Origin: a virus
Direction: 5' to 3' (one strand)
Virus record (IMG/VR): IMGVR_UViG_3300028676_000003
Location: 248,001 to 312,000 of that record
DNA: 64,000 bases
Below the pieces are notes generated by a model. That model was not told where the DNA came from. It saw nothing but the letters and a program-made list of their open reading frames with translations, and did not search any database. Every line of letters begins with the position of its first letter. Position 1 is the stretch's first letter. Shown here in pieces: positions 1 through 64,000 of this stretch. The position numbers and the translations under genes were made by a program.

Positions 1-1
1 G

Positions 2-331
2 CTTATCAGAGCAGAAAAGAGTCCAATGTCAGCCAAAGCCGTAATGAATGAAAATCAGGAACATATCAAGGTTAAGAAACACGGACCTAAAGATGTTATG
101 AATATGAAAATGTGTTTAATGTTGAAATTGAATCAACATCAAGAGCTTATCAAAGAACTAATAGATACTGGCGATGCAATGATAGTAGAAGATGTTACCA
201 AGAGAGGTAATATCGGTGGTAATCTATTTTGGGGTGCTATGCTAGTTGATGGAGAATGGGTAGGAGAAAATAAGTTAGGTCAACTATGGATGGACCTACG
301 AGAAGTTTATAAACAAAAAAATACCTTATGA
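2..331 (+). CDS. NADAR domain protein, 5'-truncated by window edge
   Basis: The frame is open from the first bases of the window, so the N-terminus is missing. The visible part matches the C-terminal half of NADAR (DUF1768/YbiA-like): a helix rich in Met/Lys, then TGDAMIVED, FWGAML, and a closing GENKLGQLWMDLRE, the usual FWG and G-N-LG-LM-R signatures. NADAR proteins act on N-glycosidic ADP-ribose derivatives, and some remove ADP-ribose from guanine in DNA. A PARP and an ADP-ribosylglycohydrolase lie downstream. The stop overlaps the next start by 4 bases. The family is clear; the substrate is not known. Confidence 0.8.
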   Translation, partial: LIRAEKSPMSAKAVMNENQEHIKVKKHGPKDVMNMKMCLMLKLNQHQELIKELIDTGDAMIVEDVTKRGNIGGNLFWGAMLVDGEWVGENKLGQLWMDLREVYKQKNTL

Positions 332-684
332 TGAATAACAAGGTCAGAAAATTAGACTTAAGTGTAAAGTTTTTACAAATGGGTCAAGCGTTACAGCAAG
401 AAGGTGAAGAAATTGAGGATGATGAAATAGCAATGTTAGGTACACTGCTTATTTTTGTAGGGTCCTTAGCATTAAATGATAAAGATTTGAATCAATTTGC
501 TGATATAGTAGAAATGTTTACCGCAAAAAAGACATTTGATAACTTAGCAAGAACACAACCTCAAATTATGGCACTCATTAACGGTGTAGCCGATGGTTAT
601 TCCTATGATGATTTAATAAATCGCCTTAAAAATAATAAAAAAAGAGAAGAAAACAACGAAGACGAAGAAAATATTGACGAATAA
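328..684 (+). CDS. Hypothetical helical protein
   Basis: 118 aa, starting inside the stop of the NADAR gene (ATGATG), so the two are translationally coupled. Mostly helical with an acidic, lysine-rich tail. A central hydrophobic stretch (near 34-50) is probably a buried helix. No family recognised. Confidence 0.75.
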   Translation: MMNNKVRKLDLSVKFLQMGQALQQEGEEIEDDEIAMLGTLLIFVGSLALNDKDLNQFADIVEMFTAKKTFDNLARTQPQIMALINGVADGYSYDDLINRLKNNKKREENNEDEENIDE

Positions 685-716
685 TTTGCGTATTCCAATA
701 TAATGTTTTACCTTTG
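685..716 (+). promoter_or_regulatory. Bacteroidetes-type promoter
   Basis: TTTG at 685-688, 20 bp, then TACCTTTG at 709-716, directly ahead of the RNA ligase gene. This is the -33/-7 pattern of Bacteroidetes housekeeping promoters. Confidence 0.8.
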
Positions 717-736
717 TCAAATAAAACAAAGAAATT

Positions 737-1861
737 ATGTTAGCAATACAAGAATATATCAAAAAACACGGAATAAATAAGGCAATTTCAGACTTTAATC
801 TAAAATCTAGAGAGTATGAAAACAAAATCTTATTGAAATACGACCAATTATCATCACCAACAATGATGGCAATGGCTGAAATGCAAGATTCTCGTGGTAT
901 TATCCTTGAAAAAGGAACTTGGAAGGTCTTATCACTTGCATTTAGAAAGTTCTTCAACTCAGAAGAAGGAAATGCACATAAAATTGATTGGAATACTGCC
1001 CGTGTACTAGAGAAACTAGATGGTACCCTTATACAATTGTATTGGGATGCACATAAAGGTAAGTGGTTTGCAGGTACTACAGGTACAGCAGAAGGTGAGG
1101 GTGAAGTGAATAATAAAAATGGTACTACATTTAATGACCTTTTTTTCCAAACAGTTGCTGAAAAATACAACTTGGATTTAAACAGACTTGATAAAAAATA
1201 CTGTTTTGTGTTCGAATTAACAACACCTTATAATATAGTAGTGAAGCCACACGGTGAATCATCTGCTACGTTATTAACTATTAGAAACCTTGAGACACTT
1301 GAAGAAGTTTGTTATGAAGAATTACTAAACCACGGTTCAGTATTAGGACTTCCAGTAGTTAAATCATTTGACCTTAATGCTAAGAACGTTGGAGCTTTGC
1401 TTCGTACATTCGAAAACATGCCATGGTCAGAAGAAGGTTATGTTGTTGTTGATGGAAACAATGATAGAATCAAGTGTAAAAACCCAGCTTATGTTGCGGT
1501 TCACCACTTAAAAGGTAAGTCAGCAGAACACAATATCATCACGATTGTTAAATCAAACGAGATTGAAGAATTTGGTTCTACTTTCCCTGAAAGAAAAGAA
1601 GAATTGTACAAGCTTAAGGCTAACTACGATATCCTTTTAGAAAAATTACTTGTAACTTGGGAAGAATTGAAATTACGTAAACCTAAGAATATCATGCCAG
1701 CCGAAAAGAAAAAATATGCGGCCGCTGTATTCGAAGTTTGCGAGAAACATGACTTAAAGCCATTTACAGGTTTATTCTTTGGACTAAACGATGGAAAGGT
1801 AGAAAGTGTTGAAAGCTTCCTTATGAACTACGACGATAAACTCTTATACAAGATGTTATGA
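737..1861 (+). CDS. T4 Rnl1-like RNA ligase
   Basis: 374 aa, the size of T4 RnlA. RNA ligases of this family join 5'-phosphate and 3'-OH ends and repair tRNAs cut in the anticodon loop. Motif I is KLDGT with the adenylated lysine at about residue 93, preceded by the RG..L and KFFN elements typical of Rnl1. Motif IV is EEGYVV and motif V is IKCKNPAYVAVHH. A C-terminal domain follows, which in T4 contacts tRNA. It has its own promoter. HD-Pnk further along the window would supply the matching ends. Confidence 0.88.
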   Translation: MLAIQEYIKKHGINKAISDFNLKSREYENKILLKYDQLSSPTMMAMAEMQDSRGIILEKGTWKVLSLAFRKFFNSEEGNAHKIDWNTARVLEKLDGTLIQLYWDAHKGKWFAGTTGTAEGEGEVNNKNGTTFNDLFFQTVAEKYNLDLNRLDKKYCFVFELTTPYNIVVKPHGESSATLLTIRNLETLEEVCYEELLNHGSVLGLPVVKSFDLNAKNVGALLRTFENMPWSEEGYVVVDGNNDRIKCKNPAYVAVHHLKGKSAEHNIITIVKSNEIEEFGSTFPERKEELYKLKANYDILLEKLLVTWEELKLRKPKNIMPAEKKKYAAAVFEVCEKHDLKPFTGLFFGLNDGKVESVESFLMNYDDKLLYKML

Positions 1862-2037
1862 TTGAGCAAAAACACTTAGAAGCTGTGATTAAATCAATTA
1901 GAGAAAAACACTCTGATTTTGTGATAGTCACAGCTACTCAACCACCAAGACCTGAATCATCAATTCCACCTAGAAGACTAGGACGAGGTGATGAACTCGA
2001 CATAGTAATTATTGACTATATATCCTTAATAAAATGA
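1858..2037 (+). CDS. Small hypothetical protein (59 aa)
   Basis: Starts in an ATGA overlap with the RNA ligase stop and ends 4 bases into the next gene, so it is coupled on both sides. It contains TATQPPRP and, near the C-terminus, DELDIVIIDYISLI. These resemble the sensor and Walker-B strands of RecA-like ATPases but in reversed order and without a P-loop, so no function is assigned. Confidence 0.65.
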   Translation: MIEQKHLEAVIKSIREKHSDFVIVTATQPPRPESSIPPRRLGRGDELDIVIIDYISLIK

Positions 2038-2285
2038 GAGAAAATATAACGGCAGAATGGGCCAAAGAAACAGCAACAAATATCTTAAATCAAAAGATTA
2101 AAACTCAAATCACAAAGTGTTTAGATTCAATTGAATCAGCAGTAAAAGAGAATAGGTTTAATTGTACTTATTACGGTGATTTAGACCAATTTGCAATCGC
2201 TGAAATTAAAAAACGTGGATTCGGTATTGACCAAGATGGAAATTGGAATCAACAAGACGGAACCTCATATACAATAACTTGGTAA
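2034..2285 (+). CDS. Hypothetical protein (83 aa)
   Basis: A long N-terminal helix followed by a KRGFGID turn and a short C-terminal strand. It overlaps the preceding stop by 4 bases. Similar small proteins are common in large phages; no family recognised. Confidence 0.7.
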   Translation: MRENITAEWAKETATNILNQKIKTQITKCLDSIESAVKENRFNCTYYGDLDQFAIAEIKKRGFGIDQDGNWNQQDGTSYTITW

Positions 2286-2297
2286 AACAAAGAAATC

Positions 2298-2798
2298 ATG
2301 ACATATACAGAAAAAACATACCGTGAAGCAAGAATGGTAGGAGTAAAAGCCCATTCAAATCAATCATATGATGAAATATTTCCATATGAAAAACACTTAG
2401 ATGATGTTGTTGATGTTCTTAAAAGATTTGGTTTCTCAGGAAAATTTATCGTTGCAGGATATCTTCATGATTCAATTGAAGATGATGGTATCAGTTATAA
2501 CGATATCAACAAACACTTTGGTAGAGAAATTGCTGAAATGGTTTATTGTGTAAGTGATGAGTCAGGTCGTAATCGTGCTGAGAAAAAAGCTAAAACTCTT
2601 CCTAAAACTGCAAGCAACCCTGATGCTATTATCTTGAAGTTAGCTGATAGAATTGCCAATGTTGAACATGCTGGTAAAATTGGTATGTATTCTAAAGAAT
2701 ATGGAGAATTTAAAGAAGCTTTATTTGGTAGTTCAAAAGATGAAGCAAAAGCAATGTGGGAACATTTAGATAATTTATTACTAAAAGAGTTGGTTTAA
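2298..2798 (+). CDS. SpoT/MESH1-like HD hydrolase (small alarmone hydrolase)
   Basis: 166 aa, a stand-alone HD domain. Motifs seen: AHSNQSYDE then PYEKHL near the N-terminus, GYLHDSIEDDG (the HD and ED pair) and LKLADRIANV (the KLADR..N signature). These are the hallmarks of the HD4 group that includes SpoT and MESH1, which remove the 3'-pyrophosphate of (p)ppGpp using manganese. Inferred role: lowering the host stringent-response alarmone, or another nucleotide 3'-hydrolysis. Size is close to MESH1 (about 180 aa), so it looks complete. Confidence 0.82.
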   Translation: MTYTEKTYREARMVGVKAHSNQSYDEIFPYEKHLDDVVDVLKRFGFSGKFIVAGYLHDSIEDDGISYNDINKHFGREIAEMVYCVSDESGRNRAEKKAKTLPKTASNPDAIILKLADRIANVEHAGKIGMYSKEYGEFKEALFGSSKDEAKAMWEHLDNLLLKELV

Positions 2799-2820
2799 TC
2801 AAATATTAGTTGTACATTTG
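2790..2820 (+). promoter_or_regulatory. Bacteroidetes-type promoter
   Basis: TTGG at 2790-2793, 19 bp, TACATTTG at 2813-2820, overlapping the end of the HD gene and reading into the 49-aa gene and DNA ligase. Confidence 0.7.
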
Positions 2821-2844
2821 TACTCTAATTTAAAAACAAGTATT

Positions 2845-2994
2845 ATGGCAGGTGAAATAATCGGAGAAATATTAGTTGGTGCAATTGAACTAGCGGCAGA
2901 AATCGCAATAGATGAAAAGAAGCCAGGATGTGGATGCGCAATTATCATTGCCTTGCTATTAATACTAGGTTTTGGAATTTATTACTTTAACTAA
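2845..2994 (+). CDS. Small membrane protein (49 aa)
   Basis: Follows a TACATTFG-type promoter (TACATTTG). An amphipathic N-terminal helix, a PGCGC turn, then one strongly hydrophobic segment (about residues 32-46) ending YYFN. Probably a single-pass inner-membrane peptide. Function unknown. Confidence 0.65.
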   Translation: MAGEIIGEILVGAIELAAEIAIDEKKPGCGCAIIIALLLILGFGIYYFN

Positions 2995-3004
2995 AAACAA
3001 AAAT

Positions 3005-4429
3005 ATGAAAATTAAACAAATTCTTGATGAAATCGCTGGTTTCAGTGGTAAATTGGATAAAGCGAAAGCCTTAACCAAATATAAAGACAATCAATTATTA
3101 AAAGATGTGATTTATCTTGCGCATTCGCCTAGGATTAAATTCTTTATTAAACAAATACCTGAGTATCAGTTCATCGAAGCAACAACTTCACTTGAAGACG
3201 CTTTAAATGACTTAAAACAAATCTCCGACAGATTTTACACAGGTGCGGCCGCTACAGAATTCCTTTTAGGTTTACTATCTTATACGGACCCTGATGATGC
3301 TTACGTAATTGAACGTATCATTGATAAAAATCTTAAGATAGGAATGGACACAGGTATCAATAAGGTAATCCCTAAATTGATTGAAGAAACTCCTTATCAA
3401 GGTGCTACATCATTCTCAGAGAAGGGTGCATCTAAGTTATTAGATAGAAAATCTAGAACTGATAAAAATGGAGTTACAAGTCATGTGATTTCACAGATTA
3501 AAGCTGATGGTTCTTACCGTAATGCAATCATAATTGATGGAAAGGTAGAACTCTTATCAAGACAAGGAGAAGTTTCAACTCTTACAGGTGCCAAGTTCTT
3601 AGATGAACTAGCTCAAATGCCTGACTGTGTTCTAAATGGTGAACTTACTGTTGATGGAATAGAAAACCGTGCAATTGCAAACGGAGTTGTTTCTAGCATC
3701 ATGGATATCACTCAGAAAGCAGAAGAAAGAGGTGAAGTAGAAACAGCTAAGAAAATCAAAGCCTTTACTGAAAAACACGGTGATATGGCAGAAATGATTA
3801 ATAGGTTACGCTTCACGGTTTGGGATATGATTAGTGTAGATGAATACTTAAAAGCAAGTTCAGATTTTCCATATTTGAACCGTTTTACTGGTCTTCAAAC
3901 ACTTTTGATTGAAAAAGCTTTCACAAATATTGAATTGATTGAAACTCTTTTTATTGACTCTTATGAAGAAGCAATGAATCATTTCTTAGACGCTCAAAAA
4001 AGAGGTCTTGAAGGAACAATCATCAAATCAAGTACTGCTGGTTGGAAAGATGGGAAACCAACTTACCAAATCAAAATGAAACTTGAAATGGATATGGACT
4101 TAAGAATCATCGGATTCAACTATGGTACCAAAGGTACTAAGAATGAGCATGTTATTAGTGTTCTACAGTTGGAAAGTGAAGATGGGTTATTGAAGACTAA
4201 TCCTGGTGGAATGACTGAGGCTATGATGGCTGATATCACTGAAAGACAAGATGAACTAATGGGAACAATCGTTCAAATTAGATGTTGCGGGTTATCTCAA
4301 ACAGATAAAGGTTGGTCAACACAACACCCAAGTATTGTTGAACTAAGAACAGATAAAGACTCTTGTGACACACTTGAATCTTGTATCGCTATTGAGAATA
4401 TGGCAAAAACACTAAACGTAAAAAAATAA
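3005..4429 (+). CDS. ATP-dependent DNA ligase (T4 gp30-like)
   Basis: 474 aa from the ATG at 3005, close to the 487 aa of T4 DNA ligase. A longer frame from 2972 would run through the 49-aa gene and is rejected. Motif I is QIKADGSY with the AMP-binding lysine at about residue 166; motif III is LNGELTVDG; motif IV is LEGTIIKS; motif V is IKMKLEMDMDLRI. It would seal nicks in phage DNA during replication and repair, using ATP. The stop TAA shares its last base with the ATG of the next gene. Confidence 0.93.
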   Translation: MKIKQILDEIAGFSGKLDKAKALTKYKDNQLLKDVIYLAHSPRIKFFIKQIPEYQFIEATTSLEDALNDLKQISDRFYTGAAATEFLLGLLSYTDPDDAYVIERIIDKNLKIGMDTGINKVIPKLIEETPYQGATSFSEKGASKLLDRKSRTDKNGVTSHVISQIKADGSYRNAIIIDGKVELLSRQGEVSTLTGAKFLDELAQMPDCVLNGELTVDGIENRAIANGVVSSIMDITQKAEERGEVETAKKIKAFTEKHGDMAEMINRLRFTVWDMISVDEYLKASSDFPYLNRFTGLQTLLIEKAFTNIELIETLFIDSYEEAMNHFLDAQKRGLEGTIIKSSTAGWKDGKPTYQIKMKLEMDMDLRIIGFNYGTKGTKNEHVISVLQLESEDGLLKTNPGGMTEAMMADITERQDELMGTIVQIRCCGLSQTDKGWSTQHPSIVELRTDKDSCDTLESCIAIENMAKTLNVKK

Positions 4430-4611
4430 TGGAAACAATCGGTATCATCATAGGAGTAATAGTAGCTGTTATTCTTGTAGCAGGGTTAATTACCTATGCA
4501 GTAGTAGCTTATAGTATTTGGAAAGTTAAAAAAAGAGCTGAGAAGTTCATATCTGAAAAAGGTGTAGAGACTGCTGTTAAAATAACTCAAAAGTTATTAG
4601 ATAAAAAATAG
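4429..4611 (+). CDS. Small single-pass membrane protein (60 aa)
   Basis: An N-terminal hydrophobic segment (about residues 4-31) then a basic cytoplasmic tail that can form an amphipathic helix. Its start overlaps the ligase stop by one base. No family recognised. Confidence 0.7.
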   Translation: METIGIIIGVIVAVILVAGLITYAVVAYSIWKVKKRAEKFISEKGVETAVKITQKLLDKK

Positions 4612-4661
4612 GATATTAGTTTTAATAATGATACCTTTGTATTCAAATATTAAAACAATAT

Positions 4662-4922
4662 ATGAAGAAATACTTTATCATTGCCTTATCAGCTTTTTGT
4701 TTGGAATTGGTTACTACAATGTACATCAATGGTGTTGCTGACAAAAACACTCTCCAAACACTCTTTTTCGCCTTTGTTAGTCCTTTTATGTCACTACCAT
4801 TTGTAATGTATGTAATTGAAGCTAAAGGCTTAAACGATAGAATAAAAATGGCATTCTGTTCGGGTACTGGTTACGCAATCGGAGTGTTAGTATGTATGAA
4901 TTTTTTAATGAAACACATTTAA
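4662..4922 (+). CDS. Small multi-pass membrane protein (86 aa)
   Basis: Three hydrophobic segments (about 4-20, 33-52, 66-85) with short loops, consistent with an inner-membrane protein. A TACCTTTG box at 4632-4639 lies just upstream. No family recognised. Confidence 0.7.
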   Translation: MKKYFIIALSAFCLELVTTMYINGVADKNTLQTLFFAFVSPFMSLPFVMYVIEAKGLNDRIKMAFCSGTGYAIGVLVCMNFLMKHI

Positions 4923-4924
4923 TT

Positions 4925-5173
4925 ATGAAAAAACTATTATTAATATTACTAGCTGTATTAGCTATATCTTGTAACCCTGATATTGAACAGGTAAAAAAGG
5001 TTAAGGTGGGAATATCTACCAATGAATTAAAGTATCTATTGGGTGAACCATTTGATATTGAGGTCCATAATGGATATGAAGAATGGTATTTTATGTACAG
5101 TGTAAATGGTCATAATGATGGTTTTAAGGTTACAGTAGAAAATTCAAAAGTCGCAGATTTTTATAGTTATTAA
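4925..5173 (+). CDS. Lipoprotein with SmpA/BamE-like fold
   Basis: 82 aa from ATG 4925; a longer frame upstream would overlap the previous gene and lacks sense. The N-terminus is a lipoprotein signal with lipobox LAIS-C (Cys16). The mature part carries VGISTNELKYLLGEP, the small helix-turn signature of SmpA/OmlA/BamE domains, followed by beta strands. It is probably anchored in the cell envelope. BamE helps outer-membrane protein assembly in bacteria; the phage role is unknown. It precedes an outer-membrane barrel gene. Confidence 0.7.
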   Translation: MKKLLLILLAVLAISCNPDIEQVKKVKVGISTNELKYLLGEPFDIEVHNGYEEWYFMYSVNGHNDGFKVTVENSKVADFYSY

Positions 5174-5192
5174 TCAAAATTCAAAAACAAAT

Positions 5193-5747
5193 ATGAAAAA
5201 ATTAATTTTATTCGCTATCCTATTGGTTAGTTCGTTAACATTCGCTCAAAAGAAACATGCACCACACGGTGTTGCCGTAAAAACAAACACAGCTGAAGCA
5301 ACCGACTCAACTTCAACTGAAAAACCTAAATGGAAAAACTATATTGCCGTTGGAATATCAGTTTCAAGTGGAAACACTTATGATACTAATGAAAATAAGT
5401 ATACATTTAGTGAATCAGCTTATCCAAGTGTTGAATTTGGATTCTCAAAAGGAAATCTTGCCGCTGGTTTAGCAGTAGGACGTGGTTCTTTTAAAGGATT
5501 AGGTGCAAAAGAAGACCAATTAGGTAATTATTACGCTGAAATTAGAATTACACCATCATTTCCGTTAGGAATCATAGATGCGAATGTAGTTTTTGGTGCG
5601 GGTTCATACCTAGTATCATCAAAAGGAACCTTTATTGAGTATGGTTCAGGTATTTCTTATACCGTTGGTAACTATACATATGGTATCGGTTACTCAAATT
5701 GGGATGGGGTAGATTATATCTCTCCAAGCCTTAGTTACAGTTTCTAA
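5193..5747 (+). CDS. Putative outer-membrane beta-barrel protein
   Basis: 184 aa with a clear Sec signal (MKK, hydrophobic core, cleavage near TFA-QKK). The mature part alternates polar and hydrophobic residues and ends SLSYSF; a terminal aromatic residue is the usual barrel-assembly signal. It may alter the host surface, for example to block superinfection; that is inference. Confidence 0.72.
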   Translation: MKKLILFAILLVSSLTFAQKKHAPHGVAVKTNTAEATDSTSTEKPKWKNYIAVGISVSSGNTYDTNENKYTFSESAYPSVEFGFSKGNLAAGLAVGRGSFKGLGAKEDQLGNYYAEIRITPSFPLGIIDANVVFGAGSYLVSSKGTFIEYGSGISYTVGNYTYGIGYSNWDGVDYISPSLSYSF

Positions 5748-5825
5748 GAAACAAAAATATAATAATAACTTTGGTTGGTAGAAATACCATCTGAATGGAG
5801 CAAAGCAAAAAAATTATAAGATTAA

Positions 5826-6872
5826 ATGAAGAAAATGATTAAATTTCCGTCTATCGAGCAGTTTCGTACAATTAACGCAACTATCCTTAGACAATTCAAT
5901 TTCGTCGGTTTAGACGAAACGGGAGAAGCTATCTACGATACAAACCTCCCAAAACCAAAGCTTTGGTTCAAAGGTAGTGTAAAATTACATGGTACAAATG
6001 CCGCTGTTTGTTACAATACCGCAGGTGGTTTATGGGCACAATCACGTGAAAGCATAATCACAGTTGAAAATGATAATGCAGGGTTCGCATTCTTTGTGGA
6101 AAGTAACAAAGACGCATTCAACCAATTATTCCGTAAAATTCAAGACGAAACAAGTGTTAGTTTTGAACATAATACGGTAAGTATCTATGGTGAGTGGTGC
6201 GGTGGAAACATCCAAAAAGGTGTTGCGATTACAAACTTGCCTAAGTCATTTTTCATCTTTGGTGTGAAAATCTCACCAATTCGTACAAAAGAGCAAGAAG
6301 AAGATAACAAAGAAGTATCATTTTGGGTAGAGTCAAACTATTTAGAGGTTCCTGAAAATAGAATCTACAATGTTGACAGTTTCCAAACATATGCTATTGA
6401 AATCGACTTCAATAACCCTCAATTAGTACAAGACAAATTAACTGAATTAACACTTGCTGTAGAAGCAGAGTGTCCGATTGGAAAAGCTTTCGGATTCTCA
6501 GGTGTTGGTGAAGGTATTGTTTGGAAAACGGAATTGGATGGAGAGGTCCATAGATTCAAAGTTAAGGGTGATAAACACTCTAGTTCTAAGAGCGAGAAGA
6601 TTGTTAGTATTGACGTTGAAAAATTGGAATCAATCCAAAAATTCATCGAATATGCTGTAACAGAAAGTCGCTTCAAACAAGGTCTTGAAAATGTATTCCC
6701 AAATGAAGAACCTATCGAAATCAAAAAGATGGGTGAACTTATCAAATGGGTAGTTAATGACGTTATCAAAGAAGAGACCGACACAATGGTAGCTAACAAT
6801 ATCGAACCAAAAGAGGTTAATAAATACATCTCTACAAGGGTACGTGAAATGTTCATGGCACTAAGTGTTTAA
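5826..6872 (+). CDS. T4 Rnl2-like RNA ligase
   Basis: 348 aa. Motif I is VKLHGTN with the reactive lysine at about residue 53; the HGTN form is diagnostic of the Rnl2/REL1 group. Motif III appears as SIYGEWCGG, motif IV as GEGIVWK and motif V as HRFKVKG, followed by a helical C-terminal domain as in Rnl2. Rnl2-type enzymes seal nicks in double-stranded RNA. This is the second of three RNA ligase genes in the window. Confidence 0.88.
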   Translation: MKKMIKFPSIEQFRTINATILRQFNFVGLDETGEAIYDTNLPKPKLWFKGSVKLHGTNAAVCYNTAGGLWAQSRESIITVENDNAGFAFFVESNKDAFNQLFRKIQDETSVSFEHNTVSIYGEWCGGNIQKGVAITNLPKSFFIFGVKISPIRTKEQEEDNKEVSFWVESNYLEVPENRIYNVDSFQTYAIEIDFNNPQLVQDKLTELTLAVEAECPIGKAFGFSGVGEGIVWKTELDGEVHRFKVKGDKHSSSKSEKIVSIDVEKLESIQKFIEYAVTESRFKQGLENVFPNEEPIEIKKMGELIKWVVNDVIKEETDTMVANNIEPKEVNKYISTRVREMFMALSV

Positions 6873-6939
6873 TCCAAAGATAGAGGGGTAAAACCCTTTA
6901 TTTTTGCTAAAAAAGTAGTATCTTTAATAAAAGAAAATT

Positions 6940-8292
6940 ATGAATTCAAAATTATTTATTGCCGACAAAATTAAGGTCGGATTTAACCCAAGACCTGATA
7001 CTTATACTGGTTTACTAGGGTATGTTATAGGGTTTGATGGTAAGAAATGGCGTAAAGAACCTTCGTGGGAAGGTTGGCGATATAAATATGTAACTGACGA
7101 AGATTATGAATCTCAGAAGTTGGATGAATATAATAGAGCTACAGCCAATGCTACTCAAAGCTATAACCACATTTTAGCGCAAAAGGCGATTGACTATAAG
7201 GGTTGTTCACAATGGAGCATTGACCAATACAAGAAAGATGCCGCATTAACTCTAGAACAATACATTCTTCAACGTATTGGTACTTATGATGAGTATGAAA
7301 AGAGCTTTAAGAATATTTCATCAAATAGAAAAAATTCTATGGATGAAAACATCAAACCAAAAGAATTTGAAAACGTTCCAACAGAAGGTTTCGTTCTTAA
7401 CAAAAAGGTTGGTGGTTATTCTAATGGTTGGGACCACAGGTCAACTTATTGTAGAGTTTATGACCCTCGTGGGTTCGAATTCGAGATAAATGTACCAAAT
7501 CTTCTTTATATCCTTGAGCAATGTAACTCTATGAAAGGTAAAGGACTTGAAGGTGAATTTGTTTACGCTTGGGATGGGAAAGACTTGGTATTATTACCAA
7601 CTTCTAGTCAAGAGTACGTTTCATCAGCTAAGTTTACCAAGTTACAATCAGGTAAGGTATCTTCAAAAGAATTGGTTGCTGGTAATACTTACAAGACAAA
7701 ATCAATGGATGATTATATCTATTTAGGTAGATTTAACCACTTCAACAACAAAAGACACTATTGGAGAGACAAGTCTAAGGATTGTAAAAAATCTCACGTA
7801 TTTGTAAGCGTTGATAACCCTAAGAATTTCTATGCGGTTACTTCTTTGACTAATTTTGTTCAAATTGTAAGTGATGTTCCAATTTCAAATTATGCTGAGT
7901 TATATGATAACTTCATTGCATCTGATGAATACTACGATATTGAAACTCGTTTTGAAACAGAAATGGAAATTGAAACAAACCCTGATAAAGCAGGTCATTT
8001 CGGTGATTTCTATGTTAAGATTAGCGATAATCAATACAAGATGTACGAAGGTGGAGCGAATGTTGATTGGGTAGGTGGTTCAACTTACTATACAAGAGAC
8101 AGAAAACGAACAATTACTGGGTATTACACTCAATATAAGGGTATATTAACCTTTAAAGGTAATGGTGAATTTACTATTAAAAAAGTAAGTGAAGACATGA
8201 AAAATAAATTGACTCTTGGTGATGTAAAAGCACTAAATCCACTTTATTTAGAGGTTAAAACAAATAACGGAAATCAAAAAATAAATTTTTAA
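6940..8292 (+). CDS. Large hypothetical protein (450 aa)
   Basis: No recognised domain. The N-terminal 100 residues look globular, followed by a helical stretch and a beta-rich, lysine- and tyrosine-rich C-terminal half. It lies two genes ahead of the WGR-PARP and is separated from the next gene by one base, suggesting co-translation. Codon use and composition match neighbours. Confidence 0.75.
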   Translation: MNSKLFIADKIKVGFNPRPDTYTGLLGYVIGFDGKKWRKEPSWEGWRYKYVTDEDYESQKLDEYNRATANATQSYNHILAQKAIDYKGCSQWSIDQYKKDAALTLEQYILQRIGTYDEYEKSFKNISSNRKNSMDENIKPKEFENVPTEGFVLNKKVGGYSNGWDHRSTYCRVYDPRGFEFEINVPNLLYILEQCNSMKGKGLEGEFVYAWDGKDLVLLPTSSQEYVSSAKFTKLQSGKVSSKELVAGNTYKTKSMDDYIYLGRFNHFNNKRHYWRDKSKDCKKSHVFVSVDNPKNFYAVTSLTNFVQIVSDVPISNYAELYDNFIASDEYYDIETRFETEMEIETNPDKAGHFGDFYVKISDNQYKMYEGGANVDWVGGSTYYTRDRKRTITGYYTQYKGILTFKGNGEFTIKKVSEDMKNKLTLGDVKALNPLYLEVKTNNGNQKINF

Positions 8293-8293
8293 G

Positions 8294-8734
8294 ATGGCTA
8301 TAGAAAAAGATAAAATTATCCAAGGATTATACAATTTAATCGAAGATAAAAAGAAAGAAATCGCAAAAGCTGAAAAGCCAAGTTGGGAAACCAATTGCGT
8401 TTTCAAATATAATAAAGAATCTCAAACAGGTACAAATCTACAAGTTTGTTCAAGTGTTGAGGAATTGGTTCACATGTTAGGTTTCTTAATCGAGAAACAG
8501 ACGGCATTTGATGCGGCTCAAAAGATTCTTGGAACTAGCGTTAAGTTTAAATGGTTAGGATTTTCATTCAAAGATTGGCAATCAGACATTCAAACTAGAG
8601 TTGCTAAGCTTGAAATTACAGCTAAGAAAAGAGAAATAGAAGTTCTTGAAGGAAAACTTAATGGTCTTGATTTAAGTAAAGAAGTAAGAGAATTAATGGA
8701 ATTAGAGAATATCAAAAAACTTCTTGGACAATAA
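8294..8734 (+). CDS. Hypothetical coiled-coil protein (146 aa)
   Basis: Helical protein with charged heptads at both ends (about 1-25 and 105-146). It starts one base after the preceding stop, and its own stop overlaps the next ATG. Function unknown. Confidence 0.72.
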   Translation: MAIEKDKIIQGLYNLIEDKKKEIAKAEKPSWETNCVFKYNKESQTGTNLQVCSSVEELVHMLGFLIEKQTAFDAAQKILGTSVKFKWLGFSFKDWQSDIQTRVAKLEITAKKREIEVLEGKLNGLDLSKEVRELMELENIKKLLGQ

Positions 8735-8943
8735 TGGCTAGTATTAAAAACGAAGTCTACAGACTAAAGAAACATGCTGTAATAGCAAAAGATGTTGAAA
8801 TGCCAGCAGGTCAAGTAGTTGAAATAGTAATGGATGTTGTTTACGTTAACGGGTATATGGTTGCGCCACCTGCGCAACCATTATTCTATAAATGGATAGT
8901 CGATAATCCAAGTCTATTCGACATTATTACAAAAAAGTATTAA
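8734..8943 (+). CDS. Hypothetical small protein (69 aa)
   Basis: Beta-rich small protein containing a KHAVIAKDVEMPAGQ strand-turn and a GYMVAPPAQPLFYKWI segment. It closes the operon just before the PARP promoter. No family recognised. Confidence 0.65.
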   Translation: MASIKNEVYRLKKHAVIAKDVEMPAGQVVEIVMDVVYVNGYMVAPPAQPLFYKWIVDNPSLFDIITKKY

Positions 8944-8948
8944 AAAAA

Positions 8949-8980
8949 TTTGTGTAGGTAAAAAGATTATATTACCTTTG
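8949..8980 (+). promoter_or_regulatory. Promoter of the WGR-PARP gene
   Basis: TTTG at 8949-8952, 20 bp, TACCTTTG at 8973-8980, a full match to the pattern used throughout this genome. Confidence 0.8.
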
Positions 8981-8997
8981 TAAAAAATAACGATAAT

Positions 8998-10284
8998 ATG
9001 ATAACAAACGAGAATGGTTTAAGATATGCTAAATTGATGCACGTTTCAGTTGATAACGGTCATACAGATAATAGCAATAAAGTTTATATCATGGAAGAAC
9101 TTTCCAATGGTACAATCAAATGTGAATACGGTAGAGTCGGTAATTCGATGGCCGTAGATATCAAACCCGCAAGCAAATGGGATGCAACCTATAAGCAGAA
9201 AACAAGCAAAACGAAGGGTTACACTGATGTAACTGAGTTTATGGCTGAACCTGTTGTAGATGCCGCTAAACCTTCAGGTAACAACCTGATTGATGATATT
9301 CCTGATGCTCTTGTTAAAGAACTTATTAAACGTTTAAGCGACTTCGCAAACAAATCGATTCAACAAAACTATAAGGTAACTCAAGATGCAGTATCTGAGG
9401 CCCAAGTAGTTGCGGCTCAAGCTTTATTAACTAGAATTACAACAACAGTTGCAGTTGGAGTTAGTAAAAATGACTTGAATGAAATGCTTATGCAATTATA
9501 TACGATAATCCCTCGTAACATGAGAAATGTTAAGGATTATTTGTTAGATGAAATCAAAACTGCCGATGATGTAAATCAAGCATTAGAGTTCTTGAATAAA
9601 GAACAAGCTACTCTTGATACAATGGCTGGTCAAGTTGATTTAATAAAGAAACAGAAGCCTGTAGTTGATACTGAAACCAAAGAAGTGAAACCATCAACAT
9701 ATACTATTCTTGACCAAATGGGTATTACAGCTGAGGTTGTAAATGATGCTCCAACTATCAAGATGGTAAGAGATATGCTTGAAGGACATGGTAGAAAACT
9801 TCACAGAGTCTACGCAATTACCAATAAGAAATCACAACCGCTTTACGATACCAAATTGGATTCAAGCAAAAACAAATTGGTTGAACACTTGTTCCACGGT
9901 TCAAGAAATGCCAATTGGTTTAACATTCTTCAAACTGGTCTTATGATTAGACCTTCGGGAGCTGGTTATAATGGTTCTATGTTTGATGATGGTATCTACT
10001 TCGCTAACGATGCAGATAAATCAATGGGTTACACCGATGGTGGTCGTTGGGCAGGTGGTGGAAACGCAAGTTACACTTACTTAGGTGTATTTAGCGTTCA
10101 CTTAGGAAACCAATTACACGTTCATAGACATGATTCTTCATGTTACAAAATTGGAACCAAGTGTAGAAACGAGGGTTATGATTCGGTTTATGCTCACAAA
10201 GGAGCTTCACTTAGAAAAGATGAGTTAATTATTTATAATTCTGCTCAGTGTACTGTTAAATATTTAGTAGAACTTAAAAATTAA
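8998..10284 (+). CDS. WGR-PARP: poly/mono(ADP-ribose) polymerase-like protein
   Basis: 428 aa with three parts. Residues 1-80 form a WGR domain (KLMHVSVDNGHTDNSNKVY then CEYGRVG), which in PARPs senses DNA ends. Residues 95-225 are helical and match the PARP regulatory domain. Residues 290-428 are the catalytic domain: LFHGSRNANWFNIL with the NAD-binding His near 300, GSMFDDGIYFAN with the conserved Tyr, and RKDELIIYN with the catalytic Glu. It would transfer ADP-ribose from NAD to protein or nucleic acid. Full-architecture PARPs are unusual in phages. NADAR and ADP-ribosylglycohydrolase genes in the window are possible erasers. Confidence 0.9.
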   Translation: MITNENGLRYAKLMHVSVDNGHTDNSNKVYIMEELSNGTIKCEYGRVGNSMAVDIKPASKWDATYKQKTSKTKGYTDVTEFMAEPVVDAAKPSGNNLIDDIPDALVKELIKRLSDFANKSIQQNYKVTQDAVSEAQVVAAQALLTRITTTVAVGVSKNDLNEMLMQLYTIIPRNMRNVKDYLLDEIKTADDVNQALEFLNKEQATLDTMAGQVDLIKKQKPVVDTETKEVKPSTYTILDQMGITAEVVNDAPTIKMVRDMLEGHGRKLHRVYAITNKKSQPLYDTKLDSSKNKLVEHLFHGSRNANWFNILQTGLMIRPSGAGYNGSMFDDGIYFANDADKSMGYTDGGRWAGGGNASYTYLGVFSVHLGNQLHVHRHDSSCYKIGTKCRNEGYDSVYAHKGASLRKDELIIYNSAQCTVKYLVELKN

Positions 10285-10287
10285 GAA

Positions 10288-11340
10288 ATGGGTTATTTAA
10301 GAAATAAATTCATCCAAGTAGGTGATACATTCAAGGCTGAACAAGAAACATTTCATTTTCATAGAGGCATGACTTATACTGTAAGTCATGTTTTCAATGA
10401 TAATGGTAACTTCCGTTTTTTCATTACAGATAAACATGGATTAGATATTGAATATCGTGAATACTACTTTGCACCAACTGCTAAAACAGCTACTGCATCG
10501 CATGAACGTCAAAAGAAAGCTAGACTTGATTTCTTTTGGGATAATTGTCAAACATCTTTTGTTTTGAATAAATCCTATCATTATAACTTCGAAACAACTG
10601 AGTTTTTCGACTTCGAAAACAGAGCAGTATTTGGTGGTCAAGGAATGGAAGGTGTAAAAGCAAGAATTTCAAGATACAAAAAACAAATGGTTGATGAAAG
10701 ATGGAGACACCATAAAGTTGAAGGTACAGAAGCAAACTTTTATAATAAAGAAGATTTTTATAAATATTTCAAAAATATTGATGTTGTTGATGATTTGAGA
10801 ATAAATGGATTATATTCTGACCCGCAATCGGCTATAGATATGAATTATTTTATGCTTAGTGTTCCACATTTCGATGAAACGTTACTTACTAGACCCCAAA
10901 CTCTTGAAATGACAGAAATCAATCAATATGTTCATAGAACACCTATGGAACTTGATGGTTTTATTGACCTTGTTGCTGATGTTATCTTCGATGAAGAAGT
11001 ACTTTCTGATGAAAATAAGCTGATAGTAAGCAACGTAATGGAAGCTTTCGAGCTTTTACCTAAATCTTATGGGCCAACAGCGGCCTCTAAGTTGCTTATG
11101 GGTAAAGAGAAGAAAGAAAACAAGACTGTTAAGCATTTATCAGGAACTTGTACAACTCTTAAACAACCGCAAATATTCACATTATGTGATATGGTTGAGT
11201 CTTACTTATACGTTAATGGTATCTTTGTAACAAAAGATGAATACAGCAACGGTGTAGAGTGGAGAGGTGACTATGAGTTCATTGGTTCTAAGATGGTTAA
11301 CTTTGAAAAATTAACAATTCTTAAAAGCATGTTAAGATGA
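10288..11340 (+). CDS. Hypothetical protein (350 aa)
   Basis: Follows the PARP gene by three bases and its stop overlaps the next ATG, so it is probably co-expressed with the PARP. The N-terminal 90 residues are beta-rich (V-F-N-D-N-G turns); the rest is mixed. No motif that I can assign. Confidence 0.72.
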   Translation: MGYLRNKFIQVGDTFKAEQETFHFHRGMTYTVSHVFNDNGNFRFFITDKHGLDIEYREYYFAPTAKTATASHERQKKARLDFFWDNCQTSFVLNKSYHYNFETTEFFDFENRAVFGGQGMEGVKARISRYKKQMVDERWRHHKVEGTEANFYNKEDFYKYFKNIDVVDDLRINGLYSDPQSAIDMNYFMLSVPHFDETLLTRPQTLEMTEINQYVHRTPMELDGFIDLVADVIFDEEVLSDENKLIVSNVMEAFELLPKSYGPTAASKLLMGKEKKENKTVKHLSGTCTTLKQPQIFTLCDMVESYLYVNGIFVTKDEYSNGVEWRGDYEFIGSKMVNFEKLTILKSMLR

Positions 11341-11525
11341 AATTCGAATTAAACGAAAAAGAGGTTCAAAATCTTGAAGAACTTAAGTCAGCTGTAAAAT
11401 TAATACATGATGATACTGGAACTATTACTTACTCATTTGTAGAAGGTGCGATAGGAACAACAGTTAAGGTTACCTTCGAAAAACATAATATAACCAAGGA
11501 TATAACTGATTATAACTCTTGGTAA
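11337..11525 (+). CDS. Hypothetical small protein (62 aa)
   Basis: An ATGA overlap couples it to the gene before. A short alpha/beta protein with a TITYSFVEG...TTVKVTF strand pair. No family recognised. Confidence 0.6.
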   Translation: MKFELNEKEVQNLEELKSAVKLIHDDTGTITYSFVEGAIGTTVKVTFEKHNITKDITDYNSW

Positions 11526-11540
11526 ACAAAGAAAATAAAA

Positions 11541-12260
11541 ATGAAAAAAACAGGATATGATTGGTGTGTAGATGCCAATCTTCGAATACTTGATTTAATC
11601 AATTGGGACACAGAAATGGCTGATTGTGATGAATCATACTTTACAGAACTTATCGATGTACAAGAATTTTATCGTCGTTTAGCTCTTTGCAGAGTTAAGG
11701 CTAATTCTATGCCTCGTAAGACAGATTTATTCTTGGAATATAGAATGTATGGGTTTACACCTTATCAGTTACTTGGGATTCAAAAAGGAATTCAATTTGG
11801 TCACGCAGTTGTTGATTATGGACGTATGGTTGAGAAATCAGGTGATAAGAAAGCCAAGGCAATCTATGATAAATTTGCTGATTCAGACAAAACATTTATC
11901 GTTTTGGACGGTGGTTCAACAAATACCAATCCTGAAAGACTTGGAACCCTAAATCAATTGATGAATGAAGCCTTAGAGAATGATGTTCTATTACAAGCAT
12001 TTTATGAGCCTGATTTAGGAGACCAATTAACTGGTTTTGTATTCTTGGTTGATGAAAGAGCATACGATAAAAAGAAATATCCAAGCTTTGTAGGGACTCC
12101 ATTTCCATGGCCTTTGAATAAGAAGCCATCGGAGAAAGAATACTCTAAATGGGAAGCTGAAAACGCTAAAAACTATGCTTCTTGGGAAGAAAAGATTGGT
12201 GGTCCAAAGAACGCCTTTTTAAGAACATTTCTAGAAGGAAAAAGACTAGCTATGGGTTAA
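11541..12260 (+). CDS. PTH2-like (peptidyl-tRNA hydrolase 2 fold) protein
   Basis: 239 aa. After a helical N-terminus it shows LLGIQKGIQFGHAVVDYG (like the AVQ-GHA helix of PTH2), then KTFIVLDGGSTNTN followed by LGTLNQLMNEALENDV, then a strand pair with PDLGDQLTGFVFLVDE. This strand-helix order fits the PTH2/PTRHD1 fold, whose enzymes release peptides from peptidyl-tRNA. The extended N-terminus is not part of that family. Assignment is by pattern only; the usual PTH2 catalytic residues are not all certain here. Confidence 0.55.
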   Translation: MKKTGYDWCVDANLRILDLINWDTEMADCDESYFTELIDVQEFYRRLALCRVKANSMPRKTDLFLEYRMYGFTPYQLLGIQKGIQFGHAVVDYGRMVEKSGDKKAKAIYDKFADSDKTFIVLDGGSTNTNPERLGTLNQLMNEALENDVLLQAFYEPDLGDQLTGFVFLVDERAYDKKKYPSFVGTPFPWPLNKKPSEKEYSKWEAENAKNYASWEEKIGGPKNAFLRTFLEGKRLAMG

Positions 12261-12264
12261 AATA

Positions 12265-12294
12265 TTGACTTTTATATCATTTTTCGTATATTTG
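12265..12294 (+). promoter_or_regulatory. Promoter with almost no leader
   Basis: TTG at 12265-12267, 19 bp, TATATTTG at 12287-12294. The ATG of the next gene follows after three bases, so the transcript is probably leaderless. Confidence 0.7.
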
Positions 12295-12297
12295 TGT

Positions 12298-12927
12298 ATG
12301 GAAAATGATATAAATTTTAATTTAATAGTGTTTTATCTTGATAGATATTATGACATTATAAACAACACAATCTATAACAAATTATTTGATAAAGATGAAT
12401 GGGGTTATGAAACGATAGAAGAACTTACACAAGTTCTTAGTATCGATGAAGCCTTAGTTAAAGAAGTTGTTGAATCTTGGGTTTTATCGAAGGGTTTACC
12501 TTTAGATAAATGGGAAAGTGCATATGAACCTAAGATGCTTAAAACTATATTCAACCCTCAAAGAAGACTTGAATTAGAAAGAATTATCGGTAAAAGTGCT
12601 GAGGCTCAGGTAACAGCTATGTTAGCTCAAGCGATAGCTGATGAAATCGATAGTGAAATTCTTAGAATGCTTAAAAAAAAAGTGAAGACAGCGGAATTAT
12701 TATCGGAATTGCTTAAGTGTTTAGGTTATACATTTGGACCAGTATACTATGACCCGATTACCTACGCACAAAACAGGAAGATACTAACATCCACAGAATA
12801 TAGAATGATTCATGAACAACAAAATAACCCTTACTGGCAAGATTGGTTTCGAGCCCGAAGACAAGACGAAGAAACACAAAAATCAAGCCTCTTGGAAGAG
12901 AATGGCGATGATTTACTTAGATGGTGA
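12298..12927 (+). CDS. Hypothetical helical protein (209 aa), probably leaderless mRNA
   Basis: I start it at 12298; an upstream start at 12265 would put coding sequence across the promoter. Mostly helical, with a DDKWGYET-like acidic region early and a charged C-terminus. No family recognised. It overlaps the next gene by 26 bases. Confidence 0.7.
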   Translation: MENDINFNLIVFYLDRYYDIINNTIYNKLFDKDEWGYETIEELTQVLSIDEALVKEVVESWVLSKGLPLDKWESAYEPKMLKTIFNPQRRLELERIIGKSAEAQVTAMLAQAIADEIDSEILRMLKKKVKTAELLSELLKCLGYTFGPVYYDPITYAQNRKILTSTEYRMIHEQQNNPYWQDWFRARRQDEETQKSSLLEENGDDLLRW

Positions 12928-13333
12928 TATTACAGACTACTATGCTTGGTTTATTAAACAAAGATACGGTATTACTCTAAATAAACCGCTACGTGGTGCT
13001 CATATTTCATTCATTAACGACAGCATAAGAGACTTAACTCTTAATGGTAAAAGAACCCAAGAAGAAGCTGATTGTATTTGGAATAAGGTTAAAAAGAAGT
13101 ATCACGGTAAAAAAATTGAAGTCGTTTTGGACTTAGACCCTAAGACAGACGACAGAACGTGGTGGTTAAACATACCACACGAAGACAGAGCAGATATTCA
13201 AGCAATTAGAGATGAACTTGGCTTAGGTAGACCATTTTTCGGACTACACATGAGCGTAGGTTACGCTAATGAAAGAAATATCGAACAAAGTATGTACATA
13301 CACGAATTAATCAAAAAAGGTTTTATAAAATGA
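12902..13333 (+). CDS. 2H phosphoesterase-like protein (T4 57B-like)
   Basis: 143 aa from ATG 12902; the frame is open to 12812 but that overlaps the previous gene by 115 bases. Two HxS motifs, GAHISF (His near 34) and GLHMSV near the C-terminus, spaced as in the 2H phosphoesterase superfamily (LigT, AKAP18, T4 57B). Such enzymes open 2',3'-cyclic phosphates at RNA ends. The phrase LGRPFFGLHMSVGYAN resembles the T4 57B group. Inferred role: RNA end processing with the ligases. Confidence 0.65.
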   Translation: MAMIYLDGDITDYYAWFIKQRYGITLNKPLRGAHISFINDSIRDLTLNGKRTQEEADCIWNKVKKKYHGKKIEVVLDLDPKTDDRTWWLNIPHEDRADIQAIRDELGLGRPFFGLHMSVGYANERNIEQSMYIHELIKKGFIK

Positions 13334-14595
13334 AAAAGAAAGTAGTAATTATCGGTGGTGGAACATTTTCACATGTAAGAACTCACTTGGCGTTGGCAAC
13401 TCCTGCTTGGGGTACAACAGCAAGAGCTCTTTATGAGAAATGTCAAGCAAAATTTACGCATATGGATGTTGAGCTTATCCTTACAAAGATGGCTGATTAC
13501 AAATCCGATATCGTAACAAACGAGGATGTTTCTGAATTAATAGATAAACTAATTCAAGACAATACAGTAAAAGCAATCTTCTTCAATGTCGCAATGTGTG
13601 ATTTTGACGGACAAATCGGATTAACTCAATCAGGTAAGTACGAACCAAGGCTTGAATCACGTGAAAAACCAGGTCACGGTTACAAAATTTGGCTACATCC
13701 AGCAGACAAGGTTATCAATAAGATTAGAAAACATCGTAAAGACATTTTCCTTGTTGGTTTCAAAACAACATCAAACGGAACACAAGACGAGCAATTCAAC
13801 AAGGGTCTTAACCTAATGAAGAAAAGTTCAGCAAATCTTGTTCTTGCAAATGACGTTGTAACACGTAAAAACTTTATCATTACTCCCGAAGAAGGTGTTT
13901 ACGGTAAAGATATGACTCGTGATGAGTGTCTTGAGGAGTTGGTTGATATTGCTTATCACAGAACACATTTAAGCTTCACAAACTCTACTGTTATTGCTGG
14001 GAATCCAGTGCCATGGTCTGACGAAAGAGTTCCATCAACACTTAGAAGTGTAGTTGATTGGTGCATCGAAAAGAATGCTTATAAAGAGTTCAATGGAGCA
14101 ACAACAGGTCACTTTGCGGCCAAGTTAGGGGATAACAAATTCCTTACATCTATTCGTAAGACCAACTTCAATGACATTGGAAGCAATGGAATGGTACTGG
14201 TTGAAACAGATGGTGATGATTCAGTTATTGCTTATGGTGTTAAGCCAAGTGTTGGTGGACAATCACAAAGAATTATCTTTGATAAATTCAAAGAAACTGA
14301 TTGTATCGTGCATTTCCACTGTCCATTAAAAGAAAACCATTTAGATAACATTCCAGTCGTTTCTCAAAGAGAATATGAGTGCGGTAGCCACGAGTGTGGT
14401 GAGAATACTGCTAGAGGACTTGGAGTCTTTGGTAATCTTTTATGTGTAATGCTTGATAATCACGGTCCAAATATCGTGTTTAACAATAGCATTGACCCTC
14501 AAGAGGTTATTACCTTTATTGAGAATAACTTCGATTTATCAAGTTCAACATCAGGATTTCAAAAGGTAACTCTAGGAATCCCTCAATTGGTGTAA
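13330..14595 (+). CDS. CoaB-like domain fused to class II aldolase-like domain
   Basis: 421 aa in two parts. Residues 1-200 match the phosphopantothenoylcysteine synthetase (CoaB/DFP) fold: VVIIGGGTFSHVR nucleotide-binding loop, FFNVAMCDF, LVGFKTTSN and ANLVLANDV. Residues 215-420 match class II aldolase/adducin: GATTGHFAAKLGDN, FLTSIRKTNFNDI, and IVHFHCPL with the HxH zinc ligands. CoaB joins pantothenate phosphate to cysteine in CoA synthesis; class II aldolases cleave sugar phosphates. The fusion is unusual and the substrate cannot be told. ATGA overlap with the gene before; the next gene starts one base after the stop. Confidence 0.75.
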   Translation: MKKKVVIIGGGTFSHVRTHLALATPAWGTTARALYEKCQAKFTHMDVELILTKMADYKSDIVTNEDVSELIDKLIQDNTVKAIFFNVAMCDFDGQIGLTQSGKYEPRLESREKPGHGYKIWLHPADKVINKIRKHRKDIFLVGFKTTSNGTQDEQFNKGLNLMKKSSANLVLANDVVTRKNFIITPEEGVYGKDMTRDECLEELVDIAYHRTHLSFTNSTVIAGNPVPWSDERVPSTLRSVVDWCIEKNAYKEFNGATTGHFAAKLGDNKFLTSIRKTNFNDIGSNGMVLVETDGDDSVIAYGVKPSVGGQSQRIIFDKFKETDCIVHFHCPLKENHLDNIPVVSQREYECGSHECGENTARGLGVFGNLLCVMLDNHGPNIVFNNSIDPQEVITFIENNFDLSSSTSGFQKVTLGIPQLV

Positions 14596-14596
14596 G

Positions 14597-15139
14597 ATGA
14601 TAGATTACAAACTACTAGATGATTCAATCCTTTATTATGAAGCTCACGGCTTTAAAAGGATTGAATCGCCTTGGTTAGTGACTGATGCAGTTGATTCAAT
14701 CACAAGACCACCTAATGTTGAGCCATATGTCGTTGGAGCTAAGAAGAAAAACCTTATAGCTTCAGGAGAACAAGCCTTTTTGTATCTTTATCTTAAAGAA
14801 TACTTACCAATGGGTAAGTTTCAAACAACAACACCTTGTTTCAGAAACGATTCATTCGATTTTACACATACAAAATACTTCATGAAAAATGAACTTATTC
14901 AAACTGATATTACTACAAAAAGTCAGTTGGATGAAGTAGTTGAAATAGCACTTGGGTTCTTCGAGAAACACTTTGATAACTTAAGGATAGAATATACTGG
15001 CGATGGTTACGATATCATGAAAGATAACTACGAGCTTGGAAGCTACGGAATCAGAGAGTGTGAATTCCTTAAATGGATATACGCTACTGGCTGTGCAGAA
15101 CCAAGAACGTCAAAATTAATAAAATTATACAATGGATAA
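14597..15139 (+). CDS. Class II aminoacyl-tRNA synthetase-like catalytic domain protein
   Basis: 180 aa. SGEQAFL resembles the TSE-Q loop; PCFRND..DFTHTKYFMKNELIQTD is a motif 2-like stretch (fRx, then a Phe-x-x-x-E strand); ELGSYGIRECEFLKWIYATGCAEPR resembles motif 3 with the glycine-rich strand and Arg. No anticodon-binding domain is present. It could be an amide- or amino-acid-ligating paralogue (like AsnA, PoxA or HisZ) rather than a true synthetase. It sits between the CoaB-aldolase fusion and a cupin, which favours a small-molecule pathway. Confidence 0.6.
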   Translation: MIDYKLLDDSILYYEAHGFKRIESPWLVTDAVDSITRPPNVEPYVVGAKKKNLIASGEQAFLYLYLKEYLPMGKFQTTTPCFRNDSFDFTHTKYFMKNELIQTDITTKSQLDEVVEIALGFFEKHFDNLRIEYTGDGYDIMKDNYELGSYGIRECEFLKWIYATGCAEPRTSKLIKLYNG

Positions 15140-15698
15140 AGCACAATTGCTTGATATCGATTTCCTTAAGGCTAATCATACAAGAATCTATTACTTTGGA
15201 CTTGGATTTATTCAAGTTGTACTAAATCAATACGAACGAGTTCATTTCTATTCGGATGAACTAGCTAAAATTGCTGTAGACGAAGGTTTTCATAACCATC
15301 GATACAATTTCACATCAATAATCCTTAAAGGTGAATTCTTGCAAGGTAGATACCAATTAATTCCAGGAGATTCTCACATTCTTTCTAACGTTAACTGTAG
15401 TAAAGACAAGGAGTTAACCTATGGTAGTGAAATTCCTGTAGGTTTAAAAAGAATTGAACGTTCAGAACGTGACGTAGCTGAAGTCTACTATGAAGGTGAT
15501 ATCTATGACATTATGTATAATGAGTTTCATAAGGTAGCTTCAAGTGGAAATACCATTACTTATTTAAAGCGAAGTGACTATATCATGGAGTTTGCACAAG
15601 TTATTCGTCAAAAAGATAAAGAATTGGTTTGTCCATTTTCAATTAGTTTCACAGAAGATGAGTTATGGGCCAAGATTGAAGAAATAATCAAAAATTAA
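15132..15698 (+). CDS. Cupin-like protein
   Basis: 188 aa, overlapping the previous gene by 8 bases. HNHRYNFTSIILKGEF gives a HxH and a strand with Gly-x-Phe as in metal-binding cupins; a second strand pair follows after residue 90. It is probably a small metalloenzyme acting with the two genes before it. Substrate unknown. Confidence 0.5.
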   Translation: MDKAQLLDIDFLKANHTRIYYFGLGFIQVVLNQYERVHFYSDELAKIAVDEGFHNHRYNFTSIILKGEFLQGRYQLIPGDSHILSNVNCSKDKELTYGSEIPVGLKRIERSERDVAEVYYEGDIYDIMYNEFHKVASSGNTITYLKRSDYIMEFAQVIRQKDKELVCPFSISFTEDELWAKIEEIIKN

Positions 15699-15699
15699 G

Positions 15700-15942
15700 A
15701 TGGGATATCACACAAGAGACATAGAAAAGGGTGTTTTAGGACAATTTTCTAAGATTAAAGAAGAATTTCAAGAAGCTGAAGATGCTTTCATTCAAAATGA
15801 TGATATTCTTATGATTGTTGAATTGGCTGATATGGTTGGAGCAATTGAAGAATATGTGAAAAAATGGAACTTGGATTTACTAAGCTTGAAACAGTTCTCA
15901 GACAAGACAAAATCGGCTTTTAGAGACGGAACAAGAAAATAA
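15700..15942 (+). CDS. MazG-like all-alpha NTP pyrophosphohydrolase
   Basis: 80 aa, one four-helix unit. KIKEEFQEAEDAF is the first acidic helix (ExxE) and ELADMVGAIEEYVKK supplies the ExxD of the second. This is the metal-binding pattern of MazG/dUTPase-like pyrophosphohydrolases that degrade non-canonical NTPs; MazG is also discussed as lowering ppGpp in phage-infected cells. Confidence 0.8.
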   Translation: MGYHTRDIEKGVLGQFSKIKEEFQEAEDAFIQNDDILMIVELADMVGAIEEYVKKWNLDLLSLKQFSDKTKSAFRDGTRK

Positions 15943-15953
15943 TGTTAAAAATA

Positions 15954-15985
15954 TTTGGTAGTTTGGATTATTATGTATACCTTTG
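15954..15985 (+). promoter_or_regulatory. Bacteroidetes-type promoter
   Basis: TTTG 15954-15957, 20 bp, TACCTTTG 15978-15985, ahead of the exported protein gene. Confidence 0.75.
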
Positions 15986-16009
15986 CTCTGTAATCTAAAA
16001 ACAAATAAA

Positions 16010-16459
16010 ATGAAAAAATTAATATTAGTATTATTCTTATTACCAATGTTGTCATTTGCTCAAAATCAAGTTGACGCTTTGGTTGGTTATAAAGCAGTGG
16101 AAGTAAACTTTTCAGTTAGAACGGAAACTCTTAATTACGGAATCGGTGTATCAGCAGTTGATGCTCAATTAGCAGAAAAACGTGCAAATGACAACGATAT
16201 GTTCTATAATCACCGATTTACTCAGTCTTATGTTCCAGCGGTCTTCGGATTACTTGGTGGACAATTTGATGAGTTTCAAATGGTTGGAAAAATTGGAACC
16301 GCTTATGTTAAACAAAATATAAACGACAAAAAAGATGATAAACATTTCTTTTTTGCTGTTGGGGTTGAATTTGGTTATGATATCAACGATACTATCGGTA
16401 TAAAGGCAAGTTTCGACAACGTAAACAGTTTCATGGGTGGTTTAATTGTTAAAATATAA
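16010..16459 (+). CDS. Exported beta-barrel-like protein
   Basis: 149 aa from ATG 16010 (a TTG at 15983 lies inside the promoter). The signal peptide is MKKLILVLFLLPMLSFA with cleavage before QNQ. Alternating strands and several Gly/aromatic turns suggest a small outer-membrane barrel. Related in style to the barrel at 5193. Confidence 0.68.
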   Translation: MKKLILVLFLLPMLSFAQNQVDALVGYKAVEVNFSVRTETLNYGIGVSAVDAQLAEKRANDNDMFYNHRFTQSYVPAVFGLLGGQFDEFQMVGKIGTAYVKQNINDKKDDKHFFFAVGVEFGYDINDTIGIKASFDNVNSFMGGLIVKI

Positions 16460-16461
16460 AC

Positions 16462-16782
16462 ATGAGTAAACTAAAAGTAATTGGAGCTATTACTCCAAAA
16501 GAGATTCTAGATAACCTAGATAAAATCATTCCACAAGTAGTATTTGATGCGGTTAATCAAATATTAGCGGAACAATATCGTGGAAGTCAGATTAGCATCA
16601 AACAAAAGGAAATAATCACAAGGATTCAACGCTTAGATAAAAAACTAACCGATAAGGTAATCTATGATAACAAATACATGGATTTTGAAAAGGTATATCG
16701 AGAAAGCGGTTGGGTTGTTGGATATGATAAACCTGGGTATAATGAGTCGTATGATGCTTATTTTACCTTTAAAGCAAAATAA
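16462..16782 (+). CDS. Conserved phage-type hypothetical protein (106 aa)
   Basis: N-terminal part IIPQVVFDAVNQILAEQY followed by ISIKQKEIITRIQ and a C-terminal Gly/Tyr-rich strand region. I recall similar small proteins in other large phages but no function. First of three close-spaced MSK-starting genes. Confidence 0.65.
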   Translation: MSKLKVIGAITPKEILDNLDKIIPQVVFDAVNQILAEQYRGSQISIKQKEIITRIQRLDKKLTDKVIYDNKYMDFEKVYRESGWVVGYDKPGYNESYDAYFTFKAK

Positions 16783-16784
16783 AA

Positions 16785-17135
16785 ATGAGTAAAATCACCA
16801 AACTAGAAGGAAAAGCGATATTAGCTAATACAACACCAGTTGAGAATTTTTCTGATGTTTTAGCCTTTATTTGTAAAGACACACAGCGAAGTATAAGACT
16901 AACATCTTATATGAGAGATGGTTTAACTGAGTTATTCGGAAAGCACAATCAACGCTTTAAAGGAAACCACTATTATTATGTTTGGGTTTTAGAATTCAAT
17001 GGTAATGTTTTTCATCTTTATACACATAAAGATAGAGGAACAGATATTGAAATTATTCATGAACATGAAAATAAAACTGAGATTTGTCTTTCATTTCTAA
17101 CTGAGTTGGATAAATTATTAAAAGAAAATGAGTAA
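16785..17135 (+). CDS. Hypothetical protein (116 aa)
   Basis: Alpha/beta protein with a YYVWVLEFNGNVFHLYTHKDRG central sheet. Two bases from the gene before, overlaps the next by 8. No family recognised. Confidence 0.62.
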   Translation: MSKITKLEGKAILANTTPVENFSDVLAFICKDTQRSIRLTSYMRDGLTELFGKHNQRFKGNHYYYVWVLEFNGNVFHLYTHKDRGTDIEIIHEHENKTEICLSFLTELDKLLKENE

Positions 17136-17484
17136 ACAAACATACGATAATAAAGCAATTAGAGATTATATCAGAGATAATAGACATTATACTGATGAAA
17201 TGGTAGCAGATAAATTTGGAGTTTCTACTGGAGTTGTAAGTGCAAATAAAGCTCATATTACTATGGGTACAGATACCGATAATCCACAAAAAAGAGCAGA
17301 ACCTAAATTTGCAAAAACCTATCTTAAACAGTTAATTCTTATAAAAACTAGTGCTTATCATTTAATTATTGATGAGAATGGTGGTTATATGAGACTAGAT
17401 TTAAAGAATCGTAAACTTTCAAAATTAACTGATGAACAAGCTAAAGCTATTATGCTAAATAGACTACATGAAACATATAATTAA
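17128..17484 (+). CDS. Helix-turn-helix protein
   Basis: 118 aa. Residues 12-38 (RDNRHYTDEMVADKFGVST...) form a helix-turn-helix of the Trp-repressor/transposase style, followed by a beta-rich part and a helical tail. Probably a DNA-binding regulator; target unknown. Confidence 0.6.
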   Translation: MSKQTYDNKAIRDYIRDNRHYTDEMVADKFGVSTGVVSANKAHITMGTDTDNPQKRAEPKFAKTYLKQLILIKTSAYHLIIDENGGYMRLDLKNRKLSKLTDEQAKAIMLNRLHETYN

Positions 17485-18412
17485 AGACATATTGTTTGGA
17501 CTTGCTGTTGGAGACGCTTTAGGTGTTCCAGTTGAGTTTCTATCAAGAGAAGAAATTGCAAGTAATCCAGTAACTGACATGCGTGAGTTCGGAACACACC
17601 ACCAACCCAAGGGAACTTGGTCTGATGATGCTTCACTAGCGTTTTGCTTGGCTGAATCACTTACCAAGGGTTATGATATCCAAGACATTGCGAATAACTT
17701 CGTTAAATGGAAGTATGCAAACCTATGGACTGCAAGAGATGTTGTATTTGATATCGGAATTGCTACAAGTGCCGCAATTGACAGAGTTTATCGAAAAACA
17801 AATCCTATTGAATGCGGTGGTGCTGATATTTCATCAAATGGTAATGGTTCTTTAATGAGAATCCTACCACTTTTGCCTGAATTAAAAAATCTAAGTATTG
17901 AAGATTCATTCAAAAAGGTAAGTGATGTTTCGTCTATTACACATAGACACCCAATTTCACTTATTTCATGTTTTTATTACATGGAATATGCTAATTTTTT
18001 AGCAACAGGAAATGATAGATTTGAATCATATCATTTGTTACGAAGACACTTCAGAACAATGGCCGAAGGAATGGGATTTGATGAAGAAACGATAAATAAA
18101 TTGAGCCGTTTGACTGATGAAAATATATTTGACATTCCAATGGACAAGATTCATAGTAGTGGATATGTGATTCATAGTCTTGAAGCAAGCATTTATAATA
18201 TTTTAACAACAAATTCTTATTCAGAAGCTGTTTTACAAGCCGTGAATATGGGTCAAGATACAGATACAACGGCCGCTATTACTGGTGGACTTGCTGGAAT
18301 GATATATGGATTTGATTCAATCCCAAAAGAATGGATAAATGAATTGGCTAGAAAAGAGGATATCTTGGACTTGGCCGATAGATACGAAAAAAAATTAAAA
18401 GAAAATGAGTAA
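17468..18412 (+). CDS. ADP-ribosylglycohydrolase (DraG/ARH family)
   Basis: 314 aa, full family length. LFGLAVGDALGVPVEF at the N-terminus holds the GDALG metal-ligand loop; GTWSDDASLAF supplies the SDD/T ligand set; NGSLMRILPL and MGQDTDTTAAITGGLAGMIYG near the C-terminus give the second metal-binding D-TD. These enzymes remove ADP-ribose from arginine, serine or other acceptors using two magnesium ions. It could reverse the WGR-PARP or host ADP-ribosylation. Overlaps the HTH gene by 17 bases. Confidence 0.9.
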   Translation: MKHIIKDILFGLAVGDALGVPVEFLSREEIASNPVTDMREFGTHHQPKGTWSDDASLAFCLAESLTKGYDIQDIANNFVKWKYANLWTARDVVFDIGIATSAAIDRVYRKTNPIECGGADISSNGNGSLMRILPLLPELKNLSIEDSFKKVSDVSSITHRHPISLISCFYYMEYANFLATGNDRFESYHLLRRHFRTMAEGMGFDEETINKLSRLTDENIFDIPMDKIHSSGYVIHSLEASIYNILTTNSYSEAVLQAVNMGQDTDTTAAITGGLAGMIYGFDSIPKEWINELARKEDILDLADRYEKKLKENE

Positions 18413-18626
18413 ACAAATCACACACGAATTCCTAGTAGAGAATGGACTGATATTATTCGAAACCATTATTGGTTCACAAGCATACGGTACTCAAACACCT
18501 GCAAGTGATATTGATAAGAAATTCGTGTATATCCTTCCTGAAGACTACATCTTAGGAACTGGTTATGTTGAACAAATCAACGTAAACAAAGATTACACAG
18601 GATGGGAGATTAGGCGTTTCTTATAA
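18405..18626 (+). CDS. Nucleotidyltransferase (COG3541-like), N-terminal part before an in-frame stop
   Basis: 73 aa. ETIIGSQAYGTQTPASDIDKK carries the GS....DxD active site of the DNA-polymerase-beta-like nucleotidyltransferases. The frame ends RRFL then TAA at 18624-18626, and continues in the same frame as LMGSNNPTVLELL. In intact relatives these segments are one protein. Function in phage is not established; relatives are widespread in T4-like phages. Confidence 0.75.
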   Translation: MSKQITHEFLVENGLILFETIIGSQAYGTQTPASDIDKKFVYILPEDYILGTGYVEQINVNKDYTGWEIRRFL

Positions 18627-18629
18627 CTT

Positions 18630-19637
18630 ATGGGTTCAAACAATCCAACAGTACTAGAGCTTTTAAATAGCCCTGCTGACTGTATTATCTCAAAGCATCC
18701 TCTTTTTGACCTTATTCTTGAAAATAAAGACAAGTTTATCACCAAAATCTGTAAAGATTCGTTTGGTGGTTATGCAAGACAACAAATCAAGAAAGCAAAG
18801 GGCCTAAACAAGAAACAAAATTGGGAACACGATAAGGTAGTGAGAAAAGACCTATTAGATTTCTGTTATGTTATTGAAGGAGATAAATCAATTCCTTGGA
18901 GAAAATGGAACAACGGAAAATATGATGAAAAATTCATTGGTGCCGTAAATCTTCCAAACGCAAGAGACGTTTATGCTTTACACTACGATACAGTTGGTGA
19001 ATTGACTCATTCTGAGATTCATCCTGTTAAAGACAGAGAATACAGAAAAATTATTCTTAAAGAAGCTGGTAAACCAATGGGATTAGGATATAAAGGACTT
19101 ATCAACACTGGACAAGAAGACTCAGAAGGTAAGATTAACTATGGTATTTCAAACCAATTACGTCTATCTAGTATTCCAAAAGATGAAAAGGTTATTTGTA
19201 ACATAGTTTACAACAAAGATGGTTATTCAGAACACTGTAAAGATTTCAAAGAGTATGAAGAATGGTTGGAAAATCGTAATGAAGCTCGTTATGTTGAAAC
19301 ACAAGAACACGGTCAAAGAATTGATGGTAAGAATATGATGCATTGTATGCGACTTATCAAAATGTCTCAAGAAATCGGAGAAGGTAAAGGTATCATCGTT
19401 AGAAGACCTGATGCTCAAGAACTTCTTAAAATTAGACGTGGTGAGGTTGATTTAGAAACACTTATTGCGCTTGCCGATGAAGAGATTGAAAAGATGGATA
19501 AAATCTTTGATAATTCAAACCTTCCATCAAGCGTTGACAAGAAACTTGTTAACCAACTATTAATAAAAATCCGTAAAGGGTTCTATAAAAAAGAAAAAAA
19601 ATCATGGATATCTACTCTGCTCCAAAAGATACGATAA
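18630..19637 (+). CDS. Nucleotidyltransferase (COG3541-like), C-terminal part after the stop
   Basis: 335 aa, same reading frame as the part before, separated only by TAA CTT. It starts at an ATG that may be used by reinitiation. It holds the NNPTVLELL segment and the conserved C-terminal helical region with GGYARQQIKKAKG and KNMMHCMRLI. Alone it lacks the DxD active site. Either the stop is read through, the gene is broken, or the base is a sequencing error. Confidence 0.75.
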   Translation: MGSNNPTVLELLNSPADCIISKHPLFDLILENKDKFITKICKDSFGGYARQQIKKAKGLNKKQNWEHDKVVRKDLLDFCYVIEGDKSIPWRKWNNGKYDEKFIGAVNLPNARDVYALHYDTVGELTHSEIHPVKDREYRKIILKEAGKPMGLGYKGLINTGQEDSEGKINYGISNQLRLSSIPKDEKVICNIVYNKDGYSEHCKDFKEYEEWLENRNEARYVETQEHGQRIDGKNMMHCMRLIKMSQEIGEGKGIIVRRPDAQELLKIRRGEVDLETLIALADEEIEKMDKIFDNSNLPSSVDKKLVNQLLIKIRKGFYKKEKKSWISTLLQKIR

Positions 19638-20158
19638 GAACAAATTCAGGGTTATTCATCAACGTGTTTGAGACTGACCCTGATACTATCATAATCGAAG
19701 ATGTTGCTCACGCACTAGCACACATGCCAAGATTTGGTGCTCACTTGGATGAATTTTATTCAGTTGCGCAACATAGCGTATATTGCTTTAATCTTGCAAT
19801 AATGCATGGACTTGAATACGGCCTAGCCGCTCTTCTTCACGATGCAAGTGAAGCATATATTCTAGATATGCCAACACCAATCAAGAGACACTTACCTGAT
19901 TATCAGGCGGTGGAACACAAGTTGATGATGGCTATTGCAAAGAAATTTGGTTTCGAGTTTCCATTGAATCCTGTTATTAAAGAAGTTGATAAAGAAGCAT
20001 TGGATTATGAGTATAAGAATATGGTAAACGAAGATACTAAGGGTCTTGACCCTAATTTCGTTATCATGACACCAAAAGAGGCTAAAGCTGAATTCCTAGC
20101 AATGTTTCAATTGATTCAAAAATATCTTGCAAAACAAGAGGTACACGAGGTTGATTAA
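19604..20158 (+). CDS. HD phosphohydrolase, YfbR-like 5'-deoxynucleotidase
   Basis: 184 aa, starting 34 bases inside the previous gene. IEDVAHALAHMPRFGAH then EFYSVAQHSVYC, ALLHDASEAYI (HD motif) and a later ligand in DKEALDYEY. This order matches YfbR-type HD enzymes that dephosphorylate deoxynucleoside monophosphates. Fits phage dNTP-pool control along with the deoxynucleotidase at 28950. Confidence 0.82.
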   Translation: MDIYSAPKDTIRTNSGLFINVFETDPDTIIIEDVAHALAHMPRFGAHLDEFYSVAQHSVYCFNLAIMHGLEYGLAALLHDASEAYILDMPTPIKRHLPDYQAVEHKLMMAIAKKFGFEFPLNPVIKEVDKEALDYEYKNMVNEDTKGLDPNFVIMTPKEAKAEFLAMFQLIQKYLAKQEVHEVD

Positions 20159-20481
20159 TCAACAAAAGGATTATGTTTTTGTAGAAATTTGATGTTATCA
20201 TCAGCAATTTCACAATCACCAATAAAAGCAAATACTTCTTCATCTGATAACTTACGCCATTCGTTTTTGGCTTCAGTTTTAGATGAAAAGTGCTTACGGT
20301 GCATCCAACGTTCTACTTTAAGGTAGTTGTTAGATTCGTAGAATTTAAGTAAGACGATTTTATCAGGATTACCTGTTTGAAGCTGTTTTACCCTCTTTTT
20401 CGGGTCGTTCTTGGTAATTCCAATTTTGTGTTTTTCGACACCATCTGTGTCGGTGCATAATAGTAAGTAGACATATCCCAT
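20155..20481 (-). CDS. GIY-YIG-like nuclease (MUG113/T5orf172 type), minus strand
   Basis: 108 aa, one of only two minus-strand genes. VYLLLCTDTDGVEKHKIGIT is the GIY-YIG core (strand pair with K-IG-T), then KRVKQLQTGNPDKI, the KVERWMHRKH helix with Glu, and EWRKLSDEE. This matches the small GIY-YIG proteins of the T5orf172/MUG113 group. Its orientation, own promoter and convergent end suggest an independently acquired mobile nuclease. Confidence 0.78.
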   Translation of the reverse strand: MGYVYLLLCTDTDGVEKHKIGITKNDPKKRVKQLQTGNPDKIVLLKFYESNNYLKVERWMHRKHFSSKTEAKNEWRKLSDEEVFAFIGDCEIADDNIKFLQKHNPFVD

Positions 20482-20485
20482 AATA

Positions 20486-20516
20486 CAAAGATACGAAGAA
20501 ATACCTGGTAGGTCAA
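20486..20516 (-). promoter_or_regulatory. Minus-strand promoter of the GIY-YIG gene
   Basis: Read on the minus strand: TTG (20514-20516), 20 bp, TATCTTTG (20493-20486), then four bases to the ATG at 20481. The mRNA should be nearly leaderless. Confidence 0.72.
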
Positions 20517-20558
20517 GTAGTATCGAATAAAAAATTTAAAAAATAATTACAAAAAAGC

Positions 20559-20589
20559 TTGACTTATAAGAAAAAAGTTAGTACCTTTG
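20559..20589 (+). promoter_or_regulatory. Strong promoter of a short-ORF cassette
   Basis: TTGACTT starting 20559, 20 bp, TACCTTTG 20582-20589. Nearly the same sequence occurs at 29464, 37811 and 49350. Confidence 0.8.
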
Positions 20590-20642
20590 TATAACATTTA
20601 GAAATAAGTGTATATTTATAAACAAACAATAAACTAAAAATT

Positions 20643-20717
20643 ATGAAAACTTTAGCAAGCTTATTAGTCATTTTATTATGTTCACTAGTCGTGAACAGGG
20701 TGGGTTATGCCTGTTAA
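20643..20717 (+). CDS. 24-aa peptide of a promoter-peptide-terminator cassette
   Basis: MKTLASLLVILL... reads like a short membrane or signal-like peptide ending GYAC. A 50-base leader precedes it and an intrinsic terminator follows 28 bases later. Similar in layout, not in sequence, to the units at 29531 and 50666. It could be a real micropeptide or a leader peptide of a small RNA. Confidence 0.5.
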   Translation: MKTLASLLVILLCSLVVNRVGYAC

Positions 20718-20744
20718 GTAGAGTTATTTTTACTTAAACAATAT

Positions 20745-20781
20745 AATCCCATCTATTAAAATTAGATGGGATTTTTTTTTT
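20745..20781 (+). terminator. Intrinsic terminator
   Basis: 11-bp perfect stem (20745-20755 with 20763-20773), 7-base loop, then an uninterrupted T run. Closes the short-ORF cassette. Confidence 0.88.
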
Positions 20782-20789
20782 ACATATAT

Positions 20790-20872
20790 GCCGTGGTACC
20801 AAAGTGGTTGAATGGGGTGGTCTGCAAAACCATTAGCGAAAGCTCTCGTCGGTTCGAATCCGACCCACGGTT
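20790..20872 (+). tRNA. tRNA-Cys (GCA) with long variable region
   Basis: Acceptor GCCGTGG/CCACGGT, anticodon loop CTGCAAA (GCA), T-arm GTCGG/CCGAC, discriminator T as expected for Cys. The variable region is about 14 bases, as in Ser, Leu or Tyr tRNAs, which is unusual for Cys. Confidence 0.8.
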
Positions 20873-20886
20873 CAAAAAAGAGTATT

Positions 20887-21261
20887 ATGAATGAAATAGA
20901 AATCAAAAAAGACTTATATAAGTCTAAAGCAATGGCTAAATTTAGTCATTACAAAGCTGGTGAATTGTTTTACAATGTTGAACTGATAGACGGAATATAT
21001 CAATTCCCAATCTCAACAGTAGAAGATAAAGAAACTGAAGTGCTTTACGAAGTTAAGGTTGTTTCAAATAACATAGATGGTGAAAAGGCTTCTAAACAAG
21101 CAGAGCCTATCAAGATTATTGTTAATGAGAAACAATTATCAGAAGACTTAGGAGAAACTGAATTTGCTAATGAAATTAAGGGTTCTGAGTTGATTAGATG
21201 GATATTCAAAGCTATCAAGGCTGAAAAGATAAGAAAAATTGGTACCAAGCCAGTTCGTTAA
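20887..21261 (+). CDS. Hypothetical protein (124 aa)
   Basis: Starts at ATG 20887, just after the tRNA; the frame is open into the tRNA but that is ignored. Beta-rich middle (YNVELIDGIYQFPIST) and a basic helical C-terminus. Unknown function. Confidence 0.68.
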   Translation: MNEIEIKKDLYKSKAMAKFSHYKAGELFYNVELIDGIYQFPISTVEDKETEVLYEVKVVSNNIDGEKASKQAEPIKIIVNEKQLSEDLGETEFANEIKGSELIRWIFKAIKAEKIRKIGTKPVR

Positions 21262-21315
21262 AACGGAGAAATAATTGGGTATCAAGGATAAAATAGGTAA
21301 CTCAGGTTACCATTT

Positions 21316-21387
21316 GGGAGTGTAGCTCAGAGGAAGAGCGGTTGTGTTACATACAACAGGTCGGGATTTCAAAATTCCCCGTTCCCA
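21316..21387 (+). tRNA. tRNA-Val (TAC)
   Basis: Acceptor GGGAGTG pairs CGTTCCC with wobbles; anticodon arm GTTGT-GTTACAT-ACAAC gives TAC; T-arm GGGAT/TTCCC. Confidence 0.85.
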
Positions 21388-21418
21388 CAAAAATAACGTA
21401 AACTAAAAAATACTGAAT

Positions 21419-21562
21419 ATGGATTTTAATTGTGTATATTGCAAAAAGTCTCACGGGGTTATGACAATAGTTGACGGAAATATGGTTCATCTATCCTGCT
21501 TGAAAGATTATATTGCTGAAAATGAGTATGATAGTGAAGTAGAAGAAATTCTTGAAGAATAA
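21419..21562 (+). CDS. Small zinc-finger-like protein (47 aa)
   Basis: CVYC at residues 5-8 and HLSC near 24-27 give four possible zinc ligands, followed by an acidic helix. Sits between two tRNA genes. Too small for confident function. Confidence 0.6.
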   Translation: MDFNCVYCKKSHGVMTIVDGNMVHLSCLKDYIAENEYDSEVEEILEE

Positions 21563-21565
21563 ATC

Positions 21566-21639
21566 GTCGAGGTGGTGAAATTGGTAAACACGGTAAGTTC
21601 AAACCTTACATGCTGAGGGTTCGAGTCCCTTCTTCGATA
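21566..21639 (+). tRNA. tRNA-Leu (CAA)
   Basis: Acceptor GTCGAGG/CTTCGAT; D-arm of Leu style; anticodon arm GTAAG-TTCAAAC-CTTAC (CAA). The variable region is only about 5 bases instead of the long Leu arm. Confidence 0.82.
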
Positions 21640-21750
21640 CTGTTCTTGCACAAAGTGTAAGGGACTTGGGTGGGTGACTAGAGTCAATATGTTCACTGCA
21701 ATCGCAATCCCTAAAGTTGCGCTCCCCATCTACGGGATGGGGTATTTTGG

Positions 21751-21824
21751 CCCTGTAGCCCAATTGGTAGAGGCATCAGATTTAAATCCTGTATAGTGTG
21801 GGTTCGAATCCCATCGGGGCTACT
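21751..21824 (+). tRNA. tRNA-Leu (TAA), irregular anticodon stem
   Basis: Acceptor GGCCCTG/CGGGGCT and T-arm GTGGG/CCCAT are good. The anticodon loop TTTAAAT (TAA) sits on a stem with two mismatches (TCAGA/CCTGT). Confidence 0.65.
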
Positions 21825-21879
21825 ACATCTCCCTAGGGAGAAGGTGCTGGTTGATGAGCTGACCTTATAGCTCATATTT

Positions 21880-21959
21880 GTCGGGGTGATGAAATTGGTA
21901 GACATGAGGTCCTTAAACGGCCTTGCTTAAGCATACGGGTTCGAGTCCCGTTCCCGATA
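21880..21959 (+). tRNA. tRNA-Leu (TAA)
   Basis: Acceptor GTCGGGG/TTCCCGAT region, anticodon arm AGGTC-CTTAAAC-GGCCT (TAA), and a proper long variable arm (TGCTTAAGCA). Confidence 0.87.
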
Positions 21960-21974
21960 CTAAAAAGAAATAAA

Positions 21975-22190
21975 ATGGGAAAAATATTAGAAATAACAGA
22001 AAAGGTACCACAGGTTGCAAAGCTTCCTGATGGAGTTTACAACGGAACTTGGGGTGGTTATGTAATTGAACTTGTTTATCAAGGTAAAACATTTCAACTT
22101 AAAACAGAAGAAGGTGTCAGAGGTATGGGATTCAAGGTAGTTGTATTTGTAAAGGACGGAGTAGCAACCTATGAAGAAATAAATAACTAA
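21975..22190 (+). CDS. Hypothetical beta-rich protein (71 aa)
   Basis: Small protein with repeated strand-turn units (NGTWGGYVIELVYQG, GFKVVVFVKDG). Lies between two tRNAs in the same direction. No family recognised. Confidence 0.62.
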   Translation: MGKILEITEKVPQVAKLPDGVYNGTWGGYVIELVYQGKTFQLKTEEGVRGMGFKVVVFVKDGVATYEEINN

Positions 22191-22196
22191 AATAAT

Positions 22197-22270
22197 GCAC
22201 GTGTAGCCCAATTGGAAGAGGCGATGGTCTTAGAAGCCATACAGTGTGGGTTCGAATCCCATCATGTGTA
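22197..22270 (+). tRNA. tRNA-Leu (TAG)
   Basis: Acceptor GCACGTG/CATGTGT, anticodon arm ATGGT-CTTAGAA-GCCAT (TAG), T-arm GTGGG/CCCAT. Close in D- and T-arm sequence to the tRNA at 21751. Confidence 0.83.
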
Positions 22271-22284
22271 CAAAAACAAAGAAA

Positions 22285-22494
22285 ATGGGAATATTAAAAA
22301 TTCATAATGCAGGATTAACAGGGTATTATTTGGAGCAAACTCTTGGTGGTAAACCTCTTATAGATTCAGGACTTATAATTAGTCAAGAAGACGATGATTC
22401 AGATGAACCATCAACAATTGAGCTTCATTATACTGATGAAAAGGACCTAGAAGCTAAGGTATCAATAATTATTGAAATGTTAACTGATAAATAA
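22285..22494 (+). CDS. Hypothetical acidic protein (69 aa)
   Basis: ATG at 22285 chosen because the frame upstream runs through the tRNA. Contains an acidic run QEDDDSDE between two strand regions. Unknown. Confidence 0.6.
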   Translation: MGILKIHNAGLTGYYLEQTLGGKPLIDSGLIISQEDDDSDEPSTIELHYTDEKDLEAKVSIIIEMLTDK

Positions 22495-22539
22495 TAGGAA
22501 ATGTCATTTATTTGTTATACCTTTGTAAAAAATTAAGCT

Positions 22540-22950
22540 ATGGATAATGTAATACTACTAGATTTAGACGGAGTTCTGATAACAACGAAGCCTTGGGAAT
22601 CAGATGTAATTATTGAAGACGGATTTGCCCAATTCAACGAAAAATCAGTTGCAAAGCTAAACGAATACTTGGAATCAACAGGCTACGATATAGTATTAAC
22701 TTCATCAAGACGTTATACGACTGAAATAGACCAAATGAACGAGTTTTTCAAGGCAAGAGGTATCAAAGGACAGATAATTCAATATCTTCCGTTATATGAC
22801 CTAGATTTGCGTTATTCAAGATATGATGAGGTAATGAGATTCATTATGAAGCATAGGCCTGAGAATTATTTGGTAATTGATGATGATAAGTCTCTTGCGA
22901 AGTTAGGTAACAACAAATGGATTAAAACTGACCCAATGATTGGTTTATGA
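22540..22950 (+). CDS. HAD-superfamily phosphatase
   Basis: 136 aa. LLDLDGVLIT is the DxDG nucleophile motif, LTSSRR motif II, and VIDDDKSL the motif IV acidic pair. The small size with little cap fits the C0-type HAD phosphatases often found in phages. Substrate unknown. A TACCTTTG box at 22518-22525 precedes it. Confidence 0.8.
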   Translation: MDNVILLDLDGVLITTKPWESDVIIEDGFAQFNEKSVAKLNEYLESTGYDIVLTSSRRYTTEIDQMNEFFKARGIKGQIIQYLPLYDLDLRYSRYDEVMRFIMKHRPENYLVIDDDKSLAKLGNNKWIKTDPMIGL

Positions 22951-23183
22951 TAAGATATTTTTGCGATAACAAAAGACATATTGTATGTTTACCTTATTCC
23001 GTTGAAAATCTTCATAAGATGGCTGAGGACTTGGGTTTAAACAGAAGATGGTTTCATAAAGGGAAAAATAACAATTCTCATTATGATATGCCGATAAAAG
23101 AAATAGCAGTTATTACTGCAAAGTGTGAATTAGTAACCAGTGAAGAAATAGTTGATATTATACGTGGAAGATTTACAAAATAA
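22947..23183 (+). CDS. DUF4031 protein
   Basis: 78 aa, ATGA overlap with the HAD gene. IRYFCDNKRHIVCLPYS, then ENLHKMAEDLGLNRRWFHKG and HYDMPIKEIAVIT match the conserved core of DUF4031 (a His-Tyr-Asp near the end of the helix-strand unit). Function of the family is not known. Confidence 0.72.
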   Translation: MIRYFCDNKRHIVCLPYSVENLHKMAEDLGLNRRWFHKGKNNNSHYDMPIKEIAVITAKCELVTSEEIVDIIRGRFTK

Positions 23184-23358
23184 GTTAGAAATACTAAATA
23201 GCAATTATTGGGAACATTTCAAGTTTGCTAAGGACTTGGCAGGGTTTTTAGCCCATGACCATCCTAGAAGACGAAGAATAGAAGAGAAGTTAAACGAAAT
23301 GGTTGATGAAATTCAAGAATTGAATCGACTATTACAAAATAAAAACAAGGGAGTATAG
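23164..23358 (+). CDS. Hypothetical coiled-coil protein, non-ATG start
   Basis: No ATG near the 5' end; GTG at 23164 (inside the gene before) or TTG at 23152 are candidates. The product is highly charged and helical (RRRRIEEKLNEMVDEIQELN). Its stop lies in the first bases of the next tRNA, so translation and tRNA processing compete. Confidence 0.45.
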   Translation: MEDLQNKLEILNSNYWEHFKFAKDLAGFLAHDHPRRRRIEEKLNEMVDEIQELNRLLQNKNKGV

Positions 23359-23424
23359 CTCAGTTGGTTCAGCAGCGTCTCGTTTACACCGAGAAGGTCG
23401 GGGGTTCGAATCCCTCTACTCCTA
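23349..23424 (+). tRNA. tRNA-Val (TAC)
   Basis: Acceptor GGGAGTA/TACTCCT; anticodon arm TCTCG-TTTACAC-CGAGA (TAC). Second Val tRNA. Confidence 0.88.
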
Positions 23425-23429
23425 CTAAA

Positions 23430-23506
23430 AGATAGTTTCAGCAAGCAAACGGTTAAAAATTTGTCTCATAAACAAACTGAGTGGTTCAATCCCACAAAAC
23501 TATCTT
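23430..23506 (+). tRNA. tRNA-Met-like (CAT), abnormal D-arm
   Basis: Acceptor AGATAGT/ACTATCT perfect; anticodon arm TTTGT-CTCATAA-ACAAA (CAT); T-arm GTGG/CCAC. The D region (TTTCAGCAAGCAAACGG) does not form a normal D-stem and carries a TTCAGCA motif found elsewhere in odd tRNA genes. Confidence 0.6.
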
Positions 23507-23512
23507 GAATTT

Positions 23513-23595
23513 GGCCGAGTGGTGGAATTGGTAGACACGCTAGTTTAAGAAGCTAGTGCTGTAATGGCATGCGGGTTCGAGTCCCGCCTTGGTCA
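23513..23595 (+). tRNA. tRNA-Leu (AAG)
   Basis: Acceptor GGCCGAG/CTTGGTC; anticodon arm CTAGT-TTAAGAA-GCTAG giving AAG, with a long Leu-type variable arm. An A34 Leu tRNA is rare in bacteria. Confidence 0.8.
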
Positions 23596-23617
23596 CAAAC
23601 GTTTTAAATAAATTATT

Positions 23618-24886
23618 ATGGAAAATACAGAATATGTCTGTGTAATGTTCCCTTATCCTTCAGGAGATGGATTACATGTTGGGCATGTCTATAACTACGC
23701 AATCGTCGATAGTTATTGCCGATGGAAACGTTACAATAAAATTCCAGTCTTTCAACCATTTGGATATGATTCATTTGGATTGCCAGCGGAAAACTACGCA
23801 AAAAAGGTCGGTAGAGACCCAAAAGAAGTCACTTACGAAAATATCGCAAAGTTCCGTAAACAAATGGAACGAATGAACACTCAATATGAAGAATTATTAG
23901 TTACATCTGATGAATCTTACTATGTATGGAGTCAAAGATTATTTACTGAATTACATAGCAGAGGGTTAGCCTACCAAAAGATGGGTCCTGTAAATCATTG
24001 TTCAAGCTGTGAAACAGTCTTGGCTAATGAACAAGTTAAGGACGACCATTGTGAAAGATGTGGTACAAGAGTAGAAATCAAAGATTTAAACCAATGGTAT
24101 TTCAAAATTACTGACTATAAGCAACGATTAATTGATAACTTGGATAAGATTGATTATCCTGAGAAAACAAAGAAACAGCAATTGCATTGGTTAGAGAACT
24201 TAAATGATTGGTGTGTTTCAAGACAGCGAAAATGGGGAACTCCAATACCGTTGATTGATTCAGAAGACACCTTAGATACATTCGTTGATAGTTCATTCTA
24301 TTTTTTAAGATACTTGGACCCAAATAACTTAGAAGAATTGGTTGATATCAATAAAGCTAAGCAAGTTGACTTATATGTTGGTGGAAACGAACATGCTTGT
24401 ATGCACTTGATTTATGCTAGGTTTATCACGATGTTCTTACATGATTGTGGTTATATCCCTTTTGATGAGCCTTTTAAGAAGGTAATTCACCAAGGAATGA
24501 TTACTCATAATGGAGAAAAAATGTCCAAGTCAAAAGGCAACGTAATAAATCCTGATGATTATGACCCTGATGAATTGAGGTTATATTCAATGTTTATCGG
24601 CCATTATTTTGACGGTGGAGATTGGGATGATTCAAAGATTAGCGGAATTAGACGTTTTATTGGAAGATTTGGTAAATGGACAAATGAATCTACTCAAGAA
24701 GGTGAAACTATTGACTTAACAGCATTTAAAGAGACTATTAATGGTTATGTAATATCGTTTAAGTTCAATAAGGTTGTTAGTACATTCATGGAGTTTTACA
24801 ACAAGAATAAGAACAAAACATTAAGTGTATCAACAGCTAACGATTTGATTGAAATCTTACGTGTGTTTGCACCGAGTTTTAAATAA
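23618..24886 (+). CDS. leuS: Leucyl-tRNA synthetase lacking the CP1 editing domain
   Basis: 422 aa against roughly 800-950 in bacteria. MFPYPSGDGLHVGH is the LeuRS signature with HVGH at 20-23; a zinc knuckle CSSC...CERC spans about 128-148; KMSKS is at 301-305. After the zinc knuckle the chain goes straight from QLHWLENLN into DWCVSRQRKWGTPIP, so the roughly 200-residue CP1 proofreading insert is absent. The C-terminal anticodon and tail domains are reduced. It would charge the six or so phage tRNA-Leu genes, five of which lie just upstream. Confidence 0.93.
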   Translation: MENTEYVCVMFPYPSGDGLHVGHVYNYAIVDSYCRWKRYNKIPVFQPFGYDSFGLPAENYAKKVGRDPKEVTYENIAKFRKQMERMNTQYEELLVTSDESYYVWSQRLFTELHSRGLAYQKMGPVNHCSSCETVLANEQVKDDHCERCGTRVEIKDLNQWYFKITDYKQRLIDNLDKIDYPEKTKKQQLHWLENLNDWCVSRQRKWGTPIPLIDSEDTLDTFVDSSFYFLRYLDPNNLEELVDINKAKQVDLYVGGNEHACMHLIYARFITMFLHDCGYIPFDEPFKKVIHQGMITHNGEKMSKSKGNVINPDDYDPDELRLYSMFIGHYFDGGDWDDSKISGIRRFIGRFGKWTNESTQEGETIDLTAFKETINGYVISFKFNKVVSTFMEFYNKNKNKTLSVSTANDLIEILRVFAPSFK

Positions 24887-24892
24887 AATAAT

Positions 24893-25747
24893 ATGAAAAA
24901 AGTATTGGTTACTGGCGCAAATAGTCAGTTAGCATCTGAAATCAAGGAACTAGAGCTTAATTATCCTAGACTTGAATTCATCTTTGCTGATAAGACAGAA
25001 TTTCCGCTGGACAAGAAAGAAGACATAATTACTAACTTTAAGAAGATAAAGCCCGATGTTGTAATCAATTGTGCGGCTTATACCGCAGTTGATAAGGCAG
25101 AAGACGATACAATGACAGCAGACGCTGTAAATCGTTTAGGTGTAGGTATTCTTGCCAAGTTATGTCATGAATCTGACACACAACTAATCCACATTTCAAC
25201 AGACTACGTATTTGATGGTGAATCTCCGATTCCTTATAAAGAAGACGATATTCCAAATCCAAAAAATGCTTATGGTCTTACGAAACTAGCGGGTGAAATG
25301 GTTTGTCAAGAGAATTGTCCTAATAGTGTCGTAATCAGAACATCTTGGTTGTATTCCATCTTTGGAAACAATTTCGTGAAGACAATGCTTAGACTAATGA
25401 GTGAAAGAGATACCTTCGGTGTTGTAAATGACCAAATTGGTTCTCCAACATATGCTGGCGACTTGGCTCAAGCTATCATGGATATCATAGAGTTTAAGAC
25501 TTGGATTGGTGGAATATATCACTATTCAAATGAAGGTAATATTTCATGGTTTGAATTTGCACTAGCAATCAAAGAAATAGCTGAAGAGACTTGTAATATC
25601 AAGCCAATTGATTCATCAAGTTATCCAACACCAGCAAAGCGACCCAATTATTCGTTACTAGATAATACCAAGATACAAGAAGTCTATGGAATACAAACCA
25701 TTGATTATCTGATAAGTCTGAGAAGGATGATGGAAAAACTAGGTTAA
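24893..25747 (+). CDS. rmlD: dTDP-4-dehydrorhamnose reductase-like (RmlD)
   Basis: 284 aa, normal family length. VLVTGANSQLASEI is the Rossmann loop, INCAAYTAVDKAEDD and HISTDYVFDGE are family strands, and YGLTKLAGE is the YxxxK active site. RmlD makes dTDP-L-rhamnose from the 4-keto sugar using NAD(P)H. The other Rml genes are not in the window, so it may modify a host-made sugar nucleotide or act on a phage glycan. Confidence 0.9.
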   Translation: MKKVLVTGANSQLASEIKELELNYPRLEFIFADKTEFPLDKKEDIITNFKKIKPDVVINCAAYTAVDKAEDDTMTADAVNRLGVGILAKLCHESDTQLIHISTDYVFDGESPIPYKEDDIPNPKNAYGLTKLAGEMVCQENCPNSVVIRTSWLYSIFGNNFVKTMLRLMSERDTFGVVNDQIGSPTYAGDLAQAIMDIIEFKTWIGGIYHYSNEGNISWFEFALAIKEIAEETCNIKPIDSSSYPTPAKRPNYSLLDNTKIQEVYGIQTIDYLISLRRMMEKLG

Positions 25748-25785
25748 GTAGCTTCATTTTTATATGTTATTGGATATTTATTAGT

Positions 25786-26130
25786 ATGGAAACAAAATCA
25801 CTAATAAAAAAACTACTACATGAAAATCTTTTAAAAGAGGAATTCAATTATGAAATAGAACACCTAGATAGCTACAATGGACAAGATAATTACGAATTGG
25901 GGTTATATCAAGACGGTGAAATCATTGGACTTGTTCAATATACAATTTATAACGATATCTTAAAGGTTAGCGATATTCTTGTTAGACCTGAATATCGTAG
26001 GCAAGGAATGGGTTCAAGAATGATGCAATACATTAAAACCAAGCATCCAACAGCTAAATATGAACCATCAATGATGACTGATTTAGGAGCCCAATTTAAA
26101 CATAAGGAAATACAAGATTTAAATAAATAA
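25786..26130 (+). CDS. GNAT-family N-acetyltransferase
   Basis: 114 aa. DILVRPEYRRQGMGSRMMQYIK contains the R-x-x-G-x-G/A acetyl-CoA loop and helix; strands before it match the GNAT core. Short, so substrate contacts are few. Ends at an intrinsic terminator. Confidence 0.82.
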   Translation: METKSLIKKLLHENLLKEEFNYEIEHLDSYNGQDNYELGLYQDGEIIGLVQYTIYNDILKVSDILVRPEYRRQGMGSRMMQYIKTKHPTAKYEPSMMTDLGAQFKHKEIQDLNK

Positions 26131-26137
26131 AAAAAAT

Positions 26138-26168
26138 AAGCTAATGATTAGGTTCGTTAGCTTTTTTT
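26138..26168 (+). terminator. Intrinsic terminator
   Basis: AAGCTAA/TTAGCTT stem with a 12-base loop and a T run, directly followed by a TACCTTTG promoter box at 26172-26179. Confidence 0.8.
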
Positions 26169-26195
26169 ATTTACCTTTGTTAAAAATTAAACGAT

Positions 26196-26753
26196 ATGGA
26201 AACAACATTTAAGATTTCAAAAGCAGGTAAGTATATCGATATCAAGTATATCGTAGGAATTCAATTACCAATGTCAGTATATGACAATGTACTTGTTAGC
26301 TCAGCTAAAGAAGGACGAAAGTTGATTCAACTAATTCGTGATTTTGAGAAAGGTGTTAAGGAAGAGCTTGTTAAACAAGGTATTGACTTGGATTACCGAA
26401 TGATTATGATTAGACATTTACAAGTAATTGATTCTATTGCCAGTGGCCTAGATATCAGAAGCAAAATGTCGGTTGCAGAATTATCAGATAGATTTGTATT
26501 CGGATATAAAAGAATGTACGATACAATGATTGATGAAGTTGAAGAAACTCTCAAATATTTCAATGAAGTTAAAGCTGAGAGTTCTTATGTGAAGGATTGG
26601 AGACGCTTTGATAAGTACAATGAATATATTAGAGATTACTCATTGAATTATCCAAAGATTAGTTCAGATGATTTTGGAAAGGACCCATTAAAAAATATGC
26701 AAGCACTAGCAAATGAAATGCTTGAAACATTAATTAAAGACAGAAAAAAATGA
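26196..26753 (+). CDS. Hypothetical protein (185 aa)
   Basis: Starts a new transcription unit after the terminator and promoter at 26138-26179. Mainly helical, with charged surfaces; no motif assignable. Overlaps the next gene by 4 bases. Confidence 0.7.
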   Translation: METTFKISKAGKYIDIKYIVGIQLPMSVYDNVLVSSAKEGRKLIQLIRDFEKGVKEELVKQGIDLDYRMIMIRHLQVIDSIASGLDIRSKMSVAELSDRFVFGYKRMYDTMIDEVEETLKYFNEVKAESSYVKDWRRFDKYNEYIRDYSLNYPKISSDDFGKDPLKNMQALANEMLETLIKDRKK

Positions 26754-27433
26754 AAAATATAGTTTTTGTTGCTGATATTGCAGATGATATCGACGACTTA
26801 ATAGCAATCGAATACTTAGCCGTAAATGGTTATTTAAAATGCTTGGTATTAGACGGTAAAAGCAACGATGAATCAAGAGAAAAATATCTATCAGATTTAG
26901 GTGTTACCGTAACAAGTGAAATTCCAACAGATACAAAGATTATCTTCTGTGGTGGAGCACTAACTAAGATTGCTGATTTTGTTAAAACTAATGAAATCGA
27001 CTTATTGGTTGCAAACGGTGGATTTGCTGGTAGTAATGTAGTAGCAGAACCACTTGAGAAGTTTAGAGGAAAGAATAAAATCAGAACCTACAACTTCAAT
27101 ATGGATATTCTAGCAACACTTGAAGTAATCAACTCACCAAATATTAATGAAACGATACTAGTTTCAAAAAATGTGTGTCACAGCGCAGAAAATGTAATTG
27201 GTAAGATACACACTGATGAATTTTTAAAGAATCACGAATTGAGTGATACCAAGCGTTTACACGATTTATTGATGGTTAAAGAAGGTGTTAATTACTTGAA
27301 TAACAACGAAATGATTTGTGAATACTTAAATGTAAACCCAATCATTGAGCCGAGATATCCTGACAATATGTCTTTATGGGGTTCAGAGCCGAATCCAACA
27401 TCAAAAATAAAAATAAGTATAAAATACAAATAA
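26750..27433 (+). CDS. Nucleoside hydrolase-like protein (IUNH fold)
   Basis: 227 aa. VADIADDIDDLIAIEYL resembles the DxDxxxDDxxA calcium site of inosine-uridine nucleoside hydrolases, IIFCGGALTKIADFV the GPLTN loop, and TYNFNMDILATLEVI the FN..D..A loop. It is shorter than usual (about 310 aa) and the first Asp pair is altered, so activity is uncertain. Could act on nucleosides, NAD-derived ribosides or ADP-ribose products; that is inference. Confidence 0.65.
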   Translation: MKNIVFVADIADDIDDLIAIEYLAVNGYLKCLVLDGKSNDESREKYLSDLGVTVTSEIPTDTKIIFCGGALTKIADFVKTNEIDLLVANGGFAGSNVVAEPLEKFRGKNKIRTYNFNMDILATLEVINSPNINETILVSKNVCHSAENVIGKIHTDEFLKNHELSDTKRLHDLLMVKEGVNYLNNNEMICEYLNVNPIIEPRYPDNMSLWGSEPNPTSKIKISIKYK

Positions 27434-27434
27434 A

Positions 27435-27965
27435 ATGAAAACACTAGTAATACATCCGAAAGACGCATCCACAGATTTCTTGAAAAAGATATATGATGGA
27501 AGAGGTTGGACTGAAGTTAACTCTAGAATACCTAAGCGTGACATGAAAACTCTTATAAAAGAGCACGACAGGGTTATCATACTTGGACATGGTACTGAAA
27601 AGGGGTTATTTGACCCTGAAACGTACCTGCCACTTATAGATAGCAACTACGTTTATTTACTTAGAGAGAAACAAGTCATAGCCATATGGTGTAACGCTGA
27701 CGTTTTCTTCTTGAAATATGGTCTTAAAGGACTATACACTGGAATGATAATATCTGAGTATGGTGAAGCACTGCTTGAATGTGTTACAACAACTTACCAA
27801 GAAATAGACGAATCTAACTTATTGTTTGGAAGAGCTATGCAAGAGGGAATAACACAAGATGGTTTTGATTTAGAGAAGATACTTGAGGTTTATACTAGTG
27901 ATGGTCTAAACAGACCAATGGATTTCAACAAAACCAAGATATACAAGACAAGTATCGATGAATAA
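27435..27965 (+). CDS. Hypothetical protein with possible clan CD-like His/Cys pair
   Basis: 176 aa. RVIILGHGTEKGLFDP and VIAIWCNADVFFLK place a His-Gly and a Cys at the ends of adjacent strands, as in caspase/CHAT-like peptidases. A conserved GMIISEYGEA follows. The resemblance is local only. It is one base after the nucleoside hydrolase-like gene and overlaps the next by 8. Confidence 0.6.
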   Translation: MKTLVIHPKDASTDFLKKIYDGRGWTEVNSRIPKRDMKTLIKEHDRVIILGHGTEKGLFDPETYLPLIDSNYVYLLREKQVIAIWCNADVFFLKYGLKGLYTGMIISEYGEALLECVTTTYQEIDESNLLFGRAMQEGITQDGFDLEKILEVYTSDGLNRPMDFNKTKIYKTSIDE

Positions 27966-28302
27966 GGTTGTTAACCTTAAAAAGGAGTCTTATGATGTGT
28001 TTATTGGTCGAGGTAGCAAGTGGGGTAATCCTTTTACACATATAAAGGATAAAAAGACCCTTGCAGATTTTGTTGTTGAAACACGAGAAGAAGCAATCGA
28101 GAGTTATAGAGAGTATCTAGCAGGAAATCAAGAACTGTTAGATTCTTTAGATGAATTGGAAGGAAAAACTCTAGGATGTTATTGTAAGCCTGAATCATGT
28201 CATGGCGATATCATCTTAGAGTTCCTAACAAAGAGAAAAATGGTTAAATTTTTAAAAAATAAAGATGAAAACAAGGGAAGGCAGAATAATAACGCTTTAT
28301 AA
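27958..28302 (+). CDS. DUF4326 protein
   Basis: 114 aa. VFIGRGSKWGNPF, EAIESYREYL and LGCYCKPESCHGDIILEFL are the signature of DUF4326 (GRGSxWGNPF and CxCxPxxCHG). Members often travel with macro-domain, NADAR or other ADP-ribose genes, so a link to NAD/ADP-ribose chemistry is plausible. Overlaps the next gene by 38 bases. Confidence 0.82.
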   Translation: MNKVVNLKKESYDVFIGRGSKWGNPFTHIKDKKTLADFVVETREEAIESYREYLAGNQELLDSLDELEGKTLGCYCKPESCHGDIILEFLTKRKMVKFLKNKDENKGRQNNNAL

Positions 28303-28900
28303 TGCGAATAATAACGATACTTCATGGACCCACAAGTTTATGATTGTTGATGTTAGAACATATAAACACTTGGCAACACCATTTACTATACCTGATGATT
28401 TTGAAAAGAATTTCAATAGTCTTCATGTACTTGTTGAAGTTGATAATAACGACTTACCTATTCTAGATGAAAATGGCAAGTGTAAGCTACATAAAAAGAC
28501 AATGAATATCAGAGAGTACTTAAGCTTTTTTGGTCCTTCTAAAGAGATTAAACAGCGTATGAGTAACGGTCAGATAAAGATAAACAATAAGGTTGTTAAA
28601 AGCTTTGATGTTGAGTGTGCATTTGACTATGATGCTGAAGATGTTGCAATAGTTGAATTGGCTGATTTCCTTATGGATTGTGGACTTGATTTAAAACAAT
28701 TAAATCTTTTGAAGTCCTACGCAGGATTGAATATCATGGATTTCTTCGGAACGCCTACAATTCAAGAAGGTCCAACAAATATCCATAAGTTCAAGTTCTT
28801 AGAAAAATATATCCTGATTTCAGTATCAAAGAGAGAACACTATGTTGTTTTAAATGATGAATATCCAAGCAGGGTTCCTTATCAATTATTATGGGCCTGA
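28265..28900 (+). CDS. Hypothetical protein with S4-like stretch
   Basis: 211 aa. The middle (REYLSFFGPSKEIKQRMSNG then IKINNKVV) is like an S4 RNA-binding unit (helix, then G-x-I/V-x-v-N-g-k-v). The rest is not recognised. Long overlap with DUF4326 suggests coupling. Confidence 0.55.
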   Translation: MKTREGRIITLYNANNNDTSWTHKFMIVDVRTYKHLATPFTIPDDFEKNFNSLHVLVEVDNNDLPILDENGKCKLHKKTMNIREYLSFFGPSKEIKQRMSNGQIKINNKVVKSFDVECAFDYDAEDVAIVELADFLMDCGLDLKQLNLLKSYAGLNIMDFFGTPTIQEGPTNIHKFKFLEKYILISVSKREHYVVLNDEYPSRVPYQLLWA

Positions 28901-28903
28901 TAC

Positions 28904-28934
28904 TTGTATCTAAATGAATAAAATAGTATCTTTG
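28904..28934 (+). promoter_or_regulatory. Bacteroidetes-type promoter
   Basis: TTG 28904-28906, 20 bp, TATCTTTG 28927-28934. It overlaps an apparent upstream start, which fixes the real ATG at 28950. Confidence 0.75.
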
Positions 28935-28949
28935 TTAAAAGACAAAAAT

Positions 28950-29435
28950 ATGACAAAAAAGAAAACACTTTATTTAGACATGGATGGTGTAATAGCCAAC
29001 TTTGATAAGATGATTCACGATTTACACCCTGAATTACTTGAAATTACGGATTACGACGAAAGGTCAGATATGATTGACAAGGTAGCGATGGAAAACCCAA
29101 ATTTATTTTGTGAATTGGAACCAATCGAAGGAGCAATCGAAGCTGTAAACAAATTATTCGAAATATTCGATGTTTATTTCTTATCTACTCCAATGTACGA
29201 AATCCCTGAGAGTTATATGGGTAAAAGAATTTGGCTTGAAAAGCACTTCGGTGAAAAAGCTAAAAAGAGACTAACGCTAACACATAGAAAGGACCTTTCA
29301 ATAGGTGAGTTCTTGGTTGATGATAGAATCAAAAATGGAGCTGGTGAGTTTACAGGTAAACATATTCACTTTGCAACACCTGAATTCCCAAATTGGGAAA
29401 CAACACTTAAATACTTAGAAGACAATGTTTTATAA
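28950..29435 (+). CDS. 5'(3')-deoxyribonucleotidase (NT5C-like HAD)
   Basis: 161 aa. LYLDMDGVIANFD is the DxDG motif; YFLSTPM motif II; LTHRKDLS and FLVDDR motifs III and IV. This is the NT5C/YorS pattern of enzymes that dephosphorylate dNMPs. Start at 28950 because the frame upstream overlaps the promoter. Confidence 0.88.
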   Translation: MTKKKTLYLDMDGVIANFDKMIHDLHPELLEITDYDERSDMIDKVAMENPNLFCELEPIEGAIEAVNKLFEIFDVYFLSTPMYEIPESYMGKRIWLEKHFGEKAKKRLTLTHRKDLSIGEFLVDDRIKNGAGEFTGKHIHFATPEFPNWETTLKYLEDNVL

Positions 29436-29463
29436 AATAATTTAAAAATAATCATTAAAAAAC

Positions 29464-29494
29464 TTGACTTATGTACTAACTTTTAGTACCTTTG
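29464..29494 (+). promoter_or_regulatory. Strong promoter of second short-ORF cassette
   Basis: TTGACTT from 29464, 20 bp, TACCTTTG 29487-29494, very like the one at 20559. Confidence 0.8.
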
Positions 29495-29530
29495 TATATA
29501 TTTATTAAACAAACGAATAAACACAATATT

Positions 29531-29614
29531 ATGAGAACACTTACAAACATATTTGATTTTGCATTTACAGCAGCCGAAGAGGATTACTCTTGGGAAGGTC
29601 AACTAGTGTCGTAA
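29531..29614 (+). CDS. 27-aa peptide of a promoter-peptide-terminator cassette
   Basis: MRTLTNIFDFAF... acidic middle, ends GQLVS. Leader of about 35 bases, then peptide, then terminator 28 bases after the stop. The bases after the stop resemble those of the cassette at 20643 (GTTAAGTA...AACAATA). Confidence 0.5.
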   Translation: MRTLTNIFDFAFTAAEEDYSWEGQLVS

Positions 29615-29642
29615 GTTAAGTAATATTAACAATACAATCAAG

Positions 29643-29674
29643 AGTCTGACCATAAAACGTCAGACTTTTTTTTT
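29643..29674 (+). terminator. Intrinsic terminator
   Basis: AGTCTGAC/GTCAGACT perfect 8-bp stem, 8-base loop, nine T. Confidence 0.9.
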
Positions 29675-29695
29675 GGAAAAAATGTTCTTTAAAAT

Positions 29696-29726
29696 TTTGA
29701 AATTAAGAAAATAAGTATTACCTTTG
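29696..29726 (+). promoter_or_regulatory. Bacteroidetes-type promoter
   Basis: TTTG 29696-29699, 19 bp, TACCTTTG 29719-29726. Confidence 0.75.
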
Positions 29727-29749
29727 TATCATCAAAAAATATAAGGATT

Positions 29750-30205
29750 ATGAAAAAGTTTTTACAATATTTAACGCTTAGGGATTTTAATGATGAATTT
29801 TTATTTCCATCACCAATTGGACATATTGTTTTTGTGATATTATTTGTAATATTCGTAGGAACATGTAGTCATAAAAGACAAAATGAAGAACCAAAGGTAA
29901 ACCATATCATAATGGAAGATGCTGTACAAGTTGGTGATTCAATCGAAGCTCCATGGGCTGAGAAAACAGATTCAACGGAAGTCGAGTTTAGTGTTCCAAA
30001 AGGAACATATTGGTCAAGCGAAGAAACAAAGTTACCAAGAGGTATTGTTAAAGTAACTGACCACGCTCATGGTAGTAATGGTAAAAGTGATAACAAAAGT
30101 GATAATTATGTTACTATAAAGGGAACCGATGGTCAGTTAACTATTGTTAGAGATGTTGAGATTGATTTATATTTGAATCTTCAAGTTGGAGATACAATTA
30201 AATAA
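29750..30205 (+). CDS. Membrane-anchored hypothetical protein (151 aa)
   Basis: One membrane segment at about residues 23-39 ending GTCSHK, then a soluble, Thr/Lys/Asp-rich outer part with a possible small beta-domain at the C-terminus (SPKGTYWSSEET, DLYLNLQVGDTIK). Topology probably N-in, C-out. Unknown function. Confidence 0.65.
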   Translation: MKKFLQYLTLRDFNDEFLFPSPIGHIVFVILFVIFVGTCSHKRQNEEPKVNHIIMEDAVQVGDSIEAPWAEKTDSTEVEFSVPKGTYWSSEETKLPRGIVKVTDHAHGSNGKSDNKSDNYVTIKGTDGQLTIVRDVEIDLYLNLQVGDTIK

Positions 30206-30277
30206 AAAAAATATCAAAAAACATTAGGTTATTAAATTTAAAAGTTATACCTTTGTACTATCAAAATAACGAAAGAT

Positions 30278-30562
30278 ATGATAAGAATACTAGTAGAATT
30301 TGAGTTTATTCCTGAGCATACAGAAGAAGCTAAAAAGCTTATAAAAGAGTTAGCAATCAAATCAGCTCAAGAAAAAGGATGTGTGATGTATCATGCACTT
30401 GAAAGTCTTAATGATGAAAATTCAGTGATACTTTATGAAAGTTTCGCAGATAAAGAAGCACAAGACTTCCATAAAACGACAAGTCATTACAAGGAAATCT
30501 TGCAAGAGAAATTACCAAGCTTGATTAAAGAACGTAAGGTTCGTTTCTTGGAAATATTATAA
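30278..30562 (+). CDS. ABM-domain protein (YgiN-like monooxygenase fold)
   Basis: 94 aa. The pattern IRILVEFEFIPEHTEEAKKLI, AQEKGCVMYHALESL, and FADKEAQDFHKTTSHYKEI is the dimeric alpha-beta barrel of antibiotic-biosynthesis monooxygenase/quinol monooxygenase proteins. No cofactor is needed in many of them. A TACCTTTG box lies at 30248-30255. Role in phage unknown. Confidence 0.82.
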   Translation: MIRILVEFEFIPEHTEEAKKLIKELAIKSAQEKGCVMYHALESLNDENSVILYESFADKEAQDFHKTTSHYKEILQEKLPSLIKERKVRFLEIL

Positions 30563-30567
30563 TAATT

Positions 30568-30640
30568 GGTACCTTAGCTCAGTTGGTAGAGCACCGCACT
30601 GAAGATGCGGGTGTCGCTGGTTCGAATCCAGCAGGTACCA
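30568..30640 (+). tRNA. tRNA-Phe (GAA)
   Basis: Acceptor GGTACCT/AGGTACC, anticodon arm CCGCA-CTGAAGA-TGCGG. Fully regular cloverleaf. Confidence 0.93.
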
Positions 30641-30700
30641 CAAATGTGACTGAGTTTTTCTATGGCTCACAAAGGGATGCATCCCTACATAGAAGCAATT

Positions 30701-30773
30701 GGTACTGTAGCTCAATTGGTAGAGCACTCGTCTGAAGAGCGGGGTGTTGTGGGTTCGAGTCCCACTGGTACCA
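30701..30773 (+). tRNA. tRNA-Phe (GAA)
   Basis: Acceptor GGTACTG/TGGTACC, anticodon arm CTCGT-CTGAAGA-GCGGG. Second Phe copy, diverged in stems. Confidence 0.88.
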
Positions 30774-30836
30774 CAAACTCATTAATGCCGTTGATGGTGT
30801 GCTCAAGAGTATAAAAACCGCAGTAACCATCATTTT

Positions 30837-30909
30837 GGTCTATTCGTCTAGTCGGTCAGGACGTGCCCCTTTCACGGGTAAAACACGGGTTCGAATCCCG
30901 TATAGACTA
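30837..30909 (+). tRNA. tRNA-Glu (TTC)
   Basis: Acceptor GGTCTAT/ATAGACT, D-arm TCGTCTAGTCGGTCAGGAC, anticodon arm TGCCC-CTTTCAC-GGGTA. Confidence 0.9.
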
Positions 30910-30911
30910 CT

Positions 30912-31059
30912 GGGAATGTACGTTCAGCGGTCCGATTGGCTCTTAGGAGATGGTTTAAAACAATTGGGAAGTGTGTCAAGAAATTGATTGGGTAAAAACA
31001 CTATCAGAACGACTCCCGTGAAGGGGAGAAAGTCGCAGGTTCGAATCCTGTCGTTCCTA
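30912..31059 (+). tRNA. tRNA-like gene with 81-base D-loop insertion (Phe-like GAA, 6-nt loop)
   Basis: GGGAATG (30912-30918) pairs CGTTCCT at the 3' end; TA at 8-9; D-stem CGTTC (30921-30925) with GAACG (31007-31011); A26; anticodon stem CTCCC/GGGAG with 6-nt loop GTGAAG; T-arm GCAGG/CCTGT. Between the D-stem strands are 81 bases with two further helices (CCGATTG/CAATTGG and AGTGT/ACACT). Every element of a cloverleaf is present around the insertion. Confidence 0.55.
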
Positions 31060-31129
31060 CTATGAAGTACCTACGGCAATAGGTATAACAGAGCCAACGA
31101 ATTTGAATTGCCGTTTGAAGGTGTTGGTA

Positions 31130-31200
31130 GAAGCGTTCGTCTAGTGGACCAGGACACAGCCAATGGGGCTGAAACACAGGTTCGAGTCCTGTACGCTTTG
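31130..31200 (+). tRNA. tRNA, anticodon unclear (5-nt loop AATGG)
   Basis: Acceptor GAAGCGT/ACGCTTT, D-stem GTCT/GGAC, T-arm ACAGG/CCTGT, discriminator G. Anticodon stem CAGCC/GGCTG closes only AATGG, so the anticodon is TGG (Pro) with two bases missing, or ATG with a shifted stem. Confidence 0.6.
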
Positions 31201-31290
31201 CAATTAAGAGCACGTGGAAGTACGATAGCCCCCACAGTATAGAAAAAAACTAAGGTATCGTTGACTTCATGGTGGAAAGAAACCATATTT

Positions 31291-31362
31291 GGTCCTATCG
31301 TCTAGGGGTCAGGACACTAGGTTTTCAGCCTATAAACGAGGGTTCGATTCCCTCTAGGACTA
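31291..31362 (+). tRNA. tRNA-Glu (TTC)
   Basis: Acceptor GGTCCTA/TAGGACT; anticodon loop TTTTCAG (TTC) on CTAGG/CCTAT. Confidence 0.85.
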
Positions 31363-31363
31363 C

Positions 31364-31417
31364 AAGAGACTGTTACTAATTTATAGGACTCCGAGTGAGG
31401 GGAAGCGTAGAATTAGA
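31364..31417 (+). ncRNA. Spacer RNA element, family 1, copy 1
   Basis: GAGACTGTTACTAATTTATAG ... GCGTAGAATTAG (first part 31366 on). CTAATTT pairs GAATTAG. Two more copies at 52481 and 52821 keep the pairing with changed bases. Confidence 0.65.
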
Positions 31418-31423
31418 ATTTTT

Positions 31424-31496
31424 GGAGCAGAGGTGTTGATGGTAACATACTCCCCTGTCACGGGATAGATTGAGGGTTCGACTCCCTTGTGCTCCG
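31424..31496 (+). tRNA. tRNA-Asp (GTC)
   Basis: Acceptor GGAGCA/TGCTCC with discriminator G, anticodon loop CTGTCAC, short D-arm TGTT/AACA. Confidence 0.83.
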
Positions 31497-31652
31497 CAAG
31501 TCTATTAGGGTCGGCTGGAGACAAAGAGACTAAAATCATAAGGGTTCTAGTAGGGGTTGTGAACCGTATAATGACACATGACGTTGGGAAGTATAGCCAA
31601 AATGACACTCGGAAAGACGAAGGTTTGATGTTGAACCATATCAACATAATTC
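31497..31652 (+). other. tRNA spacer with hairpins
   Basis: 156 bases without gene. GGTTC/GAACC and ATGTTGA/TCAACAT hairpins can form, and AATGACAC is repeated. No ORF or promoter box. Confidence 0.4.
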
Positions 31653-31725
31653 GGATGTGAGGTCAAATGGTTAAGATATCACCCTGTCACGGTGTTTGGA
31701 GCGGGTTCGAATCCCGTCACATCCG
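31653..31725 (+). tRNA. tRNA-Asp (GTC)
   Basis: Acceptor GGATGTG/CACATCC, discriminator G, anticodon arm TCACC-CTGTCAC-GGTGT. Second Asp copy. Confidence 0.9.
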
Positions 31726-31731
31726 CAAATT

Positions 31732-31862
31732 GGAAATGTTACCCCAAAGCATGAGATTAATCAGAATGCGAGTCTATCAATGATAACGAAACCTTGATAG
31801 ATTTAGGAATAAGGGTACCTCTAATGGGATTTCGTTTGCAGGTTCGAGTCCTGCCATTTCCG
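31732..31862 (+). tRNA. tRNA-like gene with large D-loop insertion, anticodon unresolved
   Basis: Acceptor GGAAATG (31732-31738) pairs CATTTCC (31855-31861), 7 of 7, discriminator G; T-arm GCAGG/CCTGC. ACCC (31741) pairs GGGT (31813) as a D-stem around a 68-base insert holding GCAT/ATGC and a perfect 8-bp TCTATCAA/TTGATAGA hairpin. The anticodon arm region (31818-31837) does not form a clear stem. Confidence 0.5.
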
Positions 31863-31889
31863 CAATAATGTAACAAAAAAAATTGAGTT

Positions 31890-31922
31890 ATGAAAACAAT
31901 GCGTAAATTCAGTCTCTTCTAA
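31890..31922 (+). promoter_or_regulatory. 10-codon leader peptide followed by hairpin
   Basis: ATG at 31890 encodes a 10-residue basic peptide (MKTMRKFSLF) whose end overlaps the 5' arm of a hairpin (TCTCTT..AAGG / CCTT..AAGAGA, 31913-31942) that ends three bases before the next ATG. This layout suits translational attenuation of the downstream gene. Confidence 0.45.
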
Positions 31923-31944
31923 GGTCAAATCCTTACAAGAGAAA

Positions 31945-32646
31945 ATGAGTAAAAACACAAAAAAAGAAAGTTATAAGCCTTTTATTAAGCTTATTAACGA
32001 AAGAGCTAAAATTTGGAAGCTTATCGATGATTTAGGTTACATCGAGTTAGAAGAACCTATTCATCACGGTTACGATTCGTTTTTCGTATTAAGAGACGAT
32101 ATTTCAAGAAGAAAAGATGCTCCTTTATTAGAAGATTTGTTAAAGAATTATACTAGTGTTGCATGGTGTAGAAATAAAGACTTCATTGTCAAAAGAAGAG
32201 GTAAGAAAGAAAAAATTGAACCTAGTCTTGTTCACGTAAGTGTAGCGGCATATTTGTTATTTTCACCAAAGAAACAAGAGTTCTTTACCAAGCACTTCAT
32301 TAGAGGTTGGCATAGTGTTCGAGAAGTATATTGTCTTAATTTACCAAGACACTATTACGTAATCAAAAAGAAAAAAAGTTACATTACACATAGAAAGGTA
32401 ATGGATGCTCAATTGCAAAGTGACTTGGACTTGGTTTATGACCAAATCAACGAAATCACAGAAGTTTCAAACCCTTATAACAATCCTTGTGGTTGGGATG
32501 TAAGATTTTGGAACAAGGCTTCAAGAAGAAAAGATAATGTTATAACTAGCAATATCAAAAACCACTTCGATGGAGAACTTGATAGTGATTTATTAGAATA
32601 TGGTCTTTCTGAGAAAGCAAGACATGGAGCAAATTGGTATCGATAA
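31945..32646 (+). CDS. Hypothetical basic protein inside the tRNA cluster (233 aa)
   Basis: Lysine/arginine-rich with helical N-terminus; LVHVSVAAYLLFSPKKQEF and LPRHYYVIKKKK in the middle; ends WYR. Located between tRNA genes and preceded by a leader-peptide hairpin. A role with tRNA or RNA is only a guess from position and charge. Confidence 0.65.
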   Translation: MSKNTKKESYKPFIKLINERAKIWKLIDDLGYIELEEPIHHGYDSFFVLRDDISRRKDAPLLEDLLKNYTSVAWCRNKDFIVKRRGKKEKIEPSLVHVSVAAYLLFSPKKQEFFTKHFIRGWHSVREVYCLNLPRHYYVIKKKKSYITHRKVMDAQLQSDLDLVYDQINEITEVSNPYNNPCGWDVRFWNKASRRKDNVITSNIKNHFDGELDSDLLEYGLSEKARHGANWYR

Positions 32647-32708
32647 AATACAGAAATGGTTAACGATGTGACCTCTATTTATAAGTCATGTTGTTGCCAT
32701 ATGTAACA

Positions 32709-32857
32709 AAATTTAGATAATAACTCGGAGACGAGCATGCGAAAGGTACCCACAGAGGGTCTAAGTCCGATTGATACGATACATAAGAACAGTTTCATAG
32801 GTTCCCAGCTGAATAAGGTAAGAGGGTATAAAATCATATCGTTCAAAATCTAAATTT
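32709..32857 (+). ncRNA. Structured spacer RNA closed by a 10-bp helix
   Basis: AAATTTAGAT (32709-32718) pairs perfectly with ATCTAAATTT (32848-32857). Inside are CTCG-GAGA-CGAG (GNRA loop), ACCC-ACAGA-GGGT, and ACGATA/TATCGT. No ORF. Lies directly before a tRNA-Glu gene. Confidence 0.6.
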
Positions 32858-32863
32858 TTTAAT

Positions 32864-32935
32864 GGCCCGTTCGTCTAGGGGTTAGGACGACTGGTTTTCG
32901 ACCAGTAAACAGGGGTTCGATTCCCCTACGGGCTG
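32864..32935 (+). tRNA. tRNA-Glu (TTC)
   Basis: Acceptor GGCCCGT/ACGGGCT, anticodon arm ACTGG-TTTTCGA-CCAGT, discriminator G. Third Glu copy. Confidence 0.9.
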
Positions 32936-32940
32936 CAATA

Positions 32941-33034
32941 ATTGGTTGACGAAAATACTCTTGCTGGAACAAGGGTAGAAGTAGTTGGATATTATATATT
33001 TGAAGCAAGGATTCCAGTCTGAGCGGAGAGTATC
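32941..33034 (+). other. tRNA spacer with pseudoknot-like pairing
   Basis: Outer AATACTC/GAGTAT. Within it CTTGC then TGGAA are followed by GCAAG then TTCCA, an A-B-A'-B' order that gives an H-type pseudoknot or two alternative folds. Confidence 0.45.
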
Positions 33035-33105
33035 TTGGTACTAGTTTAATTGGAAAAAACGGGTGCGCTGAGCATTTAATATGGGTTCGAGTCCCATGTA
33101 TCGAA
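33035..33105 (+). tRNA. tRNA, probably Gln (CTG) or Ser (TGA); compact anticodon loop
   Basis: Acceptor TTGGTAC/GTATCGA, D-stem GTTT/AAAC, T-arm ATGGG/CCCAT. Reading a 7-nt loop CGCTGAG gives CTG; keeping base 26 and a better stem GGTGC/GCATT leaves a 5-nt loop GCTGA. T1-A72 favours Gln. Confidence 0.55.
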
Positions 33106-33107
33106 CT

Positions 33108-33330
33108 AATTTCAACTGAAGATAAATGTAAGTATCGTGCTTAATAACCACGGAAACCTTGGTGAGGGGTCCATAGTCATCACTTATATCATTGCTAAGA
33201 ATGAGTATTTATTGTAAGATATTTAAAACATCATTTATTCGGCCAATGTGGTTGATTTATAAGTGATTAAATAGGGTGTAGAGACGTTTGATGCTCTACT
33301 AGGTATTCCACTTAGAAATGGATTGAAATT
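33108..33330 (+). ncRNA. Structured spacer RNA closed by an 8-bp helix
   Basis: AATTTCAA (33108-33115) pairs TTGAAATT (33323-33330). Inner perfect helices: CACTTATA (33181) with TATAAGTG (33258) and GTAGAG/CTCTAC. About 220 bases, no ORF over 40 codons, between two tRNA genes. Confidence 0.58.
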
Positions 33331-33334
33331 TTAA

Positions 33335-33408
33335 GGGGTCTTAGCTCAGCTGGCTAGAGCATCTGCCTTGCACGTAGAAGGTCGTGGGTTCGACTCCCAC
33401 AGGCTCCA
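33335..33408 (+). tRNA. tRNA-Ala (TGC)
   Basis: Acceptor GGGGTCT/AGGCTCC, anticodon arm TCTGC-CTTGCAC-GTAGA. Confidence 0.9.
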
Positions 33409-33413
33409 CAAAG

Positions 33414-33532
33414 TTAACAAATACAAAAGTTCCCGAACGGTAGTAGGGCTTAGGTGAAGCGGAGTTCGAAACTCCAAATGAATCTGTTCGACTCAGGCTC
33501 GTGCTTGGTGTGCAAGAAACTAAGTTTGTTAA
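33414..33532 (+). ncRNA. Structured spacer RNA closed by an 8-bp helix
   Basis: TTAACAAA (33414) pairs TTTGTTAA (33525-33532), with CTTAG/CTAAG inside. It contains two T-arm-like pieces (GGAG-TTCGAAA-CTCC and CTG-TTCGACT-CAG) but no acceptor partner, so it may be a decayed tRNA pair or a regulatory RNA. Confidence 0.48.
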
Positions 33533-33533
33533 T

Positions 33534-33618
33534 GGGAGTGTAGCTCAGTTGGTAGAGCAGGATGTATAGGAATGCATACTTTAAATCTGTGTCAATGGTT
33601 CGATTCCATTCACTCTTA
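33534..33618 (+). tRNA. tRNA with about 12-base insertion in the anticodon loop
   Basis: Acceptor GGGAGTG/CACTCTT, D-stem GCTC/GAGC, T-arm AATGG/CCATT are regular. The anticodon arm is 29 bases instead of 17: GGAT/ATCT stem around a loop that contains a GTAT/ATAC hairpin. Anticodon not assignable. Confidence 0.6.
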
Positions 33619-33627
33619 CAAAATATT

Positions 33628-33700
33628 GGGGAAGTAGCTCAACTGGCTGAGCGTTACCTTTGCAAGGTAAAGGATGCGGGTTCGAATCCCGTCTTCTCCA
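33628..33700 (+). tRNA. tRNA-Ala (TGC)
   Basis: Acceptor GGGGAAG/CTTCTCC, anticodon arm TTACC-TTTGCAA-GGTAA. Second Ala copy. Confidence 0.92.
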
Positions 33701-33715
33701 CTAAAAGTTTTAAAG

Positions 33716-33907
33716 ATGGCAAAAACCGTTATAGATAAAGCGAAAGAGCTTATCGAAGAAGTAGGAAAAGAAAAAGCAATTGAGTATTTTCAGAAAAGAA
33801 TCAGTGATATCGGAGAACCTAAATCATTTGAGGATATTTGTATGATAACGGGTAACAAAACGGCCATAGCCTATATTAATGGCGAAATTAAATCAAAAAA
33901 GAAATAA
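33716..33907 (+). CDS. Hypothetical helical protein (63 aa)
   Basis: ATG 33716 follows the tRNA; upstream frame runs through the tRNA. Helical with KAKELIEEVGKEKAIEYFQKR. Two bases before the next gene. Confidence 0.65.
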   Translation: MAKTVIDKAKELIEEVGKEKAIEYFQKRISDIGEPKSFEDICMITGNKTAIAYINGEIKSKKK

Positions 33908-33908
33908 A

Positions 33909-34103
33909 ATGTTAGGAGTAGTAATTGAAGTTGTTGAAGGACCATTGAAACATACTAATGGTTATTCTGTTAAGGTTAAGGCAATGAATCCTGATGGAAA
34001 GGTATTTGATTACCAATTCATTAAGAATCATAAAGCTGATGCAGAGATTATAATTCCTGGTTGGAGTTGGGAAATGAAGTTTAAACGTAAAAATTGGATA
34101 TAA
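33909..34103 (+). CDS. Hypothetical small beta-protein (64 aa)
   Basis: ATG 33909. GVVIEVVEGPLKHTNGYSVKVKAM then YQFIKNHKADAEIIIPGW suggests a small barrel (SH3- or OB-like). Immediately precedes GluRS. Confidence 0.62.
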   Translation: MLGVVIEVVEGPLKHTNGYSVKVKAMNPDGKVFDYQFIKNHKADAEIIIPGWSWEMKFKRKNWI

Positions 34104-34104
34104 G

Positions 34105-34902
34105 ATGAGAACAAGAGTAGCACCGTCACCAACTGGAATTTTCCATTTGGGAACACTTAGAACAGCATTATTAAACTATTTACTGGCTAAGGCAAACGGT
34201 GGTGATTTCATTCTCCGTATTGATGATACCGATGTAGTTAGAAATGATGATAAATACATAGATTATATCTATGACCAAATGAAACACTTTGGCCTTAATC
34301 ATGACCTAACGTTTAAACAGTCAGATAGACTAGCACGATATGCAGAAGTTGCCAATAAGATTGGTTTTGCTTCACCTGATGGAATAAAGTTGAATATGGG
34401 TGACTATGATATGGTTATTCTTAGAACAAATGGATATCCAACATATAACTTTGCAAGTATTCTTGATGATTATGACTACGATATCACTGATTTTGTCAGA
34501 GGTGTAGACCACATCAACAATCTAGATAAACAAAAACATATTTGGGACTTGATTGCAAGTGTTTATGGTGATAAGCCTTTTCCAAATGTAATTCATGCTG
34601 GATTGTTATTTGATGGGAAGAGTAAGTTATCGAAAAGAAGCGGAAACGGAACGACAGCTGACTATGTTGACTTTGATAAGGATGCATTATTAAATTGGTT
34701 GTTTAAGATGGGTTGGTCTCATAAGGACCCGAATTTCGATAGAGATTTTCCTTTTTTACTGATGATTCAAATGATTGCTTTCTTTAATGATGGTAATATC
34801 ACGAAATCTAACTGTAAGATTGATAGACCAAAGCTTGATTTTTTGAATAAAAAACATAAAAACTTTAAGAAATTCAAAGAAAGTTTTGGTGAATTCAAAT
34901 AA
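34105..34902 (+). CDS. gltX: Minimal glutamyl-tRNA synthetase (catalytic core only)
   Basis: 265 aa, about half the length of bacterial GluRS. RVAPSPTGIFHLGT is the GluRS opening with the HIGH-equivalent HLGT at 14-17; RIDDTD follows; KLSKR at 174-178 is the KMSKS loop. The chain ends shortly after the catalytic fold, so the anticodon-binding domains are missing, as in Glu-Q-tRNA(Asp) synthetases. Three tRNA-Glu genes lie upstream in the window. It may charge tRNA-Glu by the acceptor arm alone or modify tRNA. Confidence 0.88.
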   Translation: MRTRVAPSPTGIFHLGTLRTALLNYLLAKANGGDFILRIDDTDVVRNDDKYIDYIYDQMKHFGLNHDLTFKQSDRLARYAEVANKIGFASPDGIKLNMGDYDMVILRTNGYPTYNFASILDDYDYDITDFVRGVDHINNLDKQKHIWDLIASVYGDKPFPNVIHAGLLFDGKSKLSKRSGNGTTADYVDFDKDALLNWLFKMGWSHKDPNFDRDFPFLLMIQMIAFFNDGNITKSNCKIDRPKLDFLNKKHKNFKKFKESFGEFK

Positions 34903-34916
34903 AAGTTATACCTTTG
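34885..34916 (+). promoter_or_regulatory. Bacteroidetes-type promoter
   Basis: TTTG 34885-34888, 20 bp, TACCTTTG 34909-34916; the -33 element lies in the GluRS coding end. Confidence 0.78.
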
Positions 34917-34941
34917 TCCTCTAATCTTAAAACATAAGAAA

Positions 34942-35472
34942 ATGGCAAAAGTTGAAATAAATGCAGTTTTTTACGATTCTCCTGAAGGAGCATATGTATA
35001 TTGTGTCTTAGACCCAAGTATTGATGGTGAAGAATATGTTAAAAATTTAAATGAAAGAGCCGCTGAATATAATAAAGATGTTGAAAAATATCAAGAATTG
35101 ATTCAAGAGCTAAAAACCAAACATAAATGGTTTGCTTCATTTAAAGAAGTTACTGGTGCGGATATGTTAAATGCTCGTGAACCAAAATTTCCAGCCAATA
35201 TGCCAAAAGGTGTAAAGAATGCTGAAGAAGCATATCCTGAAATTGCCCTTGAAAGACAAAGAAGACGTGAAATAAATGCTGTAAATATTGAAATTAACAA
35301 TAAATACGGTAATGAAGTTAGGGAAAAAGTTGAACTAGAATCGAAAGATTTAAAGGATGAAATTAAATCAAAATGGGGTGAATTTACTGGCTTTGATAGT
35401 CATTTTCATTCATTTGAAAAGATTTACTATAAATTCTTTTTATCACCATGTGATTATATAACAAAAGACTAA
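34942..35472 (+). CDS. Hypothetical protein (176 aa)
   Basis: Starts with a small beta unit, then a long charged coiled coil (about 35-70 and 95-140), then an aromatic C-terminus. Overlaps the next ATG by one base. No family recognised. Confidence 0.68.
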   Translation: MAKVEINAVFYDSPEGAYVYCVLDPSIDGEEYVKNLNERAAEYNKDVEKYQELIQELKTKHKWFASFKEVTGADMLNAREPKFPANMPKGVKNAEEAYPEIALERQRRREINAVNIEINNKYGNEVREKVELESKDLKDEIKSKWGEFTGFDSHFHSFEKIYYKFFLSPCDYITKD

Positions 35473-35846
35473 TGAGATGTAGTATTCGTAGGTTAATCGG
35501 ACTTAATTTCATGTCAGAATCAATTGACATGAAAAATAAGAAGAAGTTACAAAGACAATTTAAGATTCTTTTTGAGCATACAGGGTTATTAGACCCAAAT
35601 ACAAAGCTTACAAAAGAAGAAGATAAAGCAACTGGAGCAATCCTAAAGATACTCATTCAAATGGGTCATACTAATTGGTATGCAAAGTTTGATGTGTTGG
35701 TATTGTATGAGACTCTTGTACAATTTCTAAAAGACATTTGGACAGACAAAAAAATAATAAATAAGGATGGTGTAGAAGAAGACTTGAACGATAAAGCTGT
35801 TTTAGCTTTTATTAGCATCCATTTTAAAGGAATAAAAAGACAATGA
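35472..35846 (+). CDS. Hypothetical protein (124 aa)
   Basis: A start at 35472 overlaps the previous stop; ATG 35511 is an alternative. Helical protein with an IWTDKKIINKDG turn. Unknown. Confidence 0.6.
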   Translation: MRCSIRRLIGLNFMSESIDMKNKKKLQRQFKILFEHTGLLDPNTKLTKEEDKATGAILKILIQMGHTNWYAKFDVLVLYETLVQFLKDIWTDKKIINKDGVEEDLNDKAVLAFISIHFKGIKRQ

Positions 35847-35868
35847 AAAATTTACAATTAGGGGGTGA

Positions 35869-36357
35869 CGGCTTGGGAGCCATCTAACCAAACAACAACG
35901 TATTGATTTACGAAAACAAGAAATCGGAAGTAAGCATGACAGAAAGCTTACCAAATACTCAGACAGTTTTAACGAAATGTTTACCTTTTTCCTACAATCA
36001 TATAGGAAAGGACTCTTGACCTTTTGTGGGTCCATTGTCAAGGTAGAATTCGATATCAACTCAACAGAAGCTAAGAACACCTTTAGGAAATTCGACAACG
36101 GAGACTATAAGATGAAAGATATTGTTTCAAAGCATCCTAATATGGTCAAGGCTGTAATCATAGGTAAAAAAGCTTGGGGACTTTGGGTAGGCCAATGGAC
36201 TGATGGTATAGTTGAAGGAACCTTCACACCGATGGAAATACTTCAAGAATTTGAGGATAAGGGTATTGTGATACCTAAGCCTTTATTGAATGAATTTAAC
36301 AAGATGATTGTAAAAAAATTCAAAAAAAAGTACCCCGAAAGTTTTGTTATTAAATAA
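35869..36357 (+). CDS. Hypothetical protein with disrupted 5' end
   Basis: The frame is open from 35869 but has no ATG before 35977. A good start, ATG 35843 (MKNL...), is in another frame and stops after 14 codons. Removing 32 bases (35855-35886) would join MKNL to TKQQRIDLRKQEIG, which reads like a natural N-terminus. The 32 bases hold a GGCT-TGGG-AGCC hairpin. The body (126 aa from 35977) is alpha/beta with a GLWVGQWTDG turn. Frame break, bypass site or error are all possible. Confidence 0.55.
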   Translation, partial: RLGSHLTKQQRIDLRKQEIGSKHDRKLTKYSDSFNEMFTFFLQSYRKGLLTFCGSIVKVEFDINSTEAKNTFRKFDNGDYKMKDIVSKHPNMVKAVIIGKKAWGLWVGQWTDGIVEGTFTPMEILQEFEDKGIVIPKPLLNEFNKMIVKKFKKKYPESFVIK

Positions 36358-36373
36358 ATTAGTTGTACCTTTG
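36343..36373 (+). promoter_or_regulatory. Bacteroidetes-type promoter
   Basis: TTTG 36343-36346, 19 bp, TACCTTTG 36366-36373, inside the end of the previous gene. Confidence 0.75.
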
Positions 36374-36394
36374 TAATGTAATAAAAATTAAACT

Positions 36395-36568
36395 ATGAGA
36401 AATTTAAAAAAGCGATTTTTTCAATATTTGGCCGATTATATAATCGAGAGGTTACGATTCGAGTTGAATAGTCAATTCTATAATGAGAAGGTTTTTTACT
36501 TCTATTTAGAAATGGGAATATGTTTAGATTTTTATTGTACGGAGTATTTTAACGTAGAATTAGACTAA
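36395..36568 (+). CDS. Hypothetical small protein (57 aa)
   Basis: Own promoter and ATG at 36395. Aromatic-rich amphipathic helix (RFFQYLADYIIERLRFEL) and YFYLEMGICLDFYC. Unknown. Confidence 0.6.
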   Translation: MRNLKKRFFQYLADYIIERLRFELNSQFYNEKVFYFYLEMGICLDFYCTEYFNVELD

Positions 36569-36586
36569 AAAAAAAATAAGTTTTAG

Positions 36587-36617
36587 TTGCAAGTTAAAAA
36601 AACGTTTCGTACCTTTG
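36587..36617 (+). promoter_or_regulatory. Promoter of the third tRNA cluster
   Basis: TTG 36587-36589, 20 bp, TACCTTTG 36610-36617. The first gene downstream is a tRNA at 36848, so this likely drives the tRNA transcript. Confidence 0.75.
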
Positions 36618-36619
36618 TT

Positions 36620-36845
36620 AAAGAAAAAGAAATTAGGTTAGGTTAGGTTAATAAATTTTGGTTTTTGGTTTTGAATTGCGTTTGTCACAAGTAAATGTTA
36701 ATTGATTTCGGTAAGATTAGCATTCGTCATGCTTGTGACGTTTTTAGATTGAATTAGGTTAAACTCGTTAGTTCTATTAGGGCCTGTCGTCATGGCAGAT
36801 AATCATAGGGAATTACGTCAGAACGTCCTACAGACGTAACTAACA
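36620..36845 (+). other. Long structured leader of the tRNA transcript
   Basis: No ORF. It begins with three tandem TTAGG units near 36633-36648. GTCACAAG/CTTGTGAC (perfect 8 bp) encloses a competing AGCAT/ATGCT hairpin, and TTACGTC/GACGTAA (7 bp) lies just before the tRNA. Confidence 0.5.
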
Positions 36846-36847
36846 CT

Positions 36848-36919
36848 GGAGATGTAGCTCAGTTGGTAGAGCGGCCCCTCAAACGGGGTGTGTCGCAGGT
36901 TCGAACCCTGCCGTCTCCA
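36848..36919 (+). tRNA. tRNA-Leu (CAA)
   Basis: Acceptor GGAGATG/CGTCTCC, anticodon region CTCAAAC (CAA), but the better stem GCCCC/GGGGT leaves a 6-nt loop. Class I variable loop, unusual for Leu. Confidence 0.68.
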
Positions 36920-36985
36920 CTTCTTCGATGAAAGGTGGTGCCTTCCTTTAAATCTCGGCATAGATTTTTGTTAGTTCAGCCTAGG

Positions 36986-37070
36986 TTCCAAGACCAAAAA
37001 ATGAATTGGTGTTTATTACTTTAAACCAAGTTAAAGAAAAGTATTCGGGTAACAACTTGGAAATTGTTAC
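36986..37070 (+). ncRNA. Spacer pseudoknot element, family 2, copy 1
   Basis: TTCCAAG (36986-36992), TTGGT/ACCAA hairpin, then GTAACAA-CTTGGAAA-TTGTTAC (37049-37070). The hairpin loop CTTGGAA is complementary to the first strand. Same order and pairing in copy 2. Confidence 0.6.
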
Positions 37071-37077
37071 TCATCAG

Positions 37078-37150
37078 GGTGGGATAGCTCAGTTGGTAGA
37101 GCACTAGCCTGAAGAGCTAGGTGTCGTTGGTTCGAATCCAACTCTCACCA
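37078..37150 (+). tRNA. tRNA-Phe (GAA)
   Basis: Acceptor GGTGGGA/TCTCACC, anticodon arm CTAGC-CTGAAGA-GCTAG. Third regular Phe copy. Confidence 0.92.
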
Positions 37151-37275
37151 CATGGTTAAAATATATCAGGACCTAGGAAGCCTTATATGTGGATACCTTG
37201 AGTGGTTCACTACTCCCAATGTGAAGTTGGTGTCGTACTTTAACCGACACGGGTTTATGTCTTTTTAACCCTGTC

Positions 37276-37364
37276 TTCCAAGAGAAAAACAAAAGATTGG
37301 TTACATGACATGACCAAGAAGCGTTCAAAAAATGTCATCGAGTAGTAACTTGGAATTACTACTC
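37276..37364 (+). ncRNA. Spacer pseudoknot element, family 2, copy 2
   Basis: TTCCAAG (37276-37282), TTGGT/ACCAA (37297, 37313), GAGTAGTAA-CTTGGAA-TTACTACTC (37340-37364). Stem sequence differs from copy 1, loop and partner strand are kept. Confidence 0.6.
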
Positions 37365-37370
37365 AATTTT

Positions 37371-37445
37371 CGGGAATGACGTTAGGGCTAACAGGTTGCA
37401 AGACTGAATACTAGTAGTTGAGGAGTTCGACTCTCCTCTTCCCGT
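37371..37445 (+). tRNA. tRNA-like gene, anticodon unresolved
   Basis: Acceptor CGGGAA/TTCCCG (6 bp) and T-arm AGGAG/CTCCT. D-arm is GTTAG/CTAAC with a 2-base loop. The anticodon region cannot be folded into a normal arm. Confidence 0.45.
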
Positions 37446-37463
37446 CAAAAATTAAAATTAAGT

Positions 37464-37637
37464 ATGGCAACGATTGCAAAAAAGTCTAGACAAGCTAGAG
37501 CGTTAAATGTTCTTGAACAACAACTGAAAAATGGTGTAAAAACCCAAAAGAAAACAACAAACACAAAGATTCCTTTGACTGACGCTGATGTTAAGCGTAT
37601 CAACAAAGAAATCGAAGTTCTAAAAACACGAGTGTAA
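37464..37637 (+). CDS. Hypothetical basic protein (57 aa)
   Basis: Very basic (KKSRQARAL, KTQKKTTNTK) with a helical C-terminus; sits inside the tRNA cluster, so RNA binding is conceivable. Unknown. Confidence 0.62.
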   Translation: MATIAKKSRQARALNVLEQQLKNGVKTQKKTTNTKIPLTDADVKRINKEIEVLKTRV

Positions 37638-37643
37638 TAACAC

Positions 37644-37688
37644 GTTGCTTTGTCAGCCCACGTATAGGTTCAAGTCCTGTAAGCAACA
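37644..37688 (+). tRNA. Acceptor-T minihelix (tRNA remnant?)
   Basis: GTTGCTT/AAGCAAC perfect 7 bp and T-arm ATAGG-TTCAAGT-CCTGT, but only 13 bases lie between acceptor and T-stem. D- and anticodon arms are absent. Confidence 0.5.
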
Positions 37689-37893
37689 CTAGGAAGATGG
37701 ATATTTCATCCTTCTAATACACTGGGTATTAGAGCATTAAAAAGTTCGTTAATTTATTGGGAATCAAGAAGTTACAAACAAAAATAAATGAAAATAATTC
37801 GTTTATTCACTTGACTTTTGATGTTAATTATAGTATCTTTGTATTATAAATTAGTATAATATAATAACATAAATAAACACACAAAAAGAAAGA
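37689..37893 (+). promoter_or_regulatory. Spacer with hairpins and strong promoter
   Basis: GAAGATG/CATC-TTC and TAATAC/GTATTA hairpins, then TTGACTT at 37811, 20 bp, TATCTTTG 37834-37841 and a 50-base leader before the next ATG. Confidence 0.75.
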
Positions 37894-38529
37894 ATGGCAG
37901 TAACAAAACCAACAGCGAAAAAAGGAAGCGTAGCTACAGAGCAAATCGTAGGGCAAGCGGCTCAACAAATCACTAAAGCAGTAGCAGAATTAGCAGGAGC
38001 TACAAAAACTATCGAAACACTTGTTTCTCAATCTGAGGAATTAACACTTTTGGTAGCTAACAAAGAAGAACAAATTAAAGATTTAGATGTTCAATTCGCA
38101 GAAAAAGAGCGTCAATTAAACGTTAACTTGGATTTAAGTTTCAAAGCTAACGCTGAGAAAATGGTAAGCGAAAATTTATCTGCAAATGGTAAAGTAGCTA
38201 TCTCTTCTACAGAATTGAAAGAATTACGTTCTGAGTTAGAAACTGTAAAATCAGGTACAGAAGCATTAGTGAAAAAAGAGACTGCAATCATTGCGTCTAC
38301 GTTGAAATCTCAACACGAGAATGAAATCAAATTGATTCACTCTGAAAACAAAGCTATTGCCGCTGAAAACGCTGCTAAGTTAGGTTCGTTAACAAAACAA
38401 AACGAGTTCTTAGAAGAGCAAGTAACTAAATTGTACTTACAATTAGACGCTGAAAGAGCGGCTGGTACAGAAAGAGCAAAAGCTGGTTCAATCGGGAACA
38501 TCACTGTTGGAGAAACAGGTCGTAAGTAA
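37894..38529 (+). CDS. Coiled-coil protein (211 aa), probably highly expressed
   Basis: Alanine-, lysine- and glutamate-rich, almost all helical, with heptads over residues 45-190 and a glycine-rich tail (GSIGNITVGETGRK). No transmembrane part. It has one of the strongest promoters in the window and tRNA genes follow directly. Could be a scaffold or DNA/RNA-organising protein; no family recognised. Confidence 0.72.
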   Translation: MAVTKPTAKKGSVATEQIVGQAAQQITKAVAELAGATKTIETLVSQSEELTLLVANKEEQIKDLDVQFAEKERQLNVNLDLSFKANAEKMVSENLSANGKVAISSTELKELRSELETVKSGTEALVKKETAIIASTLKSQHENEIKLIHSENKAIAAENAAKLGSLTKQNEFLEEQVTKLYLQLDAERAAGTERAKAGSIGNITVGETGRK

Positions 38530-38598
38530 TCGTTGACAAAAAGAAAGGTCGTCTAAATCGTAATTGGTTTAGACACCACAAGGTATAAAAAAATTCGT

Positions 38599-38719
38599 TC
38601 AGCATAAAAAGCAATTCCAAACTTCGGGTCGTAGGTTCGAGTCCTACCCTCTCCACTAGGGTTATAATCGGAGAGGTAGCTCGGTCGGATTAGAGCAGAA
38701 GTCAGCAAAAAAAGCAATT
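38599..38719 (+). tRNA. Circularly permuted tRNA-Gly (TCC) flanked by 18-base direct repeats
   Basis: The 3' half comes first: TTCCAA, ACTTC (38621), variable GGGTC, T-arm GTAGG-TTCGAGT-CCTAC, CCTCTCC (38648-38654), A. After 14 bases comes the 5' half: GGAGAGG (38670-38676), TA, D-arm GCTC/GAGC, A, GAAGT (38698-38702). Acceptor 7/7, D-stem 4/4, anticodon stem GAAGT/ACTTC 5/5 and T-stem 5/5 pair only across the halves. The rebuilt loop is (C)TTCCAA, normal for Gly TCC. An 18-base repeat (38599-38616 and 38702-38719, one mismatch, TCAGCA...GCAATT) brackets the unit in the anticodon loop. Confidence 0.75.
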
Positions 38720-38731
38720 TTGATACCCCAT

Positions 38732-38850
38732 ATAGTAGTCGTCTAGTGGACAAAGACACCGCCCCTGTATTCGTGTATGAGGTTCGACTCCTCTTTAGCA
38801 GTGGTGGTATGACGTAGGTGGAAACATTGGTTCAAATCCAATCTGCTGTA
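38732..38850 (+). tRNA. tRNA with 46-base insertion in the anticodon loop
   Basis: Acceptor ATAGTAG/CTGCTGT (7, two wobbles), D-stem GTCT/AGAC, A26, anticodon stem CCGCC (38759-38763) with GGTGG (38817-38821), variable AAAC, T-arm ATTGG/CCAAT. The 53-base loop holds a second T-arm-like hairpin GAGG-TTCGACT-CCTC. Anticodon uncertain. Confidence 0.6.
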
Positions 38851-38886
38851 CAAAAGGTTCCTCTTGCCTTACAAGAGAATAAAAAA

Positions 38887-39000
38887 GATTATTTCAGCAA
38901 TCAAACAAAAAAAATCTATTTGAAAGAGAGCGGAGGGGTTCGACTCCCCATTTGTCTATAAGAGGTATGACAATTTGTTGTAACGGTAGCACTAATAAAA
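38887..39000 (+). other. Second candidate permuted or decayed tRNA
   Basis: A 3'-like half (GGGG-TTCGACT-CCCC then ATTTGTC, to 38956) is followed after 12 bases by a 5'-like half starting GACAATT (38969) with a D-arm TGTT/AGCA. GACAA pairs TTGTC. Halves of the anticodon stem match weakly. It carries a TTTCAGCAA motif at its left end. TCT (Arg) is the likeliest anticodon if real. Confidence 0.4.
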
Positions 39001-39023
39001 AAAATTAATCTTGATTCTCACAT

Positions 39024-39094
39024 ACTTCTGTCGTCTAAGTGTTAGGATGCCCTCGTTGTAGAGGGTGATAGTGGTTCAAATCCATTCGGAAGTG
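39024..39094 (+). tRNA. tRNA-Thr-like (TGT), 6-nt anticodon loop
   Basis: Acceptor ACTTCTG/CGGAAGT, D-stem GTCT/GGAT, T-arm present. Anticodon stem CCCTC/GAGGG perfect with loop GTTGTA, giving TGT but one base short of normal. Confidence 0.6.
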
Positions 39095-39240
39095 CAAATA
39101 CTGACCTCCACTTCAGTAATTATTTCGTTTTTTAGAGGTGGCTCCCTTTCCACAATTGTGGATATAACCAAAAATTGCTGTGGCAGACCACGGGCATCTG
39201 ATAGGTCAACTATCTATACAGGGGGCGAAACTAAATGTTT
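39095..39240 (+). other. Intergenic region with hairpins
   Basis: No gene seen. CCTCCA/TGGAGG-like pairing around 39106-39140 and a TCCAC/GTGGA hairpin near 39150. A longer frame from 39065 is not convincing. Confidence 0.4.
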
Positions 39241-39243
39241 TAA

Positions 39244-39280
39244 AATAACTCATCATTTATTTGGTGGGTTATTTTTTTTT
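39244..39280 (+). terminator. Terminator, copy 1 of a duplicated unit
   Basis: 12-bp stem AATAACTCATCA with TGGTGGGTTATT, loop TTTATT, T run. Same bases occur at 55361. Confidence 0.88.
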
Positions 39281-39291
39281 ACGTACCTTTG
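39260..39291 (+). promoter_or_regulatory. Promoter overlapping the terminator
   Basis: TTTG 39260-39263 in the terminator loop, 20 bp, TACCTTTG 39284-39291. Confidence 0.65.
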
Positions 39292-39343
39292 TTATATAGA
39301 AATAAGGACTTAAAAAAGTTTTAAAAATATTTTACAAAAAGCT

Positions 39344-39373
39344 TGTTTATATGAAAATAAAGTAATACCTTTG
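39344..39373 (+). promoter_or_regulatory. Promoter of the membrane/ABC region
   Basis: TTG 39344-39346, 19 bp, TACCTTTG 39366-39373. Confidence 0.8.
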
Positions 39374-39410
39374 TTCTCGATATAAATGTTAATTTTAAAA
39401 CAATCTAATT

Positions 39411-40187
39411 ATGGCGTTTAAAAATTTATTTATCAAAAGCGATGAGAGTCCTGATGATAAACCAGTAGAAAAACAAATAGTGAAAAAACAAACAGAACAA
39501 CCAATCAAGTTCCCGACAGCATCAAGGAATGAAGAAGTAGAAACACCTTCATTTGCAAGACCTGCCGCAGGATTTGGATTCGGAGATGCACCTGCAACAC
39601 CTAGTGCGCCAGTAACTCCAAGCTTTGCCCCATCATTTTCAACTCAACCAACAAGTTCAGGTGAAGTGACGCAAGAGCAAGTTGAAAATGCTTATAAGAT
39701 ATACGAAAAAGGTTTCGAATCACTTAACCAACCAGGTTATGACTTCTTCGAATACTTCAAAGCAGTAAGTGCTGGTGGTGTGAATAACCCGCCAATTTAT
39801 GAGATGGCTCTTGCCATGGCTCATAGTACTGACCCAAGCGTTACCAAAGAGAAATTACTTTCTCAGTCAGAATTCTATATCACAGAAATCAACAAGGTTT
39901 TTGAAGATTTTTCTGCCAAGGGTAATGGTAAAAAACAAGAAATTATCAATCAGAAGTCTTATGAAAACCAAGCATTGGTAAATGAGGTAAGTAACATTAG
40001 AGAACAAATTGATGCTCTTACAGTTACCCTTAAAGACAGAGAGTCTAAGCTTAATCGTATTGATGCAACATATGCTGATAAGATTAACGACATTGATGGT
40101 AAGATAAATGCCAACGTTCTTGCAAAAGACAAAATTATCGGAGCAATTCAAACCGTTAAAAACGGAATATCAATTAATATTAAATAA
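39411..40187 (+). CDS. Hypothetical protein, disordered N-terminus and coiled coil
   Basis: 258 aa. Residues 10-90 are low-complexity, Pro/Thr/Ala/Ser-rich and charged; 95-165 form a helical globular part (YDFFEYFKAVSAGGVNNPPIYEMALAMA); 180-240 a coiled coil. Next to a PspA-like membrane protein, and the pair recalls membrane-stress operons. No family assigned. Confidence 0.7.
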   Translation: MAFKNLFIKSDESPDDKPVEKQIVKKQTEQPIKFPTASRNEEVETPSFARPAAGFGFGDAPATPSAPVTPSFAPSFSTQPTSSGEVTQEQVENAYKIYEKGFESLNQPGYDFFEYFKAVSAGGVNNPPIYEMALAMAHSTDPSVTKEKLLSQSEFYITEINKVFEDFSAKGNGKKQEIINQKSYENQALVNEVSNIREQIDALTVTLKDRESKLNRIDATYADKINDIDGKINANVLAKDKIIGAIQTVKNGISINIK

Positions 40188-40194
40188 CTAAAAA

Positions 40195-41310
40195 ATGAGT
40201 ACAACACCGACATTTAATGCGAAGTTTATGGACTTGCCTATCGTAAAATCTTTAGGACAAGAACAATTAGTTACCAAAGTGGATAACTTTAGAAAAGGAG
40301 AAAAAGGATTATATAATGTGTTAAGAATTGGTACATATGGTGCCATTGGTTATGGGATTTGGACATACGTTCTGCCAATAGCTTTCGTAGCATTAGGACA
40401 GCTTATAGCATTAGCTATTACAGCGGCTCTTGCATTATTCTTATTCTTTGCGGCCCCTGCAATCTTCTCTTGGATTAGAATTGCGGCTAGAGCACTACAC
40501 AAAAGTGCTATCAAATACGACCCTTTCAAGCAATTGGAAATCGAAAAACAGAAGTTGATTGCGAATCAAACAACATTTCGTGTTGCTAAGCAAAACATCA
40601 AATCACTTCAATCTGATATGGGTAGTTCTGCTGAAAGAATGAAAAAAGAAGCTGAAACAGCTAATGAAAACATTTTCAGACTTGAAGGTAAAGCTGAATC
40701 TCTTAGAACAAAAATGAAAGAGATGGTTGAAAGATTGGGTGTTGATGCAAAACAAGAAGATGAGTATGTAGGATATGCCTCTCAACTTAATAAGGTTCTT
40801 GGTGATGCACAACGTGTTATCAATAAAGAAAAACAATCTAAAGACTTTATGGATAAATACCAAGCTCGTGAGCAAGTAATGAGAAAAATGTCACAAAAGT
40901 TGGTAATGGTTGAAAGTGTAATGGAAAACAAAATTGCCGATTTTGATGCAACAGTTGAGTTCTTGAAAAATGACTACGAATTCGCACAAAAATCAAATGC
41001 CGCTACATATGCCGCTAAGAGTGCAATTGGATTTAGTGGTGGTTGGGAACGTGACTATGCATTAGAAGTAATTGCTGAGTCTATCTCTAACGATACTGCT
41101 ATGACAGCGGGTAACTTAAGAGACATTGAAAGTCTTACATCTAACTACGATTTAAATTCTGACGATTTGTTCCTTAAATTGGACCAAGCGGCTGATAGAT
41201 TGAGAGTTGATGATGGACTAGGAGACTTCAACAAGTACAAAAATCCTGATTACGTAATGACTGAGAAAGATAAAAGAAACTCAGGTGGATTTGACGATAT
41301 GTTCAACTAA
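40195..41310 (+). CDS. Membrane protein with PspA-like coiled coil
   Basis: 371 aa. Two adjacent membrane segments (about 45-65 and 68-95) then a long charged coiled coil (about 115-265) and a flexible acidic C-terminus. The coiled coil resembles PspA/IM30 in style (long, Met/Lys/Glu-rich) but no signature is certain. Seven bases after the previous gene, suggesting one operon. Confidence 0.68.
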   Translation: MSTTPTFNAKFMDLPIVKSLGQEQLVTKVDNFRKGEKGLYNVLRIGTYGAIGYGIWTYVLPIAFVALGQLIALAITAALALFLFFAAPAIFSWIRIAARALHKSAIKYDPFKQLEIEKQKLIANQTTFRVAKQNIKSLQSDMGSSAERMKKEAETANENIFRLEGKAESLRTKMKEMVERLGVDAKQEDEYVGYASQLNKVLGDAQRVINKEKQSKDFMDKYQAREQVMRKMSQKLVMVESVMENKIADFDATVEFLKNDYEFAQKSNAATYAAKSAIGFSGGWERDYALEVIAESISNDTAMTAGNLRDIESLTSNYDLNSDDLFLKLDQAADRLRVDDGLGDFNKYKNPDYVMTEKDKRNSGGFDDMFN

Positions 41311-41495
41311 GAACATCGAAAATATAAAAACTGTTCGATTAGCAGTTCGTGACTTATCATCCGAATGTGAAGTGGTGGACAATATAAAGTGGACGGCCGA
41401 GCCAAATTGAGTAAGTAGGAAGTTGCTGTGTTTTAGAGGGATAAGCTAAGTTTTTAACAGACAACGAAAAAAATTATTAAAAACTTTACAAAAAG
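41311..41495 (+). other. Intergenic region, possible structured RNA
   Basis: No gene. CTTATC (41356-41361) pairs GATAAG around 41440-41446, enclosing GC-rich pieces. Ends at a promoter. Confidence 0.4.
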
Positions 41496-41527
41496 TTTGG
41501 TAGTGTCAAAAATAATACATACCTTTG
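41496..41527 (+). promoter_or_regulatory. Promoter of the binding-protein/OmpA gene
   Basis: TTTG 41496-41499, 20 bp, TACCTTTG 41520-41527. Confidence 0.8.
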
Positions 41528-41575
41528 TAGAGTTAAAATTAATAAGTAAAACAATAACGTAAAAATTAAAACAAC

Positions 41576-43390
41576 ATGGAAAAAAAATCATTTTGGTCAA
41601 GTTTGACTAATTTAGCTAAGGGTGGAATTATCGTCGTAGCTACAGCATTAATCGTAGGAGTGGTTGCATTTGTATCACCTGGGTTGAGAGTTGCAGTGTC
41701 ACAGACACTAGAGTTTAAAGCAATCAATAGCGACAACTTAAACAACGTAACAGCAGGTGCAAAATTACCTTTACCTTCGGAATCAGTATCTTCAAAATTT
41801 GCTGACAAAGGTTTAATCAGAATTGCAGAATATGCATGGAATGGTAACTCAGCGATGATTGCCGCAAATGGTGGACCTCGTACCACAGAAGGAAGTCTTA
41901 TGGAAGCTTCGGGTGTAAACCTTGAAATTGTAAGACAAGATATGGTTGGTGGACTTAGAGATATGCAGTTAAAGTTCATTGAAGAATTGGACAAAGGTGC
42001 TACATATCCACAATCAGATAAATCAGCAGTAGCTGTTAGTATCATGGGTGACGGTGTACCGTTCTATATCACGACAACACAAAAAGCGATTGACGACAAA
42101 TTCGGTAAAGATAAGTATCACGTACAAGTAATTGGTGCATACGGTTTATCTTACGGTGAAGATAAGTTAATCGGGCCTAAAAAATGGAGAGATAACCCAC
42201 AAACTATGAAAGGTGCTCTTGTATCAAGTGTAATTGGTGATGGGGATTGGGTTGTAGCTTGTAACTTTGCTTTCGCAAACAAAATCAAGGTAAATCCTGA
42301 CCCAACAACTTACGATGCTGAAGCGTTAAACTTCGTTCCTTCACAAGATGATGATTATATCAACTCTGTTAAAGAATTAATCAAATCACAAAAAAGTGGG
42401 TTTAAGATTCCTTTAGACGTGGTTAAAGATGGTAAACGTACTGGTGAGAAAATCAACAAAGCTATTGATGGTGCTACTACTTGGACTCCTGGGGATAAGT
42501 TAGCATTTGACAACTTAGACGGTTTCACTGACGTTGCTTCAACAAAAGATTTCGTTAACCAAATGGCTACGACTCTTGTAATTGTTAAAGAATGGGCTAT
42601 CGCTCACGAAAAAGAAGTTGTAGGTTTGTTAAAATCAACTTATGTTGCCGCTAATCAAATCAAACAATACGACGAATGGGCTGTTAAAGCTTCTGAAGCT
42701 GTAGCTAAAACTTATGACTTAGAAACTCCAAAATATTGGTATGACTTATTTAAAGGTCAAAAAGGTTCTAAAGGTGGTGTTGATTTCAATGTAGGTGGTA
42801 CAAGAGTATTCAACTATGCTGATGCTGTTCAATACTACGGTATTACTGACGGAAAAAACAGATACGAAGCAGTTTATAACCAAGTATCTAGCTATTTAAC
42901 TGACTTGAACCCAATGGGATTCAATGAAAGTAATAAAGATGGTGTTGTAAAATACGAAGATGCAGTTAACTTGTACTTCTTGAAAAGCATTACAAATATC
43001 GATGCAGGTAAGATTGAGAAAATCTCTTATACAGCTGAGAAAACTAATGTATTGGCAAGTGGACAATGGAATATCAATTTCCAAACTGGTAGCTCAAATA
43101 TCGCAGGTTCTGACAAGGATTTAGAGACAATCTATAACTTACTTGTTCAATCTGAAGAGTCTAAATTGAAAATCGTAGGATTTACTGATAATGTTGGTAA
43201 CTCTGAAAGCAACGTAGCCTTGTCTAAAGGTCGTGCTAACTCAGTAGTTCAATACTTAACAAATAGAGGTATCGATTCTGAAAGATTCCAATTGGTTGAC
43301 GGTAAAGGTGATGCAAATCCAGTAGCTGACAACTCAACTGCACAAGGAAAAGCCAAAAATAGACGTGTGGAAATCACTCTATTAAACTAA
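41576..43390 (+). CDS. Periplasmic substrate-binding protein fused to OmpA domain
   Basis: 604 aa. One N-terminal membrane anchor (about 14-35). Residues 70-440 have the two-lobed layout of NitT/TauT-type binding proteins (RIAEYAWNGNSAMIAANGG, MVGGLRDMQLKFIEELDKG, YGLSYGEDKLIGPKKW, VVACNFAFA). Residues 495-604 are an OmpA/MotB peptidoglycan-binding domain (INFQTGSSNIAGSDKDLETI, IVGFTDNVGNSESNVALSKGRANSV, AKNRRVEI). So an ABC binding protein is tied to inner membrane and cell wall. The permease and ATPase follow after one gene. Confidence 0.85.
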   Translation: MEKKSFWSSLTNLAKGGIIVVATALIVGVVAFVSPGLRVAVSQTLEFKAINSDNLNNVTAGAKLPLPSESVSSKFADKGLIRIAEYAWNGNSAMIAANGGPRTTEGSLMEASGVNLEIVRQDMVGGLRDMQLKFIEELDKGATYPQSDKSAVAVSIMGDGVPFYITTTQKAIDDKFGKDKYHVQVIGAYGLSYGEDKLIGPKKWRDNPQTMKGALVSSVIGDGDWVVACNFAFANKIKVNPDPTTYDAEALNFVPSQDDDYINSVKELIKSQKSGFKIPLDVVKDGKRTGEKINKAIDGATTWTPGDKLAFDNLDGFTDVASTKDFVNQMATTLVIVKEWAIAHEKEVVGLLKSTYVAANQIKQYDEWAVKASEAVAKTYDLETPKYWYDLFKGQKGSKGGVDFNVGGTRVFNYADAVQYYGITDGKNRYEAVYNQVSSYLTDLNPMGFNESNKDGVVKYEDAVNLYFLKSITNIDAGKIEKISYTAEKTNVLASGQWNINFQTGSSNIAGSDKDLETIYNLLVQSEESKLKIVGFTDNVGNSESNVALSKGRANSVVQYLTNRGIDSERFQLVDGKGDANPVADNSTAQGKAKNRRVEITLLN

Positions 43391-43429
43391 TACGTTCTCT
43401 TCTTCAGAACGTCTCAATTTTTAAAGTTA

Positions 43430-43458
43430 AAAACCCTAGAGAAATCTAGGGTTTTTTT
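43430..43458 (+). terminator. Intrinsic terminator
   Basis: AAACCCTAGA/TCTAGGGTTT stem, GAAA loop, T run; an ACGTTCT/AGAACGT hairpin lies just before it. Confidence 0.88.
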
Positions 43459-43469
43459 ATTAAAAATAC

Positions 43470-43500
43470 TTGCATATATGAAATAAGTTTCATACCTTTG
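43470..43500 (+). promoter_or_regulatory. Promoter of the DUF3127 gene
   Basis: TTG 43470-43472, 20 bp, TACCTTTG 43493-43500. Confidence 0.8.
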
Positions 43501-43538
43501 TAAGGTAATAAGAATAACACAAAATTAAATACAATAAA

Positions 43539-43901
43539 ATGGAAGTAGTCGGAAAGATTAAAGAAGTAAATGCAGAACAACAAGTTAGTGCCGCATTTAA
43601 AAAAAGAGAATTAGTTGTTACAACTGATGAGCAATATCCTCAACACATTTTGATTGAGTTCAATCAAGATAAATGCGATTTGTTAAGCTCATACAAAAAA
43701 GGTGAAGCTGTTAAGGTTTCTATCAACTTAAGAGGAAGAGAATGGGTTAACCCACAAGGTGAAACTCGTTATTTCAACTCAATCCAAGGATGGAGAATTG
43801 AAAGAGTAGGTTCTGAAACACCTGCAACGCCTCAAGCAACTCCTGCTCAAGCATTTGAACCAGCTGTTAGCGGTGATGAGCCTGATGATTTGCCTTTCTA
43901 A
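43539..43901 (+). CDS. DUF3127 protein, SSB-like
   Basis: 120 aa. MEVVGKIKEVNAEQQVSAAF, KKRELVVTTDEQYPQ, and INLRGREWVNPQGETRYFNS match the Bacteroidetes family DUF3127 closely. The OB-like core plus a flexible Pro/Ala/Thr linker ending EPDDLPF imitates the acidic C-terminal tip of SSB proteins that recruits partners. Probably a single-stranded DNA-binding protein. The close match to bacterial members suggests capture from a host. Confidence 0.85.
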   Translation: MEVVGKIKEVNAEQQVSAAFKKRELVVTTDEQYPQHILIEFNQDKCDLLSSYKKGEAVKVSINLRGREWVNPQGETRYFNSIQGWRIERVGSETPATPQATPAQAFEPAVSGDEPDDLPF

Positions 43902-43982
43902 TCATCGAAACAATGGATAATCATCGGTAACTCGATTGGTTATCCACAAGAATACAAAGTAAAAACCATTAAAAATTAAAAA

Positions 43983-44756
43983 ATGAAAAAATTCTTTAAA
44001 CCTTTCGAAGGTATTAGCGATACAAACCGAAGCTCAATAATTGGTGGTTGGTTAGTATGTTTACTCTTATTTTGGGTTGCTTGCGCAAGCATTGGTACAA
44101 CTCACTTATTTCCAACACCTTCACAAGTAGGTAATGGATTTGTTAGCCTTTGGAAAGATGGACTTATTGTTCATATTGGAAGCTCTATTTGGTTATGTGC
44201 CAAGGCAGTTTTCTTTTCAGTAGCAATTGCATTAGCTTTTGCATATTCTTCAACAATTTCAGCTTTTAAGCCAATTGCTTTATTCGTATCTAAGCTTAGA
44301 TTCTTACCTTTAACAGGTATCGCTTTCTACTTATCATTACTATTTAATGATGCTAGAAACTTACAAGTTGCTGTATTGGTTGTTTTCATGACAACATTCT
44401 TAACAACAAGTCTTATGCAGATGATTAAGGATATCGCACCTGAAGAGTTTGACCACGCAAGAACGCTTGGTTGTTCAAGATGGGAAATGCTTTGGGAAGT
44501 TGTAATAAAGGGTCGTATTGACTATGTTTTTGAGTTGGTTAGACAAAACTTAGCTATCGTATGGATGATGCTTGTAACAGTTGAATCTATCCTTGTAGCG
44601 GCTGGTGGTCTTGGTTTCCTTATCAAGAATAACGATAAATTGGGTGATGCAGGTAAGGTTATTGCATTACAAATCATAATCGTTCTTGTAGGATTACTTT
44701 TAGACTTCGTTATCACTAAGATACGTAAAACAGTCTTCCGTTACTCAAACTACTAA
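43983..44756 (+). CDS. ABC importer permease (SsuC/TauC-like)
   Basis: 257 aa with about six membrane segments. EEFDHARTLGCSRWEMLWEVVIKG is the EAA loop (A-x-x-L-G) that docks the ATPase. The start LFPTPSQVGNGF is typical of NitT/TauT/Ssu permeases. Its ATPase follows after a 32-aa gene and the binding-protein fusion lies upstream, so a whole importer is encoded. Known relatives take up sulfonates, nitrate or taurine; the cargo here is unknown. Confidence 0.9.
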   Translation: MKKFFKPFEGISDTNRSSIIGGWLVCLLLFWVACASIGTTHLFPTPSQVGNGFVSLWKDGLIVHIGSSIWLCAKAVFFSVAIALAFAYSSTISAFKPIALFVSKLRFLPLTGIAFYLSLLFNDARNLQVAVLVVFMTTFLTTSLMQMIKDIAPEEFDHARTLGCSRWEMLWEVVIKGRIDYVFELVRQNLAIVWMMLVTVESILVAAGGLGFLIKNNDKLGDAGKVIALQIIIVLVGLLLDFVITKIRKTVFRYSNY

Positions 44757-44854
44757 TGAGTTATTTTATCTCATTCATTTCAGGTATGTTCGGGTATATT
44801 ATCGGAGCTTATTTGATGGATATTTTTTTAAAACGTAAAAACAAAAACAAATGA
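44756..44854 (+). CDS. Small membrane protein (32 aa)
   Basis: Overlaps the permease stop by one base and the ATPase start by four. One membrane segment with GMFGYIIGAY and a basic tail. Probably an accessory part of the transporter or a coupling ORF. Confidence 0.6.
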   Translation: MSYFISFISGMFGYIIGAYLMDIFLKRKNKNK

Positions 44855-45675
44855 AACAATATAGTCAAGAAGAAGTAATTCTTAACCTTTCAGACGTAAG
44901 TCTTGGATATGGTGGAAAACCAATCCTTAAACACGTTAATCTTACTGAGTTTAACGTCACTAGAGAAGGTCATGATTCAACAGGACAAATCATTGCATTT
45001 ATCGGTCGTTCAGGTAGAGGTAAATCAACACTTTTTAAAGGTCTTACTGGTCTATTACAACCAATTGAAGGACAAATCCTTATTACAAACGCAAACACAG
45101 AAGACAAAGATGATGCAAAGATTCTTTCTGAAGGTGATGTTGGATTTGTAGACCAAAAATACACGCTTTTTAGACACAAAACCATCACGGAAATCTGTCA
45201 ATATGCATTAAGAAAATCTAACGCTCCAAAGGCAGAAAAAGATGCTCTAATCACCGATTACTTAACTCAATGGGGTCTATTAGAACACAAGAACAAATAC
45301 TCTTGTGAGTTATCAGGTGGACAGAGACAAAGAACTGCTATCATTGAGCAAATGCTTACATCTAAGCACTTTATGATTCTTGATGAACCATTCTCAGGAC
45401 TTGACGTTGGAAACATCGAAAAGGTAAAAGAGAATTTCCAAAGAATTAGTGATGCAGATGAATTGAATACAATTATTTTCTCTACTCACGATATCCGTTT
45501 AGCAGTTGAATTAGCTGACAGTATCTACATCATTGGTTTCCCTGAAGGTGAAACCGAGTTTAGTACAGTTGTTGGTCACTATGACTTGAAAAAAATGGGT
45601 CTTGCTTGGGAAGAATACGGAAGCGGTCATGTCGCTCTTGAAAGAGATATCAAAGAACTATTATTGAAATCATAA
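44851..45675 (+). CDS. ABC importer ATPase (SsuB/TauB-like)
   Basis: 274 aa. Walker A GRSGRGKST (52-60), Q-loop in FVDQKYTLF, signature LSGGQRQRTA, Walker B MILDEPFSGLD, and H-loop FSTHD are all intact. It energises the permease at 43983. A slightly longer switch region after residue 190 is within family range. Its stop overlaps the next ATG by one base. Confidence 0.93.
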   Translation: MKQYSQEEVILNLSDVSLGYGGKPILKHVNLTEFNVTREGHDSTGQIIAFIGRSGRGKSTLFKGLTGLLQPIEGQILITNANTEDKDDAKILSEGDVGFVDQKYTLFRHKTITEICQYALRKSNAPKAEKDALITDYLTQWGLLEHKNKYSCELSGGQRQRTAIIEQMLTSKHFMILDEPFSGLDVGNIEKVKENFQRISDADELNTIIFSTHDIRLAVELADSIYIIGFPEGETEFSTVVGHYDLKKMGLAWEEYGSGHVALERDIKELLLKS

Positions 45676-46055
45676 TGGCTGAACAAGTAAATTTTTGGAA
45701 ATCAGAGGATGGAAGTCTTCATAAGACTGAAGCCGAAGCAGTAGAAGCAGATATCGCACATTTAGGTGGTGATGGTGAATTCTATAATTTGATAGTTGAA
45801 AAGCTTGAGAAGTGTAATGAATCAATTAGTTTCAGACATGATGCGATTCCACCAAGAATTGCGTATCGTTTGATGTATTCAGGCTATATTGGTCAATTAT
45901 ATACATGGCACAGCAACGCTGATTCAGCTGACCAATATCAAATCATATTCTATAAGAAAGGTGTAAAACCAACAACTCAATTGAATATGGTGATTCAACA
46001 TGAAAAAACTGAAAAGTATAAACACTTTAAAGAGTTATATGCTAATAGTCAGTGA
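45675..46055 (+). CDS. Hypothetical protein (126 aa)
   Basis: Overlaps the ATPase stop by one base, so it belongs to the transporter operon. An EAEAVEADIAHL helix and a YRLMYSGYIGQLYTW strand region; soluble. Unknown. Confidence 0.62.
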   Translation: MAEQVNFWKSEDGSLHKTEAEAVEADIAHLGGDGEFYNLIVEKLEKCNESISFRHDAIPPRIAYRLMYSGYIGQLYTWHSNADSADQYQIIFYKKGVKPTTQLNMVIQHEKTEKYKHFKELYANSQ

Positions 46056-46404
46056 TAGAGCCATTTGGTTCTTTGAGTTGATACTTGGTAAAGGAATAAG
46101 GGGCCTAGCATTTTGGCCCTTTATCTTTGTACCATCGACAACAGTCGTTGATGAGGTTCTGCTAAATCACGAACGTATTCATTTAAAGCAACAACTCGAA
46201 ATGCTGATTATACCGTTTTATATATGGTATTTGATTGCATTAAGGCGAAAGGGTTATATGGGTATTAGCTTTGAAAAAGAAGCATACGCCAATGAGAGAG
46301 ACTTAGGTTATTTAACCAAAAGAAAGAATTATTCATTTTTAAAATATCAAAATGAAAATAGAAATAAACAAAATAAAAACAGTACCAAAGGGTTTAGGTT
46401 TTAA
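46000..46404 (+). CDS. Putative membrane zinc metallopeptidase-like protein
   Basis: 134 aa (ATG 46039 is a possible shorter start). LLNHERIHLKQQLEML contains an HExxH-type HERIH, followed by a membrane helix (IIPFYIWYLIAL) and FEKEAYANE, whose Glu could be a third ligand. Short Bacteroidetes proteins with this pattern exist. Overlaps genes on both sides by about 50 bases. Activity not shown. Confidence 0.6.
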   Translation: MKKLKSINTLKSYMLIVSDRAIWFFELILGKGIRGLAFWPFIFVPSTTVVDEVLLNHERIHLKQQLEMLIIPFYIWYLIALRRKGYMGISFEKEAYANERDLGYLTKRKNYSFLKYQNENRNKQNKNSTKGFRF

Positions 46405-47527
46405 TTTCTGCGTTTACGGTGAACCATCTGAAGAAATTCAAAAATGGTGTAAGTATTGGGATTTTAAAACAGAACCATCAGGTCCATATACCAATATTAT
46501 CCTTACAGATGATGTTGACATTAAAAATATCTTTGTTGGTCCTAAGAAATACCATTATATTGATGGTTTTAGCCCAAATCTTAACAAGAACCTACATGTA
46601 GGTCACTTATCAAATCTTGTATTAGCAAATGCGTTCCAACACTTGGGTCTTGGAGATGAATTTATCTCGATATTTGGTGATACGCTAAATGGTGAGGTTA
46701 CCAAAGATGAGGCTTATTACAATTTCCTTAAAATGACCAAGTTTTTTGGTTATAAGGTTGATAAAGAGTATTTTGCTTCTGAAATGAAGCTTGATGAAAA
46801 GCTTTTAAAAGACGGCCAAGGTGACTATGAAGGTTCAAAGGTATTTGACTTAGAAGATGAACAAATCGTAGGTATTAAATCCAGCGGAGCAACAACATAC
46901 TTCTATCAAGACGTAGCACTAGCTAATGAATTGAGTGCTTCTACCTTGTATCTAACTGGCTTGGAGCAAGAAAATCATTTTAATTCGCTTAAGAAGTTAT
47001 TTCCAAATAACAATCATATCGGTCTTGGACTTGTTTATCTTGATGGTAAAAAGATGTCTAGCAGTGAAGGAAATATCATTTATATGAATGAGTTCATTCA
47101 TGGACTTATGGAAAAGTTTAATCATGATGCTGGTGTTGTAGCTAATATTATTATTGGACAAATCCTTAAATCTGAGCCAAAGTCAAAGAAAACAATTGAT
47201 TCTAGTCTTATAGATAATCCAAGATTATCATTAGGATTATACTTGAGCTACACGTTAGCACATGTTAAGAGTTGTGGTGTCACAACCAAGCAGATTTATA
47301 AGTATCAATCTAAAAAGTTACAATTTGCTGAATTAAGAGCTAAAACAAACTTATCACCAAATGTCTTATTTGATGAATTGGTGAGCCATTGTAAACATAT
47401 CAACGCTTTATATGAGACTCATTATATCAAGGGGAATGAAGAGAACATTGAGTTGTTTTCTAATTTGATTTCTGACTTGGAGTTGGGTATGTTGAGAGTG
47501 GGTATGTATTCAGTAGAAAAAGTTTAA
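46352..47527 (+). CDS. argS: Arginyl-tRNA synthetase-like protein
   Basis: 391 aa against 550-600 usual. FSPNLNKNLHVGHLSNLV is the ArgRS HIGH region (82-85) and KKMSSSEGN (about 233-241) the KMSKS loop; YFYQDVALA is family-like. The N-terminal Add-1 domain is reduced and the C-terminal anticodon domain is short. No regular tRNA-Arg was found in the window, though the odd locus at 38887 could be one. Overlaps the gene before by 53 bases. Confidence 0.8.
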   Translation: MKIEINKIKTVPKGLGFNFCVYGEPSEEIQKWCKYWDFKTEPSGPYTNIILTDDVDIKNIFVGPKKYHYIDGFSPNLNKNLHVGHLSNLVLANAFQHLGLGDEFISIFGDTLNGEVTKDEAYYNFLKMTKFFGYKVDKEYFASEMKLDEKLLKDGQGDYEGSKVFDLEDEQIVGIKSSGATTYFYQDVALANELSASTLYLTGLEQENHFNSLKKLFPNNNHIGLGLVYLDGKKMSSSEGNIIYMNEFIHGLMEKFNHDAGVVANIIIGQILKSEPKSKKTIDSSLIDNPRLSLGLYLSYTLAHVKSCGVTTKQIYKYQSKKLQFAELRAKTNLSPNVLFDELVSHCKHINALYETHYIKGNEENIELFSNLISDLELGMLRVGMYSVEKV

Positions 47528-47545
47528 AAATATTTCAAAAAAGGC

Positions 47546-47576
47546 TTGTTTTTTAATTAAAAATGATGTACCTTTG
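47546..47576 (+). promoter_or_regulatory. Bacteroidetes-type promoter
   Basis: TTG 47546-47548, 20 bp, TACCTTTG 47569-47576, with a leader of about 100 bases before the next gene. Confidence 0.78.
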
Positions 47577-47685
47577 CTCTAACGAAACACATTTATTCTT
47601 TTAGTTGATATTTATAGTAAAATAAAATTACAGTTTTAAAGAAAATACAAGATTGTAGTTATACTTAAATACCAAAACATGGATA

Positions 47686-48141
47686 GTGAAGAAAAGAGTG
47701 ACACGAAAAATGATGGCGACTATCAGTCTAATGATAGCGACCTTCCTAAACCCTTTTGGGTTCGACATATTGGTTTACAAACTGACAGAGTTGACAAACG
47801 ATTATTGGACTACAATGTATGTTCTATATTCATTGGCCTTTCTATCATTTTGCTTAGCTTATCCATTTTTTAGATATGGAAAAAGGCTAATTGGAAATTT
47901 ACTTATTACACTAGCGTTATTCCTTAACCCGCTGGGCTACGATATTATCGTTTATGGAATTACACTGTTAACTAAGAGCTATTGGATAACAATGAGTATT
48001 ATGTATGCTTTGGCTGTCATTTTCTTTGGATTATTTGTTCACTTGAGTGATATGGATTTGAAAAAGAAACTAAGAGTCAACACAAAGATAATAATTCGAA
48101 ACATTAAAAACAAACTTAAAAGCTATGAACAAGTTCAATAA
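47686..48141 (+). CDS. Membrane protein with internal repeat, probable GTG start
   Basis: 151 aa with four membrane segments in two repeats: NPFGFDILVYKLTEL..DYWTTMYVLYSLA and NPLGYDIIVYGITLL..SYWITMSIMYALA. A GTG at 47686 or ATG at 47710 could start it. A different frame from 47679 is a shadow. Probably arose by internal duplication. Unknown function. Confidence 0.68.
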   Translation: MKKRVTRKMMATISLMIATFLNPFGFDILVYKLTELTNDYWTTMYVLYSLAFLSFCLAYPFFRYGKRLIGNLLITLALFLNPLGYDIIVYGITLLTKSYWITMSIMYALAVIFFGLFVHLSDMDLKKKLRVNTKIIIRNIKNKLKSYEQVQ

Positions 48142-48544
48142 TTTTTTTAACAAGTTTTTCGGAAAAAAAACCGAACAACCTAAAAAACCGATTAATCAAC
48201 TACCACAACCTGATGATGCATTTATCGAAAGCATTATGGGTTCATTAAAGCTAATGAAGGAGCTGAGTGAAAACAACGGAGACCCAAGTGTTTCTTTAGG
48301 ACCACCTGACAGAATTGACTATTCTGAAAGAGATGGATTGTATTTCAGAGACCTTGTATGGATTCAAAATGGTGGTAAAGGAGAAATCCACAGCCAAGAA
48401 ATGTCAGATGTTCCATTTGACAGAGAAGAATTAAAGGTAAAAGAAAATAAGCCTGAAACTCTTGAAGACCGTTTAGCTGACGCATTGAAAAATGAAGATT
48501 ACGAGGCGGCCGCTAGTCTAAGAGACGAAATGAATAAAAAGTAA
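48125..48544 (+). CDS. UVR-motif protein (139 aa)
   Basis: Charged N-terminus, Pro-rich middle, and a C-terminal LADALKNEDYEAAASLRDEM, the UVR helix-pair found in UvrB, UvrC, ClpC and McsA. It may bind a Uvr or Clp partner of the host. Overlaps the previous gene by 17 bases. Confidence 0.72.
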   Translation: MNKFNNFFNKFFGKKTEQPKKPINQLPQPDDAFIESIMGSLKLMKELSENNGDPSVSLGPPDRIDYSERDGLYFRDLVWIQNGGKGEIHSQEMSDVPFDREELKVKENKPETLEDRLADALKNEDYEAAASLRDEMNKK

Positions 48545-48563
48545 AAAAAAAAGTTAAAATAAA

Positions 48564-48595
48564 TTTGGTAGTTTAAAATAATATTTGTACCTTTG
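48564..48595 (+). promoter_or_regulatory. Bacteroidetes-type promoter
   Basis: TTTG 48564-48567, 20 bp, TACCTTTG 48588-48595. Confidence 0.8.
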
Positions 48596-48627
48596 TAATG
48601 TAAAAATATTAACAAATAAATTAAACT

Positions 48628-49035
48628 ATGAAAAAATTTTTATTAATTGGATTATTCTTAATCTTTAGTTTACCTTCGTTTTCACAGGCATTAGCAAATG
48701 GCTATTACTACAAATCGGATATCAAAGTATATTCAAGTGGTACATCAAACACTTATACATATCACTTCTATGTGAATGCAAGTGGTGAGATTAGACAAAT
48801 TGATTTTGCTAAAAACCAATACATGTCATTCAAGACATATGGTACTGTATCTAACGCTCAATCAAGTGCTTATACTTGGGCCAATGATGGTGGTATTTGG
48901 TCAGAAACACAAACATTTGTGTTTACCAAAGACAAATCAACTGGTGACCTTAGTGTCTTCTTGATGAGAGTAGTACAAAATGAGGGTCAAGACCCTTGGC
49001 AAAGCTACGGTGTTGGAGTTGTTGAAAAACTCTGA
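48628..49035 (+). CDS. Secreted/periplasmic hypothetical protein (135 aa)
   Basis: Signal peptide MKKFLLIGLFLIFSLPSFS with cleavage before QAL. The mature part is beta-rich with many Tyr, Ser and Gly. No terminal barrel signal. Unknown. Confidence 0.68.
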   Translation: MKKFLLIGLFLIFSLPSFSQALANGYYYKSDIKVYSSGTSNTYTYHFYVNASGEIRQIDFAKNQYMSFKTYGTVSNAQSSAYTWANDGGIWSETQTFVFTKDKSTGDLSVFLMRVVQNEGQDPWQSYGVGVVEKL

Positions 49036-49267
49036 GGGAGCTTAGTATTAAGAAAAATATAGTTGGTTATCAATTCTTACTTAGTAGAATTGAAACAAGG
49101 GGAATCGTTGTAAGGTAAGCATGTACTGTGGAGAACGGTATGCAATCAAGACGAGTATCAATAATAGGTGAGGATGGTGTACAACAGAGCCATTAACGAT
49201 TGATACTGGTGGAGATAGTTCAGAAGATACCTAAGAAATCACTGGTTAGCGCAATCAGAATGAACTA
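49036..49267 (+). ncRNA. Structured non-coding region after 48628 gene
   Basis: No ORF. CAATTCT/AGAATTG (49071, 49086) and a perfect 9-bp AGTATCAAT/ATTGATACT (49154, 49199) enclosing about 35 bases; GCAT/ATGC between them. Leads into a tRNA-like 3' end at 49268. Confidence 0.5.
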
Positions 49268-49315
49268 AGGGATGATATGGGTGAAAGCTTGGGGGTTCGA
49301 GTCCTTCATTCCCTA
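49268..49315 (+). tRNA. tRNA-like 3' end or minihelix
   Basis: T-arm GGGGG-TTCGAGT-CCTTC and acceptor strand ATTCCCT. Two possible 5' partners: AGGGATG 49268 (5 bp, minihelix) or AGGGAGC 49035 (6 bp), which would put about 230 structured bases inside the tRNA. Confidence 0.4.
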
Positions 49316-49349
49316 CTAGAAAAAAAATAAAAAATAATTGGTAAAACAC

Positions 49350-49380
49350 TTGACTTGTAAAGAAAATTGTCGTACCTTTG
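49350..49380 (+). promoter_or_regulatory. Strong promoter of the large non-coding RNA
   Basis: TTGACTT from 49350, 20 bp, TACCTTTG 49373-49380. Same strong type as at 20559 and 29464. Confidence 0.82.
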
Positions 49381-49385
49381 TAGTA

Positions 49386-50250
49386 TATTAATAAGATGTT
49401 GGTTCGCCCATGCTTTTTAACATAAGGCCGCTTATGGTCTTCAGGATAAACATAGTGATATGTAGAAAGCGATTTAGCGGAAGCAAGATTGCGTTGGGAA
49501 TTTATTACCAATCCGAGTAAGCGATGATAAACGCAGTGTTTATGTAAAGGCAACAAGAGACAAAATCTGTTGGAGTTGGAAGTAAACATTATAGCCCAAA
49601 TTTTGATTCATGGGTTATTGAGTACGAAAGTATAATAGAGGTTTATCAGGATTTGGTGAATAACTGTAAAAGGGGAATAAGCTGGGTCCAGTATTTAGAT
49701 TATGGTGTAGCTGAAAGGTGATATTAATCGAAGGTACCATGTTCGAGAGAGCATATCGGGGTGTCGTTAGCTGGGCTACTCAAAAGGTAGTACGTTAGCA
49801 AATCTGAGGACACATCCTGAACTGAAATGAATCGATGCAATTTATTTAGGTTTTTAACCTGAAATATCTTTTAAGAAAAGGAAATTTTATAAAAAGCAAA
49901 AGTTCCTCAGAACATGATTTGAAAAATGAGTTATACTGTTGTAAAATACAGTTGTTGCTAGGCCGCAAGCCAAAGTGACAAAATAAAGTAAGTAGTTCTA
50001 AGCTAATAGCCCGCAAGCTATGCAGACTCGCAAGGTCAGTCGGATGAAAATGGAGTTTATATAGAATCATGTAGTGATTGCAGAATCGTATATCTGTCTC
50101 ATTGTTGACTATTCCTGTAGCAATATAGGTGTGTGTAACAAACCGAAAGGTTTCAAAACGTCAACAGTATAGCTGAACACTCAGGCGACTACAAAATTTT
50201 GGGGATAACCTTTAATCGGTTCATAAGGCGTAAAACCTTATATCCCCACA
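49386..50250 (+). ncRNA. Large ornate non-coding RNA (about 865 nt)
   Basis: No credible ORF on either strand but dense hairpins: CATAAG-GCCG-CTTATG (49421), ACATA-GTGA-TATGT (49450), GTAC-GAAA-GTAT, ATAAAC/GTTTAT, three consecutive short hairpins with CGCAA loops near 49960-50035, AAACC-GAAA-GGTTT inside a TGTTGAC/GTCAACA helix, and a three-way junction GGGGATA/TATCCCC (about 50199-50248) holding AACC/GGTT and ATAAGG/CCTTAT. It has a strong promoter and ends at a tRNA. This is the profile of giant phage RNAs such as GOLLD or ROOL; I cannot tell whether it belongs to a known one. Confidence 0.65.
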
Positions 50251-50254
50251 CATT

Positions 50255-50325
50255 CCGTGTTAGAGCAGTCAGGTAGCTCGCTCCCGTGTGAGGGAGAGGT
50301 CAGGGGTTCGAATCCTTTACACGGT
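50255..50325 (+). tRNA. tRNA-His-like (GTG), 6-nt anticodon loop
   Basis: Acceptor CCGTGT/ACACGG, D-arm GAGC/GCTC, anticodon stem CTCCC/GGGAG with loop GTGTGA, T-arm AGGGG/CCTTT. If T is base 33 the anticodon is GTG with base 38 missing. Confidence 0.6.
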
Positions 50326-50339
50326 ACTAATTTTTACTA

Positions 50340-50520
50340 GACATATTAATTAAATTCGGGAGCAATACATATAGTATTGAATAGGTGGAAACCCTTATGC
50401 TCCCACTAGGCTTCGTAATTAGGAAATATGGATGCGGTTAAAAGAAACGACCAAAGATAAGGTTTCACGGCAAAAGGCTCTATTCGTTAACCAGCGAGCT
50501 TTTACTTATCTTTGGAAATT
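50340..50520 (+). ncRNA. Two structured spacer elements
   Basis: First: GGGAGCA/TGCTCCC (acceptor-like 7 bp) enclosing AATAC/GTATT and ATAGG/CCTTAT hairpins. Second: an 11-bp helix CCAAAGATAAG/CTTATCTTTGG near 50450-50517 with an AAAAG-CTC/GAG-CTTTT inner stem. No ORF. Confidence 0.52.
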
Positions 50521-50542
50521 TCAAAAAAAAATGACAAAAGGC

Positions 50543-50573
50543 TTGCTTTTTACAAAAATAGTTAGTACCTTTG
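50543..50573 (+). promoter_or_regulatory. Promoter of third short-ORF cassette
   Basis: TTG 50543-50545, 20 bp, TACCTTTG 50566-50573. Confidence 0.78.
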
Positions 50574-50665
50574 TATAAGAAATAAAAAAATAAACAGAAA
50601 AACAAAACTTTTGCTAAAAGCAATATATTTATAATAAACGTAGAAATACACAACAAACAGAAATT

Positions 50666-50773
50666 ATGACAACAAGTACCACATATCAAACGCAAAAACA
50701 ACAACCTAAAGGCGGGAAGCCTTATGGCTTGGCTGGGTGTGTCAACAACTTGTTTGACTTAGTTACAATATAA
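50666..50773 (+). CDS. 35-aa peptide of a promoter-peptide-terminator cassette
   Basis: Gln/Thr/Lys-rich start then GGKPYGLAGC and a hydrophobic end (NLFDLVTI). About 90 bases of leader, terminator 25 bases after the stop. Same layout as 20643 and 29531. Confidence 0.5.
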   Translation: MTTSTTYQTQKQQPKGGKPYGLAGCVNNLFDLVTI

Positions 50774-50797
50774 TTAGTAGTAATACTGATTTTGTAG

Positions 50798-50832
50798 ACC
50801 CAGCTTAATGTAAAAATTAGGCTGGGTTTTTT
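50798..50832 (+). terminator. Intrinsic terminator
   Basis: ACCCAGCTTAAT/ATTAGGCTGGGT 12-bp stem with GTAAAA loop and T run. Confidence 0.88.
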
Positions 50833-50837
50833 CATTT

Positions 50838-50910
50838 CGGGGGATAGCTTATATGGTAAAGCACTGACCGTTGGGGTCAGGAGAATGAGGTTCGAGTACT
50901 CATCTACCGA
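50838..50910 (+). tRNA. tRNA, Pro (TGG) or Gln (TTG), loop CGTTGGG
   Basis: Acceptor CGGGGGA/TCTACCG, D-stem GCTT/AAGC, anticodon stem CTGAC/GTCAG. Seven-base loop CGTTGGG has G33; a U33 reading gives TGG. C1-G72 and A73 favour Pro. Confidence 0.6.
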
Positions 50911-50921
50911 CAAACACAAAA

Positions 50922-51010
50922 CGGGTTAACCTCTGCGAACAGAAAGTACGAGGATGGAACAATTGGAAAGATATCGCTAGTTGCAAAGGGTTCGATTCCC
51001 TATAACCTGA
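50922..51010 (+). tRNA. tRNA-like gene with expanded D and anticodon loops
   Basis: Acceptor CGGGTTA/TAACCTG 7 bp, discriminator A; D-stem CCTC/GAGG with a CTG-CGAA-CAG hairpin in its loop; CAATT/AGTTG stem around a 14-base loop with GATATC. Possible Ile (GAT). Confidence 0.45.
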
Positions 51011-51024
51011 CAAAAGAATTAATC

Positions 51025-51315
51025 ATGAGTAAAGGAAATTGTGAATTATGTGAACGAGAGAAGGAATTGACCTTTCATCACCTAATACCTCAAATCAACC
51101 ACTCGAAGAATGCCTTTCAAAGGTTATTCAGTAAAGAGGATATGAAAACAAGAGGTCTTATGTTATGTAGAGAGTGTCATTCAATGATTCATCGAACGCT
51201 AGACAACAAAACACTCGGATTAGAGTACAATACAAAAGAATTATTACTCGGACATGAAGGAATCTTCAAGTTTGTAGAATGGGTTAAAAAACAAAACAAA
51301 AAAGTAAAAAAATAG
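51025..51315 (+). CDS. HNH endonuclease-like protein
   Basis: 96 aa. CELCEREKELTFHHLIP and LMLCRECHSMIHR give the CxxC, HH and CxxCH..H pattern of a compact HNH nuclease. Located in a tRNA cluster, as homing nucleases often are. Confidence 0.8.
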   Translation: MSKGNCELCEREKELTFHHLIPQINHSKNAFQRLFSKEDMKTRGLMLCRECHSMIHRTLDNKTLGLEYNTKELLLGHEGIFKFVEWVKKQNKKVKK

Positions 51316-51387
51316 AACAAATGAAAAATATTAAACGTATAAAGAATAAACAGTAACCACCTTCAAATCATGAGGGTGATATGATAT

Positions 51388-51458
51388 GCCCTCTAAGCTT
51401 TAAGGTGAAGCACGATACTTTTAATATCGGGAAAATGGTCCAATACCATTAGGGGGTA
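51388..51458 (+). tRNA. tRNA-Lys (TTT)
   Basis: Acceptor GCCCTCT/AGGGGGT, anticodon arm CGATA-CTTTTAA-TATCG. T-loop TCCAATA deviates from TTCRANY. Confidence 0.83.
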
Positions 51459-51477
51459 CAAGTTTTAATAAACGAAT

Positions 51478-51550
51478 GCCCTCGAAACATTGCTGGCGAT
51501 GTACTCCGCTTTTAACGGAGGAATAATTGGTTCGATTCCAATCGGGGGTA
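51478..51550 (+). tRNA. tRNA-Lys (TTT)
   Basis: Acceptor GCCCTCG/CGGGGGT, D-stem ACAT/ATGT, anticodon arm CTCCG-CTTTTAA-CGGAG. Confidence 0.88.
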
Positions 51551-51569
51551 CAAGACGAAAGTCGAATAC

Positions 51570-51644
51570 TCTCCTATGGCTGACTGGGTAAAGCACCATA
51601 CTTTTAATATGGCATCAATGTCGGTTCGAACCCGACTGGGAGAA
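51570..51644 (+). tRNA. tRNA-Lys (TTT)
   Basis: Acceptor TCTCCTA/TGGGAGA, anticodon arm CCATA-CTTTTAA-TATGG, T-arm GTCGG/CCGAC. Third Lys copy. Confidence 0.87.
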
Positions 51645-51706
51645 CAAATTAAGTTTTTAACCTTTACTTTTGTTTAAAAGCGCATATTATTGTAATAAAA
51701 TTTATT

Positions 51707-52147
51707 ATGAAAATATGTGGAACATGTAAAGTACCGAAATCCGAAGAAGATTTCAACAAGAATAAAAGCAAACCAGATGGTTTAAATAGCATTTGTAGAG
51801 AATGTAGTAACAAACGGTCTAAACGATATTATACTGAGAATAAAGAACATCATATTGGTGTTATTAAAGATAGGAAGGTTAAAACATTAATCGATACTAG
51901 AACAAAAATTTTTGAGTATTTTAAAGAAAACCCGTGTATTGATTGTGGTGAAACAGACCCAATAGTACTAGAATTTGACCATCGAGACGATGTTATCAAA
52001 GAGAGAAATATTGCTGATTTAGTCGGAAATAGTTGTTCTTGGACGATGATTAAGAAAGAGATTGACAAGTGTGATGTAAGGTGTGCAAATTGCCACAGAA
52101 GAAGAACAGCAATCCAACAAGGTTGGTATAAAGGAGTTATATTATGA
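51707..52147 (+). CDS. HNH endonuclease with N-terminal zinc knuckle
   Basis: 146 aa. CGTCKVPKSEEDFNKNK...CRECSNKRSKRYY is a zinc-ribbon common in phage HNH proteins; PCIDCGETDPIVLEFDHRDD and VRCANCHRRRTA form the HNH core. Probable homing endonuclease or nickase within the tRNA cluster. Overlaps the next gene by 4 bases. Confidence 0.85.
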   Translation: MKICGTCKVPKSEEDFNKNKSKPDGLNSICRECSNKRSKRYYTENKEHHIGVIKDRKVKTLIDTRTKIFEYFKENPCIDCGETDPIVLEFDHRDDVIKERNIADLVGNSCSWTMIKKEIDKCDVRCANCHRRRTAIQQGWYKGVIL

Positions 52148-52395
52148 CAGAACAAGAAAAGCACATAGCAGATAGTATGACATTATTTGCCGCTAACATA
52201 GCAGATTTTGAAGTAGGTGATTTAGTAAAAGAGGCGAATGGTATCGTGTCCAAGATAACGAACAAAACCATCAACTCTATTGAAGTGGAAATTGACAAGC
52301 TACCACTTAAAAAAAATGCGTCAAAAGAAAATATCGGGATTAAAGCAAGACAATGGTTTACCATGGAAAATTTTAATCGTAGATTTAAAAAGTAA
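52144..52395 (+). CDS. Hypothetical protein (83 aa)
   Basis: ATGA overlap with the HNH gene. DFEVGDLVKEANGIVSKIT reads like a short barrel (SH3-like) with a helix before it. Unknown. Confidence 0.62.
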   Translation: MTEQEKHIADSMTLFAANIADFEVGDLVKEANGIVSKITNKTINSIEVEIDKLPLKKNASKENIGIKARQWFTMENFNRRFKK

Positions 52396-52400
52396 TTATT

Positions 52401-52476
52401 CGGGTGGTATAGGAGCCAGGTTTATCTAGTCGCACTTGGACTGCGAATCACGTGGGTTCGAATCCCACTCACCCGA
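52401..52476 (+). tRNA. tRNA-Pro (TGG)
   Basis: Acceptor CGGGTGG/TCACCCG, anticodon arm TCGCA-CTTGGAC-TGCGA, C1-G72, A73. Confidence 0.87.
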
Positions 52477-52480
52477 CGAG

Positions 52481-52540
52481 AAGAGACTGTTATTAATTCA
52501 TAGAACACCATACTTAGTAAGTACTGGAAGCGTAGAATTA
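52481..52540 (+). ncRNA. Spacer RNA element, family 1, copy 2
   Basis: AAGAGACTGTTATTAATTC ... GCGTAGAATTAA; TTAATTC pairs GAATTAA, a compensated version of the CTAATTC/GAATTAG stem in copy 3. Confidence 0.68.
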
Positions 52541-52547
52541 AAAATTA

Positions 52548-52623
52548 CGAGATGTGGACTAATTGGCTAAGTCGCTTGCTTTGGGAGCAAGACATCGTGC
52601 AGGTTCGAGTCCTGTCATCTCGA
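52548..52623 (+). tRNA. tRNA-Pro (TGG)
   Basis: Acceptor CGAGATG/CATCTCG, anticodon arm CTTGC-TTTGGGA-GCAAG. Confidence 0.92.
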
Positions 52624-52745
52624 CATACTGGGTTTTGATACCGATTTACCGTTAGGAAACGGAGCGTGAAGGGGTTCGTCAAACAAACTCTGCTCCCGAA
52701 ACAGAATTGAAGTGGGGTATGACGGATGCAGAGAGAGGCATATAT
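52624..52745 (+). other. tRNA spacer with alternative helices
   Basis: CCGTT/AACGG, GGAGC/GCTCC, CTCTGC/GCAGAG and ATACC/GGTAT can form but not all together. No ORF. Confidence 0.42.
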
Positions 52746-52817
52746 GCGGGAGTAGCTCAATGGTAGAGTTCCTGATTTCCAATCAGGTTGTTGCGAGTTC
52801 GAGCCTCGTCTTCCGCT
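52746..52817 (+). tRNA. tRNA-Gly (TCC)
   Basis: Acceptor GCGGGAG/CTTCCGC, anticodon arm CCTGA-TTTCCAA-TCAGG. Confidence 0.9.
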
Positions 52818-52820
52818 CGA

Positions 52821-52875
52821 AGATAAGACTGTTGCTAATTCATAGGGTACCAAGGTAAAAACTGCGTAGAATTAG
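52821..52875 (+). ncRNA. Spacer RNA element, family 1, copy 3
   Basis: AGACTGTTGCTAATTCATAG ... GCGTAGAATTAG with perfect CTAATTC/GAATTAG stem. Confidence 0.68.
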
Positions 52876-52881
52876 AAAATT

Positions 52882-52955
52882 GCGACCATCGCCTAGTTGG
52901 TATGGCATCTGACTTCCAATCAGAAATAGGGCGGGTTCGAGACCCGCTGGTCGCT
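52882..52955 (+). tRNA. tRNA-Gly (TCC)
   Basis: Acceptor GCGACCA/TGGTCGC, anticodon arm TCTGA-CTTCCAA-TCAGA. Confidence 0.92.
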
Positions 52956-52962
52956 CAAAATA

Positions 52963-53036
52963 TTGGCCTATGGTGTAATTGGCAACACTACTGTTTTTGG
53001 TGCAGTCATTCAAGGTTCGAGTCCTTGTGGGCCAAC
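52963..53036 (+). tRNA. tRNA-Gln (TTG)
   Basis: Acceptor TTGGCCT/GGGCCAA, anticodon arm ACTGT-TTTTGGT-GCAGT. Confidence 0.87.
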
Positions 53037-53042
53037 CAATAT

Positions 53043-53113
53043 TGGGGATTGATGTAATGGTAGCATACTTGGTTTTGAGCCAAACTGTATAAGTTCGACC
53101 CTTATATCCCTAA
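53043..53113 (+). tRNA. tRNA-Gln (TTG)
   Basis: Acceptor TGGGGAT/ATCCCTA, anticodon loop TTTTGAG, T-arm ATAAG/CTTAT. Confidence 0.8.
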
Positions 53114-53116
53114 CTA

Positions 53117-53188
53117 TGTCAAGTAGTTTAATTGAGAAAACTCCCTGCGTTGGGCGGGGCGATTTGGGTTTGAATCCCGATTTGACAG
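53117..53188 (+). tRNA. tRNA, Gln (TTG) or Pro (TGG), loop CGTTGGG
   Basis: Acceptor TGTCAAG/TTTGACA, D-stem AGTTT/AAACT, anticodon stem CCCTG/CGGGG around CGTTGGG, the same loop as at 50838. T1-A72 and G73 favour Gln. Confidence 0.6.
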
Positions 53189-53197
53189 CAAAGATAA

Positions 53198-53256
53198 AAA
53201 ATGATTTCAGCAAATATTATCATCAAACTTTTAATTTGAAACAGATATATCATTTT
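53198..53256 (+). ncRNA. Spacer RNA closed by an 8-bp helix, with TTTCAGCAA motif
   Basis: AAAATGAT (53198) pairs ATCATTTT (53249). Inside, TTTCAGCAA, TCAAAC and TTTGAAA occur in the same order as near 38890. Confidence 0.48.
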
Positions 53257-53265
53257 GTTCTTTTT

Positions 53266-53344
53266 GGGTCTATGGCAGAGCGGTCGATTGCGACAGACTG
53301 TAAATCTGTTATTCCACACCGTGGTTCGAATCCACGTGGGCCCA
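53266..53344 (+). tRNA. tRNA-Tyr (GTA)
   Basis: Acceptor GGGTCTA/TGGGCCC, anticodon arm ACAGA-CTGTAAA-TCTGT, long variable region as expected. Confidence 0.9.
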
Positions 53345-53404
53345 CTGGCGAGTATGTTGTTTTATGATTTTCAGGAAAAGGCGTTAGAGAAAAAAATCAA
53401 ATTT

Positions 53405-53486
53405 GGGGTATCGCCAAAGTAGGAGAGTTGGGACGGTCTGTAACACCGTTGCGAAAGCTGAGTAGGTTCGATTCCTACATGCCTCA
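53405..53486 (+). tRNA. tRNA-Tyr (GTA)
   Basis: Acceptor GGGGTAT/ATGCCTC, anticodon arm ACGGT-CTGTAAC-ACCGT, variable arm TGCGAAAGCTGA. Confidence 0.88.
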
Positions 53487-53549
53487 CTGAGCAGTTGTGG
53501 TCTGCTTGCAATTAAATTCCACCGTTTGATTCACGTAACGAATCACTAT

Positions 53550-53622
53550 GCTTCCGTAGCTCAATTGGTGGAGCATCTCATTTGTAACGAGAAGGTCGCA
53601 GGTTCGAAGCCTGTCGGGAGCT
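53550..53622 (+). tRNA. tRNA-Thr (TGT)
   Basis: Acceptor GCTTCCG/CGGGAGC, anticodon loop TTTGTAA on TCTC/GAGA. Confidence 0.87.
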
Positions 53623-53627
53623 CAATA

Positions 53628-53711
53628 AGCAGGATATCGTAAGAAACGTCCACATAGGTTAATTACCTGTTGAAGAAAGGATAAAGACAGGGGCTCCTTT
53701 TAAGTCCTGCT
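53628..53711 (+). ncRNA. Spacer RNA with acceptor-like 7-bp helix
   Basis: AGCAGGA (53628-53634) pairs TCCTGCT (53705-53711) and encloses an AGGT/ACCT hairpin. No T-loop, so not a tRNA. A CCTAG/CTAGG hairpin follows. Confidence 0.48.
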
Positions 53712-53773
53712 GACGTTATTAAAAATCGTTGCACGTAGCGAACCAACCTAGTTATACGATTCTAGGTAAAATT

Positions 53774-53846
53774 GCCGATGTAGCTCAGTAGGTAGAGTAC
53801 CTGTTTTGTAAACAGATTGTCGCAGGTTCGATTCCTGTCATCGGCT
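53774..53846 (+). tRNA. tRNA-Thr (TGT)
   Basis: Acceptor GCCGATG/CATCGGC, anticodon loop TTTGTAA. Confidence 0.88.
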
Positions 53847-53867
53847 CAAACATAAAAAAAAATTGAT

Positions 53868-54029
53868 ATGAAAGGACTTAAATTTATTCCACTAGTAGAA
53901 GTAAGTGAGGAAACCAAGGCTAAATTGGACCTTATGATGAAGAAAAGAGATGAGCGAATTCAATCAATGATTGATGATTATCGAAATGGTAGATTTGCAG
54001 AAGAAATGAAAAACCTGCCAAAAAATTAG
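53868..54029 (+). CDS. Hypothetical small protein (53 aa)
   Basis: ATG 53868 just after a tRNA. Helical and charged (KAKLDLMMKKRDERIQSMIDDY). Unknown. Confidence 0.6.
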   Translation: MKGLKFIPLVEVSEETKAKLDLMMKKRDERIQSMIDDYRNGRFAEEMKNLPKN

Positions 54030-54082
54030 GTTATTAAAAAGTTTATTTGTACCTTTGTAAGGTAATAATTAAACCGAACAAA

Positions 54083-54379
54083 ATGACAAGAGAAGATTTT
54101 AGAATTGTACAAAAGTATTATGCAACTAGTAGCCTAGTTATGATTTTTTATGGTAGTGTTATCATTGAAAGTGTTGAAATCTATAAGAATTATTCAACGT
54201 TTGAAGATGAAGCAGACAAAGCGGCTAGACTAGCTGAGATGGGTAAAGAAGGTGGTAAAAAAGCTAAGCCAAAACCAATCAAGATGAAGTCTAAAAAAGA
54301 CGACCGTACCAAAGATGAAATTAGTGCTGAATGTGAGAGCAAAATCAAAAAATACATTGCGGCTAATAGCCAAAAATAA
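54083..54379 (+). CDS. Hypothetical protein with lysine-rich tail (98 aa)
   Basis: ATG 54083; TACCTTTG at 54050-54057 excludes an earlier start. Hydrophobic stretch near the N-terminus (SLVMIFYGSVIIESV) then a very basic Lys/Pro-rich region. May be membrane-linked and nucleic-acid binding. Unknown. Confidence 0.62.
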   Translation: MTREDFRIVQKYYATSSLVMIFYGSVIIESVEIYKNYSTFEDEADKAARLAEMGKEGGKKAKPKPIKMKSKKDDRTKDEISAECESKIKKYIAANSQK

Positions 54380-54382
54380 AAA

Positions 54383-54446
54383 ACCGCTGGCGAAAGCCGA
54401 AGTGGCGTAATGATATCAGTCACGAGATGGTAAGCGGTGCCATCTC
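54383..54446 (+). ncRNA. Pseudoknot upstream of tRNA-Gly
   Basis: ACCGCT (54383-54388), GGC-GAAA-GCC hairpin, then GAGATGG-(TA AGCGGT G)-CCATCTC (54424-54446). The loop AGCGGT is fully complementary to ACCGCT. Confidence 0.6.
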
Positions 54447-54451
54447 AAAAT

Positions 54452-54524
54452 GCGAGTGTAGCTCAGTTGGCAGAGCACCTGATTACCAATTAGGTTGTCG
54501 TGGGTTCGAATCCCATCACTCGCT
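54452..54524 (+). tRNA. tRNA-Gly (ACC)
   Basis: Acceptor GCGAGTG/CACTCGC, anticodon arm CCTGA-TTACCAA-TTAGG giving ACC, a rare A34 Gly tRNA. Confidence 0.85.
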
Positions 54525-54527
54525 CTC

Positions 54528-54557
54528 TTGACTTTTTGGTACCATCTAGTATATTTA
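54528..54557 (+). promoter_or_regulatory. Promoter of the GIY-YIG gene, short leader
   Basis: TTG 54528-54530, 19 bp, TATATTTA 54550-54557, ATG after five bases. Confidence 0.6.
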
Positions 54558-54562
54558 TATAC

Positions 54563-55219
54563 ATGGGAAGAAAAGTAAAAAATATACATTACATTTATAA
54601 AATAACGTGTAATGTGACAGGAAGGTATTATGTAGGAATGCGTAGTACTTGTAAAGAAGATGATAATTACATGGGTTCAGGAAAAGTTCTCAGATATTCA
54701 ATACGAAAGTATGGTGTTGAAAACCATACAAAAGAAATTCTGAGTTATCATGAAACACGTGAGTTATTAGTTGAAGCTGAGATATTAGCTATTACTGCTG
54801 ATATGATTACAGATAAGAACTGTATGAATATTAGATTAGGTGGTTCAGGTGGTTTCACAAGTGAAGAAGCGAAAAAAGGTAGACTAGCGACAGATAAGAT
54901 TTTATTTGAAAAATTTGGTGATGATTTTAGAATAATAATAAACCAAAATTATCATAATAATATGTCTGAAACTGAAAAAATTGCTTTTAGTAATAAAGTA
55001 AAAGTTGGTCAACAAAGTAATGGCTATAATAATATAACTTTCAAGAATAAAAGGCATTCAGATAAAACAAAACAATTAATGTCTAAACCAAAAAATATTG
55101 GTGAAACAAATTCACAATTCGGAACTTGTTGGATAACTAAGGAAGGCATTAATAAGAAGATTAAGAAAGAAGACCTTGATACATTTATCACTGATGGATG
55201 GGTTCAAGGAAGAAAATAA
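54563..55219 (+). CDS. GIY-YIG homing endonuclease
   Basis: 218 aa from ATG 54563. HYIYKITCNVTGRYYVGMRST is the GIY-YIG core, then YMGSGKVLRYSIRKYG, E at the ETRELLVEAE helix, and NIRLGGSGG. Residues 150-190 (SNGYNNITFKNKRHSDKTK) look like NUMOD3 DNA-binding repeats. A typical free-standing homing endonuclease placed right after a tRNA. Confidence 0.9.
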   Translation: MGRKVKNIHYIYKITCNVTGRYYVGMRSTCKEDDNYMGSGKVLRYSIRKYGVENHTKEILSYHETRELLVEAEILAITADMITDKNCMNIRLGGSGGFTSEEAKKGRLATDKILFEKFGDDFRIIINQNYHNNMSETEKIAFSNKVKVGQQSNGYNNITFKNKRHSDKTKQLMSKPKNIGETNSQFGTCWITKEGINKKIKKEDLDTFITDGWVQGRK

Positions 55220-55224
55220 CATAA

Positions 55225-55345
55225 GGGGGTATTAAAATATTGGCAAACGGCATTCTGCAATTTAAAAAAGAATGATTACTGCAAAATTCAAAAAAACAAT
55301 CTGTAACATTGAAATTAATACGTGGTTCGATTCCCGTTGCCCCCA
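55225..55345 (+). tRNA. tRNA-like gene with long insertion (Tyr-like GTA)
   Basis: Acceptor GGGGGTA/TGCCCCC 7 bp; T-arm ACG(T)GG/CCCGT with a bulge; a CAAT-CTGTAAC-ATTG arm gives GTA. About 45 extra A-rich bases with CATTC/GAATG and two CTGCAA copies lie before it. Confidence 0.42.
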
Positions 55346-55360
55346 CAAAACTTTTTTAAA

Positions 55361-55397
55361 AATAACTCATCATTTATTTGGTGGGTTATTTTTTTTT
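55361..55397 (+). terminator. Terminator, copy 2 of a duplicated unit
   Basis: Same stem, loop and T run as at 39244. Confidence 0.88.
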
Positions 55398-55408
55398 GCA
55401 TACCTTTG
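55377..55408 (+). promoter_or_regulatory. Promoter overlapping the terminator
   Basis: TTTG 55377-55380, 20 bp, TACCTTTG 55401-55408, as in the copy at 39260. Confidence 0.72.
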
Positions 55409-55429
55409 TAATCTAAATATAAGACAATT

Positions 55430-55861
55430 ATCCCTAGTTTAAAATATACAGCATTTCAAATTCTATCATATGTTAAAAGTAATACATTTGATACCAAAGA
55501 ACGTTTATCTCAACACATTGAGTATTCACTAGAATCTATCAATGAACATACTAAGAGACCACAAAAAAAAGATTTTCTCTTAAACCAAGCGAGAGAAAGT
55601 GGTAGGACCCATTTTAAATTAATAGGTAAGGTCAACGATGGTGGTCTTCAATTGATGGAGTGGTGTGACGAAGCTTTCAACTTTGACGGTATGTGTTCGG
55701 ATATTGAAATTATCAAAACACATAAAGATGGTGAATATATGAAGAGAACATATACTATTGATGAATTACCTGAAGTAATAGATAGAGCCTTGAGTTGGTT
55801 CAATTCAATGAGAGCAAGAGAAGATTTTTGGGATGAATATTTACACATTTTAGCTATATGA
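55430..55861 (+). CDS. Hypothetical protein with non-standard start codon (143 aa)
   Basis: The frame is open from just after the promoter to 55861 but the first ATG is at 55655. Promoter position and good protein sequence from IPSLKYTAFQILSYVK onward favour a start at ATC 55430 or ATT 55427. Helical C-terminus (DELPEVIDRALSWFNSMRARE). ATGA overlap with the next gene. Confidence 0.5.
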   Translation: MPSLKYTAFQILSYVKSNTFDTKERLSQHIEYSLESINEHTKRPQKKDFLLNQARESGRTHFKLIGKVNDGGLQLMEWCDEAFNFDGMCSDIEIIKTHKDGEYMKRTYTIDELPEVIDRALSWFNSMRAREDFWDEYLHILAI

Positions 55862-56172
55862 TAGAACCTACAAAATTAAATAAAGGAATATTTACGTTTT
55901 TCGTAAAGAATGGCTTAGACCATTCAGAAATGCATAGAATCTTAAAGTTTTATGCCAAGGAACATCTTGATAGAACCCTACCTACTAGAAGACACCTTAA
56001 ATGGTATGCTAGTGTTAGCGAAAAAGCTGGTGCGGACTTCGAGAATTTCAAAAAATGTTTTAATAAACACAAGCGAAGAAACAGAAGAAGAGCACAAACT
56101 TACGATGAGTGGTTTGTTGAATCTAGCCTTGATGGAACTTTCGCTTATAACGGCTCAGCAGATGATTTGTAG
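55858..56172 (+). CDS. Hypothetical basic protein (104 aa)
   Basis: Helical, with KKCFNKHKRRNRRRAQ basic cluster; overlaps neighbours on both sides. Possible nucleic-acid binder. Unknown. Confidence 0.65.
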   Translation: MIEPTKLNKGIFTFFVKNGLDHSEMHRILKFYAKEHLDRTLPTRRHLKWYASVSEKAGADFENFKKCFNKHKRRNRRRAQTYDEWFVESSLDGTFAYNGSADDL

Positions 56173-56764
56173 TGTAGAAGAAGAATTATTCAACGAAATA
56201 AAGGATAAGCGTAACGGCAAGGAATCCAATTACTTAGAGAATCTATTACAAGAGATTTACGAAGCCGATTGCTACGACTTAAAGAAAGTTGAGAAGAAGT
56301 ATCATTGTAGTATCGATAGAAGCATTGATAAAGTACATCAACTTCAATCAAACTTTTATTACACGATTACTTCACCATGGATTAATGCTGAATTGAACCT
56401 AGAAGTTGAAAGTGGAATTAATAACGGAACTCAAATGAATTCTTATTCATTTGAAGGTGATGTAAGACCTGAAACCAAAACTGTTGAAGTCTTGAAGGAT
56501 GTTATTTTGAATGTTGAGAAATATAAAACATTCGAAGCTGAACGACAAGGTTTTACACTAGAAAAAGGTCAGCGGTTATTGAATGAACATAAAGCTAATA
56601 TTTTGAAGCTTCATAGTAACCAAAGCTACGACAATTATGTTACTGGCGGTGGAACAAATGTTACTGATAAACACTACGCTAACGAAGTTGAAAAACTAAG
56701 GAACTTAGGTCTTTATTGGGAATATGTCTATGAAGAAATCGAAATTCCAATTTATTACAAATAA
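56162..56764 (+). CDS. Hypothetical protein (200 aa)
   Basis: I start at ATG 56162; the frame is open to 55952 but that would lie over the previous gene. Helical N-terminus (EEELFNEIKDKRNG), middle with YYTITSPWINAELNLEVESG, C-terminal GGGTNVTDKHYANEVEKL. No family recognised. Confidence 0.65.
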   Translation: MICSVEEELFNEIKDKRNGKESNYLENLLQEIYEADCYDLKKVEKKYHCSIDRSIDKVHQLQSNFYYTITSPWINAELNLEVESGINNGTQMNSYSFEGDVRPETKTVEVLKDVILNVEKYKTFEAERQGFTLEKGQRLLNEHKANILKLHSNQSYDNYVTGGGTNVTDKHYANEVEKLRNLGLYWEYVYEEIEIPIYYK

Positions 56765-56765
56765 G

Positions 56766-57134
56766 ATGAAAGAAGAACATAAAGTTAAATTGGTAGATAT
56801 GCTTGGTGAGGAAAAAGCCAATCTAATCTTCAAGCAAGTAGAAGACCAAGCAAAGTTAAATGAAATTCACGAAAAGGCTAAAAAAGATGAAGAAGCAAGA
56901 ATGGTTAATGCCATGATTGATAAGGGTTATCTTATAAGTGGTGAATACTATTCGGGCCACAGGTTCCGTGGGAAGCACGTAGCAATGTGGGATGGTCAAG
57001 ATAATTGTTTTAGAACAATCAATTTCAAAATGGGAAGTTTTTTTGTTGAAAAGTTACCTTATTTTGGAGACGTTGCAGATACAAATCAAGATGGTTTTAT
57101 ACCATTTGATAGGATTGAAAAAAGAAAAATCTAG
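56766..57134 (+). CDS. Hypothetical protein (122 aa)
   Basis: ATG 56766 one base after the previous stop. A coiled-coil first half, then a beta part (GEYYSGHRFRGKHVAMWDG). Unknown. Confidence 0.65.
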   Translation: MKEEHKVKLVDMLGEEKANLIFKQVEDQAKLNEIHEKAKKDEEARMVNAMIDKGYLISGEYYSGHRFRGKHVAMWDGQDNCFRTINFKMGSFFVEKLPYFGDVADTNQDGFIPFDRIEKRKI

Positions 57135-57139
57135 AAATT

Positions 57140-57514
57140 ATGAAATATACGTGGTTAGTTAAAAGAGTTAAAGCTGTTCAAGCCGTTAGAGATTATCTAG
57201 GTGTTGGTTATATTGAAGCAGTTTCAAAATACAATGAAATAATTGAGTTTTTAGATGGAACCAAAAATTTGGAGAACGAGCATAATCTACATAATTCATC
57301 ATTGGGTAGTATTGCTTTTGGTTTACGATATCGAGGAATCATTTCGTTTGAAACACAAGATGATGTCGAGGATAAAAAAGAACAAGAAAGACAGACGATT
57401 ATTTCTCATGAAAACAAAAAAGCTAAAGAATGGTTTGATAAACAAACTGAGTTTGACCAAGAAATGATTAATCGTTTAATTAGAATGAATCAAGTAGGCC
57501 CAGCAATGGGGTAA
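57140..57514 (+). CDS. Tandem paralogue 1, L7/L12-like motif
   Basis: 124 aa. VKAVQAVRDYLGVGYIEAVSKYNEI resembles the helix-turn of the ribosomal L7/L12 C-terminal domain (V-k-x-v-R-x-x-x-g-x-G-L-x-E-A). Shares layout with the next two genes: motif near residue 10-35, an RGIISFE strand in the middle, and A-x-x-W-F ... Q-E-M-I-x-x-L near the end. Confidence 0.68.
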   Translation: MKYTWLVKRVKAVQAVRDYLGVGYIEAVSKYNEIIEFLDGTKNLENEHNLHNSSLGSIAFGLRYRGIISFETQDDVEDKKEQERQTIISHENKKAKEWFDKQTEFDQEMINRLIRMNQVGPAMG

Positions 57515-57531
57515 AAAGAAAAATAATTAGT

Positions 57532-57915
57532 ATGGGACCAAAAGTAGATTTAAGAGATTTTAAATGGGTTTTAGAAAGAACAAAAGCAATTGTTGCTATT
57601 GGTAAAGAAGAAGGCATGGGTCTTACGGTTGCCAAAAACACCTATGAGAAGATAAATGCGATTGTTGCTGATGGAATTTATTCAGTAGATTCTAACACAC
57701 CTTTTGAGGACAGAAATTATATTTGTTTTTTGGAAAGACTAAAATATAGGGGTGTTTTGTCATATACTGAATGGGACTATCATAGGGAAGAACAAGCAGA
57801 ACGTTATCGACTTGAAGAAGAAACACATGCCAAGGCTGTTAAGTGGATGAAATCACTAAGCAAAGAGGAACAAGAAATGGTACAAACACTAATGAATGGA
57901 ATGATTCTTAGATAA
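57532..57915 (+). CDS. Tandem paralogue 2, L7/L12-like motif
   Basis: 127 aa. AIVAIGKEEGMGLTVAKNTYEKI, then LKYRGVLSYTEW, then AVKWMKSLSKEEQEMVQTLMN. Same order as genes before and after, with low overall identity. Confidence 0.68.
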   Translation: MGPKVDLRDFKWVLERTKAIVAIGKEEGMGLTVAKNTYEKINAIVADGIYSVDSNTPFEDRNYICFLERLKYRGVLSYTEWDYHREEQAERYRLEEETHAKAVKWMKSLSKEEQEMVQTLMNGMILR

Positions 57916-57926
57916 AAACAAAAATT

Positions 57927-58310
57927 ATGGTAGCAATATTAATAACATACAATAAATGGCTTACAGAGTCTAAGTTATTTGTAGTAAAAGAAGTGAAGAT
58001 GTTCGCAGGAATTGGACTTAAAGAGGCCAAGGATTTTGTGGACGAAATTGATAATAACATCCGTTTGGGTAAAACTATTTCTATTGGAAAAGGGAGTGAA
58101 ACACACGAAATACTAAAATTCTTAAAAGAGAAAGACTTACTTTCATTTGTGGAAGCTCATAAGACTGGGCTAAAGAAAGAAAATCATCGTGTGGTTGCTA
58201 AGCGTAGCAAGGAATATGATATAGCTAGGTCTTGGTTCGATTCTTTGCACCCAAAGAAACAAGCTATGATTCAAACGCTAATAAACGAAGAAAATGGCAT
58301 TTCAGGATAA
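57927..58310 (+). CDS. Tandem paralogue 3, L7/L12-like motif
   Basis: 127 aa. VVKEVKMFAGIGLKEAKDFVDEI is the best match of the three to the L7/L12 C-terminal domain, which in ribosomes binds translation factors. Then KDLLSFVEAH and ARSWFDSLHPKKQAMIQTLIN. Overlaps the RNA ligase gene by 17 bases. Confidence 0.72.
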   Translation: MVAILITYNKWLTESKLFVVKEVKMFAGIGLKEAKDFVDEIDNNIRLGKTISIGKGSETHEILKFLKEKDLLSFVEAHKTGLKKENHRVVAKRSKEYDIARSWFDSLHPKKQAMIQTLINEENGISG

Positions 58311-58992
58311 ATACGGAAGAACCCTACATTTTGATTTTAGTCCTGGAACTACATCGGATGATAGAATAAATACAGAATGGAGAGAGCAGGTACAGAAGTT
58401 TCCTAAGCTGATTCATACTGAGAAACTAGACGGAGAAAACTCTTGTCTATCTCAATATGGTGTCTTTGCTAGGTCACATGCGGCACCTACACTACATCCA
58501 TGGGCTAACCACTTGAAAGAGAAGCAATCAGTAATTCAACATGACCTAAAAAGCATGGATTTTGAAATATTTGGTGAAAACCTATATGCTTTACACTCAA
58601 TCATTTACCCTGAACTTACAGCACATTTCTATGTGTTTGGAATTAGGGTCCTTGATAAGTGGCTTTCATGGGAAGAAACCAAGCAATGGGCTGGATTCTT
58701 TGATTTTCAAGTGGTTCCCGAATTGGGAATTCAAGATACAACTGAACCTGAACTAATAAAATCAAGGGTACTAGAATTAGGTAGTCAGCCAAGCGTATTT
58801 GGTTCACAACAAAATAATACTGACCCGCTTATTGATTGTACACGTGAAGGTATTGTAAGTAGGAATATAGACGAATACACAGTTGAAGGTTTCAAAGAGA
58901 ATATCTTCAAATATGTGAGAAAAGACCACGTTCAAACGGACGTTCATTGGAGTAAAACAATAACAAGAGCAAGACTAATACACGAATACTAA
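58294..58992 (+). CDS. RNA ligase, third copy (Rnl2-superfamily, short type)
   Basis: 232 aa. HTEKLDGENS is motif I with the lysine near 44; FEIFGENLYA motif III; REGIVSRN motif IV; FKYVRKDHVQTDVHW motif V. Only the nucleotidyltransferase domain plus a short tail is present, as in compact phage and bacterial RNA ligases. Substrate not known. HD-Pnk and LigT-like genes lie within 5 kb. Confidence 0.85.
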   Translation: MAFQDKYGRTLHFDFSPGTTSDDRINTEWREQVQKFPKLIHTEKLDGENSCLSQYGVFARSHAAPTLHPWANHLKEKQSVIQHDLKSMDFEIFGENLYALHSIIYPELTAHFYVFGIRVLDKWLSWEETKQWAGFFDFQVVPELGIQDTTEPELIKSRVLELGSQPSVFGSQQNNTDPLIDCTREGIVSRNIDEYTVEGFKENIFKYVRKDHVQTDVHWSKTITRARLIHEY

Positions 58993-59177
58993 TGTTAGAA
59001 ATATTTTTAACCATTTATATGGTATTGATTTGTGGAATACTTTTAAATATCTTAGCTGGAACAGCATTTGATAGTTATTATGATAGAAGCAAAAAAGGTT
59101 TTTTATTAGGATGTTCATTGCTAATAATAAGTTGGTTTATACATGGATTATTAATTCTATGGGGACATGGGAATTAG
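58992..59177 (+). CDS. Small membrane protein (61 aa)
   Basis: Two membrane segments (2-24 and 37-57) with a short polar loop (DSYYDRSKKG). Overlaps neighbours on both sides. Unknown. Confidence 0.65.
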   Translation: MLEIFLTIYMVLICGILLNILAGTAFDSYYDRSKKGFLLGCSLLIISWFIHGLLILWGHGN

Positions 59178-59400
59178 AAATCTAATTGGAGCGATTGCCT
59201 CAGCCCATCAACGAAATAAGACCAAACCAAGAGGTAAAGAGGAAAAAGAGGTTTTAGAGCCTGACCATACTGGTTTTGTCCCTTATACAAAAGGATGGAA
59301 AGAGAAGCACTTAGAATGGGCCAATGCTGGCTTATGTGGTGAGTGTGGTGAACCATCGGGTGATGAATTAGGTATTTGTAATGAATGCCGTTGGAGTTAA
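59167..59400 (+). CDS. Zinc-ribbon protein (77 aa)
   Basis: Basic N-terminus, then CGECGEP and CNECRW near the C-terminus, a four-cysteine zinc ribbon. Four bases before an HNH gene. Confidence 0.68.
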   Translation: MGIRNLIGAIASAHQRNKTKPRGKEEKEVLEPDHTGFVPYTKGWKEKHLEWANAGLCGECGEPSGDELGICNECRWS

Positions 59401-59403
59401 ATC

Positions 59404-59730
59404 ATGGGAAAGAAAGAAATTCGTAGAGACTTCAGAAATGACGTTTTTACAAGAGATAAAAATACCTGTAAAGTATGTGGTGAAGTCCGAGAGTTAAGTC
59501 TTTTGGATGCTCACCACATTACTGATAGAGGGGAGATGCCTAATGGTGGTTACGTCAAAGAAAATGGTATTACCGTTTGTAAGGAAGACTGCCATTTGAA
59601 GGTTGAATGGTTCCATATCACTGAAGGTAAAGAATGGGAAGAAGGACTTCACCCTGACGACTTGTATAAGATGATTGGTTCATCTAAGGAGTTGGCTATT
59701 CAAAAAAGTGAGAGATTGCTTGCGAGATAA
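59404..59730 (+). CDS. HNH endonuclease
   Basis: 108 aa. FTRDKNTCKVCGEVRELSLLDAHHITDRG and GITVCKEDCHLKVE form the CxxC, DAHH and CxxCH HNH core. C-terminal helix with KSERLLAR. Third HNH gene in the window. Confidence 0.87.
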   Translation: MGKKEIRRDFRNDVFTRDKNTCKVCGEVRELSLLDAHHITDRGEMPNGGYVKENGITVCKEDCHLKVEWFHITEGKEWEEGLHPDDLYKMIGSSKELAIQKSERLLAR

Positions 59731-59750
59731 CTTAATAATTTGTACCTTTG
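59720..59750 (+). promoter_or_regulatory. Promoter with almost no leader
   Basis: TTG 59720-59722, 20 bp, TACCTTTG 59743-59750; ATG after four bases. Confidence 0.75.
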
Positions 59751-59754
59751 TAAT

Positions 59755-60471
59755 ATGGAATTTAAAAAGAAAGAAATAATCGGAATGATTCACTTGGCTG
59801 GCCCTGATGTGGTTGAAAAAGCTATGGAAGAAATCAAAATATATGAGGAAGAAGGTCTTTCAGGTATCATCATTGAAAATTATCACGGTAATACCAGTGA
59901 AGTTTTGAAGGTATTATCTCGATTAGAGCATCAACCAACTAGTCTTAGTGTAGGTATTAATATTCTACCTAATGAGTTCGAATTTGCTTTTAAGCTTTGT
60001 GATGATTATGAGTTTATTGATTTCATTCAATTAGACTATATCGCTGGTGCTTATGCTATTGGAGACAAGGTAATTAAGCTTGATGCAGATAAATTTATTG
60101 AGTTATCGATGAACCACAGCAAGGTTGAGGTTTACGGTGGCGTTTGGCCTAAATATTATAAACCATTGAAAGATAGTGTTCTTAGCGTTGATTTATTTGA
60201 TGCTGTTTTCCTTGGAAGTGCCGTTGTTGTAACTGGTGAAGGTACTGGTTATGAAACACCTCTTGATAAGGTGAAAGAATTTGCTACCCTAATTGATGGT
60301 AAGGCTCCGCTAATTGTTGGAGCAGGACTTACAGCTGAAAATGTTAAAGAGCAACTTGAATTTGCTCAAGGTGGTATTGTTGGTAGTGCTTTTAAACCTA
60401 ACGGTCGAACTCAGCAAATGGTTGATAGAGACTTGGTTAAAGCTTTTATGGACGAAGTAAAAAAACTATGA
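59755..60471 (+). CDS. BtpA/SgcQ-like TIM-barrel protein
   Basis: 238 aa from ATG 59755. EIIGMIHLAGPDVV is the BtpA opening (GMIHLxxLPG-like), GIIIENYHGN the second strand, VEVYGGVWPKYY and VFLGSAVVVTGEGTG further strands, and LIVGAGLTAENVKEQL..AQGGIVGSAFK the phosphate-binding end. BtpA is linked to photosystem assembly but relatives act elsewhere; the phage role is unknown. Probably leaderless. Confidence 0.8.
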   Translation: MEFKKKEIIGMIHLAGPDVVEKAMEEIKIYEEEGLSGIIIENYHGNTSEVLKVLSRLEHQPTSLSVGINILPNEFEFAFKLCDDYEFIDFIQLDYIAGAYAIGDKVIKLDADKFIELSMNHSKVEVYGGVWPKYYKPLKDSVLSVDLFDAVFLGSAVVVTGEGTGYETPLDKVKEFATLIDGKAPLIVGAGLTAENVKEQLEFAQGGIVGSAFKPNGRTQQMVDRDLVKAFMDEVKKL

Positions 60472-60472
60472 T

Positions 60473-60973
60473 ATGGAATGTAAAACTATTAAGTTCGTTA
60501 AAAAAAATGGTGAAGCAGTAATAGTAAATAAAGTAAAATATCCTAATTTTTTTGAAGCTGAAGCTCAAGCAAATGGAATAAATACACAATCTAAGGTATT
60601 CACTAAAAGAATGGCTTATCATTGTAGTATTTGTGGTCATTATCACGTTGGAACTTCGATTGAAGCACTAAAGAAACCGAAACCCAAAGATAAAAAAATA
60701 AAGCTTATTGGTGGTATCAAGATGCCGAAGGTAGTTGGTAGTATTGATTTACGATTGTTTAATAATCCACAACCAAGAGTCAAAAAAGTGATGAATAGCG
60801 TTTATGTTAATCGAAAAATTTATCATTATATGATAAAGATTAAGATTGTTGAAGTAATCTGCCCTGATGGAAAGAAAAAAAGACCTAAAATTGATAAAAT
60901 TCTTGGACAACAAAAAAAGCTTAACCAAAAAAAGATAATTGAATACATCTCTAAAGAGATAGCAAAAAAATAG
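60473..60973 (+). CDS. Hypothetical protein with CSIC-HYHVG zinc-like motif
   Basis: 166 aa. YHCSICGHYHVGTS near residue 48 could bind zinc. The segment FFEAEAQANGIN before it is shared with the gene at 62099. The C-terminal half is Lys-rich and basic. Possibly RNA-binding. Confidence 0.65.
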   Translation: MECKTIKFVKKNGEAVIVNKVKYPNFFEAEAQANGINTQSKVFTKRMAYHCSICGHYHVGTSIEALKKPKPKDKKIKLIGGIKMPKVVGSIDLRLFNNPQPRVKKVMNSVYVNRKIYHYMIKIKIVEVICPDGKKKRPKIDKILGQQKKLNQKKIIEYISKEIAKK

Positions 60974-60978
60974 AAATC

Positions 60979-62091
60979 ATGTGGAAGTTTAAGTATTACG
61001 ATATAGAGAAGGGTCCTGATTGGACAGCAATTGAAAGGAATTGCGAGTGGTTTCGTGATATGAAAGACGTTCCACAAGACAAGATATGGCATGCCGAAGG
61101 TGATGTTCAAATCCATACAAAAATGGTTTGTGAAGCACTTATCCAATTGTCTGAATTTCAAGAACTTAGTGAAGAAAAGAAACACATTATGTTTACAGGT
61201 GCGCTTATGCACGACATAGAGAAACGTTCTACAACTACAACTGAGTTCAAGAATGACAGAGAGTGTATTATTGCTCCTAAGCATGCTGAAAGAGGTGAGA
61301 AAACAGCAAGAGAAATTCTTTATATGGATTTTGATTGTCCTTATCATTCTAGAGAACAAATCTGTAAGATTGTTAAGTGGCACGGGAAGCCTCTACACGA
61401 TGCATCTAATAAGACACTTGCTAGACTAGCAACACAAGTTCAATTACCATTTCTAGCAATGATTGCAAAGGCCGATATTCTTGGCCGTATTTGTACTGAT
61501 GCTGAAGAACACTTGGAAAGAATTGAATTTTTCCAAATGCAAGCAGAAGACATTGGTTGTTGGGGTCGTACAATGTACTTTCAAAATCAATTGATTGAAT
61601 ATGAAGCTTTAAAAACGGGTAATTTATATTCACATCGTTTTGATGATACGAAGTTTGAGGTAATGATGATGTCCGCAATCCCAGGTTCAGGCAAAGACCA
61701 CTACGTTAAGAATAACCTTCAAGGGTGGCCTGTAATCAGTCTTGACGATATTAGAGCTGAGCTTAAGGTTAAGCCTTTAGATAAAAAGGGTAACGGACAA
61801 GTGATTCAACTAGCTAAAAAGAGAGCTAAGGAACTAATGGCTAAGCATACAAATTTTGTATGGAATGCCACAAATATAACTCAACAAATGAGAGGTCAGT
61901 TGATTGAGTTATTTGAAGAATATGGTGGAAAGGTAACAATTGTTTATATTGAGGTCCCTTATAAGACTCTTATCAAGCAAAATAACGATAGAGAAGCGAT
62001 AGTTCCTCAAAGTGTTATTGAAAAGATGATTAGAAAATGGGAACCACCTATTCGTGAAGAAGCATATAGAATATTAACTTTTACAAATTAA
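60979..62091 (+). CDS. HD-Pnk: RNA end-healing enzyme (HD phosphoesterase + polynucleotide kinase)
   Basis: 370 aa in two domains. Residues 35-210 are an HD domain (HTKMVCEALIQL, GALMHDIEK with HD at 78-79, IVKWHGKPLHD, AKADILGR) like that of tRNA nucleotidyltransferase. Residues 228-370 are a P-loop kinase: AIPGSGKDHYV with Lys239, VISLDDIR, a lid with REAIVPQSVIEKM. The order matches HD-Pnk described in the Bacteroidetes bacterium Runella, which removes 2',3'-cyclic or 3'-phosphate and adds 5'-phosphate. It would make ends that the three RNA ligases can seal. Confidence 0.88.
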   Translation: MWKFKYYDIEKGPDWTAIERNCEWFRDMKDVPQDKIWHAEGDVQIHTKMVCEALIQLSEFQELSEEKKHIMFTGALMHDIEKRSTTTTEFKNDRECIIAPKHAERGEKTAREILYMDFDCPYHSREQICKIVKWHGKPLHDASNKTLARLATQVQLPFLAMIAKADILGRICTDAEEHLERIEFFQMQAEDIGCWGRTMYFQNQLIEYEALKTGNLYSHRFDDTKFEVMMMSAIPGSGKDHYVKNNLQGWPVISLDDIRAELKVKPLDKKGNGQVIQLAKKRAKELMAKHTNFVWNATNITQQMRGQLIELFEEYGGKVTIVYIEVPYKTLIKQNNDREAIVPQSVIEKMIRKWEPPIREEAYRILTFTN

Positions 62092-62098
62092 ATATGAT

Positions 62099-62374
62099 AT
62101 GGAATGCACAACCAAACACATCAACCCTGTTAGTGGGTTAGAAGAAGATAAACCTAAGAAACCGTTCAACACAAATGAACAAGCAATTTCACATGCTAAG
62201 TATGTAAATGGACTACCTGACAGAACCTACAAGGTTGTTGCCTATAAGTGCCCTGTTTGCTTCAAGTTTCATGTTGGACGTAATGGTAAACCACTCACCA
62301 AGAAGTATGTGGATAAAATAACAAAACCAAAGACATTCCAAGGGTTTAAAATTATTGGAAAAATTGAATTATGA
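62099..62374 (+). CDS. Hypothetical protein with CPVC-KFHVG zinc-like motif
   Basis: 91 aa, a short paralogue of 60473: NTNEQAISHAKYVNGL then YKCPVCFKFHVGRNG and a basic end. HD-Pnk lies between the two copies. Confidence 0.66.
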   Translation: MECTTKHINPVSGLEEDKPKKPFNTNEQAISHAKYVNGLPDRTYKVVAYKCPVCFKFHVGRNGKPLTKKYVDKITKPKTFQGFKIIGKIEL

Positions 62375-62796
62375 TTGAAAAATTTAGAATTATATTTGTA
62401 ACAGTTCTGTTAGTAGGACTATTTGCATATTCTATAAATGCTATACATTTCTTTATAAAGAATGACACATTTATTCATTATCAAGATTGTGGTAAGGTAG
62501 TAGGAAGTTCAAGTGAAGACAGACCAGTAAAACATGGAAGTGAAACTGAGTTTTATTTATTGATGCAATACGAAAAACAAGGCTTCAAAACTCAAGATGT
62601 TGGCGTTACAACCTATTACCAATACAAGGATGCTATCGGTAAGAAGCTATGTTTTGAACAATCAGAACCAAATCCAGCGATATCAACGATATCCGACCAC
62701 ATTAAACATTTCCTAGGAGTTTTCTTTATAGTTGTTTACGTTATAGTTTTTTTGGTTATATTTATAGGATGGTGCGCAGGCGACCTGAAAATATAA
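62371..62796 (+). CDS. Membrane protein (141 aa)
   Basis: Two membrane segments (about 7-26 and 113-135) enclosing a soluble loop with two Cys (YQDCGKVVG, KKLCFEQ), probably on the outer face. ATGA overlap with the previous gene. Unknown. Confidence 0.66.
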   Translation: MIEKFRIIFVTVLLVGLFAYSINAIHFFIKNDTFIHYQDCGKVVGSSSEDRPVKHGSETEFYLLMQYEKQGFKTQDVGVTTYYQYKDAIGKKLCFEQSEPNPAISTISDHIKHFLGVFFIVVYVIVFLVIFIGWCAGDLKI

Positions 62797-62821
62797 TAAC
62801 GAAAAGATTTATAACATATGA

Positions 62822-63394
62822 ATGAATATTAAACAAAGACTTAGAGAGGTTTTATTAGAAGCCGAAAAAAAGGACCACAAACGAGAGTATGGTTGCCTTA
62901 TGGTTTTCTTAGATGTTGACAAGAAAGCTTGGAAAGAATTACAAGATATGATTGACAAGGACGACTTGTATACAGAAAAAGACGATGATGGTTATGGTCT
63001 AGAAGATAAACCACACGTTACAGTACTTTACGGACTTCATGGAGAGATTGAAGATAAGGAATTAGAGGTTGAAATCAATAAGATTACAGAACCTAAGATT
63101 TCTTTTAAGAATATTTCAACATTTGAGGCCGATAAGTATGATGTATTGAAATTTGATGTATCGAGTAGCGACTTGGTTAAACTTAACAAGAAATTCAAGG
63201 AATTTCCACATACTAGTACGTTCCCTAATTATCATCCTCATTGTACAATTGCTTATCTGAAAAAGGGTGTTGCTGAAAAGTACATCAAAAAGGCTAAGGA
63301 TTTGGTTAAGATGGATATGGAACCTGAAAAGGTTGTTTATTCTAAGGTTGATGGAACTGAGAAGAATTATAAAATAAATAAAAAAGAGGCTTAA
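62822..63394 (+). CDS. LigT-like 2H phosphoesterase
   Basis: 190 aa. Two HxT motifs: PHVTVLYG (about 60) and PHCTIAYL (about 140), spaced as in LigT/ThpR enzymes that open 2',3'-cyclic phosphates in RNA. Strands around both fit the duplicated fold. Near HD-Pnk and the RNA ligase at 58294, so a role in RNA end repair is likely but not proven. Confidence 0.8.
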   Translation: MNIKQRLREVLLEAEKKDHKREYGCLMVFLDVDKKAWKELQDMIDKDDLYTEKDDDGYGLEDKPHVTVLYGLHGEIEDKELEVEINKITEPKISFKNISTFEADKYDVLKFDVSSSDLVKLNKKFKEFPHTSTFPNYHPHCTIAYLKKGVAEKYIKKAKDLVKMDMEPEKVVYSKVDGTEKNYKINKKEA

Positions 63395-63408
63395 CACCTC
63401 TTTTTTTT
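63384..63408 (+). terminator. Bidirectional-type terminator
   Basis: AAAGAGG/CCTCTTT stem with A run before and T run after; lies between convergent genes and could serve both. Confidence 0.82.
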
Positions 63409-63553
63409 ATTTACCTTGACCTTTGTTTTTCTTAAGATAGTTCTTAGAACCTTTAAGTTTTGAGGCTTTTGATTTTGAGTGAACGCCTGGACGTTTCTTT
63501 CTTGTTTTGTGTACTTTTACACTTGTTGTAGTCCCTTTTGCTTTTGTTGCCAT
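63407..63553 (-). CDS. Short basic protein (48 aa), minus strand
   Basis: Start at ATG 63553; the frame is open further upstream but crosses the divergent promoter. Almost all Lys, Arg, Ser, Thr, Gly: KVHKTRKKRPGVHSKSKASKLKGSKNYLK. I recall similar short basic proteins in Bacteroidetes and their phages. Probably nucleic-acid binding. Confidence 0.72.
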   Translation of the reverse strand: MATKAKGTTTSVKVHKTRKKRPGVHSKSKASKLKGSKNYLKKNKGQGK

Positions 63554-63577
63554 AGTATGTGTTTTTCTTATAAATAC

Positions 63578-63608
63578 TTGCATACTTGGAAAAAAAATAG
63601 TACTTTTG
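63578..63608 (+). promoter_or_regulatory. Bacteroidetes-type promoter
   Basis: TTG 63578-63580, 20 bp, TACTTTTG 63601-63608. Confidence 0.68.
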
Positions 63609-63625
63609 TAAAAATAATTTAAAAT

Positions 63626-63946
63626 ATGAAAAATACAATTTACATTGACATTGACACAGACAGAGAACAAGTAATCCTTTTAGGAAAAGGAGCTGATTCT
63701 CCACCACCAACATCACCTGAAGAAGCCAAAGAAATGGTATTAAATGATGTTGAATGTATGACAGAAGCGTTGATATCACTGATGCATTTAGCACATGAAA
63801 ATAAGTTTGGAGACAAAGAAGTTTTATTTGATGGTGTGATGAAAAAATTCTTCGATTATCGTAAAACATTCAATGTTGAAGTAGACATTGACCAACCAAC
63901 AGAGCCTTCTGAAACAGAAGATAATACGAACGAAACTAATGAATAA
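63626..63946 (+). CDS. Hypothetical acidic protein (106 aa)
   Basis: Short strand (TIYIDIDTD), then a helical part (EAKEMVLNDVECMTEALISLMHLA) and a Glu/Asn/Thr-rich tail. Stop overlaps the next ATG by one base. Unknown. Confidence 0.68.
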   Translation: MKNTIYIDIDTDREQVILLGKGADSPPPTSPEEAKEMVLNDVECMTEALISLMHLAHENKFGDKEVLFDGVMKKFFDYRKTFNVEVDIDQPTEPSETEDNTNETNE

Positions 63947-64000
63947 TGGACGAATCAAGAAAGAAAGTGATTGCAACCATAAATTCATGCACGCAATTAC
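63946..64000 (+). CDS. Partial gene at window end
   Basis: Starts MDESRKKVIATINSC and is still open at the window edge. Too little to identify. Confidence 0.5.
   Translation, partial: MDESRKKVIATINSCTQL

Follow-up and report, generated by a model that had tools for sequence, protein, structure and literature searches.

What kind of RNA can a phage obtain from a tRNA gene whose 3' half stands before its 5' half? This question is raised by a locus at 38615-38703 of a 64,000-nucleotide stretch of viral DNA (hereafter the window), which corresponds to positions 248001-312000 of the 368,549-bp IMG/VR virus record IMGVR_UViG_3300028676_000003. As an earlier note had described, the locus (the target; Table 1) forms a tRNA-Gly(TCC) cloverleaf with 21/21 pairs only when its halves are taken in reverse order. 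The break at 32/33 is the single best answer of a junction search, and joining of the halves there gives the canonical anticodon loop CUUCCAA, again as proposed. ARAGORN makes no tRNA call on the locus in place; on the un-permuted sequence, it calls a 76-nt tRNA-Gly(TCC) whose stems are all perfect, whether or not a 14-nt insert is included. The cloverleaf was not recovered by folding alone, by which tRNA cloverleaves are often missed.

Table 1. Coordinates in the window of the target, of related genes and of candidate processing enzymes.
Feature	Position	Strand	Remarks
H1 5' strand (GGTAT...AAAATT)	38582-38595	+	pairs with 38716-38727; match of relatives-only covariance model starts at 38590
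TTCAGCA motif (consensus TNCAGCA)	38598-38604	+	just 3' of H1; shared by every family member used; no variation in alignment A1
18-nt direct repeat, copy 1	38599-38616	+	overlaps TTCAGCA
3' half	38615-38655	+	U33, anticodon UCC, A37 A38, anticodon 3' strand, variable loop, T arm, acceptor 3' strand, A73
U33-UCC-AA	38615-38620		within 3' half
Anticodon 3' strand ACTTC	38621-38625		within 3' half
T arm	38631-38647		within 3' half
Acceptor 3' strand CCTCTCC	38648-38654		within 3' half; A73 at 38655
Linker between acceptor strands	38656-38669	+	14 nt; CCA not encoded
5' half	38670-38703	+	acceptor 5' strand, D arm, anticodon 5' strand GAAGT, C32
Acceptor 5' strand GGAGAGG	38670-38676		within 5' half
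D arm	38679-38696		within 5' half
Anticodon 5' strand GAAGT	38698-38702		within 5' half; C32 at 38703
18-nt direct repeat, copy 2	38702-38719	+	
H1 3' strand (AATTTTGATACC)	38716-38727	+	
Second permuted tRNA-shaped gene	38885-39014	+	H1 AAGATTA/TAATCTT, TTTCAGCAA, arm around TTTGAAA, T arm, degenerate acceptor, D arm
Reduced member, anticodon arm and T arm only	23429-23515	+	H1 AAGATAGT/ACTATCTT, TTTCAGCAA, arm TTTGT-CTCATAA-ACAAA
Anticodon-arm-only member (Lys UUU)	53198-53260	+	H1 AAATGAT/ATCATTT, TTTCAGCAA, arm TCAAA-CTTTTAA-TTTGA
T4 Rnl1-type RNA ligase, candidate joining enzyme	737-1861	+	PF09511, 49.6 bits
RNA_ligase-family proteins, candidate joining enzymes	58294-58992; another 5826-6872	+ (first)	PF09414, 91.2 and 49.8 bits
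Protein with HD domain and P-loop kinase, architecture of end-healing type	60979-62091	+	PF01966, PF13671

A structural scan of both strands of the whole record returned the target as the sole top-score match, and 30 resampled genomes (22 Mb) gave one match scoring at least 16, none scoring at least 18 and none equal to the target. Misassembly of the region, raised in the earlier note as a possible objection, is unlikely because the target region is identical in a second IMG/VR contig (274 kb) and the same arrangement is found in relatives. At the target, the 18-nt direct repeat exists with its one mismatch, as had been noticed, but it is special to this copy: the longest string common to both flanks is 5-7 nt in the five relatives checked. 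For want of conservation, the repeats were rejected as the key to processing; what is conserved instead is the closing stem (H1) together with TTCAGCA.

Relatives were traced via the protein encoded at 37894-38529, upstream of the target, in five non-identical related contigs. Four of these carry a permuted tRNA-shaped gene just downstream of the homologue, and two of the four also include an orthologue of the second permuted gene of the window; orthologues of this second gene occur in L021, L024, L030, L036 and L094. In the relatives, the conserved 5' flank reads AAGATTA TTTCAGCAA and the conserved 3' flank AAAAAGTTAATCTTG, AAGATTA pairing with TAATCTT to form the stem H1. The target stem differs from that of its relatives and yet still pairs (GGTAT..AAAATT / AATTTT.ATACC). 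A wider pattern search identified permuted genes in many other phages among the matches listed. The total is well over 50 permuted tRNA-shaped genes in diverse phages, all with H1 then TNCAGCA, so that the target is not an isolated case. Some candidates on the automatic locus list, those with long linkers or poor arms, are probably spurious. Plain tRNA-array chimeras, in which the un-permuting scan had linked ordinary tRNAs lying next to each other, were excluded by requiring the TNCAGCA element.

A covariance model (R1) was built from ten relatives, the window being left out. It matches the target with 62.9 bits (E 1.5e-9) and the second permuted gene with 61.2 bits (E 3.4e-9), the next matches in the same genome reaching at most 30 bits. 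Dozens of loci outside this genome match the same model; among the phages concerned is the cyanophage isolate BUCT-ZZ01, with permuted genes near 122.1 and 111.3 kb and arm-only genes near 113.2 and 119.5 kb. Among the ten relatives, two-sided changes occur in 13/28 pairs, across the permutation, with a covariation score of 0.370 against a shuffle mean of 0.163 (reached by 0/500 shuffles), and all five covariation measures exceed all 500 shuffles. When strands were compared between 84 candidate genes, of which a few are probably spurious, acceptor strands paired at 6.7/7 within their own gene and at 3.1/7 with the strands of other genes, and H1 strands gave 6.5 contiguous pairs within genes against 4.6 across genes. 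A compensatory change of A-U to C-G in H1 (AAGATTA/TAATCTT to AAGCTTA/TAAGCTT) separates the near-identical genes L119 and L221.

A perfect 5-bp anticodon stem is found in 53/82 solved permuted genes, 43 of the 53 having U33. Break positions vary from 26/27 to 33/34, with 43/44 added by reading; most members break at 26/27 to 29/30, and the target and several others within the anticodon loop. These comparisons of sequences establish the H1/TNCAGCA genes as a phage RNA family, apparently undescribed so far. A search of the literature outside subscription papers and most preprints found no permuted tRNA in a phage, a prior description being possible, and one paper on cyanobacterial tRNAs merely cites permuted tRNAs. 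Sinorhizobium phage Phosso (PV764938.1) includes permuted tRNA-shaped genes (L276 2960-3115 and 3205-3350) with a different closing element, a stem plus CGATGRTRTARGGTTATC / GGTCYTAYCNNACACTTGC, which suggests that permuted phage RNAs include a second class. A conserved structured RNA (GGTGGCTCCCTTTCC...GGGCATCT...ATACAGGGGGCGAA) directly follows the tRNA cluster of the window, at 39120-39240; it recurs in several relatives and in the huge phage LR756500.1 (L001 10001-10107, 85%) and has no Rfam match at the gathering threshold.

The element that defines the family adjoins the anticodon arm and consists of the stem H1 flanked by TNCAGCA and, at the opposite side, by the A-rich strand AAAAAG. 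The same element is found in three gene layouts, namely the permuted genes, tRNAs in normal order that carry it as an insert, and short arm-only genes. Within normal-order phage tRNAs, it forms an intron-like insert of about 40-60 nt. Thus, the tRNA-Lys of Serratia phage BF, annotated as a pseudo-tRNA, contains a 49-nt insert that is this element and reads GGCGAGT...GAGCACG / TAGAAACCC AAGATTCAAG TA CTTGAATCTT ACAGCAACAATAACTCAT / ACA CTTTTAA TGTCG..., the insert hairpin being H1 with a closed loop, followed by NCAGCAA. Without these 49 nt, the BF tRNA-Lys aligns ungapped at 90% with the insert-free tRNA-Lys of phage PaBG (residues 6-67, both 62 nt). About nineteen further normal-order candidates were found; the expected discriminator is present in 10/13 scorable intron-bearing tRNAs of this layout, and NCCA is encoded in five. 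On sequence grounds, removal of the insert from normal-order tRNAs is well supported because tRNA identity is kept, an insert-free homologue exists and the anticodon stem is complete only after joining.

No group I or group II catalytic core was found by Rfam match, the element being too short for one, and no known nuclease or ribozyme was found for it. Permuted (split) group I or II introns are comparable in that inverting the intron makes the exon circular, whereas the phage flanking element is only some tens of nt long and gives no group I or II match in Rfam. Insertions of unknown type also occur in the tRNAs of Lak megaphages, described there as enigmatic introns and stated to be the first reported in phage tRNAs (Devoto et al. 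2019, PMC6784885). In contrast to the present family, the passages compared speak of no permuted genes and describe neither a closing element nor arm-only genes nor a mechanism (PMC6784885). Insertions of another type are present in the window, as at 38732-38851, where a tRNA carries in its anticodon region a roughly 50-nt insert that holds a T arm and differs from H1/TNCAGCA; similar T-arm-insert tRNAs follow the permuted genes in L021, L022 and L023.

The arm-only genes, 55-90 nt long (55-65 nt where a single arm is held), present H1 and TNCAGCA around an anticodon arm, some with a T arm in addition, or around a lone T arm or D arm. Two clear members occur in the genome of the target. Perfect anticodon arms were counted in 43/107 short closed elements, a list that includes some unrelated sequences, against 4.9 expected (maximum 10) by shuffling, and in 35/80 elements of a stricter list. 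Of these 35 arms, 25 have U36 and 31 have A37, the commonest anticodons being Lys UUU and Thr UGU. The arms strongly favour the combination of U36 and A37, typical of ANN-codon tRNAs (Lys, Thr, Arg, Ile, Ser) of the t6A37-bearing type, and this bias may point to the host factor involved. Two mini tRNA-like hairpins, with an acceptor-like stem around two small arms, then ACA or ACTA, stand at 50203-50251 and 50357-50408 (fold z -1.5 and -2.8) within 1.8 kb of non-coding DNA at 49.0-50.9 kb.

The permuted genes differ from ordinary tRNAs by their discriminator. Base 73 was compared with the expectation for the anticodon, ordinary tRNAs from the same contigs serving as reference; stem and loop score cut-offs were applied and seven doubtful loci were excluded. 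The discriminator fits the anticodon in 337/359 ordinary tRNAs and in 13/44 permuted genes, the latter being no better than a random one in four (Fisher 5e-22, a value that overstates certainty because genes on related contigs are not independent, although the mismatches are spread over many unrelated phages). The target has A73 and an acceptor, GGAGAGG, of non-Gly type; the three ordinary tRNA-Gly of the window all have T73 and an acceptor starting with GCG, and each of these two features is found in 17/18 ordinary tRNA-Gly(TCC) of these phages. One permuted family displays GAA, GTA, GGA, GCA, TAG or ACG as anticodon on an unchanged body. The permuted genes have kept the anticodon arm but not the charging signal. 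A random discriminator argues against a cognate tRNA and fits a tRNA-shaped RNA that displays an anticodon; the loss would be expected of a circle that keeps the acceptor ends covalently joined. NCCA is encoded directly after the acceptor in a few permuted genes, which would fit charging and counts against an uncharged circle. Judged from these sequences, joining of the halves is plausible and charging as a cognate tRNA is not, so that the normal tRNA product which the earlier note had predicted becomes doubtful.

Ordinary tRNA genes of the window have peculiarities of their own, such as a His ATG anticodon on a Glu-like body (31130-31201) and a Leu CAA tRNA devoid of the long variable arm (36848-36920). 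Three tRNA-like genes (30967-31061, 31733-31865 and 50916-51010), in which the D-arm region carries extra hairpins or a long insert, receive no ARAGORN call, and a repeated inter-tRNA element, AGACTGTTNYTAATTYATAGG...GCGTAGAATTAGAA, lies directly upstream of tRNA genes at 31366-31420, 52483-52540 and 52825-52880.

The explanation preferred here, with a probability of about 0.4, is that the permuted genes yield uncharged circular tRNA-shaped RNAs acting as decoys for anticodon-directed host factors. The element would interrupt or enclose tRNA pieces beside the anticodon arm. From a normal-order tRNA, it would be excised as a small intron with joining of the exons; the order being inverted in a permuted gene, the same excision and joining would give a closed circle. 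At the target, this circle would restore the otherwise interrupted loop CUUCCAA and keep the acceptor ends joined by the linker, which would prevent charging and release the discriminator base from conservation. Isolated anticodon, T and D arms would be made into circles likewise. Resistant to exonucleases, the circles would serve as decoys and divert host factors that bind tRNA anticodon arms or attack them. We infer the splicing, the circularity of the permuted products and the enzymes involved; the decoy function against anticodon-directed nucleases is speculative and is suggested by the structure and the loss of tRNA identity. The wider proposal, that large phages have turned a small intron of a new class inside out in order to make circular unchargeable tRNAs or arms with chosen anticodons as stable decoys against tRNA-attacking immunity, is advanced tentatively.

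Phage tRNAs countering anticodon nucleases have been described (eLife 2023 PMC10264068; Nat Commun 2024 PMC11555353). They share with the proposed circles the aim at host tRNA-cutting defences, whereas they are ordinary tRNAs, and the word decoy is used in neither paper.

The joining would be performed by phage RNA ligases and an end-healing kinase. End-healing and RNA-ligating types of enzymes are indeed encoded in the window, as had been stated before: one ligase of Rnl1 type, two proteins of RNA_ligase type, and a protein that combines HD and kinase domains in an order resembling that of the bacterial end-healing enzyme HD-Pnk. The Rnl1-type ligase, RNA_ligase and kinase were found in 3/3 complete isolates searched, ligase and kinase being close together in BUCT-ZZ01 and BF. 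The ligase match is absent from many of the partial records searched, fragments in which absence proves little. Large phages in general often encode RNA ligases and kinases; this counts against the preferred explanation, as do the partial records devoid of a ligase match and the failure to find a known nuclease or ribozyme for the element. RtcB, present in only 1/27 records, was rejected as the common joining enzyme. Other proteins encoded in the window include a 2H phosphoesterase-like protein at 62822-63394 with a match to the anti-CBASS Acb1 (29.5 bits against a cut-off of 27), a PARP-like ADP-ribosyltransferase (PF00644) at 8998-10284 and, in the same phage region as the latter, an ORF resembling by eye an ADP-ribosylglycohydrolase at 17468-18412.

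Joining may not be needed at all if the genes produce a linear structured RNA with its ends paired in H1, a tRNA mimic used unspliced as a scaffold or decoy. H1 is conserved and covarying, the discriminator is lost, arm-only genes are simple hairpins, and the anticodon arm is complete or nearly so within one half in most members, for which little or no joining would be required. The target and several others nevertheless break in the anticodon loop, which becomes canonical only once joined, and the element is also an insert in identity-keeping tRNAs with insert-free homologues, which implies its removal. An unspliced mimic is accordingly rated unlikely, if worth keeping in view.

The algal and archaeal permuted tRNA genes offer a precedent for joined halves. 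Those of algae (Cyanidioschyzon merolae and others) and some archaea have in common with the target a 3' half before the 5' half, a short linker and a canonical tRNA once joined. Their pathway includes a circular precursor, depends on EndA and gives a chargeable product. Following this scheme, joining in the anticodon loop, cutting of the linker by RNase P and a 3' nuclease and addition of CCA would produce a functional glycine-decoding tRNA. Like such genes, the target folds solely with its halves in reverse order, with a perfect cloverleaf and the loop CUUCCAA once joined; the acceptor of the phage genes covaries strongly, the normal-order counterparts with the same intron resemble real tRNAs, several permuted genes have NCCA after the acceptor, and healing and ligating enzymes are encoded. 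The identity elements of a chargeable tRNA seem, from the sequences, to be missing (13/44 canonical discriminators; A73 instead of T73 and GGAGAGG instead of GCG at the target), six anticodons sit on one unchanged body, and arm-only genes cannot be tRNAs. Moreover, unlike the algal and archaeal type, the phage family has varied breaks, arm-only relatives, no conserved discriminator and no EndA gene match: EndA (PF01974) gave nothing above cut-off in the phage records covered (that of the target and 24 others). Inspection revealed no bulge-helix-bulge, the flanks being the plain stem H1 then TNCAGCA. A glycine-decoding tRNA made in the algal manner is therefore improbable.

YrlA Y RNAs (RF02553) possess a tRNA-like domain in which T arm, acceptor stem and D arm follow each other in permuted order, the ends being closed by a stem, and their outer stems bind Ro60. 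This order, shared with the phage genes, qualifies the earlier statement that permuted tRNAs are known from algae and some archaea. The phage genes could then be divergent Ro60-binding Y RNAs, and they share GAGCACGTA and CGTGGTCG-like strings with YrlA-like bacterial loci. A pattern search of bacterial genomes gave 18 stretches, 8 of them with the permuted T-acceptor-D layout and several YrlA-like. YrlA Y RNAs are known from bacteria and phages (Chen et al. 2014, cited in PMC7790460). The RF02553 model scores 29.3 bits at the target and 48.9 bits in the best relative, both below its 69-bit cut-off, and its outer stems fall on non-pairs with few consensus letters in the alignment of that relative. 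TROVE/Ro60 (PF05731) is absent from the 28 phage records searched (that of the target and 27 others), and the family includes, in contrast to YrlA, anticodon arms with variable anticodons and normal-order intron forms. Membership in YrlA, suggested by topology, was rejected on score, outer stems and missing TROVE, and even a divergent Y RNA is very unlikely.

Least probable are functionless recombination leftovers of a decaying tRNA array. The arrays of large phages do contain odd and broken tRNAs, and the acceptor of the second permuted gene is degenerate, but independent phages show covariation in H1 and across the permutation junction, the same locus is occupied in related phages, and perfect arms in arm-only genes far exceed shuffles.

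If circular decoys are indeed what these genes encode, they would represent a new RNA class in phages: widespread genes of permuted tRNA shape, which are accompanied by a new small tRNA intron and have in many phages been reduced to single arms. The question of why large phages carry many odd tRNAs would become directly testable. Phages would have a counter-defence based on circular RNA, and a small natural element, possibly able to circularise RNA, would be added. Were the decoy role to fall away, it would still be surprising for phages of bacteria to have a tRNA intron that is neither of group I or II nor of the archaeal type.
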